The notes beneath the pieces are model-generated. The model did not search any database. It was not told where the DNA came from and saw only the letters and a program-made list of their open reading frames with translations. Of a stretch of DNA of 64,000 bases, positions 1 through 64,000 are shown piece by piece (positions within the stretch are counted from its first letter, which is position 1; every line of letters begins with the position of its first letter). The translations under genes were made by a program, and so were the position numbers. The stretch is from Cornus controversa. Taxonomy: Eukaryota; Streptophyta; Magnoliopsida; Cornales; Cornaceae. The stretch is from the NCBI GenBank assembly GCA_026545225.1, contig CM048849.1, forward strand, positions 56,129,836-56,193,835. Reading direction: 5' to 3'.

Positions 1-1009
1 AAAAAAAAAAACTACAGAGCCTATTATGCTGTCAGCTTATTTAGGTTGCCTGATGTTGATGATTAATGGATGTATAAGCAATAAATGATTATGCAAAGTT
101 TAAATTTGTCTCTAGCTTGTTTCATTAAGTAAAAAAACCTATTATGCAAACAACCTATTTAGTGTGGCTAATGTTGATGACTAATGGATGTAGAAACAAT
201 AAATGATTTATTTAAAATTTAAAATAAACTCTGTTTGCTAATGTTTTAGACTTTCAGGTGACTAGTCAGTGTTTGGCATGGGCCTCTACCTGAATATATT
301 AAGGAATAATCCAAGTGCACCCATTGTGTTGGGAAATGGGTTCTGTCAAACCCTTAAAAAATCTACATCGTTAACCTTTTATTTCATGACGTACATCAAC
401 AACCAATTTTAAACTGCATTTAAATTGAAAGAGATGAAAATTTACCTATTCTATAATTAACTATTCCTAGGCCTGCCTTGAAAACCTTAAAAACCTTAAA
501 ACAAATTACTTGTATGATTATGATGCTTTGAAGTGAATATGTGGCATGGTGATAAATGATAATGGTCCATTTAGGTGAAAAAATTGATTATTCTTGGGCA
601 GTAAAAGTGGCTTTGAATATAAAAAAATTCCATGAATATACGTGTCCTTTTGAAAATTTAATTGTATGAAATTGAATGATTCTTGTTGGATGCAGAATGG
701 AGCTTAGAGTAAATTGTAAGTGCAATATTAAAAGTGTCAATAGAAACACCTGTTTCATCATGCTTATCAATTTGGAGATTTGTATATAGAATTCATTTGT
801 ATTTTCTCAAGAATTTTGAATATTTATTTTTTGTATTCTTTGAAATTTCCTTTACTTTTTCAAAATTTGGATAATTTTTTAAAAATAAATGAAGGCTATT
901 AAATGCCAGATAAGTTAAATGCCAAGACCCATGTTGGCTTTAAAGTGTTTCAAGAAAAGTGAATTTTTTGGATTATTCGTTACACAACTTAATAAAATAT
1001 GTGAACACC
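1..1009. repeat. AT-rich non-coding DNA with an 80-bp direct repeat
   Basis: No supportable exon is visible. Positions about 22-100 and 140-220 are two diverged copies of one segment: both open with TATTATG and share TGTTGATGA and TAATGGATGTA, offset by about 118 bp. The stretch probably lies in the long first intron of the LSD1-type gene that resumes at 4890. The rest is AT-rich with no recognised element. Confidence 0.5.
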
Positions 1010-2700
1010 CAAGGCTCTAATTTGGTCACAGTGAGAGCATTAAGTTAGACCTAGAGGGGGAGGGGGTTGAATAAATGTTAGTGTTATGGATACTAATTTT
1101 AAAATTTAGTTATTTGTTAAATTCCCATTGATTGTGATTTGTGTTTTAGTTTGTTTTAGTTATTCCTTATAGTTTGTATTCAATCACACAGTCACAAAAC
1201 CATGAAATTAAATAGAGGGCAGAAATTCACAAATTTTTATGTAAAAAACCCTAAACAGGAAAAAACCATGGAACCTATTTTAACCACGAACAATCCACTA
1301 TGAGAAAAAGATTACAACTAGGTTGGCAGTTCCCACACCTTTTGACACAAACCGTACGAAACTCACATTCAATCTCTCCAGGACTTGATCCGCTCCTCCA
1401 ATAGGCTTTGCTCCATGCAAGATGCTTCTCCGTAGTTCAAATTTTCTGCTCTTTTTTCCTTATTGGTTGAATTGATTTGCCTAGGTAGTTTGATGAACTC
1501 TTCCTTGTTGAATACTCAATCACTTATGATGAAGTCTAAAGAAATCCTAGATTGAGTAAACAAAAAATCTCTCTCTCTCTCTCTCTCTCTAGATGATTAG
1601 AGGCTTGTAGCTATACCCTAGATAGAGTATAAACCCATATTTATAGCGAATATAGGTAGCCCATATATTTTTTTAAGTTGAAAAATCCTTGTAGAAACCT
1701 GTTTCAAGATATTTTTCAAAAATAAATTTCTGCAGGATTCGATTGATCAGCATCGACACCTATTGGGAAGCTCTCGATCAATTGAGCCATCAATCAAGGC
1801 TTTCTGAAGTTCAATAAAAAGTTTTCTGGAAAAATTCACTCATCCACCTATCAGTTGAAGTCTACCGGAGAGCCCTTCTATGATTGACCTGTCAATACAT
1901 AGAAAAGATCAATACATTGAAACATAAATTTAAAACCTGTTAAAAGATCAATACATTGAAAAGCCATTTTTGAAGATTAAGTGCCCGTTTGGGGGAGCTT
2001 CTGGTGGATTGAAACGGGCTTCCAAGCTCAAGAAGTCATTTCCAAAAAAATGTTCGTGTTTGGTGAAATAAGAAAAATGGACTTCTAATGAAAGTCGAAG
2101 TCCTAAAAAGTCCATTCAAAAGAAGCCGGAAAACTTGCTTTTGGAAGGAAGCTAGAATTATTTTAAGTAACAAATTTTATAGACAAGTTTGTCTTCTTTT
2201 ATTTCGTGAAACTTGCCTATTGAGAGTAATTATTAAGGATAAATTTGTCAAGTTAAAATTGTGTTAATTGTGGAAGGAATTTCAAAAAATGCATCCACCA
2301 AACAACTGTTTTCTTTTAAATTCCTTTTATTGAAGGCACTATTCAAATGCCTTTTAAATGGAAGGAATTTTAGAGTCAGCAAGCTCCTCCAAACAGGGCC
2401 TTAAACAAACATTTTAACCTTCACCAAGATCAAAATTTGGTTATCCAAGGTCTTTCTAAGGTCATTTACCCGTGCCCTAGATATGTGATTGAGCATGCAA
2501 ATTACTCACCGTCTTCTTTGCCAATCTTTGTCAATATAGCCCTCAACATTTGCACTCATATGACTCATGACACTTTGACACAATACAATGAAGGTTTTGA
2601 GTTGGAAATTGCCAACACCGTGACTCATATACCTAACACAACTATTATACAATATATTTGTAAAATATTGTAATAGTGCATGTATTGGTCTTGTAGACAA
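1010..2700. mobile_element. Possible LTR-retrotransposon-derived fossil (non-coding, copia/LARD-like)
   Basis: The stretch starting with a purine-rich tract near 1055-1075 (AGAGGGGGAGGGGGTTGAAT), followed by a phrase resembling AAAAACCATGGAACC near 1260, and the GATCGATTGA-like tracts near 1740-1800 resemble the non-coding internal parts of plant LTR-type elements that lack genes. No terminal repeats, primer site or coding domains could be delimited. It looks old and broken, and it is itself interrupted by the small element at 1981-2400. The family assignment is an impression from sequence style only. Confidence 0.3.
1981..2400. mobile_element. 420-bp MITE with inverted ends, flanked by TTAA
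   Basis: The left end reads GTGCCCGTTTGGGGGAGCTT. The reverse complement of the right end reads GGCCCTGTTTGGAGGAGCTT, so the terminal inverted repeat matches at 16 of 20 positions. Both sides are flanked by TTAA (1977-1980 and 2401-2404), consistent with a target duplication. No coding capacity is seen. The GGCCCNGTTTGG type of end is common among plant MITEs of the hAT and PIF/Harbinger groups; the TTAA duplication does not decide which. It sits inside an older retroelement-like remnant. Confidence 0.7.
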
Positions 2701-2863
2701 TCTTATATGAATTAGATGGTGTGTGTTGTTGGATTCATTTCGTTATTCTTTTGAGTTACAACGTTCTTTTTTTTTTTTTTTTTTATAAATTGTTTTGAGC
2801 AGTATATGCAGCATGTTGCTGCTTATCATCTTATACCGATATAATATGACGTGATTGAGTTGT

Positions 2864-3125
2864 CTAAGGGGTCTTTAAGCAAGTGACTGGTCCATTGAAT
2901 TTGAATATCTGGCTCAACCCACATTGTTTTGGGCATTTCTTTTGTTTTATTGGCACCTTAACTTGGACCAAATTGCTCCTCTTTACCAGTTGACTGGTTG
3001 GTCTACATTGCACAAGCAAACCATCTCTGAGTGAGTTGAGTGACTTCTCATTTTCATCTTTAATCATGACATCATTTCTCGCTCCATCTTTTCTTGTTAA
3101 ACTTTTTATCCATCTCAACATCCTT
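2864..3125 (-). mobile_element. RTE-type LINE 3' coding fragment
   Basis: The minus-strand frame begins MLRWIKSLTRKDGARND and later reads VQCRPTSQLVKRSNLVQVKV. This follows the order of the C-terminal end of plant RTE-type reverse transcriptase proteins (an MLRWM..-TRKD-.RN block, then a VQRRP..-.VRRSDL.QVEG block), although the intervening RWFGH block is degenerate. Only the last ~85 codons remain and no 5' part is nearby. It is a truncated relic. Two other RTE fragments occur at 43430-43810 and 45197-45425. Confidence 0.65.
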
Positions 3126-3129
3126 TAAC

Positions 3130-4320
3130 TACACTTTTTTATTTTTCTTTGTGTGGTGGGGTGGGGGTAAATTAGCAGTTTTAAAAGAAATAGCCTGGGA
3201 AGCCAAGGGAACAGTACAATAGTTTTTTGTTTTTGTTTTTTTTCCTTTCAAGTAAGAACAGTACAACAGAATTAACTGCCAAAGAAGGAAACAAAAACAT
3301 AACCATAAGTAGCTAACACAGAACAATAAGCAACAAAACAAAGACAACAACTCAAGCTATAAGATGCAAATAAAAAAGCCCCCAGCAGAGCTAAACCAAA
3401 GAAGCCATAAACTGCAGAGAGATATTACAGCAGCATCAGAGCACAACCAATGGAGCAGAACTATAATTTATTCCTAGCTGCTGCTACCTTCCAACCTAGC
3501 TGAGACACCAAAAAGCTATTTAAAATTGGACCATCAAGCAATTCGTAAGCAGAACCTTTACTTTGGTCATAGGACAAACACTAAATCTCAGACATCATCA
3601 GGCAATAACTAATTAGCCACCATCAACAGAACCTTCAACAAACTGACAAGGTTAAACTGACAAACTCTAATCTGAACCGGCATAACATCAATTCTGAAAT
3701 AGCATAGCCATATTAACAAGTCAATTAACTGCTCTAATATCTGATAGGCAAGCGTTCAACAAGCAAAAATACCAAACAAAACCATTAACAGATCAACCTT
3801 ATCAGTACTGAGCTTCCATCAACTGAACAATATGTTGTCTTAGCAATTGTTATTTTGGAATTGGGAGCTGCCAGACATTCAAAATATGATGATCAGTAGA
3901 ACTCTCTGGAACTTTTTTGACTGAAGGTAGTCTTAATCTGATTGAAGAGACAATAATATGGAGAATAGAATCACTATCCAGCTTCTCTCCTGACATTAAC
4001 CTTTTATTTCTCTCTCCAGATATAATAGACTGTGGTGGACAAGGTGAGCTTAATTGATATTGTAAAATGAATTACTCTTGAATTTGGCTGCTATTTATTG
4101 AAGAGTCTCTATCCACATAGAAAAGGAAGATAGCTACTTTTCCTGGATACTTGCACACACTGGGAATGGCATGTACAAAGCACGTTTATTCTATTTATAG
4201 TCAATAGGCATCACAGATGCAGACACATGCAGCAATGGTTTGGCTGCAGCGATCCCATGTTAATTCAAGCTTTTTGATTTATTTAAAAATTTATGTACTG
4301 TTTGAGCTATAGACAATGGT
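3130..4320 (-). other. Unidentified minus-strand open frame (3850-4066) with a T-rich downstream stretch
   Basis: On the minus strand, a frame without an early ATG is open from about 4066 down to a stop at 3852-3850. Near its end it reads SDSILHIIVSSIRLRLPSVK and then LNVWQLPIPK. A CCACAG acceptor-like sequence precedes SIISGERNKR, so it could be a terminal exon. The region following it on the minus strand (3840 to 3180) is T-rich like a 3' UTR or intron. I do not recognise the protein. It may be a relic exon, a retrocopy tail or chance. A second short minus frame (4523-4329, ending NKTTKP) lies upstream with no visible link. Confidence 0.25.
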
Positions 4321-4889
4321 GTAAATCTTCAGGGTTTTGTGGTCTTGTTGACTTGGAAGCTGGAATAGTTTAGAGAGGGAGCAGCCACCTCTGGGTCTTT
4401 TTTTGGATAAGTAACTCGGGGGTTTTCAATACCACTTACATAAAGAATAGGTGTGATAACCTGAGCCCTGTTAGAAAGTATTGCCTTGCTTACATTTGGT
4501 CTCCCATTTGTTCCAAGCGTCATTTCACTTTAGTCACTTTATTATGTGTTAATATTTCAGTGAAGTGGACACCCCCATATCATAAGGTTATAACACCAAA
4601 ATAAAGTACTTAACATTTGACGTAACCGCAAAATAAATAAATAAATTGCCACCAAGTTTAAATAAAAAACTAAGTTATTTTAAAACTCGAAGCTACATTA
4701 GATGGCCTTTTTGTTGTCGTGGGGAATTTTGTGAATTTGAGAGGAAAAGAAGCATGCATCTATTATTAATGTCGACTTGGGAGCAAACATCATTAGAATA
4801 CATATTAGATTATATACTTTCTTGTTATTAGATACTAGATTATTGAGTTGTAGAGATAGATCACTTTTTTTGCTCCAAAACTCCTGCAG

Positions 4890-7800
4890 GATATGAAATG
4901 GCCCAACTTATATGTGGAGGTTGCCGTACATTGCTAATGTATGCACGTGGAGCTACAAGTGTGAGATGCTCCTGCTGTCATACGGTGAACCTTGCACCAG
5001 GTACATGTATTTGAAGATTATTTTCCATAATATGTGGAGATCAGTCCAGGTATACATTGTATTGTCTAGGTCCCTTGACTCGGAACATCATGTTGTGATC
5101 TGTAAGGTCAATTTATAACGATTAACCTTTAATAATCAGTAATCTGACTCGTGTTGTTATATGTATTCACACTCTTCCATGCATTAGACTAGATCAGGGG
5201 GAAGGGATCACTCTTTTGATTGGTGCTGCCAAGGATATCTTCTGGTTAATTTCTTTCTGAAAGTTACAGAGTTCCTCTATGGGTCTTCTGTCATGTCTGC
5301 TAATGTTTTAACCCTCTGAGAAAGAATGGGAAATAGAAAAAATAAAATAAATGATTAGATGGTATAAGTATGGTTCTGAAGAAAAAAAGTAAAAAAATGA
5401 AAAGCAAGATAAAGTGAAGACATCTTGGGACATTTACTTATTGTTGGCTTCTGGCTATAGTTTTGGGGATGATTGGTTTCCTTCTACGTCAGCGGGAAGA
5501 CATCCCATAGCAATGTGATTTCCATGAACTATTATACCAGGTCAATCCTCTGTTTTGTTCTTCTTTCCCCCCCTACATTTATTACATTGTCTTTCTTTTG
5601 GAAATCAACTAGCAGTTTGTGTGTATGCCTTGGGACATGTGGATGGTCTATCTGTGTGAACAATTAGTAGGAAGAACAAATTTCTGTTTGGTGTATGATA
5701 TTTTAGAACTCAACAAGTTTGAGCAATCTTGTGGGGAAGGGATTTTTTGACATTGCTGATGTTTTAAGTTTTAACAGTGTTAGTCATTTTGTTTTGGTTT
5801 TTTTTAGAGGTCTTACCTTGGTGCAATGGCAAGTGCCCTCGCCCAAAGCGGTATGTCTCGGGTTCGAGACTTGGGAGCAGCCTCTTCAAAAATGGGGGTA
5901 AGGCTTGCTGACATCCACCTCTCCCAGACCCCGCTCAAGTGGGAGCCTTGTGCACTGTCTATGACTTTTTTTTTTGTTTTGTTTTTTCTCTGAGGGCATA
6001 TGGTCGTTTCTGAAGCTCCCAAGATAAGCATCTATGAAATTACATGGCCAAGAATTGGGCTTCTTCCTTCAACTTATGCACTGTATGAAATGAGTCAATG
6101 GCTTGAAATTGGCCGGCTGAAAATCAGTCTTGACTCCAGTGGCTAATAGAAATTCTGATCAGTTATTTCTGTTGTGAATAATTATCCTTGGTAAATTCTT
6201 TGGTTTTAAATCTTTAGAAGATTTTAGGAGTTTGCGTGATCATGAAAATTTTCTATTGTTTTTTTTTTGGTTCCATATCATGTATGCTAGAGAACTTGTA
6301 TGTATCTCTAAATCATTACATATGTTGTATCATTATGAAACTAGATAACATACATTGATTATACCAGTGTCCTGGATGTTGCATTATTCTTTTCCATCTA
6401 TAGTCCTTTTACTGACTGTCTTTCTGAATTTGGCCTTTTTGTCCTGCATGCAAAGCATCTAGCCAGCTCGCTCATGTGAACTGTGGAAATTGCCGTACAA
6501 CGTTGATGTATCCATATGGATCTCCATCAGTCAAATGCGCAGTTTGTCAGTACATTACAAATGTTAATGTGAGCATACTTTGATAGTGTTCATTTTTTGT
6601 ACTGTTTTTATGTTTTCTTTTATATATATATATATATTTGCAAGTGCCTACTTCTCTGCAAGCCGTAACATCTATGTGACACTATTGAATTTCTTTGAGA
6701 TCTTGTATGGACCAGTGCTTTAGAATATGCTTGCTTATCTTTCTTTAAGGACCTTCAATTTTTTTGTGTCACAGCAACATCACCATTGTTGAACATTTAA
6801 ACTCTACAAACCTTCTCTATAAAACATCATTTGCTTCATCATTTTCATTTTAGCAGCTTCCTCTTTTATTTATTTATTTTGGTGCTGGGGACTTCTGGTG
6901 GTAATTTTTCATCTTAGATGGTCAAAAATAATTAAAATCTTTAACTTATGTGCATACCATGTTTCACAGAACGTGAACTAGTATGAGCAAAAACTTCGGT
7001 TACTTTTTGAGGTCACAATATTTTCACCTTTTATGGAATTGGTTCAAAATTATTATTGCTCCATCTATCTCAATTTTATAGTCCCTTCCATTTTTGGATG
7101 ATCCATAATACACGCCTGTTTTGAAAAGTCAATGGATCAAATTTTTTACCATTCCCAATGTACTCTGAAAGTCAAGTTGAATTCAAACTTGCCTTAAAGT
7201 GAATCTGTAAATTTTTGAAGGACATTTTTGAACAAAAAAATATTTTTTAATTTAACGTGAATGCACTAAATGCTTTTATGTTTAAAAGTTGGATTTTTGA
7301 AAGGTGGAAACTTGATATGGGATAGAGGGATAAAATATTTTGGTGCCTATGTATTTTTTTATAAAAATACAATAGGAATCCTGAGAAACTTGGAACAAGA
7401 CTGGCTTTGCTGACCAGTGTTTGATGTTGACTGGAAATTTAATACTTAGGAGGACTGGAAATTTAATACTTAGGATGGATTGATTGATGGACAGTTATGG
7501 TGATTGGTGTTAATGACTAATGATTCAATACTTGAGCATTTGTAAATAATTTTTGGTAATTTTGGATAGTACTAGAATGGCATCATATTATTATTCTTTC
7601 TTAGTTTACTTTTGTTCATTTGTTATATGACACTTGCTCTCTATATTGATGTTTTGATAGATATCTATGGAGTGTTTTGCAATTGAAGGCCATTATATAA
7701 TCCGAGTGTTTCAAATATTTGTATACAACTTATTTTGAGTGAAAAGTGGAAACATAATGGTTTACTTTATTGGTCATGGCCTTGTGAATTTGTGGAGATA

Positions 7801-10477
7801 AAGTGAGAGAAAACCTATTGAAATGGTTTGTTCACATGTTACAAATATCAATAACTGACTAGTGAGGAAGACTAACATGGATTTCATTAGCATTAAATAA
7901 TGCTTGGATGAGAGAAAATAAAACTTGATGTGGTTTAAAGTAATAAGGAAAGACACGGTAGCCCAGTGCACTGGTAAAATAGGATTCATATAACCAATCC
8001 AAATAGTTGGGGTAGGAAAGAAGATGATGTTTAAGCTTCTGGGGGAGAAACTTTGAACTCAAGTGTTGGGTGTGACAACCATTAGAGTGCTAAGAGTACT
8101 TACTTTGATTGGCTTCTTTGTTCCTAATATAATAGCTCTCACCATCTATGATAGCAGTGTGACCTCACAGTTTTAAGTCACGAAGTTGCTAACATCATTA
8201 CTCGAATGGTTGATGTGTTGGGTGTGACAACCATTCCAGTACTGAGTTCCTCTTGATACATGCCTTGATTGGTTTCTTTGTTCCTAATATAATAGCTCTC
8301 CCCAGCTTTCATGTTTGAGCCTGGAACCTTAAGCGGACCAGAAATGGGATCTGGTTAAGATTCCCAGTTTAACCATCTTGTCAACCTAGAATAAGCTGTG
8401 ACCTCATAACTACATCATAAATATATTAATTAATAATATTAGATAAAATTATTAAAAATATGAAAATTATTGAACAAAATCCTTTTTTGAATAAATTACT
8501 TCTTCTGCTTCATATTATATTGTCCCCCTTTGCACTATTGGATGTCCCAAAATAAATGTCCCTCCTGAAAAGTTAGCACATAAATCTATGATAAAATTAA
8601 ATTTTAGAGGGACATTTTTGAAAATTCAATTTTTTTCCCCACAATTTGAATGCATTAAAAACTTAGAAGGTTGGAATCCCAACAAGGGACAAATTTGGAC
8701 GGAGGGTGTATATCATTTTCCTAGAATATTTGAAAGATATATCACAACAGTGCATAAATTTGCAATTTACCAATAACTTTGTATAAGTGTTTTAAGCAAT
8801 TGAAATATGTAATTTAGAAAACTTGAAACTGTTAAGTGAACACTTCCGTGGATTACAAAGTTGAATATAATTTACAATTAGTGAGTACTGAGTAGTAATT
8901 CCATCTTTTTGGTTACACCTACTAACATTTTTTACCTCTAACTCTATCTGATTGAAAATGCAAAGACCGAAAGTAATGCCTTCGACCATTCAGTGACCAA
9001 ACAAAGCCATTAAGACTATAAAATTAATGAGCATAAAAAGCTATCTTGTTGCCATTAATCAATCAATAACCAGAGCATAACATCAATTATAACTGTGCAT
9101 ATATAATATTTACACCCACAAATGTGTATTTGTGCATGTGAAAGAAGGGTTGAACGCATCTTAGAGATATGAACTTATGATCATGAAGGCCACCCATTGC
9201 TGTCTTAAAAAAGGAATCAACTGAGTTGTGGCAATGCTGAGACTCAGACTGAGAGGCATCAATATATGTTTGGGGCTGAATCATGCCCTAACTTTTATAT
9301 ATATGCTAGTTAAATTGTGTGGTTCCTGCCTCCAGACCATTGGCCCAGGTGGTGTGAACTCTTCCTCTCCAAAGGAGAGGTGAGCTGTTTGACCCCATGT
9401 GGAGCAGTGTGGTGTCTCTATGCGCGTTGCTTACCTAACAAAAGAAAAAAAAAGGAGGAAAAAGCGTGTGATTCCTTGAACTCATGATAGGTTTTTCATG
9501 AGACACAAATCAAAATAACTTATTATTGGAAGGGAAGGGAGAGAACGGGCTGGGGGGGGGGGGGGGGGGGTTTCTTGGAACTTGCCTGTTTGAAGACTCA
9601 GTTTGAGTGGTTTTGTGCCTGGGTCTGGTAGGTTTTAAAAACAATGTTCCTCCCCTCAACCAAAATAATAATAATAATAATGCTTTTGAATTTACTGTTT
9701 GAGTTCCGTTGTCATATTTTTAGAAATTAATATGTGCTCAACTTTAGATGCACAACTGAATACACTCCCAAGCTTTCTAAAATGTCCATATTAGTAATTA
9801 TGAATGACTTCTGAGTGGTTTGTTGCTTGTACAAGCTATAGCGGATATATGCTACAATAGTACAATGATGATATTACTTTTTGTTGCTTGTCCAAGTTAG
9901 GACATATATACTATAATGATGGTATTACTGTTACCTTATTCAATCTGTGGTTGGTGTTTCTAGTCTCTTATATGCTTTTACTTGCAGATGAGTAATGTTA
10001 GGGTCCCCATTCCTATGCAGAGACCTAACGGGACAGCCACATCTGCGTCGATGCCTTCTACTTCAACGGTGAGTTTTTTTTATATTTTTTATTTGTGCTG
10101 TAGTTCTCCCAGTATTCCAAATTGTTGTGAAAAAGCTTTCTTGAGCTGAATTGCTGTAGTTTGTCCACTAAGAAATTAAATGCAGTTCTGTGACAGTCAA
10201 TGTGTAACTAATTTTTTGGAGCACTGTATTACTCTTGCAGGCAATGCCCCATTCTCAGAGTCAAACTGTTGTTGTTGAGAATCCTATGTCTGTTGATGAA
10301 AGTGGCAAATTGGTAACTATATTTTTTCTTTTTCTTACTACCGATCTTTTTTTCTCGTCCCTCTTTTCCCTTGAGTTACTTTTTCTTTTTCTGGTGCGTG
10401 GAACTGACGATATATGATTTGTAACTTTGTAGGTGAGTAATGTTGTTGTCGGCGTCACCACAGAGAAAAAGGGATGA
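4890..10477 (+). CDS. LSD1: LSD1-type zinc-finger protein (5' partial)
   Basis: Ortholog of Arabidopsis LSD1, a regulator that restrains superoxide-triggered hypersensitive cell death and interacts with transcription factors such as bZIP10. Visible exons: 4890-5000, 6456-6568, 9988-10068, 10241-10312 and 10433-10477 (140 codons plus stop), all GT-AG and in phase. Finger 2 reads [19 protein letters not shown] and finger 3 [19 protein letters not shown], each continuing to a closing CxxC half. The tail carries the near-invariant [20 protein letters not shown] and ends TTEKKG. The first visible exon starts in mid-codon (GYEMAQLI), so the exon with the initiating Met and finger 1 lies left of the window; I searched 1-4889 and did not find it. 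An ATG at 4898 could serve as an alternative start giving a two-finger protein. Introns carry a SINE and two Stowaway MITEs. Confidence 0.93.
5807..5975 (+). mobile_element. Au-like tRNA-derived SINE in an LSD1 intron
   Basis: A pol III A box-like TGGTGCAATGGC lies at 5819-5830 and a B box GGTTCGAGAC at 5861-5870. Downstream comes GCAGCCTCTTCAAAAA, then GTAAGGCTTGCTGAC, CAGACCCCGC and GGGAGCCTTGTGCACTG, ending in a T run. This order (A box, B box, GCAGCCTCT, GGTAAGGCT, ACCCCGC, GGGAGC.T.GTGCA, T tail) is that of the angiosperm Au SINE family. The copy looks full length or nearly so and lies in the sense orientation of the host gene. Confidence 0.85.
7058..7333. mobile_element. Stowaway-like MITE in an LSD1 intron
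   Basis: The left end reads GCTCCATCTATCTCAATTTT and the reverse complement of the right end reads TATCCCTCTATCCCATATCA. Both are degenerate versions of the CTCCCTCCGTCCCA terminus of plant Stowaway (Tc1/mariner) MITEs. The body has the usual TTTGAA..GGACATTTTTGAA phrases and no coding capacity. Ends are approximate to a few bases. Confidence 0.6.
8064..8301. repeat. Direct repeat of about 80 bp in an LSD1 intron
   Basis: Positions 8064-8141 and 8217-8301 are two copies of one segment. Both start GTTGGGTGTGACAACCATT and end TTCCTAATATAATAGCTCTC, separated by about 75 bp. No element family was recognised. Confidence 0.75.
8497..8710. mobile_element. Stowaway MITE (~214 bp) with TA target site
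   Basis: The left end is TACTTCTTCTGCTTCATATT and the reverse complement of the right end is TACACCCTCCGTCCAAATTT. The CTCCGTCC core and TA at both boundaries (8497-8498 and 8709-8710) are typical of Stowaway MITEs. Internal phrases GTCCCTCCTGAAAAG and GAGGGACATTTTTGAAA fit the family. It is a second, separate copy from the one at 7058. Confidence 0.75.
9330..9450 (+). mobile_element. tRNA-derived SINE-like copy (non-Au family)
   Basis: Order of landmarks: CATTGGCCCAGGTGGTGTGA (A-box region), TCCTCTCCAAAGGAGAGGTG (a small hairpin), GCTGTTTGACCCC (B-box-like), GTGTGGTGTCTCTATGCGCG, then TTGCTTACCTAACAAAA and an A-rich tail. A copy at 21021 has the same order, so the two appear to belong to one family. 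Ends are approximate. Confidence 0.55.
9552..9570 (+). repeat. Homopolymer run of 19 G
   Basis: An uninterrupted G tract within an LSD1 intron, unusual in AT-rich surroundings. Its length is error-prone in sequencing, so the exact count should not be trusted. A run of this kind could form a G-quadruplex. Confidence 0.9.
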
Positions 10478-11519
10478 AATCCCTGATTTATCTGCTGCAG
10501 ATTATATAGTTGATTGCTCAATCATTGTTTCTCATCGATTGTGAAGATGGGGATGGAGGTTGTGTATATTAGAACTGGAATGATTATTATTTGTTGACAT
10601 CGCTAGTTTGCCTTTAATGTTTCATAAAATTTTACTGTGATGGACATTGAGAGTTAAGTGGAATGGACTGTCTTGCTTCTGTCACCTGTGTAATTACTTT
10701 ATTGAACAATTTCTTTTGTCATATTATTTTGAGCTGAGTAAATATGCTCATAAAATATTTAAGAAGTATGGAAATATTGATGCATATATCATCTTTTCTG
10801 ATTAAAATTATTTTGATTTGTGTGTGACCTATGACTATGACTTAGGCCAGCTTCAGGACTCCATTTCCCTCCTCAATCCACCACTTTCTTTTCTTTTTTT
10901 AAAAAATAAAGATAATTTTCCTTGAAGTTTTGCATTAGCACCTGCGGATTAAGCTTGGAATAAAATTGTGCTGATTTCTCATGGAGTTGGGCTAAAATTA
11001 CATAGACTTCTTAGGCCGATGGAATAATTTTATATTGCTTACGCAACTATTTCACATTGCTTATGTAGCATATTGTGTTGCGCAAGTAGTAAAGAACTTA
11101 AACACAAGATCTTTTAACACCGGAGGTGATCTGATTCGAAGTTATGACCTTTGGCATCATTAGTTGCTAACATTAGTACGTGCAAAGCAATAAAGTCACT
11201 TTCGTATCAAAAGATAAAGTTATATGCATAGTTTAGATTTGTGAGTACCGAATTAGCATATGACTACATATTAACGTGATTTTCACTCTTTGTGATGGGG
11301 GGGTTCAAATTTCTTAACAACCAACATTAAGGCGTGAAAGTAACTGGTTGGTTAGACAGACCATAGAAATTACAGACACGAATGACAACCACAATTTGCT
11401 TATTAGACTTTAAGAAATCATATTGGTGATCCATTTCTCTCTTTCTTGGTCTATATTAAACCAGCCCTCCCTACCAATGTAAATTGGCCCATACATATCT
11501 CTCTCTCTCTCTCTCTCTC
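10478..11519. other. Intergenic: LSD1 3' region and CASP-like gene upstream region
   Basis: The first ~250 bp are the probable 3' UTR of the LSD1-type gene, with AATAAA-like AT-rich stretches. From about 10850 the DNA is anonymous and AT-rich with no exon. A TATA-like CTATATTAAA lies at 11451-11460, about 60 bp before the CASP-like start codon. A (CT)n tract at 11498-11519 runs directly up to that ATG, as is common in plant 5' UTRs. Confidence 0.5.
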
Positions 11520-12593
11520 ATGGCTTCAGAAGGTGGAGAAAAACCAGAGGGTGAATGCAAGCAAGTGGTGGTAGCAAAGCCGAAGCGTTGGGTCATTGGG
11601 CTCATTCCAATGCTGAGGATAACTGCATTTTTGGCCACAGTGTCGGCAACAATTGTGATGGCACTTAACAAAGAAACCAAAACCTTAGTTGTGGCCACTA
11701 TTGGAAGCACACCCATAAATGCCACACTCACAGCCAAGTTCCAACACACCCCAGCATTTGTGTAAGCCTCTAACACATTTCTTAATTTCCTCCAATATTA
11801 GTGCTGTTGTTGTGTACTTTATTTGTATACTACAGTCTCTATAGGACTCATGCATGTTAAGGATAGCTATTTGATATATATATAATAACATATTAATGTA
11901 AGCTGGTTATTGATACAACAGGTTCTTTGTAGTAGCTAATGGCATGGCTAGTTTTCATAACCTGTTGATGTTAGTGGTGGACTTCATTGGACATAAGTTT
12001 GATTTCAAGGGATTCCGCTTTGTAATAATCGCGGTTCTAGACATGGTAAGCATGGATGGTTTTACTCACGACCTTGTGATCATGATCATCATTTTATCTC
12101 CATATTATATCTTCCACCATTTAAAAAGGAAACAAACCAAAAAAAAAAGAAGAAAGACAAAGCCCTTCTATCAATATTTTAATTAAAATTTATTTATTTT
12201 GCTTTTATTTCCCCTCCTATAGCATTGTCTCAACGTTAATATGACAAGCGAAAAACAAAAGGAGGGTAAAAAAAGAAAGAAAATTAACCTTTATTTTTTC
12301 TTTCTTTTTCTGATTATTATTATTATTATTATTATTATTTTTTTGATCAGATGGTAGTGGCTCTAGTATCAGGTGGGGCAAGTGCAGCAGCATTCATGGG
12401 TGAGTTAGGGAGGAATGGGAATTCACATGCAAGGTGGAACAAGATCTGTGACAAATTTGATACCTTTTGTGATCATGGTAGTGGGGCCCTTATCGCTTCC
12501 TTCATTGGTCTCCTACTTCTGATCATCATCAATTTGATGACCATCATCAAACTTCAGAGCCCAAACTCAATCAACAATTCTGTAGCCCCTTGA
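11520..12593 (+). CDS. CASP-like membrane protein (CASPL1 group)
   Basis: Four-helix plasma-membrane protein of the CASP/MARVEL-related family. Its founding members build the membrane scaffold of the Casparian strip; the CASP-like members have mostly unknown roles. Exons 11520-11761, 11922-12045 and 12351-12593 give 202 residues, normal for the family. The first exon ends in phase 2 and splices into FVFFVVANGMASFHNL. Helix 1 spans about residues 25-48 with the family's conserved Arg (R33), helix 2 about 81-101, helix 3 about 112-138 with the conserved Asp (D121), and helix 4 about 165-188 (ALIASFIGLLLLIIINLMTI). The loop between helices 3 and 4 has two Cys around KICDKFDTFCDHG, as in the CASPL1 subgroup. 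The N-terminus is cytosolic and basic (VVVAKPKRW). The exact paralog (1B, 1C and so on) is not settled. Confidence 0.93.
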
Positions 12594-13871
12594 TGCAGTG
12601 GATCCATACTCATAATAGTTGGATCAGTTCCCATCTAGTGTCTGTTTGATTTCTAGTTCAAGCATATATCAATGCCGTGACCTTGTTTGGTCACCATATG
12701 GTGTTACCCAAATCTTTCATGTCAATGGTTTTATGAGCTTCAATTATACTTTTTCTTTTCTTTTTTAAAAATGTCTAATCTGGTCCAACAGATTAGTCAA
12801 GTTTGCATGACAGGCACTTGTTGTCGAATGGAGTGATGTGTATTGATGGAAACAATTTAAGAGAAGAGAGAGTTTATCTCATTTATTACTGATAAAGAGT
12901 CTTTGTTGGAGTAGGGGTCGGGATTTATCATCCACAAAGAGTCTTTATTGGAGCGCGTGGGAGGGGGGGGTTGTTTCTCATCTATTAGTGACCGTCTTTG
13001 TTAGAGTGCGTGCTGGGATTGCACATTATGTGGGATATGATTAATTCAAAGCAACCATTGCTTGTTAAGGGTGACCACGGTTCAAATCAGATTGATTAGG
13101 CACTAAACCTAATCCGATCTGTGATTTTTAGATTGGTTAAATTTCAATCCGATCCGAATCGTGGTCAACATTAATTCGAACCGAACCAAATCTTTAAAAA
13201 ACGGATTGGTTCGAATCGAATTGACGGATTGAGATTTTCTCAATAATTTTGACAATTTAACCATAATTACATATTTTTTCCTAAATAGACACTTCAAAAA
13301 AAGTTTTATTAAAAAGAAAGAATAAAAAAAAGTAATTATATTATATTTGTAAATAATATATATTCAAAATGGTGTATATATATAATATAAAATATATTTG
13401 TAAATATTATATAACTGTATCGGTTCAGTTTAATGGTTCGGATCGATTTTTTAGACACCAATCCGTTAACCGAACCATTACCAACGGATTTGTGCTTTAT
13501 AAATTCATAATCGAACAGTGCATTAGAAAAACCGAACTGATCCGCATGAATCAGTTCGATTCGATTCAAATTCACAAATTTTTTGAACACGCATGTTGCT
13601 TGTTGCACTAAGTAATAAAAGAACAAATAAACAAAGTATATAAAAGTTAATACATTACAATCAAGTAATCTATAATTCTAAGTAGGATTAGTATAGCTCC
13701 AACCTCAAGTTTGAATTTTAAAGAAAGAAAAAAAGATCAACCATACTGCATAAATCTGAAATGTCCCCAGGTTTTATTATGATAGAAAAGATATATTTTA
13801 TTTATAATTTTTTTTCGAGAGGTAAAATGGATGGTCTGAAAATAAATAACCAAGCGTTATCTTTTTCTTTT
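12594..13871. repeat. Intergenic DNA with degenerate tandem and inverted repeats
   Basis: After the CASP-like 3' UTR, three imperfect ~50-bp units lie at about 12876-13020, each with AGAGTCTTT.TTGGAG or GTCTTTGTTAGAG followed by a G-rich tract. From 13080 to 13610, motifs such as CGGTTCG, CGAACC and AATCCG recur on both strands (for example CGAACCGAACC at 13169 and GGTTCGGATCG at 13434), giving a foldback-prone region like decayed hAT-type repeats. No coding exon is seen. Confidence 0.5.
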
Positions 13872-15443
13872 GGGTAAATTTCATTAACACCCCTTGAGGT
13901 TTGATGTATTATTACGTGGCTACAATTTTGTCATCAATATCCTTTTTCAGAATTTTTAATTTTTTAATAAGTGAACTGTACTGATTGCCCCTGATTATTT
14001 AAAAATAATTTAATATAAAAATATAAAAATACATAAATGACTACAATGTCTTTCATTCACCAACACACATAAAACACTAACCACCATCTCTCTGATCTCC
14101 TCTTCCAACCACCACTGCCACTAACCACAACCACAACCACAACCACCACCACCACTGCCACCAACCACAACCAACACAGGCGGCAAAACCACCACCACTA
14201 TCACTGTCGAACTTCAATTGCAACCATAACCACTGCCACCGACCACCACCACCATAGGCTGCAAAACCACCACCAAGCCAACTGCCACTAACCACAACCA
14301 CCACCACTGCCACCAACCACAACCACCACCACCACCGCCACCAATCACAACCATAACCACCACCACCACTGCCGAAACCACCTCTGTTCCCTCTCCGTTT
14401 CCACCACGAACAGACCCATCACCAGGCTCCTCTTCACCACAGCCACTACCACCACTAACCACAACCACCACCACTGCCAAAACCACTTCTATTCCTTCTT
14501 TATTTCCACCACGAACAGACCCGTCACTGAGCTCCTCTTCACCACAACCACCATCACCACTGCCACCAACCACAACTACAACCACCACCACCAACCACAA
14601 CTACAACCACCACCACCACCGCCACCAACCACAACCACAACCACAACCACCACCACTACCGAAACCACCCTTCTCCGTTTCCACCACGAACAGACCCATC
14701 ACCGGACTCCTCTTCGCCGTCCCAATCACCACATTAGGTCAAGTGGTCAACTCGTTGACGCCAGCATACCCTTACAGCTAGAAATCCCTTTCAGCCTCGC
14801 CTCCAATTCCTTTCTCTAAGGCCTCAGATTCATCGATTAAGTGATTCATTGTTGAGATCGCGTCGTCGTAAAAAATTTCTATTATTTTTGTTGTCATCGT
14901 CACTATTGTCCCATTGTCACACTCATCATCATCGGATCTCTCTTCACGACCCTCTCTTCCTATCTTCTCCTCTGTGGATGTTATGTCAGTCCGCCACTCC
15001 ACTCTATGCCCAATCTAGTTAGGATTGTGGTGGTGGTGGTTTTGCCGCCTGTGGTGGTGGTTTTGCTGCCTATGGTGGTGGTTAGTGGCAGTGGTTGTGG
15101 TGGTTATGGTAGTTGTTATGGTTGTGGTTGGTGGCAGTGGTGTTCGGCATATATATAATGTAATAACAATGGGTATGTAATAATAGGACATAGTAGGGGG
15201 CATTTTGGTCCATTAGGCAAGGTTAAATAGGTAATTTTAATATCCAAAAAGGTTAGGTTAAAAGTCAAAGGGTAGTATGATTTTTTCACCATCAAAAAGT
15301 GGTCTAACACGGCCCATTTTTGACAGGAGGGAGTGTATGTGATATACGACACAAACCTTATGGGGTGTTGGTGACAAAATTACACAAAGCTGTAGGCAAG
15401 TGACAATACCTATAATCTCAGGGGATGTCAATGAAGTTTACCC
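13872..15443. mobile_element. Non-autonomous Mutator-like element (1.57 kb, long TIRs)
   Basis: The left end reads GGGTAAATTTCATTAACACC and continues CCTTGAGG. The reverse complement of the right end reads GGGTAAACTTCATTGACATC and continues CCCTGAGA; similarity continues further in (an ATTTTGTCA-type block). Ends of this GGTAAATTTCA..CCC.TGAGG type are common in plant MULEs. Both flanks are T-rich (roughly TTTTTCTTTT against TTTTTTTTAT), so a 9-10 bp target duplication is likely but not clean. No transposase is present. The interior holds a long (CAACCACCA)n-like array at about 14085-14660, a mostly unique core at 14720-15010 and an opposite-strand (GGTGGT)n array at about 15028-15140. The long Gly/Trp/Val or Thr/His open frames here come from the simple repeat and are not believed to be genes. 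Confidence 0.78.
14372..14725 (+). repeat. Imperfect tandem units inside the Mutator-like element
   Basis: The block CGTTTCCACCACGAACAGAC, followed by CC.TCACC...CTCCTCTTC, occurs at about 14394, 14500 and 14677, each embedded in ACC-rich spacer. Spacing is about 106 and 177 bp. This suggests repeat expansion after a unique fragment entered the element. Confidence 0.6.
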
Positions 15444-15462
15444 TTTTTTTTATCTTTTAAAA

Positions 15463-15570
15463 CAATGCTTGTTTGTTTTGATGGAAATGAGAAAGGAAAT
15501 GATTTGAAGGAAAAAATTATGTTGTGCTTGTTTTGAAAAAGGTGGAGAGAAATGGAAGATAAAAAAGTAC
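15463..15570 (+). repeat. Dispersed repeat fragment, family also at 62225-62330
   Basis: The stretch with TGTTTTGATGGAAATGAGAA and GAAAAAGGTGGAGAGAAATG is clearly related, in inverted orientation, to 62225-62330 next to the isomerase gene. The family is unnamed here; the GTTT.TTTTGATGGAAA start suggests the edge of a small DNA transposon. Confidence 0.55.
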
Positions 15571-17000
15571 TTAGCAATACAATGTTTTATCTCTCTTTTT
15601 TTTTCCCATATAGTAAGTGAATTTCAGTTTTGCCTTTATCATTTTATAAAATAAATCAATCATTTCATTTTTCTCCGCTCTCTACTATCTTTTCAATCAC
15701 AGTTAGTTTTTTATTTTTTATTTTTATAATTCCTAGTAAGAAACTCCCGCTTAGAACTAATCATTTTATTTTTGAAAAAATTAGATTTTAGTGACTAGAA
15801 AGATAAATAGTCACCAATTTCAATGCAAATAAGTGATCATTTGAGATTTATTCCGTGAAACGTCCTTTTTAAGATGCATTATTTTATAATTGGACAAATT
15901 TACCCTCTTTTTCTCTCTAGAATAACACTTCCTCTCTCTTTCTAAATTCATAGACCAAATACTTTTGTTGGTGTCTCTCACTCTCTACATCGAAAAATTA
16001 TTAGTTACGACGAAAATTTCTTGAATGTAGAAATCTCACCACCAAATATTTTCTATTTTAAATTATTTCTTATTAGGATTAGAAATCAAGAATTTCTAAT
16101 GGTAGATTCTACTGGCCAATAATTTCTCCTCTGCCGAACGCGTATGCAAACAAGACCGAGCAATTCATTTACAAAAATTGACCAGACAAAAATGCCAGAA
16201 GATATTAGATAAAATAAGAAATCTTGACCAACACGCCGGTCAACTAGACCTAAATGGTTGAATCTGTACTTGTCAAAGAAAATTTTTATCAACAAAATAT
16301 ATCACTAAAGAATGAAAATAAAAAGTTAGAAATCAAACGAATATCAATAGTGGCTATGAAAACTGGAACTTGTCAAATTAAGTCTTTGGTTCATTTGGAA
16401 AAAAATTGGAATGAGAATTGAGGAATAAATATTGTAAGAAGGACATTTTATGAAATATTAATTTTTTTATAGTTAATTTAGAGCAATTTTGTTTAAATTT
16501 GGTGGCTGAAATCTAATTCTTTTCTTTCGGAATTAATGTTATTATTATTATTATTATTTTTTTCATGTTCTCCTGTACCAAACACAAACAAGGTACTGAT
16601 TGCCTAAAAGAGAGGATGGGTTTGGCATTCAATTCTTGTTAGTGGAAATATTGAATATATCTGTCAGTATAGGAATATCGATATACAAATGATTTACTTA
16701 CCCAATCTATTGTTGGATTATTCATTCTTTCCATATCTGTACACTCACCAAATTCAACCACAAAAGAAAGTAAAGAGCATAAATAATATTGACTTAATTA
16801 CCGCCTTAAAAAAACATATCAATGAATTTTGAGCTGGCTTTCCATAATTTCCCACTTGCCAAACAGGCCATAACTAGTTCTTCAACCAAACTGGTCCCGT
16901 GGTCCGTGGCATCATAGTAATAACCTAGAATAGAAAGGACAAATCATGTTCTAAATGTACAAGTCATTGTATGCTTCGTCCGTGGAGAGGGCCCACAACT
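15571..17000. other. Intergenic AT-rich DNA, no gene seen
   Basis: No exon or complete element could be supported. Short microsatellites (ATT)n lie near 16538-16558. The stretch at 16380-16440 (GGAATGAGAATTGAGGAATA) looks like part of a small transposon but has no partner end that I could find. Confidence 0.4.
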
Positions 17001-17330
17001 GAACACGTGTCATGATTCAGAACTAAAGATTGATTTTGCAGATGCCGGTTAAATTGTGCGCGTGCCTACGTGGTGCGGCCAGTCATTCATTCAGTTTTGG
17101 TTGACCCCCTCTTTCTCTCTCTAAACCCGGCCCTTCCTTTCTCTCTCTAGATCCAAGTTCCTCGTTTTGGGAATTCTTATCTGACCTTATTAGTGTGTCC
17201 CTATGCAATATATATATATATTTTTTGTAATTACAAAAACATATTTAAATACAAAGACAAAATAAGAAAAAAGCAGTGTTGCTTCAACGTGGAATTTTAG
17301 GCTTTTAGGTTTTCCCGAGGTAAATTCTAA
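17000..17330 (+). promoter_or_regulatory. Likely promoter and 5' UTR start of the JmjC demethylase gene
   Basis: A perfect G-box CACGTG lies at 17004-17009, and CTACGTGGTG, a second ACGT-core element, near 17066. Two CT-rich initiator-like tracts (CCCCCTCTTTCTCTCTCT near 17105 and TTTCTCTCTCTAG near 17137) follow, as is usual at plant transcription starts. TTTTCCCGAG|GTAAAT at about 17319 would be a good 5' UTR splice donor. The first coding exon is 2.8 kb downstream, so 5' UTR introns are implied. All of this is inference from sequence. Confidence 0.4.
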
Positions 17331-18328
17331 GTACTTCTCATCATATTTGTCATTCTAACATTCTTACTATTAAATATATGTAAAATGTGAATTGTATTTT
17401 CTGTTCTAATCATCATCATTCACATTCACCAGTTAAATTCTTGACCAATATGTAATATTAGTTTACTTAATTAATTTGTACATTTTCTTTCCTTTTTTAA
17501 ATTTGATTTTACCCTTTGGATTCAGCAATCATATGTGACTGAATATTTTGGTTCACAGTATTTTTGGCAAAATTTTTATTTGATTAATTGGGTTTGGACT
17601 GATTTATGCATTTGATTCTTTATGTATTATTTCTTTGTGAAATTTAAAATTTTTTGGGTTAATTTTTTTTTCTTTAGTCTTTTAATTGAAAAAAGTTAAA
17701 AGACTGTTTCTTGAGGTTTGGTTCTTTACAATTTTGTTTTTGTATTTTAATTGGAGTTGTGCCAAAAAAATTAATTTTTGGTGAATGGGTTTGTATTGTA
17801 TTGGTTAGGTCATGAAAAGGGTTTGATAGATTAGGTTTCATAATTTCTTCTCAGTCAATAGAACAGTTGGTATTGCAATAGTTTTTCCAAATCAAAGAGG
17901 TTAGATTTCTCATATTGCTTCTGTCTATTTTTACCTATCTAGCTACATGTGTTTCTTATTGATCCTTGCAACTTAAGGAATTCCAATGACTGCATTATAA
18001 TTAATTATGCTTGAATAAAATCTTCATATCTCATCATTTTTTTTTTATAACTGTAATAGTTTGCTTATTATGTGCTTATTATCCTGATTCCTGCAATGGT
18101 AACAATCTTTGCGTGGATATCATGCTTTCATGATAGATCAGTTTTCGAAATGATAAGATTGTCAAATGTTGCCTATATGGTGTAATGACAGTATTGAATT
18201 TTGGTCTTTCATTGCTTTGTGTTTTTTTTTGAAAAAAAAAAAGAAAAAAGTTATATGGTTTAATCTGCCCTCTTTGTGGCGTCACAGTGTCACTACCTGG
18301 ACACGTCTTCTTTTGCATCATATTTAGG

Positions 18329-18520
18329 GTTTAGACGGTTCCAAAGCCTCGTGCGCTGGGCTATCTCCCTTATTTATTTATTTAGAGTTTAGATGGTCTC
18401 CGTGGGAGCCTCGTGCACTGGGCTATCCCCCTTTATTTATTTATTTATTTAGACTCTAGATGGTCTCTGTGATGGCGGGAGCCTCGTGCTGTGGGCTAAC
18501 AACCCTTATTTATTTATTTA
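18329..18520 (+). repeat. Tandem triplication of an Au-SINE-like 3' tail
   Basis: Three units, about 18329-18383, 18384-18451 and 18452-18520. Each contains TTTAGA.GGTNTC or a variant, then GCCTCGTGC.CTGGGCTAT or a variant, then a (TTTA)n tail. GGGAGCCTCGTGCACTGGGC is the 3' consensus of Au-type SINEs. A partial fourth unit begins GAGTTTATATGG. The head with A and B boxes is absent. Confidence 0.7.
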
Positions 18521-19301
18521 GAGTTTATATGGTTTGAGACGATTCTTGAGTGAAGAGATGATAACGGGTTGCAGATTTTAAGTGATCTTATGTTGTCCAT
18601 TTGTAATAGAAGCCATGCTAATATCTTTCTTTTTGCATGTTGCATCATGTAGCTGTGAGAATTGGAGAACTCATAGCGTTATTTAAGATTCACTCTTTTA
18701 TTAATCTTTGCCTATAAACAGAGACAAGTTGTCTATAGTTATCTGCAGATGCCTTCTTTTTCAATAAATACTGAATGATGGACAGCCAAAATGGTTATTA
18801 AATGTCTTGTAGAAATCTTAGCTTTAGGTTAAATGGGAAAAAGAAAATGAAGCAATGAGGTTGGCAAGGGGTTGTAAAGATACAGCTAAACAAAATCTTT
18901 ATGCCTTTATGTGCCGAAAATCTTTCTTTTTGTCTCCTTCCTTTTTTTTTTCCCTGAAAAGAAATTACTTGTGCAAATCAATATAGGGTTATTGATTTGT
19001 ATTGTGTACCCAACCTCAAGATCAAAATCTGTAGCACGTAAAACCATCTGTTTTTTTAATCAAAATGGACTATAAGTAGCAACAATTAATTGAACATAAT
19101 ATACATTTCAGAGATACTTGCAAATTGATCTTTTCTCGCCATATATTTAGTTCTTAAACTACATGAATGACATTATCAGATGATGAAGGGTCAGAGTGGT
19201 GTGCTCAGTTCTGGGCTCTTTGTCTACCACTCTTGAGTTGCTGTCATGATTTTCGTTCTGTTCACATTCAGTAAAGATTTATGATACATGTATAGGGTCA
19301 C

Positions 19302-19432
19302 TAGGGTGTACTCAACGTGTCCGAGCTTGCCCCACTGATGTATTAGAAATGATACCTTGGGACAGATGTAAAGCGAAGCAAATTGCTTCTGCTCCAAAAC
19401 AGAAGACTGTGTCAGTTGAAAGAGATGTGAAT
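19302..19432 (+). other. Candidate upstream exon of the JmjC gene
   Basis: After a GTATAG acceptor-like sequence the frame reads [20 protein letters not shown] and goes on to KTVSVERD before a GTGAAT donor-like site. The amino-acid mix looks protein-like, and it lies between the promoter region and the first firm exon. It is not needed to explain the conserved protein and could be a 5' UTR exon or chance. Low confidence. Confidence 0.25.
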
Positions 19433-19740
19433 CCGCCTGTCCAACGCTTTTCTTTAGCGTTCAAGTTTATATATGGCATGAAACAACTCGCAGCATAGGT
19501 CTAGCTTATTGATACGTTCCATAAAACTCCACTTGAATCCATTTGATTTTTTTTTTTTACCAACAAAAATCCATACTCAAAAATAACATATAGAATCATT
19601 AGTTACGAGAATACCTCAACTTTCTACTTCATTGCTTGATATAGAACCATTAGTTTTGAAGAGTTAATTTCCAGTTAAAGAATTGTCTCTTACCAATCAA
19701 GTCTGCTTTATCTAATGTTGATATGACTACTATTTATTCT

Positions 19741-19814
19741 CTTTATAATCTTGGTCTGTTTATTCGCTTTATATAATCTTGGTCTGTTTATTCGCTTTAT
19801 ATAATCTTGGTCTT
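19741..19814 (+). repeat. 28-bp tandem repeat, about 2.6 copies
   Basis: The unit CTTTATATAATCTTGGTCTG followed by TTTATTCG is repeated nearly exactly in a 5' intron of the JmjC gene. Confidence 0.85.
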
Positions 19815-20134
19815 ACAGCTTGCATAGTATCTTTAATGAGATCTTCTAGAGGGAATGTTAACCTGGGAAAATTGTGGCCTTATGTTCTGTTTATACATTG
19901 CTCTTTATATAGTTTGTAATTGTTAAAACCATTTAGAAGTTTAATGTTCATGGCCGTGCTTGTGTACATGGGTTCTTGTTATTATCTTTAACCATTGACA
20001 AGCAATTCTTCATTTAATAAACTTATTTGTTCTGTCTAAAATTGTTTCAATTCTAGTATGGTCAGGGCTTTTATATGTATCATGTGATCGTGTATGTAGC
20101 TCTCTTCGTTGTTTTCATTAGTCATTTATGTGTG

Positions 20135-33069
<12,935 letters not shown>

Positions 33070-34587
33070 GGAAGACAATAAGATCCGGTAATCCGTTCTT
33101 GCTCAAGGTAGCATCTTATTTCAGTTGCTATTTGTTAGGGCTTTTCTTTTTAAAATTTTATATAGGAAGGAGAGATCCTGAGCTTGAGTTACACGCGAAT
33201 ATTTGCGCTGTGCTCACTCATGATATAAATTTTGTTCTTGATTTTACAATTCCATTAAATTATCACAGGGAATGCTTCTTGTACACTAGAAAAATAATAA
33301 TAATAAATCTAACTGATTTAGTTTTGAATTCTTGTCTTTATTTAGATGTTGTTAGCACTCTCTCTCTCTCTCTCTCTCTCTCATAAAAGATTTAAATAGT
33401 TGAAAAGCTTGATGAAGCAAGTTTTATCTAGGAATTTGAATGCTGAGGAGCTCATTATTTATTGATCTTGTGGATAAGGGGAGGAATTTTGATGAGATGC
33501 AAATATGGGTTGATTTCGACTTCCCTTGCGATGTTATATGTAACTCATTTATCATATATCATATCATGACTCAGTGCACGAAATAAAGAACGAGCTTATG
33601 GATGGATAAGCATGCAAAGACTCATCATCATCATTATCATCCTCATTCTTTCCTTTGTTACACATGGATGGAGCCGGCCTAATGAATTCTCTTTTTTCAT
33701 ATTTTCCTCTTATAAACCATGTCTCCTCTTATATATATATATATATATATATAAATTTATTTTTAAATACTTCATCTCATGCAATTTTAGTTTTCGTCTT
33801 TGTCAAACCTGCTAGGCAAAAAACTCTATTTTTTCTAACCAGTGCATCTTCAGCTAATTGGACAATTTTTTGTTTCTAAAGTCCAAAACAGGTGCATTAC
33901 ACCACTTGCAAGTTAGCTAATCTAGTTTTTTTTTTTTATAAATAAAATGGTGTTAGTTAACCCTAACAGTCATAGTGCATCATTAACTTAATTTTGCATT
34001 ATCTTTGGCAGTTGGGTTCATCTTGTATGAATCATGTCCATTTGTGCTCAAATCGAAGATGGTCTGCCATTCCTCTTCAATACTTAGTTACGGGCAATGC
34101 AGGGACTCAACAATCACATACCTCCTCAAAGTTCCCAGAATTGATTCTGAGCCGTTAAAAGTTTTGCTGTAGATAGAAAGTTTGCATAAAACATTTCAAA
34201 ATAATTTTATTTAATTTTAATCAAATAAGCACAAGAGGAGGTCCGAGAGTTCAAACAAAGTAAATATAACATGCAAATATATAATATGACAAGTATAAGA
34301 TCCAGTGTCTACAATGATAAAGGGTAATGGGGAAGGCCAAACCAGTTCAGGTTCCGCTTTAGAGATGTTGCGAGTACCATCAACGCCCAAACCAAGAGCA
34401 GGAGTTTGAAAAAGAATTCCCCATGCAAGAATTGTATGTTACATTCAGTAACATTAAACAAATGCACTCTGTATATATCGTACCGCACCTTTGTGTTTTG
34501 TGTTCATATTTAGCACATAAAAGCACAGGAATAACCACACGTATGTAAAACAAGGTCTGTCAATCGTGTTGAGTTGAATAGGAAAAT
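33070..34587. other. Convergent intergenic region between the JmjC and gamma-SNAP genes
   Basis: The left part is the JmjC 3' UTR and the right part (up to about 34200) the gamma-SNAP 3' UTR, the genes running toward each other. Microsatellites are (CT)n at 33358-33382 and (TA)n at 33732-33752. TTTATT-type sequences near 34205-34220 could be the minus-strand polyadenylation signal. No further exon is visible. Confidence 0.55.
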
Positions 34588-37500
34588 TTAGGTGAGGTCA
34601 TCTTCGTCCAATGGTTCTTGTTCGTCGGCTGCATCATTCTTCAGTGCACTCAAATCACCCCTAGGGAGCTTCCTTGCAAGCCTGATGATCTGCAGACATT
34701 TCAGTTCAGTTGGATCTATCCATATAATTAAAAGCATTTTTTAACTTCTAAAATTACAATAACCAATGATAACAACAGCTACAATAGTAATGATAACACT
34801 ATTGACAGAAACTTTTTTAAGTCTTTAGGATGACCAGGTACTAGTAAATCCATGGTGGCTAGTCTTTCTCATGGGGAATTATGGTGCCTCTTTCCATGTG
34901 CACTGAGACATTTTTTTACAAGCCAGCAACAAAAGGGATCACCAAATGAAAAATGTCACAATAGCAACAAGACTGACAAGATTGCCCGTTGGCCAGATGC
35001 ATAAAACCAATGAAGTTACTCCTCTTCTATCAAGTGATTCTTTCCCTAACTCATATGGATCCCAATTTCTATGTTAAAGAGAGCAGACTTCTTCCCTAAC
35101 CAACAGGTTTGACATCCTTTCCACCTTTCTAAATTCAAATATGCACACTCATACAGGTGTGTGTGAGTGTGTGTGTGTGTATATATTGAAGTAAGTGCAA
35201 CACTAAGACTGTTGTTATGCTGTAATCTAGCAGACCCTAAATTAGTGAACTCTTTGGATGAGAATGAGGGGGGCAAATCTAACCCAAGTAATATAACATG
35301 CAAAATTAATTTGTCATAACAAAGGATTGAACAAAATATTACAAATCACAACAACTTGGAGAATTGTGTTGAATGCATCCAATCTTACAGAATTAGTGCA
35401 AAGGAATTTCTTTCTATATATATTTGTGTGTGTGTCTTGGCAAATATCTCCCACTCTGTCTCTATGCGGACTTGTACCCTCGACCTTCCCCAACCCTCAG
35501 TGGTCACAAAAGAAGGAATTAGTTAGTGCACAACTTGGAGAAATCTGTTATATAAAAATTTTGCCCTAACTAATCCCTCTTTTGCCAGATCATTGCAATT
35601 ATAATAAGAATTATTCTTCTTCCCCTGGAATTCAAGACAAAACTTCTGATGACATTTGATCTGTATGGAATCAATTTATGCAAGAAAAAGTTTAATATTT
35701 TTGTTGCTCACAATCAATGCTATGATGGAAGAGTTCAACTATGAGCTTACTAGATACATGTACAAGCTAAGCAGAAAAAAGATATTGCGAAGGATGATGT
35801 GAATAGTGTGGTACCTCAAAATAACAATTAAAGAACCTCACAAAGCTAACCAAGGAATCAAATATTAAGCCAAGGAAGTTTTGAATGATGAGCAGGAAGT
35901 TCTATAAAAATATCTTAGGAGTAGTTCAACAAGGCAAAAGTGAGCTTCCCAAACAGTATTGTTGAAATATCAATTGAAGAAGATATTGAAACATGAATTT
36001 AATTTTTTAATTTATTTTGTGATATCTGTTTGCCTACACCTCTATAAGGTAAATTTTCTTTGCTTATGTCACAAAAGCAAAACTAAACCCAGCTTTTAGT
36101 ACGTGACACGAGATGGGTTGCTGATGCAGTCCACAACAAACAATAGATTTCAAATGGTTCAAAAGATCTACCATGTGGTCAAGATTTGATATAATGCTTG
36201 ACTGAGCGACACGTTTGATTTCTTCGGCATCACCTTCCGTATAAGCAGAAAGAAGTTTACTGGCACAACGATTCTGATCACTACTCAAAAAAGCATCAAT
36301 CCTGCAAAAGAGAGGCCAAAACCAATAAGTCAAAGTACAACTTATACATTAACAATCTCATGGCATAAGAAAATAAGAATGCACAAAGAAACTGTCCTTG
36401 TTTTGTTAACACCTTAAAGTATGCACTCTATTCTTAGGGAAGAAAAATTATGGGACACGGGTAGAGAGCCTTTTAAAGACCAATAATCTCATGGCAGCGA
36501 ATTTCCAATTCCTCACTGTAAGTGATACAATAACTCAAAAACAAGCAGATTTTAAGAATCCATTTTAAGGGCCTTCATGAGGAAGGTGATGAAAACCCAT
36601 AACTATTCTCTTTTAAGGTCTCTTTGGCAGAAATGAACCGGAAAAAGGCTTTTCTGAAAACAACATTACTCTGCAGCTCATAGCCTAAAGGGAGTTCAGA
36701 CGGCACCATCAACTCCATGTGAGTTCTACCATCAACATCACCGTCAACTCCATGAGGAGTTCAGTCTTGTCCTCTACAAATGACTCCTCTTGAACAAACT
36801 CATCCTCAATAATGGATCATCTACAGCTTGAGATATTAAATTTGACTCTCAAACAAATTTCCTCCTGTGACACTATGACCTGAAATCTAGTTAGACAGCA
36901 AAAAAAGTTAATTTAGATATCTAAAAATGAAAAATATGATGCCTAAGAATGATGTAGCCTAGAATGAGATATAATGTGATGAAGAGAATTAGGTAGCGCA
37001 AAACAACCAAAATGAGTGATTTCTAGGGGCATGACAGCAAGCACCAATTAAGTTTTTAATCCCAAAAAATGAAGTAAATGGCCCTCTTAACCTAGGACAG
37101 CAAAGATATTAACAAACTAGTAGTTATACTCTTGCAGGGTTCTTATCAAACAGTTGACACGCAAACAATGTCCAAAAATTTTATGAGATAAACTACTACT
37201 AAAAAAACACTCTACTCAGACTTGACGCAGCCTTAGGTTATTATTACAGGACTTCTAGAAAGCTCGTGGAGAGCTCTATGCCGATAGGATCCAGAGCTAC
37301 CGCTACTGGCCAATTAAGAATGTTAGATCTCAAAACAATCAGAAACAATTAAAGATCAATTACACTTAATATATTGTGCAGAAAAAGCTTATAAAGCAAA
37401 CTCACTGAATAGTAGATCAAACCACAAACATTAATTTGCTAAACAATCTATTTATGTAATAAAGCGTCTAAAGAACCAAAAGTAACATGTTACGAACAAA

Positions 37501-40500
37501 GAAACAAAAGCTAGATGTAAGTGAAGGCAAGGGTATGGTCTTGAAGAGGAAGAGTGATTAAATGGGTAAAATGGTTCACACTGAATTGTGGTGTGGACTT
37601 CCGCGAACCAAGGGAAGGGCAGAAGATAACTGGAGAATGCTTCCAAGCTCCCAATCAACCCACAAGAAAGAGAGAAAAGGTGTAAGAGATGGAAAGAATG
37701 AGGAGTAGGAGATAGGAAGAAGAAAGATAAAAGGGAGAGATGTGGATAAGTTAGAGGAGAAGAGAGAGAACAATCACAATAGGGTTTCTCCAAATCACTA
37801 GCCTCCTCCAAAAAGACAAGGCAACATACACACACATATATTATATAGAGGGGAAACCTTAAAGATCTAAAGATCCCATTCACCAGTTTCTTGCTTATGT
37901 ATCATTATATAATATAATCCCAAGTGTCAAGTCACCAAAATCATTTAAGATGTCATGTGCTTTTTATGTGACTAGTTAAGGATATGGATCTCCCGCACAT
38001 CATGCATTATAAATAACCAACATAGGATTACAAAACAAGAAAATTCAAAAGAAAAGACTATGGCCTAACAACTAAGCTACATCATGAGCTTAGGTCGTAT
38101 CCTTATCTCTCATACATACGTTCATCAAACCGGCTCCACAATTACATGTAATCCTTATCTCCAACAAATTCCTGATAGGAAAGGAAACAGAACGGCTAGG
38201 AGCATTACGAAAATGTATGGAAAGATTCAGAAGGTATTTGATTTGAGATGGTCATGAGAAATTGATGCAATAAGGACACCTGGTATGATAAGAACGACAC
38301 AGCACATGCTTTCTAGACCCACATCGGATGGAAATATAAAAGAAATACTGTTAGAACATGATGGATAAGTTGGAGAATGAAGTGTTGTGAAGCATTAAAT
38401 TCAGAAGATTTTGAAATGACTAGAAGATTAAGTTAGTACCTCTCTACTAAGCCTGGTCCTGGATATCCCTTTTAGACGTGAAACAGGACAAAGGAAGCTA
38501 GATTAGTAATGCCATAGATCACTTTCAATAATGTAATTCCATTGGCAATGACTGGCTTAAAGACGAACTATTCTGGACTAAATCTATTAGAAGGCCTTTT
38601 TTGCCAACTTTTGTCAATGTTTTACCCCTCAAGTCTGTGCTTGATAACATTTTGATTAGCAATTATATGCGTATTGATGAAAAATGTTAAAAGGCCATTA
38701 TTTAACACGTGCTTGATAACATTTTGATTAGCAATTATATGTGTAATGATGAAAGTGCTAAAAGGCCATTACTTAATGTTGATAATGCCAATGCAGGGTG
38801 TTAGGAGGGATCGACGGATACAGACCTAACATTTGGAATTATTTATGCCAAGGATGTTCCACATTCTCCTTCCCTTTTCTGCGCTTCTGCCCTTTATGGA
38901 AGGCAGAGTTGAGTGGTGCGTCCTTTTCTTCATTCAAATCGCAGGTCAAAACAAACTATGATAGGCTCTGACTGCTCGATTACTCATATGGTTTTCTCCG
39001 GCCTGGCATCTTGATCATTTTACCATTGCACCAGGCAATAGCCTCTAATGACTTGTTGACAGGAATAAAATGAAAGAAAGAAAGAAAACTTAGGGGAAAT
39101 CTTAAAAAGTTGACCATGTTTTGAACAGCTGTTCCTATATTACTTATTTGATTATTTCAAGGGCCTATCTAACGACAAATTGAAACAGACCAAAAGCTGA
39201 AAGGCAGCATGGAAGTACAGGAGCAAGATACCATAGGAGAATTGTAAAAAAAAAACCTCAAGAAGAAGGAATTTCTGGATCATTTTATCATTTGAGAATC
39301 TTCACACAGACATGCAATACATGTACGTCCATTTTCTCAATTGAGATTCTTTGTTATGCACAGCAACTGTGTTAGCTATTCTAATATTGATCAAAAGAAG
39401 AAAACACTTACGATTATTTGGGCACCATAATTCAAAAGTATCATCAAGAGAGTATATTATTAAAGCAAATATAAATATATATATATATATATATTATAAG
39501 CCATAAGTTGCAGTGATAAATTTTGAACTTACTGACAACAGTCGTTGTAGCACTTCTCTGCTTGCTTGAAGTCATGAGCAGAAAGGTACACGATGATTGC
39601 ACTAAGATATGCCTACATCCAAACAGCACTTCTTAAAAATTATAGAAACAATTACTTTAAGAGAGAGAGATGCAAGTTAGGCATATTTTTAATGACAAAA
39701 AAGGACAACAAAATTTTCATATCTTACTGAAATTACATCACTTTTGCACACATATAAAAGCATGTAGTACGAGTTATCCTCTAGATATTACATGACAAAA
39801 GTATTCCAAATTAATTAAATCACGTATACATGGTTAAACGAAAAAATAGGAACTATGCAAAGACACAAAGATGAGTGCCCATGTCCAACATATATACAAG
39901 AAACCTAATATGACGACCCTCACAAAAAATTGAAATTTGGTTTAGTTATGAGCACTAGTATCGGTGTCCAATATCAGTACAATATATCCAACTAGGAAAA
40001 AGCGAGAGGAGAGAAAAGTCACAAGCAAAGGATACGAATTTAAATCAACCACAGAATAACATTTTATGAATAACTAATCTCACTTGGTTAGTGTAGAAAT
40101 CTCTTGAGTTCACTAAAAAGATGAAAATAAATGATTTTTAAATATTTTACCAACTTTACATGTGCTAAGCGCATCTGTAAATGAAAAAGGCTACAAGAGA
40201 TAAAAAACCAGACACAAATATTGTCACACCTTGCACTGGCTATGCTTAGCATTGCACTTATCAGCTGCTAAGCCCCATCTCAATAGGAAAGTTGCAGCAT
40301 CTGTGTACCTGTAGGTAATGAAACCCATAAATAATGCTTATAAACCGAAAAACAATGAATAGAGATCAACATTAATTTTTATGTATACAAGAACTCCAAC
40401 ATTTATATTGGGGGTGTCTAAATCAACATTTTCAGGTGGTGCTGATGCATACAGTCAGCGGTTGGGATCACCATGCCCAAGTTGCCTCGCACCACAGAAA

Positions 40501-43500
40501 TAAAGGCTAAAAACTACATGTGAAATACATGCCACACATTGGATCTCCTAATGTTTGATAACACTTCAAGCTGATGTTAACAAGATAATGATTTTACCAG
40601 TATTGTGTTGGTATGACTCCATGATCAAATAAGAAAAAAGTAAGAAACAAAAGTTTAGTACAAAAAATGGCAAATTCATGAAGCCTGAGATGTGAGGACA
40701 TAGTTGTATTGATATAGATAAAGCACAGTATGGAACACCATAACATTTATAAATATAAGCACATTGCCTCCATGCCAAATCATCTATGAGAAAACTAAGG
40801 TTTAATGATTGTAAAGATGTTAATTTAATTATAGTTTTAGTAAGACAAAATCATTTAAGTACATCATATATAGTTCATAGTCATCTGTGGGGCTTGATTA
40901 TCACTGAGCCAATAAAGAAAAAAGAAAAAACAATTGAGGGACATAGGTCATCCACCCTTTAGAAGCATTCGAGCAGCCTAGGTTGACACTTCTGCAGTTA
41001 AGAGAATCGAGATAAAAGTGAAATCTACTGAGGTTCCCACACTTTGATTTTTATTTGCTCTTCTCTTCAAGATTTATAGAATATATGTCCAATTTCTATT
41101 ATACTTATTAAATCAGTTGTCTAACATAAATTTTGATATACTTCTCCCTCCAATTTTTAATTCTCTCTGTCCTCGGGGCAATGAAGCAGCTAGTGAGGTA
41201 GTTTTAGTATAAATGTATCCCCATGCTAAGGTTTCTACTATTCTAGAGATATCACATGTTGGAATCTTGTGGATAGTAATAGACTTTCTCAGTGTATCAA
41301 ATAATATGTCAACCGTAATCTGGTGAGCTACCAATGGAGGCTATTCATGCAAGTACAGCAATCCATATTCATACATCAATTAAATAGCACATTAAATGCA
41401 GGCAATGCACGTAAAAAAGAATCTGAAAAACAAGATGACTGGAAAAATAGAGCGGGCGTATCTTTGTTATTTCCTCACTTCTCAAGCTTTATATAAACAC
41501 TTGTGGCAGCACAATATAGATCAAAGGCCATTTGTTCCTTGCCATCCTCTTCAAGAATAGCACAAGCATCAGTGTATAGCTGAATGGCTTCATCAGGTGC
41601 AGCATCTTCCAGAATACTGAATAGAAGTAATACTTATATTGGTCATCAAAGACTTATTAATTTGATAGGTAAGCTATAGAACCCCATGAAAGTAAAAGGT
41701 AGAACATTGAAAAGAATCTATCGGGATTAAGTTCTAGTTCCTTCATTTTACCCAAATGGAGAAAGAGATTAAAAGGAAAATAAAAAAGAGAAAATATATA
41801 CATTTTGAAAACAAGTACGCACAAGCAGAGCCGTAAATGCGTCTATAAGAATGGGAGACCCTCAGGAGACTAATGTTTTTCCAAGTGATGTAAAAGAAAG
41901 GGGAGGAAAAATAGGGAATTACTTAAAGAAGAAAGTACCAACAGATAATACAGGAGTTGTTGATGAGATTGTGAAGTTTTTTGAGACCTTGCATACTCAT
42001 AAGAGCACTCCTAGTTCAATACCAAGAGTATTAAGCAATGTGAATATCATCCTTCTCACACAGAAAATATCATATGAAAGTAAACAGTGCCATTAAATTT
42101 TAAAGAGACATCCAACTAGCTGTTAACTCTCCACAATCTGAATATCAAAAGTTCCTTAGTATTAAATCACCCACGAAGAATGTCCACTGAATATAGAAAA
42201 CATAGAATTAGAACAAGAGTTTAAGGTACAATACCAAGAGTTTAAAGCAGATGCCTACCGAGCACCTTTGGCGAGAGCATCGGATGCAGGTTGTGACCGC
42301 CCACACTCATTGTATAACTCAGATGCCCTTCTGTAAAAGTCAGCAACCTGAGTCCAGTCGCTTAATTCCTTTGCCAGAGCAGCAGCGGACTCCATATGCT
42401 TAGCAGCATCCCAAGGCCTGGTTTGTTTGTCAAGGATTGAACCACAAAAAACAAATACTAACAAAATTTGAGATCATATGACAACAGAAGTATGAGCAGA
42501 ACGCCGACAAAAAGATGAGGATACGAAGAAAGCATCTCTTGCCCTTTTGAAGCTTTTTCAAAGGCTTCTTTCGCTTTTTCATAATTTTTGGCAAGCCTAA
42601 ACCCAATAGCTACAACAAAAGAACAATCCTTTGTGAAGAAATCTTGGATACGCATGAAATGCCCCATCTAGCTATCTATCTATATATATTTTCCAGGTAA
42701 CGGTAATAATACAAAACTTGCACTTCAATATCATACTATAAATAATTTGAATTTTACCGGCACAAAAATAAAACACCTACCAGCCTGCTCATACAAAGCA
42801 GTGGCACTCTTCCAATCTGCACTCCACCTCGTCAAACTGAGTTTTGTTCTATGAAAATAGAAGATTGAAGTAATCAATTTTCACAAAATGACAGCTGACA
42901 TGTTTAATAAATACAGATTATTCTTTGGACCTACCAAATAAATAAATAAATCTTCCCCGTGAAAAACACAAAATCCAAACACAAAATCATTTTTCTTCAT
43001 CAACTTAACAAAGACATAACAGTATGTGCATATAATAATCATATCCAATCATCTCTCAAAAGAATTCCATATATTGAAATTAACTTCTCTTTTCTTATTC
43101 AACTTAGAACATAATTCAAAACTTGTCACGTGCAAATAAATAAATAAAATCTACTGTCAATTTATTTTGCTCATACTATTCATGTGATCTTTAGCCACAC
43201 AAGTTCGAAATGAAAAGCAGCTACTTTGTGCAAATTACCAAACGTTAGTTCAATCTCTAGTTCTCTCCTCCAGCACCCCGAGAAGGCAAGGTCATTACTG
43301 GATGTTGGCCTTTTATAAGAAGAATCCTTGCAAAGAAAACCAAATAATCTAATACGGAATAACTTATTTTTAGTTTGTTATGTATCAACTATTTGATTTT
43401 TATTTTTTTTAGTTTCCAACTTAAGTAAAAAAAAAGCCTTTTCCCAACAATCTGGGGTTGACTACCTTAATTTTGTTACGCATTCCGCTCTATCTAAGAT

Positions 43501-46500
43501 CATTACATTAGTTAAACTATATGCTATCATATCTTTCATAACGTTTTCAACCTAAGCTAGTTTTGATATTCCCCTTCCTGTAGCATTACCTTGAATAAGG
43601 ATCGTGACACTTTTCCTAATAACTTTTTCAACCTATGCTAGTTCTGATATTGGCGTTGTTGGACATAGCCAAACCATCTTAATCAGTTTTCTCTCATTTT
43701 ATCTACAACAGGTGATACCTTAACCATCTCAATAACATGCTCATTTTTTTATTTTATCCTTTTTTTATCTTACCACACATCCATCTCAATATTTACGCTT
43801 TTGCAATTTTTAGTTCCCAATTATTAGATAATTACTTGCTTCGGCATTCATTAGATGATTTTGTAAGAATATTGATTTGATAGAGATAGGGAAAATAAAC
43901 TTGGAATAACATACCATTTTCTGTGGCATAGAGAAAAATGATGAAGCGCATAACAAATTTTGATCTTCATTAATCTTGGACAATTCAACAAAACATTAAT
44001 CCAATCTACTTCATGTCAATTACATAACTCTTAAGTCACCATTCTACTTTACGTAGGGCCATTCTTCTATCACAAAGTATATAGCAAAGAGCCATTCTAG
44101 CAGCAAACCTACACTTCTTTAGGTCTTCATCATTCTCAACTAGGGTTGTAAATGAACCAAGCTTTCGATGAACAGCTCGAGCTCGGCTCGATAAGGGCTC
44201 GATTCATGTTTGTCTGATTAGTAAACGAACCAAGCTCAAACGAAATTAAACGAGCCAAACTCAAACATCCCTATGTTCAGCTCGTTTGATCGTGAACACG
44301 TTCACGAACAGGCTTGATTAAGGGCTCGTTTTGGGCTTGTAAAAATGATACATAATTTTATAAATTTTATGAATTATAAGCTTAGGCCATGTAAATTAGG
44401 CCCATTAAATCATTTACACACATGTAAAATATAGTCCAATCCAACCCAAAATTTATATGAGAGCTTAGGCCCATTGAATCATTTATACACATGTAAAATA
44501 TAGTCCAGCCCAATCCATAGAGTGTTTTTTTTCTCTCTCTTTTAACCATTTAATATTTCTAGCCCAAGTCAATTACATATTAATAACCCTTGACAAAACC
44601 CTAGCCACACTTTACCTGTGACCGACCACCATAGATATACACACATAGCATATCACAACAACCTAATCTATCTCTCTCCGTCTTTATCTGAACCCTAACC
44701 CCTTTATCATTTCTCTCATATTGGTGTCATCGGATTCACGGTGGAAGTAAAGTAATCTCCCTCTCTTCGTCTTCATCAAACCCCTTTCTCATATCTCTTG
44801 TATTGACATATTCATGGTGGAATCTAGAGTTCTTGTGGATTCTCTAATTTTATGGAGATTTTACATTGGTTGTGAAGATCTAACCGTGTTCCCTTGTGAT
44901 TTCTTCCATTAATGGAGCAATTAGGTATGTGTGTCTGTGTATATATATGCATAATTATATGTATTTGCAACATTGTATAGTTTGAACCCGTTGATAAATT
45001 GATGTCATATAAACGAGCTTATCGAGCCAATCTAAAGCTCGTTGAACAACACCGAGCCGAGCTCGATCATGGTTGGCTAGGCTCGTATCAAACACGTGTC
45101 AAGCTTGAACGTTTCTGTGGAATAGCGAGCCGAGCCCAAACATGACAATACTCGGCTTTGCTCGGCTCGATTATAGCCCTATTCTCGACTCAATACAGCC
45201 TTTTCCCAACTACTTGAAGTTGGCTAAATGAATCTTATTTTTATGTTTCGCTTTATTTAAGGTCATAACCTCAGTCAAACCATATGTTATGATAATTTTC
45301 CTTACTCTACCCATATTAATTTTGGTCTTCCCCTTCTAGAACCTCAATGTGAACCCACTTAATTGTCTTCTTAACACATGTCCAAATCATCTTAATCGAT
45401 TTTCTCTCATTTTATCTCGAATTGGGCAGCCATCTTGTTTGTACAAAAAAGAAAGATCCACTTCTATCAAAGTACACAACAGAACTTGACGATCCACTTC
45501 TATCAAAGTACACAGTAGAACTTGACACCAAAAGAATAAGGAATGTTATGACCCGGCAACACACCCTATGCCGAACAGAAGTTAGTTCTGGCTTTGGTCC
45601 TGTCTAGTAAGCTTGTCTTTATTTTCGCTTCCAAAGGACAAATAAGGGATAGGGAGTGGGAGGCTCTAGAAACTAAACGAGACTAGAAGGAACATGGGAA
45701 TTAGACCATTCAAAGCAATAGTAAATGGAAAGAAACCACCAACATTTCAACTTACAAGGTGCTACCATCCATCATCAAATAGAGTCATCACAACAATCAA
45801 CAAAATGTTGATGATACTCTTTACTTTGCTATTATTTTGCTTTTCTTCTTCCAATGTGCCCTCATAGCTAAACAGGAAATAAGTTAAGCTAAAGCATCCG
45901 CATTGGCTTGAAGATAAAATTTTACTCCCTATTTTTAAACAGTAAATTCGATATGAAGCTGCCAGTTCTAGGTTTCGGCATCAGCTAAAAAACAAACAGT
46001 CCTATTTCTTTCAAAATAAAAGGTAACTATAAACCAGCAGAGATTGCATATATGTAGCGAGGAACTTCTAGCTAAAACAATATTCTATCTTTATTAGTAT
46101 TATTATTTGGCTGGTTTGGGATTTATGATTTGTGGCCATGAGAGCAAGGTCTGATTTCAGTAAAACGAATTATCATTTCATAAAGCATAAAAATAATATT
46201 TTGTAAAACAATCATTTCCCCGATCATATTCTTGTATGTATATTCCACCAACACATTTCATTATTAATCGTCTAGGGATTATGATTCTTAATCAATCTAA
46301 AACTATTGAACCTGTTCCAACTAAATTTAACGTTTCATTTGTTATTCCAGAAATTCCCATTCTTAAGAAGATATTTGCTACTTCATTCTTTATCTTTCAA
46401 CTCCTTCCAAGTGTATCTTCCAATATAGTTTCAAATTTTCAATTAGTATAACAGACTAAAACTGAGAGGCAATTCAATTTCAGGAGGTATTGAACCAAAT

Positions 46501-46651
46501 CATACATTCAAGTAAGAACTACAATACAAACAAAAATCGTAGTCTTACATATAGAAATACAATACTATATGTGTGTGTAGATAGAGCGAGAGAGAGAGAC
46601 TGACAGTTTATCGGCTTTGATGATCAACTTTTCGGGATCTGAAGCAGCCAT
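34588..46651 (-). CDS. GSNAP: Gamma-soluble NSF attachment protein (gamma-SNAP)
   Basis: Adaptor that recruits the ATPase NSF to SNARE complexes in vesicle fusion; a TPR-like helical solenoid in the cytosol and on membranes. Minus-strand exons in coding order: 46605-46651, 42781-42848, 42525-42609, 42259-42417, 41479-41616, 40230-40308, 39533-39612, 36172-36301 and 34588-34689. They sum to 888 nt (295 residues plus stop), close to the Arabidopsis protein. The chain reads MAASDPEKLIIKADKL, LSLTRWSADWKSATALYEQA, RLAKNYEKAKEAFEKASKGQ, WDAAKHMESAAALAKEL, FYRRASELYNECGRSQPASD, LEDAAPDEAIQLYTDACAIL, FLLRWGLAADKCNAKHSQCK, FLSSDQNRCASKLLSAYTEG, and ends EQEPLDEDDLT. Every junction keeps frame. Exon 1 is only 47 nt and is followed by a 3.76-kb intron with a hAT element and LINE relics; its donor (CT|GTCAGT) is weak but fits the required phase. 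Confidence 0.95.
36302..38635. other. Large gamma-SNAP intron, left part: no gene seen
   Basis: The stretch up to 39532 is intronic. A purine-rich block at 37540-37790 (AGAGAAAAGG, GGAGAAGAGAG and similar) yields long pyrimidine-coded Ser/Leu/Phe frames on the minus strand that I judge to be composition artefacts. The 37900-38500 stretch looks like decayed repetitive DNA but no family is recognised. Confidence 0.4.
38636..38778. repeat. ~70-bp tandem duplication in a gamma-SNAP intron
   Basis: GTGCTTGATAACATTTTGAT, then TAGCAATTATATG.GTA and AAAAGGCCATTA, occur twice in direct succession (about 38636-38701 and 38708-38774). Just beyond, near 39030, the minus strand reads TTGCCTGGTGCAATGGTAAA, which resembles an Au-SINE A-box head, but no B box could be supported. 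Confidence 0.75.
43430..43810 (-). mobile_element. RTE-type LINE 3' end fragment (copy A)
   Basis: Read on the minus strand from about 43800 down: EMDVW, DKKRIK, a short gap, then NEHVIEMVKVSPVVDKMREN, a stop, LRWFGYVQQR, then a decayed 3' region ending near AGCCTTTTCCCAACAATCTG on the plus strand. This is the C-terminal end of plant RTE reverse-transcriptase proteins (EMRMLRWM.G.TRKD.IRN...KMRENRLRWFGHVQRR). It is truncated and contains stops and shifts. Confidence 0.75.
44141..45181. mobile_element. Non-autonomous hAT element (1.04 kb) with 8-bp target duplication
   Basis: The left end reads TAGGGTTGTAAATGAACC and the reverse complement of the right end TAGGGCTATAATCGAGCC. Flanking 8-mers are TTCTCAAC (44133-44140) and TTCTCGAC (45182-45189), a duplication with one mismatch. 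Subterminal regions are packed with GAGCTCG, GCTCGGCTCG and CGAGCC motifs on both sides, as in other plant hAT elements. It has no transposase. Inside, an ~80-bp unit with ACACATGTAAAATATAGTCC is repeated twice (about 44380-44515). It lies in gamma-SNAP intron 1 near two LINE pieces. Confidence 0.85.
45197..45425 (-). mobile_element. RTE-type LINE 3' end fragment (copy B)
   Basis: Plus-strand GCCTTTTCCCAACTACTTGA and the following 220 bp parallel copy A at 43432 onward (the same TCGATTTTCTCTCATTTTATCT and CAAATCATCTTAAT blocks in the same order). It is a second diverged relic in the same orientation. Confidence 0.65.
45453..45524. repeat. 36-bp tandem duplication
   Basis: GATCCACTTCTATCAAAGTA followed by CACAACAGAACTTGAC occurs twice, in the second copy with CAGTAGAACTTGAC. 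It lies within gamma-SNAP intron 1. Confidence 0.85.
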
Positions 46652-46789
46652 GGCTGAGTTTCTCTCGGTCTTTCTCGAGGATGGCTCAAAGCGCACCCTA
46701 CCTTTATTGCGTTTTGGCCTTTTGGACTCCAATCTTGCGCTTTTTTTTTTTTTTCTTTTCCCGGTAATTGAATCCAATCTTGCGCTTTG

Positions 46790-47441
46790 ACTATTTTGGT
46801 ACGTAAGAATGAAATGAAGGGAAATGAAATGAAATTAGAAATAAAATGAAAATGAGAATAAAATAAAATGATCATTCTCAGTCTTCTCAGTCTAATATTT
46901 GGGTATAGATAGAGAATGGTGTAAGAATGAAATGATATTACCTTACAACATACTATATTTTTCTATATAAAATAGAATCAGTTTTAAAAATTGAACATTT
47001 GGTTAATTTAATTTAATTATCATGTGAAAAAAAAAATTAATTATTCATTCAGTTAAAATTTATAAATCAAAATATAATCTGTCTTTTTCTTCTAGTCAAG
47101 TTTAATATTATCTTTTATATGAAAAAAATAATATTTTATTAAAATTGAAAGTGATAAAAATTAATATTTTATTAAATATTTTAATAGATATATATATATA
47201 TATATATTCTAGAGTAAGTTCGAAAAGAGAGATGCATTAATGAAGAGAGATGAAAATTTTAATAATAAGTAGAAATAGAATGATCATTCCATGACTCAAT
47301 AAGTGAAATGGTTTTGTTGGAACGAGCATTCCAATGGAATGATTTGAAATGATCATTTCATTTCTAATGTAGCACAACAAATCAGAGAAAGAAAATCAAA
47401 GGTGGAATGACCATTCCATTCCTGCGTATCAAACTAATCCT
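46790..47441. mobile_element. MITE-like element with GGAATGATCATTCC-type ends
   Basis: The left end TTTTGGTACGTAAGAATGAA pairs with the reverse complement of the right end TTTGATACGCAGGAATGGAA. ATGATCATT palindromes recur near both ends. The core is AT-rich with no coding capacity, and no clean target duplication was found. It lies in the intergenic DNA just 5' of gamma-SNAP. A related half-size copy sits at 50766-50920. Confidence 0.55.
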
Positions 47442-47462
47442 TAGTTTCCCTGCAATCGTCTA

Positions 47463-48060
47463 TTTCCAATCATCGCCTGCCACGTTCCTATGAGGACAAA
47501 GTATCCATCACTACACATAACAACAAGTAACAGGTAATCATAATCATTGTGTTCAACGCAACCTATTTACATCAATAATAAAATACCAATACATACAATA
47601 TATATTACATGTTACAATAATATTAAATGAAAAATTCAACACCTTTATAATTAGTTGCGAAATATGAAGTAAACAATATATAAATTGTTATTAGTTGGTT
47701 CCAATTTGTTTAAACTTAAATAATTATGTAAACTCTTTGCATAACCTTGTTTGAAATACTTAAAATATAAAAAATATGCAATTATAATCATAATTTTGTA
47801 TCACTTTGACAATTAATTTTAAGGTTTTTTATCTTATGATTTTTCATTTTTAACAGAATCTGACCTTCATTCACAAGTTTTCATCTAGCTACTTAAAATT
47901 GTTTCCTATGATCCAATATGTGCAATAAAATAAAATCTTACTTAAGTTTCTAGTTCAATTTTCTAGATTTTACATAATTTGTCTAATTTGCATTTTCCTG
48001 TGTAGATGTCTAATAAAATACCTAACATTTTTTAGTATCTCAAATTTTAAATTTTTTTCA
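47463..48060. repeat. Duplicated block 'P', copy 1
   Basis: ATCGCCTGCCACGTTCC marks the start. It and much of the following 600 bp (GTTGGTTCCAATTTGTTTAA, TTGTTTCCTATGATCCAATA, AATAAAATAAAATCTTA) recur in order at 56431-57225 (copy 2); only the start recurs at 50970-50998. It lies upstream of the first proline-rich protein gene. The rest of the gap to 49380 is AT-rich and holds no exon that I can support. Confidence 0.75.
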
Positions 48061-49381
48061 CACTGTTTTTAGGAAGGAATCACATTACAAAATGCCAATA
48101 TGTCAAGGAATGTTTAAAATTTTTAATGTCAATTTTTTTCCTCTTTACTAATCATTCTTTGAGTAACTTCTAAAATCTTATTCAGGATAGAAGATCAATA
48201 TGAAGGAGATTGTTTTTCTTTTATTTTTTGCTTTCATTTTTCTTCCCGCACTAAATTGCTTAAGCAAAAAAAAAAAACCTAGAAGGTGTAAAAGTATATA
48301 TATATTGAATTTTTTTTCACGACATTAACGTCTTTCCATTTTCCTTAAACTCTATCTTTTTTAAAAATCTCAAACACTAATTTATCACTGAGAGTTTTGA
48401 ATCTTCACATTTTACATTGAGAGGTGAAAAATAATAAAATATATACTAAACTGCAACTCTTGGTGATTTATACAAATACCTTATATACAAGCATGGACGA
48501 GCCAATTAAAGATTCCTCCTTAGTGGCTCGAAAGCTTTACTTTTTTTACTTTTATGTATATATTTCTTAAATTTTACAAAATGTCTCCTAAAATTTATCT
48601 TTTCTAAAAATCTCTCTATTTCTTTTTTTATTCTCTCTTTTTCTCTTCTTCTTTTAATTCCCTACAAAAAATTTTGTATCCCCCTTTTCAATTAAACTCT
48701 ATTTTTTTCTCCTTCAAAGTTCTCTCTCTTTTTTTCTTCTTCTCCTTGTGTTTTTTGTTATTTCCTCTTAAATTTTCTTATTCCTGCGTTCATATATATG
48801 ATGTAACTTTTTTTTCTCTCTTTCTTCTTCTTCAATTTTATAATATTTGTATTCTATATCTTATAAATTTCCATATTATAATTTTTTTCTTTTGCAAAAA
48901 ATAACATTATATTCGAATCTTGATTATTACGCTTCTAATTTTTAGTTTATTGTCTTTTGCTGTAAGGTTAACTATCATATTAATTTAAAAAAAAATTACT
49001 TTCATTATGCGGTCTAAAATAAATTTCTAACTCTGTCCATGTGTACATGAAGCGCATGCGTGTTTGCGTTTGTGACCATCTAGCACTTTTGTGAGTGATC
49101 GATGATGTCGGAATTGATAGCATTTTTAAATAACTAATTCGATGATGAAGTGTAAACTTATCATCACATTGATTGCCTAGTGCACGAACAAGAGATATTT
49201 GATAAGAGTTAATTGGCACTCGTTTCAATTCTTTTGCTCTGCTAATCGGTGGCACAACCCTCGAAGCCCTTCCTTTCTCAACCATGCATGCATCCTAGGA
49301 GTCCTACACATAGAGAGAGTCCTTGAATTCTAAACCATCTATTCTCTCTCTGCGTGTGTGTATACATATATAAGTACCCCT

Positions 49382-49464
49382 AGAGTGAGAGAAACTGGAC
49401 ATGATCTCTGTGCTTCTCTCTCTATAAAACTATACTTTGGGTTTACTATATTCAGCTAGCTACA
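49382..49464 (+). promoter_or_regulatory. Core promoter of proline-rich protein gene 1
   Basis: TATAAAA lies at 49423-49429, about 36 bp before the ATG. The preceding 40 bp (AGTGAGAGAAACTGGACATG, ATCTCTGTGCTTCTCTC) are almost identical to the sequence before the TATA box of the second gene at 58092-58148, so the core promoter is conserved between the duplicates. Confidence 0.7.
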
Positions 49465-49917
49465 ATGTTCTTGAAATTTATTTTCTTGTTTAGCTTGATT
49501 ATGGCAAGCAATCTTGCATGTCATAATGCTCGAAAACTTGGAATGTCAAACCACATGGAAGAAAATGGAAATAAGAAAAAGGTGGTGGAGTCTAGTACGA
49601 TTAAGGAAAGGGTGAATTTGGGTGAGATGTATAATTTGCCACCTCTACCAGATATTCCGTTCGCCCCAATAATTCCTCAAATTCCACTCCTACCTCCATT
49701 TCCACAAATTCCTCAAATTCCACTCCCACCCTCATTTCCACAAATTCCACTCCCACCCCCATTTCCACAAATACCTCAAATTCCACTACTCCCACCCCCA
49801 ATTCCTCAAATCCCAAGTATTCCTGGAATTCCCCCTCTTCCTTCGTTGCCTAATTTCCCTCCACTCCCTCCTTTTAATATTCCCACCCTCCCTTTCCTTA
49901 TACCACCTCCTCTGTAA
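49465..49917 (+). CDS. Small secreted proline-rich protein 1
   Basis: Single-exon gene of 150 codons. Residues 1 to about 21 are a signal peptide (MFLKFIFLFSLIMASNLACH, with cleavage probably near CHNA|RK). Next comes a short charged segment (residues 22-55, including ENGNKKKVVESS), then a Pro/Ile/Leu-rich domain to the end with seven PQIP motifs (for example PPFPQIPQIPLPPSFPQIPL) and a conserved IPGIPPLPSLPNFPPLPPF near the C-terminus. There is no membrane anchor. Such features suggest a cell-wall or apoplastic proline-rich protein, with Pro residues possibly hydroxylated, but I do not recognise a named family. Most similar sequence in the window is the 116-residue gene at 58194. Start chosen for the signal peptide and the TATA box 36 bp upstream. 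Confidence 0.85.
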   Translation: MFLKFIFLFSLIMASNLACHNARKLGMSNHMEENGNKKKVVESSTIKERVNLGEMYNLPPLPDIPFAPIIPQIPLLPPFPQIPQIPLPPSFPQIPLPPPFPQIPQIPLLPPPIPQIPSIPGIPPLPSLPNFPPLPPFNIPTLPFLIPPPL

Positions 49918-50263
49918 GCCTTCAAAACTTTATGTATGAAAAAAAAACTATGTAAGGTGAGTATTTTTAAGTATTTGTTAATTTTCTTTTGAGTGCCATG
50001 TATTATGTATTTTCGTTTTGGTAGGTAACAATATGTATTTCCAAGCTTTCATGATGTATTCCAAAGCTGTAGTTTTTCCTATGTGTGATGTAATTCATAT
50101 ATATATATATATATTTGTTAGTAGAAAAATGTTTGGTTGTCTGATTTGAACACGCGTTGTTCCGTGGGACCCACCGCACAACTGGTAAGCCCCCACATGA
50201 ACTTGTGAGTGTCCCATTGTCATTGTCACCCTTATTGTTGCTATTGTTGGTACTTGCTACTAG
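49918..50263. other. 3' region of proline-rich gene 1
   Basis: Contains a (TA)n tract at 50096-50114 and the likely 3' UTR. No other feature seen. Confidence 0.4.
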
Positions 50264-50755
50264 TAAATGCTCATATGCATTCAACATGAGTGAAAAATAT
50301 TATTTGCAACAAATTTAAAATTAATTATTTTAACTTAAATCACAATTATCTTTTTTTAGAAATTTATTGAAAATATAATCTTATCAATATTTTATGATAA
50401 TGAATTTCAATGTAGTTATTATTAAAAAGGAAAAAAAATATCTGAAACATAAAAGCACACAATTAAAAAAAAAAAGTATTTCAATTGAAAAAGGTCTCAA
50501 ATGACATAACTCATTTGTATCTTTACAATTGAGCAATTTTAATATTGCCTTACCAAATCACAAATAAATAAATAAAATAGAAATTAAATAATAAAATAAA
50601 AACATTGGGAAAAGTATTCACCTTTGATAAACTCAAATTTTTATATAATTTGTAATGAAAAAGAAAAGTCTAGGATAGGAAAAACTTCTATAGTAGAGTT
50701 GTGTATTTAGATTTTCTTTTTTCTTATTTTTTTAAACACCTAAAACATTCCCCTG
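50264..50755. repeat. Duplicated block 'T', copy 1
   Basis: TGCTCATATGCATTCAACAT and the next ~480 bp (TTATGATAATGAATTTCAAT, TTTCAATTGAAAAAGGTCTC, AACTTCTATAGTAGAGTTG, CACCTAAAACATTCC) recur collinearly at 55397-55945. The block lies downstream of proline-rich gene 1. Confidence 0.85.
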
Positions 50756-50765
50756 TATAAATAGG

Positions 50766-50920
50766 AAAAATATGAGGAATGCCCATTGCATAGGTTTAAC
50801 TATGGAATGGATTTTCATTCCAAGGGAATGACCATTCTCACCTTAAAATTCATACCAAACAAAGGAATGGTTGGAATAGGCATTTCATTCCTATGTAGCA
50901 AACGTAGTGTTACTAGTTTC
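50766..50920. mobile_element. Small MITE-like copy related to 46790-47441
   Basis: GGAATGCCCATTGCATAGGT at the left and ATTTCATTCCTATGTAGCAA at the right are inversely related (GAATG..ATTCC style). GGAATGACCATTC in the middle matches the element at 46790. It is absent from the second T block, so it inserted after that duplication or was lost there. Confidence 0.45.
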
Positions 50921-50969
50921 ACTCACCTTATGGTTAGCTTTCGCTACAATAGTTGAATTTTATTATATT

Positions 50970-51950
50970 TGTCAAATCATCGCCTGCCACGTTCCAACTA
51001 GGGAGTGTCAATTTGCATTCCCGTGTTGTGTCATGTTGTATTCGTGTCATATCAATTTATGAATATTCTGCTAAACAACTCAATTCTAACCAGATCCATT
51101 TAATAATCGTGTCAGTGACTTTTAATACTAACCAAACCCGTTTATTATACGTGTTAACATGTGTAACCCATTTAATAAACACGTCCTATAATAACACAAC
51201 TCATTTAATAACCTTTTTAACCAATTTAACTTATATGATATGAGTTTCTCCACCCCTAAAAATTTCTCTAAAGATCATATAAAAAAATAATGTACATATC
51301 TATATATAAACCCTAAAATTAAATTATATTATAAATTTTGTATCTATATATAAACTCCAAAAATATACTAAAGTGTTTCAACAACTTGGAAGACACTATA
51401 GCAATCTTATCCTTGCATTTTATGCCTATAACAATCTTGTATACAAACACATAATTACAAACAATTGCCATGTGTGTGTGTGTGTGTATATATATAAGTT
51501 TGAATAAAACTAGAACATATGAATAAATAATGTTGTAATCGTGTCGTGAGTTAGACAATTTAGACTCAAACTCAATATAAGTTTTGCTTGTTGTATTTGT
51601 ATCTAGAGGGCCTTTAATAAAAAAGACAGAATAAATTAATTTCAAAAAAATCATCAACCAACCCATTGGGGCACACCTCATTAAGAGGACCTTTAATGAA
51701 AAAGATGGGATAAATCAATCCCGCGGATGTGATTTGCTTAAATAAAGCTATAAGCTTTGGTGAACATACCCCTCATTAAAATGATCTTTGTCCAAAAATA
51801 AGGTTTTGATTCTAAAGGGTTATGCAATGCAAGTTCTAGTAAATTACTAAAATTTATTTGGATACACATGATAGAAAAATGTAAAAATTTATTATTACAA
51901 ACAGTATGAGTTACAGGCTTTGAAAAGAAAAACAAGGTAAGGCAAAGTTC
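50970..51950. repeat. Stub of block 'P' interrupted by a hAT-like relic, then AT-rich DNA
   Basis: CAAATCATCGCCTGCCACGT (50975-50994) is the start of a third P block but similarity stops at 50998. There TAGGGAGTGTCAATTTGC begins a stretch with the CGTGTCGTGT/CCATTTAATAA style of hAT relics, to about 51258 (TCCACCCCTA). No 8-bp duplication fits, so the right end is uncertain. Beyond it a ~37-bp direct repeat (GGCCTTTAATAAAAAAGACA and GACCTTTAATGAAAAAGATG) lies at about 51608 and 51686. Confidence 0.5.
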
Positions 51951-53880
51951 ACAGGGTTGCTAACACTACAAAAATAATAATGTTGTCAAATCTTACTGCA
52001 AAGGCATAAAAATCAATGGCCCTGATTATCGGTGTCGCCCAGTTGAAGCCGAGAGAAGTCCATTCATCGGTATTCACCCTACGCCAACTCTCGAAAAAAT
52101 TTAAACCCCTCGGCGTATAAATCACATATTTTGTCAAACTCGGGTGAGTCCTTGAACTGCTCAATGGCCACCGCCCTAACCCTAGGCATGTTAGCATTAA
52201 TTCTAGCCACTTCGTCTTGTTGATGACGGAGTTGGGAGTTGAAGACATCAACCTCACCTACATGGAAAACATGAGAAGCATGCAGGGATTCCATCTCGAT
52301 GTTCAGATTCGCCAGCTCCATGGTAAAGTTTGTCTTGTCTATGTTAAAAACAGTTCTTTCTTTAGCAAGAGTACCTTCCATCCACGAGAGGCGGTTAGAA
52401 ACGTATTGAGCAAAGGTGATGCCTATCAACATGCAAAATGATATATAAATACGTGACATAAGTATGATACAAGGGCTGAAGGATAAAGAAATGACAAACT
52501 TTAGCCAGGTTCGCCATGAGATGCCCTGTAGTTGCATTTGCTCCCAAAACATCTGCGTGATCTTGGTCATTCTGTAGAACAAATTGTCTTGCTATTGCAA
52601 CGACATACTGTGAGTTAGTTAGCATCGAATCATTACTAGCTGCTGCTGTGAAAGACGTTTGGGAACTTCTGCTTCCAAATAACTGAGTACACAGTACCTT
52701 GAATGAACTCAAATCAAAGATACTCCTGGGTGTAATTGTATGTTAGCTAGGGTGAATTCCTAACTGAAGAGGAATACGACATACTCCCTTGTCCAAAATT
52801 ACATCCTTTCATTGTCTTTTTAAGGTTGAGGGTGAAGAGCCCAACACTACACCTTTCCCCCGAACAACAATATCTTTATCAATCTTTTTGCTGGCGGAAC
52901 TTGCACATATTCTCAAAAAACTAGTAAGCATATGTAATACCTTTAGAATTGATAAAGGGGAGAAGAGTACATACCTCGTTTTCTTACAGGGCAGGGTTTG
53001 TAGCTTAGTATGACTAACCCCTTATCCGAAGTAAGGACTAGTGCATCCCTCACCGGGTGATCAAATGCCTGGTTTCACCTCTTCTCCTCCTCTTCTGTCA
53101 CTTCAGGTTGGGGCCTTGTGACTATGTGAGGATGTGCAAGATCAATTCTTAATTCATATAGGTAAAAGTACATTGGATATATGAAATCAAAGTAAAAGTA
53201 TTTATGTTTACTAGAGATGTCACCATTCGTCCAATAACGGGGAATGCTAAGGGTTGGTAGTTCCCAGCACCCTAAAACGAAGAAAAAACGTTCCTTCCAT
53301 CTTCTGATATGTGTGGTCATAGTCAACCACTATCAAAGGTTTTGATAAACTTTTTTGTTGGAGTGACCATGAAAATGGCGTTAGTCTGCATTCTTCAAGA
53401 TGGTATAGGAAGAGAGAAATTCGTTTATGAAAAGTGATCCATTCCCACATGCTTTCCACAATACTACACATGCCATGAGTATCCTCCAAGAGTTTGGAGT
53501 AATCTGAGACGGACAAAGATTTACTGCGTTGAAAATATCCTTCGGAAACTCTGTAATTGGAAAACGTAGACCACATGTGAAAGCACTTTCATAGAAGCAA
53601 GTCTCTTATTCGATAATAGAATATGTCATTTCTACACTGATAGGTGCTCGAGCATAGATCCCAGCCAAAAAAGAATAACGGGTGCTAAGCTTTCCTACCT
53701 CTAGTGGAGTCATAGTAGACTGTAGATCTTGACACTCTGTGTAGTCCTCCATGAACGAATAAATAAAATCAACACCTTGTTGAAGAGGTGAGTTGGGGGC
53801 GTAAGGCTTTGCGAAATTATACCCATTCTGTGCCTTTATAGCTTTCAAAGCCCTTCCAATTCTAATTTGATCATTTGAGT
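51950..53880 (-). mobile_element. Broken transposon-derived coding fossil (putative 'gypsy-type' plant transposon protein)
   Basis: Several separate minus-strand frames in this stretch resemble parts of the plant proteins annotated as putative gypsy-type transposon proteins: a region with RFRVLG and IPRYW, a later heptad-like polar region, and an EFDKICDLYAEGFKF segment near the end of such proteins. It is clearly broken in several places and carries no reverse transcriptase or integrase that I can see. No terminal repeats are defined. The assignment is from memory of such proteins and is uncertain. Confidence 0.4.
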
Positions 53881-54168
53881 ATAGTCGGCTGGCACCCCAC
53901 CGATATCCTTTCGATTGCTCTCATCTTGTCTTGTGTATGCTAGCGTTGACTTAGATTGTACAACGATTTCTGCTTAATTAGAACTGATAAGGGAATTAGA
54001 GTCTAGGTTGAATTTGAATGACGTCCTTTATAAATATGGTGTCGACTGATTAAATACGCACGCAATTAATACCCAATTAATGCCTTTACAACTTTCAAAG
54101 CCCTTTCAATTCTAATTTGATCGTAGGAGTATAGTCGGCCGATATCACACTGGTGTCCTTCCGATTTT
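53831..54168. repeat. 86-bp direct repeat, 252 bp apart
   Basis: GCCTTTATAGCTTTCAAAGC at 53831 and GCCTTTACAACTTTCAAAGC at 54083 both continue through CAATTCTAATTTGATC, GAGTATAGTCGGC and on to CCTTTCGATT or CCTTCCGATT. They lie just outside the transposon-derived remnant. Confidence 0.8.
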
Positions 54169-54487
54169 CGATCAGCTCAATCTTAGTTATGTACCCTGCA
54201 CTTTCATACGTGGTGTCTCGTTCAGCTAGTCACGAACAATATGACATATAGAGTTTAATTTATTTACAATTCGAATTGATTTATCAAGTTCACACAACAT
54301 TAATTTTCAGTTGACTAATATGTCATCCATGCATAAAGTGATCTCCTATATTTTTCGAGCGTATATCGTAAACAAATAATATTTGCTACCAATTTTAATT
54401 TTAGATGGAGGACAATTTGATCTATATTGTTATGTTTATATATAAATGCATGTAGTATATATACACTAAACATATTAATTAATTTAC

Positions 54488-54680
54488 CTAGCAAAGTTTT
54501 AATTTGCTGCAGGTAGAGGGAAGCTCTAGTTTTAAGGGATGTTCGTCTGGGAATTGATCTGCCTGGCTCCGTGCAATGTGCATGCCATATAAGAAGCTTG
54601 TCAAAAGTGTTGAGAACCTTCCTACTTTGGCATCAAGGAAGTCAAGCAGGCCCAACACATAGACGATGTATATATATATA
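54488..54680 (-). other. Unidentified minus-strand exon-like frame
   Basis: On the minus strand the frame reads GLLDFLDAKVGRFSTLLTSF, then YGMHIARSQADQFPDEHPLK and LELPS. It is less AT-rich and more protein-like than its surroundings. I do not recognise it. It may be a relic exon or part of the neighbouring transposon. No supportable splice partners are seen. Confidence 0.25.
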
Positions 54681-54699
54681 AGTACATTTTTCTTGCTCT

Positions 54700-55396
54700 C
54701 ATTATTATCATATATATGTTCAAAATTATTAAAATTAATGGTGAGTTTGCTCAAATTTTGGTGCCTCATTTATACATGTTAAAGATTCTTTGGTAGGCTT
54801 TCATGGGTCACATGCAGGTAAATCTCGGTAATTATTAATTACTTAGCAATAACCAATTGTTGACCACATTTTGAGCATAAATGTTGTATAGAATATACAA
54901 ATACATGTGTATAGAATATACAGTATATGTACTCATTAATTACTTGGTTTGCATGCTTTGAGGTGTACATAGACTTTGTATTCGTGTGTATCTAATTAAT
55001 CCTTCTGATTTGATGGAAGCCATGAATGATCAAATGGTCACGATGGAGTCAATTAAGTCAAGAGCTACCACCACTGCCATTTGGCAGCGTCCGTATCCTC
55101 TCCATTGTGCCAAAAATGACCGTATTGGAAGCTCTTCGTCGGGTGAGCCTTTTTTTTTTTAATTTGGCAGTGGGAAAGGAAAATGGGGAGTCGAATATGA
55201 GCCCCACGAATGGAGTAGGCGCTCTAGCACTCGAGCTATCCGCTATCCTCTTTCCCGCTATTCTCTTTCTCGGATGAGTTGGTGTCAAAGTGATGCAGTT
55301 CCACTAAGAAGTCAATACACGAAACGTGACAAATTGTGGACCTCTCTTTTGAAATTGGATAGGAAACGAACGCAAAAATGGAGATGATTTTTTTCC
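54700..55396. other. Intergenic, no gene seen
   Basis: AT-rich until about 55020. A GC-richer patch at 55030-55290 has open frames on both strands (ACCACCACTGCCATTTGGCA near 55066; CTATCCGCTATCCTCTTTCC near 55238) but no recognised protein. It may be a small dispersed repeat. Confidence 0.3.
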
Positions 55397-55945
55397 GTAA
55401 ATGCTCATGTGCATTGAACGTGAGTGAAAAATAGAGTATTTGCAACAAATTTGAAATTAATTATTTTATCTTTAGTCACAATTATATTTTTGTAGAAGTT
55501 TTGTAATAGAAATTTATTAAAATTATAATCTTACAAACATTTTATGATAATGAATTTCAATGCAGTTATTATCAAACTTTGTCAACACGAATTATCTTAA
55601 AGGGAAAAAAAATTTCTAAACATAATAAGCAAAAAAAAAATAGTGTTTCAATTGAAAAAGGTCTCAAAGACACTGACTCATTTGTATCTTTAGAATTGGG
55701 CAATTTTATAAATGACCTACCAAATCACAAAAAGAAAAAACGCATGGAAATTAAATAATTAAAAATAAAATAAAAACATTGAAAAAATTACTCACCTTTA
55801 ATAAACTCATTTTTTTTTTAATTTTATAATTTGTAATGAAAGAGAAAAGTCTGGGAATGGAGAACTTCTATAGTAGAGTTGCATATTTAGATCATTTTGC
55901 CTTTATATTTCAAACACCTAAAACATTCCTTCCATATATAAATAG
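55397..55945. repeat. Duplicated block 'T', copy 2
   Basis: Collinear with 50264-50755 (TGCTCATGTGCATTGAACGT to CACCTAAAACATTCC). Here it is followed, about 480 bp later, by a P block, the same order as T then the P stub at 50264-50998. Confidence 0.85.
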
Positions 55946-56430
55946 AAAAAGATGACACTTTCAATTGGATTTAATTTTTGATAATTACCCATAAACATAG
56001 CTTTTAAGATTAGGTGTGATCTTTGGAAATTTATAGACGTGACTTTTAAATAAATCAATTAATGTAACATTTTACACAATGTTTATAAAAAGTATGAATT
56101 CTATTGACATTTTAGTGAATGAAATATTTTATTTTAATTTATTAACTTGCCCTCTAATTTGAAAAAATTACAAAAAATTTCTCTATGTATTTAAAAATTA
56201 TATTGACCTATCATATCAGAGATTGTTTTGAACAATGTTAACATAAATTGAAATGAAAACACATAGTCAAACTAAATCAAGAGATATTTGTTACATGATA
56301 ATTGGCTTAATATATTCCCCCAATGTGCTATGTGTGTATATGTGTATATATATAGATGACTCATCAAATCGTACGTGACTTTGGTGTCTTAATAAAGAAA
56401 AAAATTTATGATCGTTGAATTTCATTGTCT

Positions 56431-57225
56431 TTGTCAAATCATCTCCCGCCACGTTTTAATTAAGACAGAGTACCCATAATTACCGATAACAAATCATGAC
56501 AGATAATTATAAGCCTATGTAAGAAGAATAATGATTTATGGCTCAAATTGAACCGCGTCCGAAAATGACTTATGTGAGTAAATGTGGTCCAGCTTGCCCC
56601 ACTCAAATGACTAATTTTTAGACTAGTCTGAATTGGAACTATATATCGTTACTCCTTTTATAGAAGATGAAAATGACAAATAAGTCCATAATTTTCTCTT
56701 TTAAAAAAAAATTAATGACACAAACAAAATAATTTATTTTTTGATTTCAAATTTTATCCTCTTGACCGAGGAATAAAAAATGACAACCTTAGAAATAAAT
56801 GATATTCTAACATACTTGGAACATTTACTGAAATTGTCAAATGTAAGTATACAATATTTAAGGTGCTATGGGTTGGTTCCAATTTGTTTAAACAAATTGT
56901 GATATTCTAATCCAATCTATTTAAAATAATTAAATATATGAAATGTGCAACCATAAGCATAATTTTGTATAATTATGACATTGTTTAATTTTTTTTCTTG
57001 CGATTTTTCATTTTTAACTAAACCTAACTTTAGGCCACAATGTTCATCTAGTTAAAATTTGTTTCCTATGATCCAATATGTGTAATAAAATAAAATCTTA
57101 AGTTTTGGGTCAATTATCTAGATTTTACATTTTTAAAAAAAAAGATTGCTTCCATTTTTTCCTAAATTAATGTCTAATAAAATTGCTAGCATTTTTTTTT
57201 AATATCTCAAATTATCTGAAACTAA
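56431..57225. repeat. Duplicated block 'P', copy 2
   Basis: Begins CAAATCATCTCCCGCCACGT and continues through GGTTGGTTCCAATTTGTTTA, TTTCCTATGATCCAATATGT and AATAAAATAAAATCTTAAG, matching copy 1 at 47463-48060 with insertions. From 57226 to 58090 the DNA is AT-rich with poly-T tracts and no supportable exon. Confidence 0.75.
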
Positions 57226-58091
57226 TTCTTTCATTTTTTCTTTCCCTCCTCCTAATCAAATGCACTATAGAAACATCTAAATAATTGATGAAGCAAACTA
57301 CATATACTAAATTTAAACAAAATTACTTGAAAAAAAGAAGCAAAAATTGATTGCTTTTTAAGTACTAGAATAATCTTGATAAGAACAGTTTGACAGCTAA
57401 TAGATGACAGTGTCAAACGACGATCATTCATTAACTTCTTCATTGCTGTCCCTATACGTTGAAATGTCAAAAATACCATAATTGGTGATGGACAAAAATC
57501 AATATAAGGGGTACTCAAGTAATTTTGGGATAGACATTTAATTCATCTCATTAACTGAATTTTATAATGACCTCATTAATTCCCATTAATTGAAAGTATC
57601 GGGAAGTTGGAGGGTTAAAAATATAAAAATACCCCCTACATTAATTTTTTTCCATAGTGAATTAGTAGGACATTTTTGACTTTTCACATGTTGTTTTTTT
57701 TCACTTAGATTTCAAAATTTTAAAACCAAGACTAAAAAAGGTTCAATAAATAGCCACATGAAATTTTACTTTGAAAAGCCATCATTAATATCCACATTTA
57801 ATTTCTTTTTTTTTTTTTAAAAAAAATTATTATTAATAACCGTTTAATAGGTAACTATAGATAGGATATTAAAAAAAATTTTGAAAGGCCACATGTAATT
57901 TCTTTTTCTTCTTTTTTTTTTTTCAATCCATTATTAATAACCATTAATCTATGTAACCATAAATATGATTTGGAAAAAACATTTAATAGGTAACCACTAA
58001 TGGGAAAATATTGGTGGGCCATGAATGACAGATATTCATACGAAGACTCATTAAATTCTGTAGCATCTCTTCATCTCTATATAAACTCCCC

Positions 58092-58193
58092 TAGAATGAG
58101 AGAAGCTGGACATGGTCTCTGTGCTTCTCCTTCTATAAAACTACACTTACAGTTTACTATATATATATATATATATATATATAGCTAGCTACA
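58092..58193 (+). promoter_or_regulatory. Core promoter and 5' UTR of proline-rich protein gene 2
   Basis: TATAAAA at 58134-58140, preceded by GAGAGAAGCTGGACATGG and TCTCTGTGCTTCTCC, nearly identical to gene 1. The 5' UTR keeps GTTTACTATA...CTAGCTACAATG but carries an added (TA)n run at about 58157-58182 that gene 1 lacks, so TATA-to-ATG spacing is about 20 bp longer. Confidence 0.7.
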
Positions 58194-58544
58194 ATGATGT
58201 TGAAATTTATTTTCTTGTTTGGCTTGATTGTGGCTAGCAGTCTTGTATGTGACAGTGATGCTCGCAGACTCAAGGAAGGAAATGGAAACAGAGAAAAGGT
58301 GGAGGTGGTGTTTGGTAATTTGGACGATTTGCCACCTCAACCAGGCTCACCATATATCCCGGACACCCCAATAATTCCTCAATTTCCACCATCAACCCCA
58401 TTTCCTCAATTTCCATTCCCACCAATCCCTGGAATTCCCTCTTTCCCACTCCCCAATTTCCCTCCATTCCCTCCATTCAGTTTCCCTCCTATCACTATTC
58501 CGCCCATCCCTTTCCTCACACCACCAGGAGCACCTCCTGCGTAA
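58194..58544 (+). CDS. Small secreted proline-rich protein 2
   Basis: Single-exon gene of 116 codons, paralog of the gene at 49465. The signal peptide MMLKFIFLFGLIVASSLVCD matches the first gene's at most positions, with cleavage likely near DSDA|RR. A short charged segment (GNGNREKVEVV) follows, then a proline-rich domain. The PQIP motifs of gene 1 are replaced by PQFP, and the repeat array is shorter, which accounts for most of the 34-residue difference. The block IPGIPSFPLPNFPPFPPFSF aligns with the C-terminal block of gene 1, and the protein ends TPPGAPPA. The intact frame and conserved promoter suggest that both copies are live. Function unknown; extracellular or cell-wall location inferred. 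Confidence 0.85.
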   Translation: MMLKFIFLFGLIVASSLVCDSDARRLKEGNGNREKVEVVFGNLDDLPPQPGSPYIPDTPIIPQFPPSTPFPQFPFPPIPGIPSFPLPNFPPFPPFSFPPITIPPIPFLTPPGAPPA

Positions 58545-58905
58545 GCTAGCTTTATATAATTTTACTAATTATGAAATAAACTAGTACGAGAACGCCAGCT
58601 TACTGTGAGATCCTTCGTGTGATGATCTTATTAATTTTAAGTTTTTTAAATATTTGTCAACTTTCTTTTGGCCACTGTTTTTTTTTTTTTTTTTGGTGGG
58701 TGTTGGTGATCTATGCTTTGAGATAACAATCTTGTTGATTGAAAACTAAGAAAATAAAAGATTATTAATTCAAAGCTGTTGTTTCTCCTATGTATGCCGT
58801 GCTTTGTAGTAAATAAAGTGCAAATGTAGTTTTGCTTCTATTAAGATTTGGCAGCCCAGGTGCCAGGTGAGACATGCAAGATTATTATTCCTCTAATTAA
58901 CTCCC

Positions 58906-58950
<45 letters not shown>

Positions 58951-59640
58951 CAAAAATTCATCACAATTGACGATCTATTATTTGCGTGACTCTAATCATT
59001 AGTGTTTATATTAATGATGGACACATTAGTCAATAATAATAATAATAATAATACTATTCGATCTGAGTCTTTTATCATTTTTCAAGTGATATTCTAGTAG
59101 CTGATATAACGGAGTAAAATATTACAATACATGCACCATTAGTAAACTTTAACAGTGTTCCGATCAGGAAGAGGAAAAAGAAAATGATAGGATAATGGAT
59201 AATCGTGGAAGAAAAATGACAAAACTAAGACGAGAGGGGAAAAATTATTTCTGTGATCGAGCAAAAGGTGAAAAAAATATTCCACATGACATAGAAATAA
59301 GCAATAAGCGAGTAATAAAGAAATAAGCCCAAAGTCATTTTATTTGGGAATCCGAACTTTAATCAATGCTGGACTTGTATAATAGAGAAAAAAGAGAGGA
59401 TAACAAAGAAAAAATAAAGAAAAAGAAACGAAGATAGAGTAGTGCTAATGAACTAATTAATGATTAAAAAAAAGAGAAAAGAAAACATTGTTAACCTTTT
59501 TGTGTTTGAAAAAGATAATAGAGATAAAAAAAGAAAAAAGAAAATTACTCCGAATGATTTATTTTGTGAGCACTAACATCAAAATTGAAATTCACTTGTT
59601 ATATAAAAAAAAAAAAAAGACAAAATAGTTCAAAACCCTC
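58545..59640. other. Intergenic with microsatellites
   Basis: (CT)n followed by (TA)n at about 58903-58951 and (AAT)n at 59034-59052. The remainder is A-rich and shows no exon or complete element. Confidence 0.5.
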
Positions 59641-59793
59641 CTGTGATTTTCAAAAGGTATAATAAACTCATTTAAATTATATTTTGGACCATATATATCA
59701 CACCCTCGCCTTTATAAAAATGAGTAAATTACCCTATTTTGCACATATTCTCCTTTTCTATGATAATTTTATCCTTTATATTATTATAAAAAA

Positions 59794-61386
59794 GTACAAA
59801 TTACACTGACCTTCCCAGCAAATAGGCAAAATAACATATACCTTCCCTATGTTTCAAAAATAATACTGCACTCTCCTGTCAACGTACTTTTCGTAATACT
59901 GACTTCCCCTTTCAACTTTTTAGGTACGAAAATGACTGGTGTTATTGTATTTTTGACTTAAAAATTTCAAAACGCCCCTAGAATGTATGAAATGACTGAA
60001 ATACCCTCCTTTAATATATTATTTGTAGACAATTTTGCCCTTACTTAATCTATACATTATCTGTTCTACCTTACTGTTCAAGCACAAACAAAATACCTGC
60101 TTTTCAATGTACTTGTATATATTTGTATGTGCATATACACACACACACATGAAACTTGAATTTCTAATCTGTTCAACTCATCATTTTGTAACTTACAATA
60201 AATTATTATTATATAACCTTAAACTAAGGTTTTGCTTGCTAAAACTGAATTCTATGTCCATTATATGTAATTTCATTTTAATTCTATGATTAACCTTGAT
60301 ATTGAACTCGAACCCGATTCAAGCTTTGAGTACTGATATTAGCATTATAAAGTTGGCTAAATTTTAGGTGCATGGAAATCAATACTAATCCGATTTATAT
60401 TTTCATTTCTTAATACAACAGAAATAATGAACTGAAACAAACCTCACCGAATGCATTTGAAATAGTATATTAAAATCAAACCCAATGTAAAACATTTGAA
60501 AATTGTAATTGAAATCAAACCTAATTTTCTATATTTCAAATCAACTGCTATCAGACTCAATTTAGTGCAATCAATCTCAATTCATCACAATCTAACTATA
60601 ATCTAATTTGAATATAACTTACTATACACCCATCAAAACTTAACCCAACTTTTGTCCTTGTTCATCACTAGCAACCCAATCACAAAATCCAAACTTTTGC
60701 CACAAGACCCAATCTCAACCCGAAGACCAATCACAACCCCAAACCCATCAAACCCCATCATTGGCAACCCAATTGTAAAGCCAAACCCCATTGTTGCCCT
60801 TTTGGATCTTTATAGTGCAGATGAAGAACTGCGATTCATTAGTTCCCGAACTGGTGTTAGCCATGGAAAGAATTCCTGGACTAGTGTGCTTTTTGATGAA
60901 GTTCTCATCGGCGAACTTGTTGCTGTAGATGGACTCGCTGCTTGTGCCATTCTTGGCAATGAAACCGCCTCCCTGGTTGACCCGATTCTGGAGGTGGATG
61001 GGGAGTCGGTGGGTGGTGTTGGGGCAATGGTGGAGCTGGCGTTTTGGTGTGTGGCGACAGAAAAGGACGACTGGCCGGACATGTATGAAGGAGGTGGTGG
61101 CAGAGCTGAGGCAACCAGCCAGAAGCGAAGGAGATCTGTGTGTCGTGATGTTAGTAGAATCTTTCGATAAGGCAATGTCAATAGTTAATGTGATAAGGAT
61201 AATTTGGTCTTTTTACATAAAAAGAGTTTTTTAATTAAAGAATAATAAATCATACATTGGTAGATTTGTCATTTCACCATTTTAAGTATCCGACAACACT
61301 AACAGGGGAGCGCATTGTTGTTTTTGAAAACACAGTGAGGTATCTGTTATTTTGCCTATTTATAAGGGAGGTCAGTATAATTTATC
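59794..61386. mobile_element. Pack-MULE-like element (1,593 bp) with perfect 10-bp target duplication
   Basis: TTATAAAAAA flanks both sides exactly (59784-59793 and 61387-61396), the length expected for Mutator-like elements. The left end reads GTACAAATTACACTGACC and the reverse complement of the right end GATAAATTATACTGACC. Similarity continues for over 80 bp (CAAATAGGCAAAATAACATA against TAAATAGGCAAAATAACAGA, then TTTCAAAAA and CTCCTGT). No transposase is seen. The interior carries a more GC-rich open frame (60652-61170) that looks like captured gene sequence. It is inserted in the left arm of the foldback element and is therefore younger than it. Confidence 0.88.
60652..61170 (+). pseudogene. 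Gene fragment captured by the MULE, with a kinase-like C-terminal stretch
   Basis: Frame of 172 codons. Its first third is Pro/Ile-rich low complexity ([18 protein letters not shown]). Around residues 107-142 it reads [10 protein letters not shown], then [19 protein letters not shown]. This fits the end of plant receptor-like kinase domains (LVDP.L....., then V.ELAF.C....K..RP.M). The expected continuation MKEVVAEL is found in the next frame (about 61080-61105), indicating a shift, and the Arg of the RP motif is Trp here. ATP-binding and catalytic segments are absent. It is therefore a fragment, not a working kinase. Which receptor kinase it came from is not clear. Confidence 0.5.
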
Positions 61387-62169
61387 TTATAAAAAATATA
61401 GAATAATAGAGAAAAGAGAGGTTTTTTTTACATTAATAAAAAAAAGAGTTTTTTTCCTGAGAAAAAAAATTTTCGAAAAAAAAAAACTAAAAATGCACAA
61501 TTACATAATAAAAATTTCTAGATTTTTTTTTTGTTTTCCGAAAAATTTTCCATTAAAAAGAAGGGTTTTTTTTCAGGTAAAAAAACTAAATATACACAAT
61601 TACTTAATAAAAATTTTCATTTTTTTCTCGGAAATTGTTTTCGGAACTTTTTCCATTAGAAAGAGAGAGAATTTATGAAATTAAAATAAATTTTTGAAAA
61701 AAAAAAAAATCAATTTTTTTATTATTGTGCATATTTAGTTCTTTTTCCCTAAAACAATTTCCAGATTTTTTTTCTTGGAAATAAACACCTATTTTTTATT
61801 TTATTTTATTAAGGTAAATGAAAACTTAATATAAAAAACCCCTCTCTTTCTAAAGAAAAATTTTCCGAAACAATTTTTGGATAACAAAAAAAAATTCCAA
61901 TTTTTTTTATTATGTGCCAATTTTTTTCCTGAAAAAAAAACTACTCTTTTTTTTATTAAGGTAAAAAAAAACTATATATAAAAAACCCATTTATTCTCTA
62001 TTTTTCTTTATTTTTTATAATAATGAAAATGATAAAGTGGTCGTAGAAAATGAGAATATGTTCAAAATGAGTTACTTTGCTGACTTTTGCAAAGATGAGA
62101 GTGTGATATAGTCCAAAATACAGGATAAGGGAGTTTCTTGCACATTTTTAAATTTAGGCCTTTTGCCTA

Positions 62170-62184
62170 AAAATAAATAAATAA

Positions 62185-62221
<37 letters not shown>

Positions 62222-62330
62222 CTACTAATCCTTCCATTTTCCTCCACTTTTTCAAAGCAAACACAACAAAACATTTCCATCTGAATCATTCCTTTATTTT
62301 CTTCTGTTTCCATCAAAATAAACGGGCCCT
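62170..62330 (-). repeat. (TA)n tract and inverted copy of the 15463 repeat family
   Basis: (AAAT)n and (TA)n occupy about 62170-62218. On the minus strand 62330-62225 reads GTTTATTTTGATGGAAACAG, then GAAAAAGTGGAGGAAAATGG, matching 15463-15570 in order. It lies 60 bp upstream of the isomerase start codon. Confidence 0.6.
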
Positions 62331-62385
62331 TGTATCTGGTGGTGCCGGTTAAATTTTCCTTATCCGTCAGAGAGAGAGAGAGAGG

Positions 62386-63462
62386 ATGGCATCACCAGCA
62401 GCTTTGCTTCCTTGCTTCTCCTCCTACCTAAATACGCATTTGCAGGTAATAAGCAAGAAGACTCTGGGTTTGGCCTCTTCCACACGAAGAACCAATTCTC
62501 TTCCTACAATCACTCGCTCAAGTCTCACTGACAATGCTCGCCTCCTTGAAGAAGCTGCCAAGCACACAGTAACATCCCCATTTCAACTAAAATTTCATGA
62601 TTCCTTCATTCAAACTGTTCTTCAATCTTATGTCCCTTTCTGCTTCTGTGTTTGATCAATATACTGGTCATTGACAGAAAAAGAAAGTTTTATTTTTTTA
62701 TTTTTTTCCTTGAAGAACTGAATATAATTAATCTTTTATTATCAGCATTGCCCTTTAAACATATTTTGTTTGATTGCGTACCCATTAATCTAATCCATTT
62801 TGAGGTGTGAATAATGTTAGTTCAGGGTAATTGTCGAACATGGGATATCTAGCTTAACTTTAAATCCTCATTTCAACTTGGTTATGCCCCAATGTGTGAA
62901 AATTTTAAATTATACATGCGTGAGCGTGCACAGACACATATATTTTGCCCTTATAGGAATTTGAACCCTCAACCTTCCACTTCGGAGGTAGAGTAGAGGC
63001 TTTGGGCTATAATCATTGGTGGTAATTATACGGGCATATATCCGATAATGAGATTTATTGTGTTTGTTTTTGTGGGAAATGGAATCTTGACATCATAAGC
63101 TACATCTGCGCTTGTATTTTTTTATTGTTTTAATTGATATTAGCATTGATTTGTTCATTTCTATTGAACATTTCTTGTTTATCTAGAAGACAACCGAGTA
63201 GCTTAGGGATTTGCTTTGAAATGATCATACTGGATTCAATAAAGGTTCAATTCCTTGAAATTCATTTCCTACAATTTTTATTCCTTCTTTGGAGTTGCTA
63301 AAATTTAGTGCTTTCAAATTTTTTTTCTTTCTAGGTGGATACATACATCAGAAGTGGCATGGTGGTTGGATTAGGATCTGGCCTTGCTTCTGGTATGGCA
63401 ATACAGTATTTGGGTCGACAACTTCGGGGTGGTGCTATACAAGATATAATAGGGATACCCAC
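62386..63462 (+). CDS. RPI4: Ribose-5-phosphate isomerase, RPI4-like, plastid-targeted (3' partial)
   Basis: Interconverts ribose-5-phosphate and ribulose-5-phosphate in the pentose phosphate and Calvin cycles. Exon 1 is 62386-62568 (61 codons) and exon 2 is 63335-63462, ending two bases into a codon before GTGGGT. The rest lies beyond the window; no third exon is seen to 64000. Residues 1 to about 45 are Ser/Thr/Leu-rich with few acids, as in a chloroplast transit peptide (MASPAALLPCFSSYL). The mature part starts near LLEEAAKHTVDTYIRSG, followed by the RpiA glycine loop MVVGLGSGLASGMAIQYLG. The canonical loop is GLGTGST; this Ser-for-Thr form is typical of the RPI4 branch, whose catalytic activity is less certain than that of RPI3. 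A GA repeat (62370-62384) precedes the ATG. Confidence 0.88.
62905..63040 (-). mobile_element. SINE-like relic in isomerase intron 1
   Basis: On the minus strand the order is TAGCCCAAAGCC (A-box region), CTCCGAAGTGGAAGG, GAGGGTTCAAATTC (B-box-like), then CAAAATATATGTGTCTGTGC. The layout resembles tRNA-derived SINEs with a GTGTGTG-type body such as the copies at 9330 and 21021. Weak without a clear tail. Confidence 0.4.
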
Positions 63463-64000
63463 GTGGGTCCATTTCTTTATCCCTTACCTCGCTCCAAAAA
63501 TGAGAAAAAAAAAAGCTTCTTTACAATTGTTATCACCTATGAAATAAGTTTGTCTGCTATTTTGAGCAACTATATTAAGAACCAAAATCCAAATTTTTAT
63601 ATTGATTTTACCCAGTTTGTGCGGGCTGTTGATTGTATTGTGTTTGATATTTTTCTGCTCTTGTAGCAAAACAAAAGTAACTAATTTTTATGATCATCTG
63701 TTGTATAGACTCTACTCCATCTGAGAATTTGTTAGTGTGTTGTATCAAAATCGTATGGGTCACTTCATGTTCCATGTTCTCTGTAGTATACGAGTCATGA
63801 ATGAGAACAAAGATATAACCTTTCCATGTTCTCCCCATTCTAGAGATGTTTTTCTTATGCACATTCTCTTCTCTGTCCAGTCCCTAAAGGATCAAGACAA
63901 CATGCAATTTTTATGTAGTCTTCTTCCTTTGGTTTCTTCCATCTGTCTCAGCTAGAATCTATGTGTCCATCAATCCTGTTTTGGTGTAATTTTAAGACTT
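63463..64000 (+). other. RPI4-like gene intron running off the window
   Basis: No third exon could be recognised. CTCTGTCCAG at about 63871-63880 looks like a splice acceptor, but what follows (TCCCTAAAGGATCAAG) does not resemble the next isomerase segment. Confidence 0.45.

What the first reader, a model, noticed from the sequence alone, without database searches (positions are those of the whole stretch)
59650..62140. A Pack-MULE nested inside a near-perfect foldback element
Seen directly: the inner 1,593-bp element has exact 10-bp flanks (TTATAAAAAA) and matching ends. The DNA on its two sides joins to form one arm of a palindrome whose other arm is 61690-62140. The order of insertion is therefore readable. 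A ~0.45-kb inverted arm pair can extrude or be transcribed as a hairpin, a possible source of small RNAs, though that is inference.
Basis: partly seen in the sequence, partly recalled or inferred. Interest (0 to 1): 0.72.

Follow-up and report, generated by a model that had tools for sequence, protein, structure and literature searches.

The report
Transposon nested inside another, carrying gene scraps
A plant jumping gene that carries pieces of two host genes landed inside an older hairpin-shaped jumping gene of the same superfamily; both kinds are well known, so this is a clear but ordinary example.

Summary
The nesting is real. It carries two oppositely oriented host-gene fragments, antisense cyclophilin (60815-60976) and sense receptor-kinase 3' end (60974-61110), whose matches overlap by 3 bases. 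Six aligned relatives span both fragments. It is a chimeric, multicopy Pack-MULE.

Target duplications with at most one mismatch were seen in 12 of 17 loci with both ends found; 8 more tried had one end unrecognised. All 69 aligned arms in 33 other loci lack the inner element at that site, so the insertion order holds. The arms are not near-perfect: 75% in the window, family median 84% (21 loci).

For each family one TIR-bounded element with MuDR-type transposase domains was found (L071 inner, L072 outer), so mobilisation in trans is the likely mechanism. The nest lies 218 bp upstream of an ATG of a ribose-5-phosphate-isomerase-like gene. Small-RNA production was not testable.

The parts
59619..62167 (.). 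Outer element: foldback-type non-autonomous MULE, split by the inner element (about 945 bp without it); family ends read roughly GGCAAAAGGGCCCAAAACC
   Evidence: Ends by comparison with family copies; 33 other loci read
59610..59618 (.). Possible left target duplication of the outer element (poly-A, degenerate; partner 62168-62176)
   Evidence: Best shifted 9-mers differ at 1 of 9, but poly-A makes this weak; unshifted they differ at 2 of 9 (read by eye)
59619..59793 (+). Left arm of the outer element, first part, up to the insertion point and including one copy of the target
59785..59793 (+). Target duplication TATAAAAAA, left copy
59794..61387 (+). Inner element: chimeric Pack-MULE, 1594 bp with a 9-bp duplication (1593 with 10)
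59794..59879 (+). Left TIR of the inner element
   Evidence: Aligned part 59798-59879, 67 of 81 columns identical to the right TIR
60815..60976 (-). Captured cyclophilin fragment (antisense to the element as drawn)
   Evidence: PF00160 E 6.5e-10; 129 of 161 bases identical to the cyclophilin reading frame in L061 and 127 of 162 to that in L064
60974..61110 (+). Captured C-terminal kinase-domain fragment of a WAK-associated receptor kinase gene (the label LRK10L-like is recalled, not from a call)
   Evidence: 109 of 133 aligned bases identical to L056, 4 gap positions; L056 ORF holds Pkinase and WAK_assoc
61141..61184 (+). Short stretch matching DNA downstream of the L056 stop codon (3' UTR-like)
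   Evidence: 84% over 44 bp, E 3e-7 in a small database; matched at 86% by L009 and L010, 43-52% in L011-L014
61302..61387 (-). Right TIR of the inner element
61388..61396 (+). Target duplication TATAAAAAA, right copy
61397..61640 (+). Left arm of the outer element, second part (approximate inner limit)
61700..62167 (-). Right arm of the outer element (approximate inner limit)

Best explanation
Two ordinary non-autonomous Mutator-like elements. A foldback MULE inserted first, upstream of a ribose-5-phosphate-isomerase-like gene. A chimeric Pack-MULE, whose family had earlier acquired pieces of a cyclophilin gene and a receptor-kinase gene, then inserted into its left arm and duplicated 9 bp. 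Shown: the anatomy, the order of the two insertions, the family copies, the gene fragments and their fusion. Inferred: each was moved by MuDR-type transposase supplied in trans by larger elements sharing its ends (such as L071 and L072 or their once-active kin), and the gene pieces came in by template switching at short shared sequence during repair. Neither needs a function for the host.
For: Empty site in 69 of 69 aligned arms. Inner TIR 67 of 81 columns. 9-bp or near-9-bp duplications in the six relatives L009-L014, read by eye. Both gene fragments aligned in all six, L014 lacking 37 of 161 cyclophilin bases. Pfam cyclophilin. Kinase donor candidate L056. Three-base overlap TGG at the fusion (60974-60976). 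L071: TIR-bounded, 9-bp duplication TTTATTAAT, MULE and MuDR DNA-binding domains. L072: outer-type TIRs, duplication TTTCTCTTT, MULE, MuDR DNA-binding and SWIM domains. Outer family duplications with at most 1 mismatch in 12 of 17 loci against 2.2% of 272 cross-locus pairings.
Against: The outer element's own duplication in the window is poly-A and unconvincing. Of 25 outer loci tried, 8 had one end not recognised and 5 of the remaining 17 showed 3 or more mismatches; 8 of the 33 loci were not tried. L071 and L072 have their transposase domains in separate open frames, so neither is shown to be active. The window's own outer arms match L072 only marginally (scores 44-53, where shuffles in another test reached 47); the link rests on family copies L030 and L038 (scores 74-85) and on the terminal sequence. 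The candidate gene donors are only about 80% identical, so the actual donors may be other family members. Of 120 listed inner-TIR places and 147 listed transposase places, none was a TIR enclosing a listed transposase (lists incomplete).
Confidence: 0.95

Rival explanations
1. One composite foldback element with a large natural spacer: the inner DNA is the loop or a module of the outer family, not a later insertion.
For: Foldback elements can have unequal arms and internal modules (general knowledge).
Against: No inner DNA at the site in 69 of 69 arms. The inner element has its own TIRs, target duplication and six relatives at other sites with other duplications.
Confidence: 0.01
2. The inner element is a MULE whose 'gene' pieces are MULE sequence and the protein matches are chance.
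For: Only about 300 bp match, at about 80%; the first Pfam scan, in other frames, gave nothing significant.
Against: PF00160 E 6.5e-10, above the curated cut-off; 129 of 161 ungapped DNA identity to a full cyclophilin reading frame in L061; kinase match to a 654-aa reading frame.
Confidence: 0.02
3. The nest acts as a regulatory locus: the outer arms or the antisense cyclophilin piece yield small RNAs that act on host genes or on the MULEs.
For: Joined outer arms fold at -246.5 against -144.9 (s.d. 7.1) kcal/mol for 20 shuffles. The best 21-mers differ from the cyclophilin genes of L061 and L064 at one base and from the L056 kinase at two.
Against: The longest exact run shared by the window's arms is 17 bases, and with the cyclophilin genes 14. 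The inner element now breaks the left arm. No expression data were on hand; Rfam found nothing in the window at gathering thresholds.
Confidence: 0.06

Closest known systems
Pack-MULEs of rice, tomato and Arabidopsis (e.g. Ferguson and Jiang 2012, PMC3310237: abstract and sections 1 and 3.1 read)
   Same: Non-autonomous MULE with inverted ends, 9-11 bp duplication and gene fragments; multicopy after capture
   Different: TIR family and captured genes were not compared with published ones. Two fragments in opposite orientations here. One relative, L013, has a second TIR copy about 280 bp outside its 5' end, recalling their tandem-TIR elements, but the 9-bp duplication flanks the inner TIR there
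MuTAnT foldback MULEs of Medicago truncatula (PMC4486113, passages read) and FARE of Arabidopsis (named in those passages; not read)
   Same: MULE composed mostly of long inverted arms forming a foldback, 9-bp duplications, cognate mudrA-type element. Twenty of the MuTAnT copies (218 identified) carried nested insertions or rearrangements
   Different: Larger (about 1 kb against 292 bp for their first element). Their preference for TA microsatellites was not formally tested here; the flanks printed are A/T-rich but mostly not TA runs
MuDR-type autonomous MULEs
   Same: L071 and L072 hold MULE transposase and MuDR DNA-binding domains between the respective TIRs
   Different: No transposase domain was found in the window's inner element; the outer element has no room for one in about 945 bp of arms

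Membership tests
Mutator-like element (inner) | Long terminal inverted repeats | tested here: met
   67 of 81 columns, about 90 bp; slightly under the 100-500 bp that PMC3310237 calls typical
Mutator-like element (inner) | 9-11 bp target site duplication | tested here: met
   TATAAAAAA, perhaps one base longer
Mutator-like element (inner) | Shares ends with an element encoding MuDR-type transposase | tested here: met
   L071: 156 of 194 and 157 of 193 columns over about 195 bp at the two ends, PF10551 and PF03108
Pack-MULE (inner) | Carries fragments of non-transposon host genes | tested here: met
   Cyclophilin and receptor kinase
Pack-MULE (inner) | Lacks transposase | tested here: met
   28 open frames of at least 30 aa overlap the region; 15 reading frames scanned against Pfam (4, 1, 10) gave no transposase. 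The remaining small frames were not scanned
Foldback-type MULE (outer) | Long inverted arms making up most of the element | tested here: met
   About 440-bp arms in about 945 bp; median arm identity 84% in the 21 loci measured of 33
Foldback-type MULE (outer) | 9-bp target duplication | tested here: met
   Family: 12 of 17 loci with both ends found; 8 more tried had one end unrecognised and 8 of the 33 were not tried. Window copy itself: degenerate poly-A, inconclusive
Foldback-type MULE (outer) | Shares ends with an element encoding MuDR-type transposase | tested here: met
   L072 by its terminal sequence and by family copies L030 and L038 (scores 74-85). Against the window arms themselves only marginal: 70-75% over 110-248 columns, scores 44-53
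Small-RNA-producing hairpin locus | Small RNAs mapping to the arms | not testable with these tools
   No expression data on hand

The most novel reading that the evidence does not exclude
The Pack-MULE family, with an antisense cyclophilin piece joined to a sense kinase piece, is transcribed from its TIRs and gives RNA that dampens cyclophilin genes in trans, while the foldback arms around this copy supply double-stranded RNA that feeds silencing of the outer MULE family or of the adjacent isomerase gene.
Probability: 0.04. Interest if true: 0.5.

Novelty: new member of a known kind. Interest (0 to 1): 0.2.

Why it matters
It is a clean worked example: order of insertion, target duplication, empty sites, two-gene capture with a readable fusion point and candidate transposase-bearing partners can all be read in one genome. 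It also sits 218 bp upstream of a gene's start codon, and Pack-MULEs are said to give small RNAs or contribute to 5' UTRs of host genes (PMC8277862, passage). It does not change what is known of MULEs.

Tried and rejected
Rejected: composite single element; 'near-perfect' palindrome; chance gene matches. Tried without result: Pfam on the sense and other frames of the capture (best E 0.14) and on ten further frames (best E 0.074, below the cut-off). tRNA and Rfam scans of the window found nothing. Pfam on two neighbouring exons and one upstream frame found nothing; the isomerase came. Literature searches listed Pack-MULE, multi-TIR MULE and foldback MULE papers; three were opened in part. These searches did not ask for these particular TIR families, so I make no claim that they are undescribed. 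The species was not identified.

Full report
WHERE. The window is C5:56129836-56193835 of a 772-Mb genome in 61 contigs, with 10 contigs of 48-129 Mb. Gene content and repeats point to a plant (inference); the species was not identified.

OBSERVATION. The sequence at 59784-59793 and 61387-61396 reads TTATAAAAAA. Between the two lies an element whose ends are inverted repeats, 67 of 81 aligned columns identical with 2 gaps. Joining the DNA outside the two sites gives an arm that pairs with the right arm. The best outer stretch matches at 187 of 232 aligned columns, the whole arms at 312 of 414 with 55 gaps. The local alignment score is 131 against at most 47 in 100 dinucleotide shuffles. So the structure is far above chance but not near-perfect.

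LIMITS. Duplications of the six relatives, read by eye, are 9 bp or close to it: exact TAAAATATA (L011) and TATTAGATA (L013), one mismatch in L010 and L014, poly-A slippage in L009, 9 or 10 bases in L012. The last element base is C in 4 of these 6 (T in L012, A in L014). The window copy is therefore best read as 59794-61387 with the 9-bp duplication TATAAAAAA and a last base T. A 10-bp duplication fits the empty-site sequence as well. The outer element extends to 59619 and 62167 by comparison with family ends.

ORDER OF INSERTION. In 33 loci fetched from the rows listed (259 matches reported, not all listed), 69 arms aligned to a probe made of the two flanks with one target copy. All 69 were uninterrupted, with the 24-base site spanning 19-29 bases, commonly TATTATAAAAAATAAAGAA. 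The arms are not all independent: each locus gives up to four, and L041 and L043 look like copies of each other. Conversely the inner family has copies at other sites with other duplications.

INNER ELEMENT. Seven copies (window and L009-L014) align at 81-88%. Two subgroups exist: window, L009 and L010 share a 3' stretch (61141-61184) that L011-L014 do not. Twelve further loci carry partial matches to it. On the minus strand 60815-60976 encodes part of a cyclophilin (PF00160, E 6.5e-10) and aligns without gaps to cyclophilin reading frames in L061 (129 of 161) and L064 (127 of 162). L061 also has an 81-bp stretch matching another part of the inner element, not followed up. 60974-61110 on the plus strand aligns to the C-terminal kinase part of a receptor-kinase gene in L056 (109 of 133 aligned, 4 gap positions), whose 654-aa frame has Pkinase and WAK_assoc domains. 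The two matches overlap by TGG, consistent with template switching at microhomology. PMC8277862 (passages read) reports microhomology, median 2 bp, in at least one breakpoint of 190 (67.6%) animal Pack-TIRs and leaves open whether the same models apply to plants. All six relatives align across both fragments, although L014 lacks 37 of 161 cyclophilin bases, so the fusion predates their spread. In 3 of the 7 copies the best match in the searched plus-strand frame contains stops, and the L009 copy is split over several frames, so no protein role is suggested. No transposase domain was found in 15 reading frames scanned.

OUTER ELEMENT. The family is foldback in form: 21 loci measured of 33 give arm identities 74.5-89.3%, median 84%; in several of the 21 the alignment ran on into the flanks, which lowers the figure. 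Of 25 loci tried for duplications, 8 had an end not recognised. Of the other 17, 12 had 9-mers with at most one mismatch, against 2.2% of 272 cross-locus pairings, and 5 had three or more. So the outer element, too, belongs to a MULE family. Its own duplication in the window is lost in poly-A.

PARTNERS. The inner TIR pattern occurs 452 times in the genome with up to 2 mismatches (pattern read backwards: 0) and the outer pattern 74 times (backwards: 0). From facing TIR pairs in the printed rows (a part of the 452, all of the 74) I picked one large pair each. L071 (6.5 kb, duplication TTTATTAAT) holds MULE and MuDR DNA-binding domains. L072 (5.6 kb, duplication TTTCTCTTT) holds MULE, MuDR DNA-binding and SWIM domains. 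L071 shares about 195 bp at both ends with the window's inner element at about 80%. L072 matches family copies L030 and L038 well (scores 74-85) but the window's own outer arms only marginally (44-53). They are candidates for the source, or for relatives of the source, of transposase. They were not shown to be intact or active.

SURROUNDINGS. The outer element ends 218 bp before an ATG at 62386 in an open frame. The frame at 63335-63544 matches ribose-5-phosphate isomerase (6zxt_A, E 2.6e-8), although Pfam gave nothing for it. That both belong to one gene is inferred.

FUNCTION. The joined arms fold at -246.5 kcal/mol against -144.9 (s.d. 7.1, 20 shuffles), but the present locus is interrupted and its longest exact arm match is 17 bases. 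Best 21-mers differ from the cyclophilin genes by one base and from the kinase by two. Small-RNA effects are thus neither shown nor excluded.

VERDICT. A well-preserved nest of two MULEs, the inner one a chimeric Pack-MULE. Known kinds: Pack-MULEs (PMC3310237, abstract and sections 1 and 3.1 read) and foldback MULEs with nested insertions (PMC4486113, passages read).

Noticed in passing
L013 (G000:C1:127067500-127071200), 926-1045 and 1203 onward: This inner-family copy has a second 5' TIR copy about 280 bp outside the first, while the 9-bp duplication flanks the inner one; resembles but does not match published tandem-TIR MULEs.
   Followed up: partly
window 62353-63547: Downstream gene resembling ribose-5-phosphate isomerase; the MULE nest lies 218 bp upstream of its presumed first ATG at 62386.
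   Followed up: partly
G000:C7:42033567-42039167 and C7:44381836-44387430: Two facing outer-TIR pairs with nearly the same 5.6-kb spacing on one chromosome, perhaps copies of one transposase-bearing MULE; only the first was read (L072).
   Followed up: partly
window 58185-58544: 119-codon frame with a hydrophobic, signal-peptide-like start (judged by eye) and a proline-rich tail; no Pfam match.
   Followed up: no
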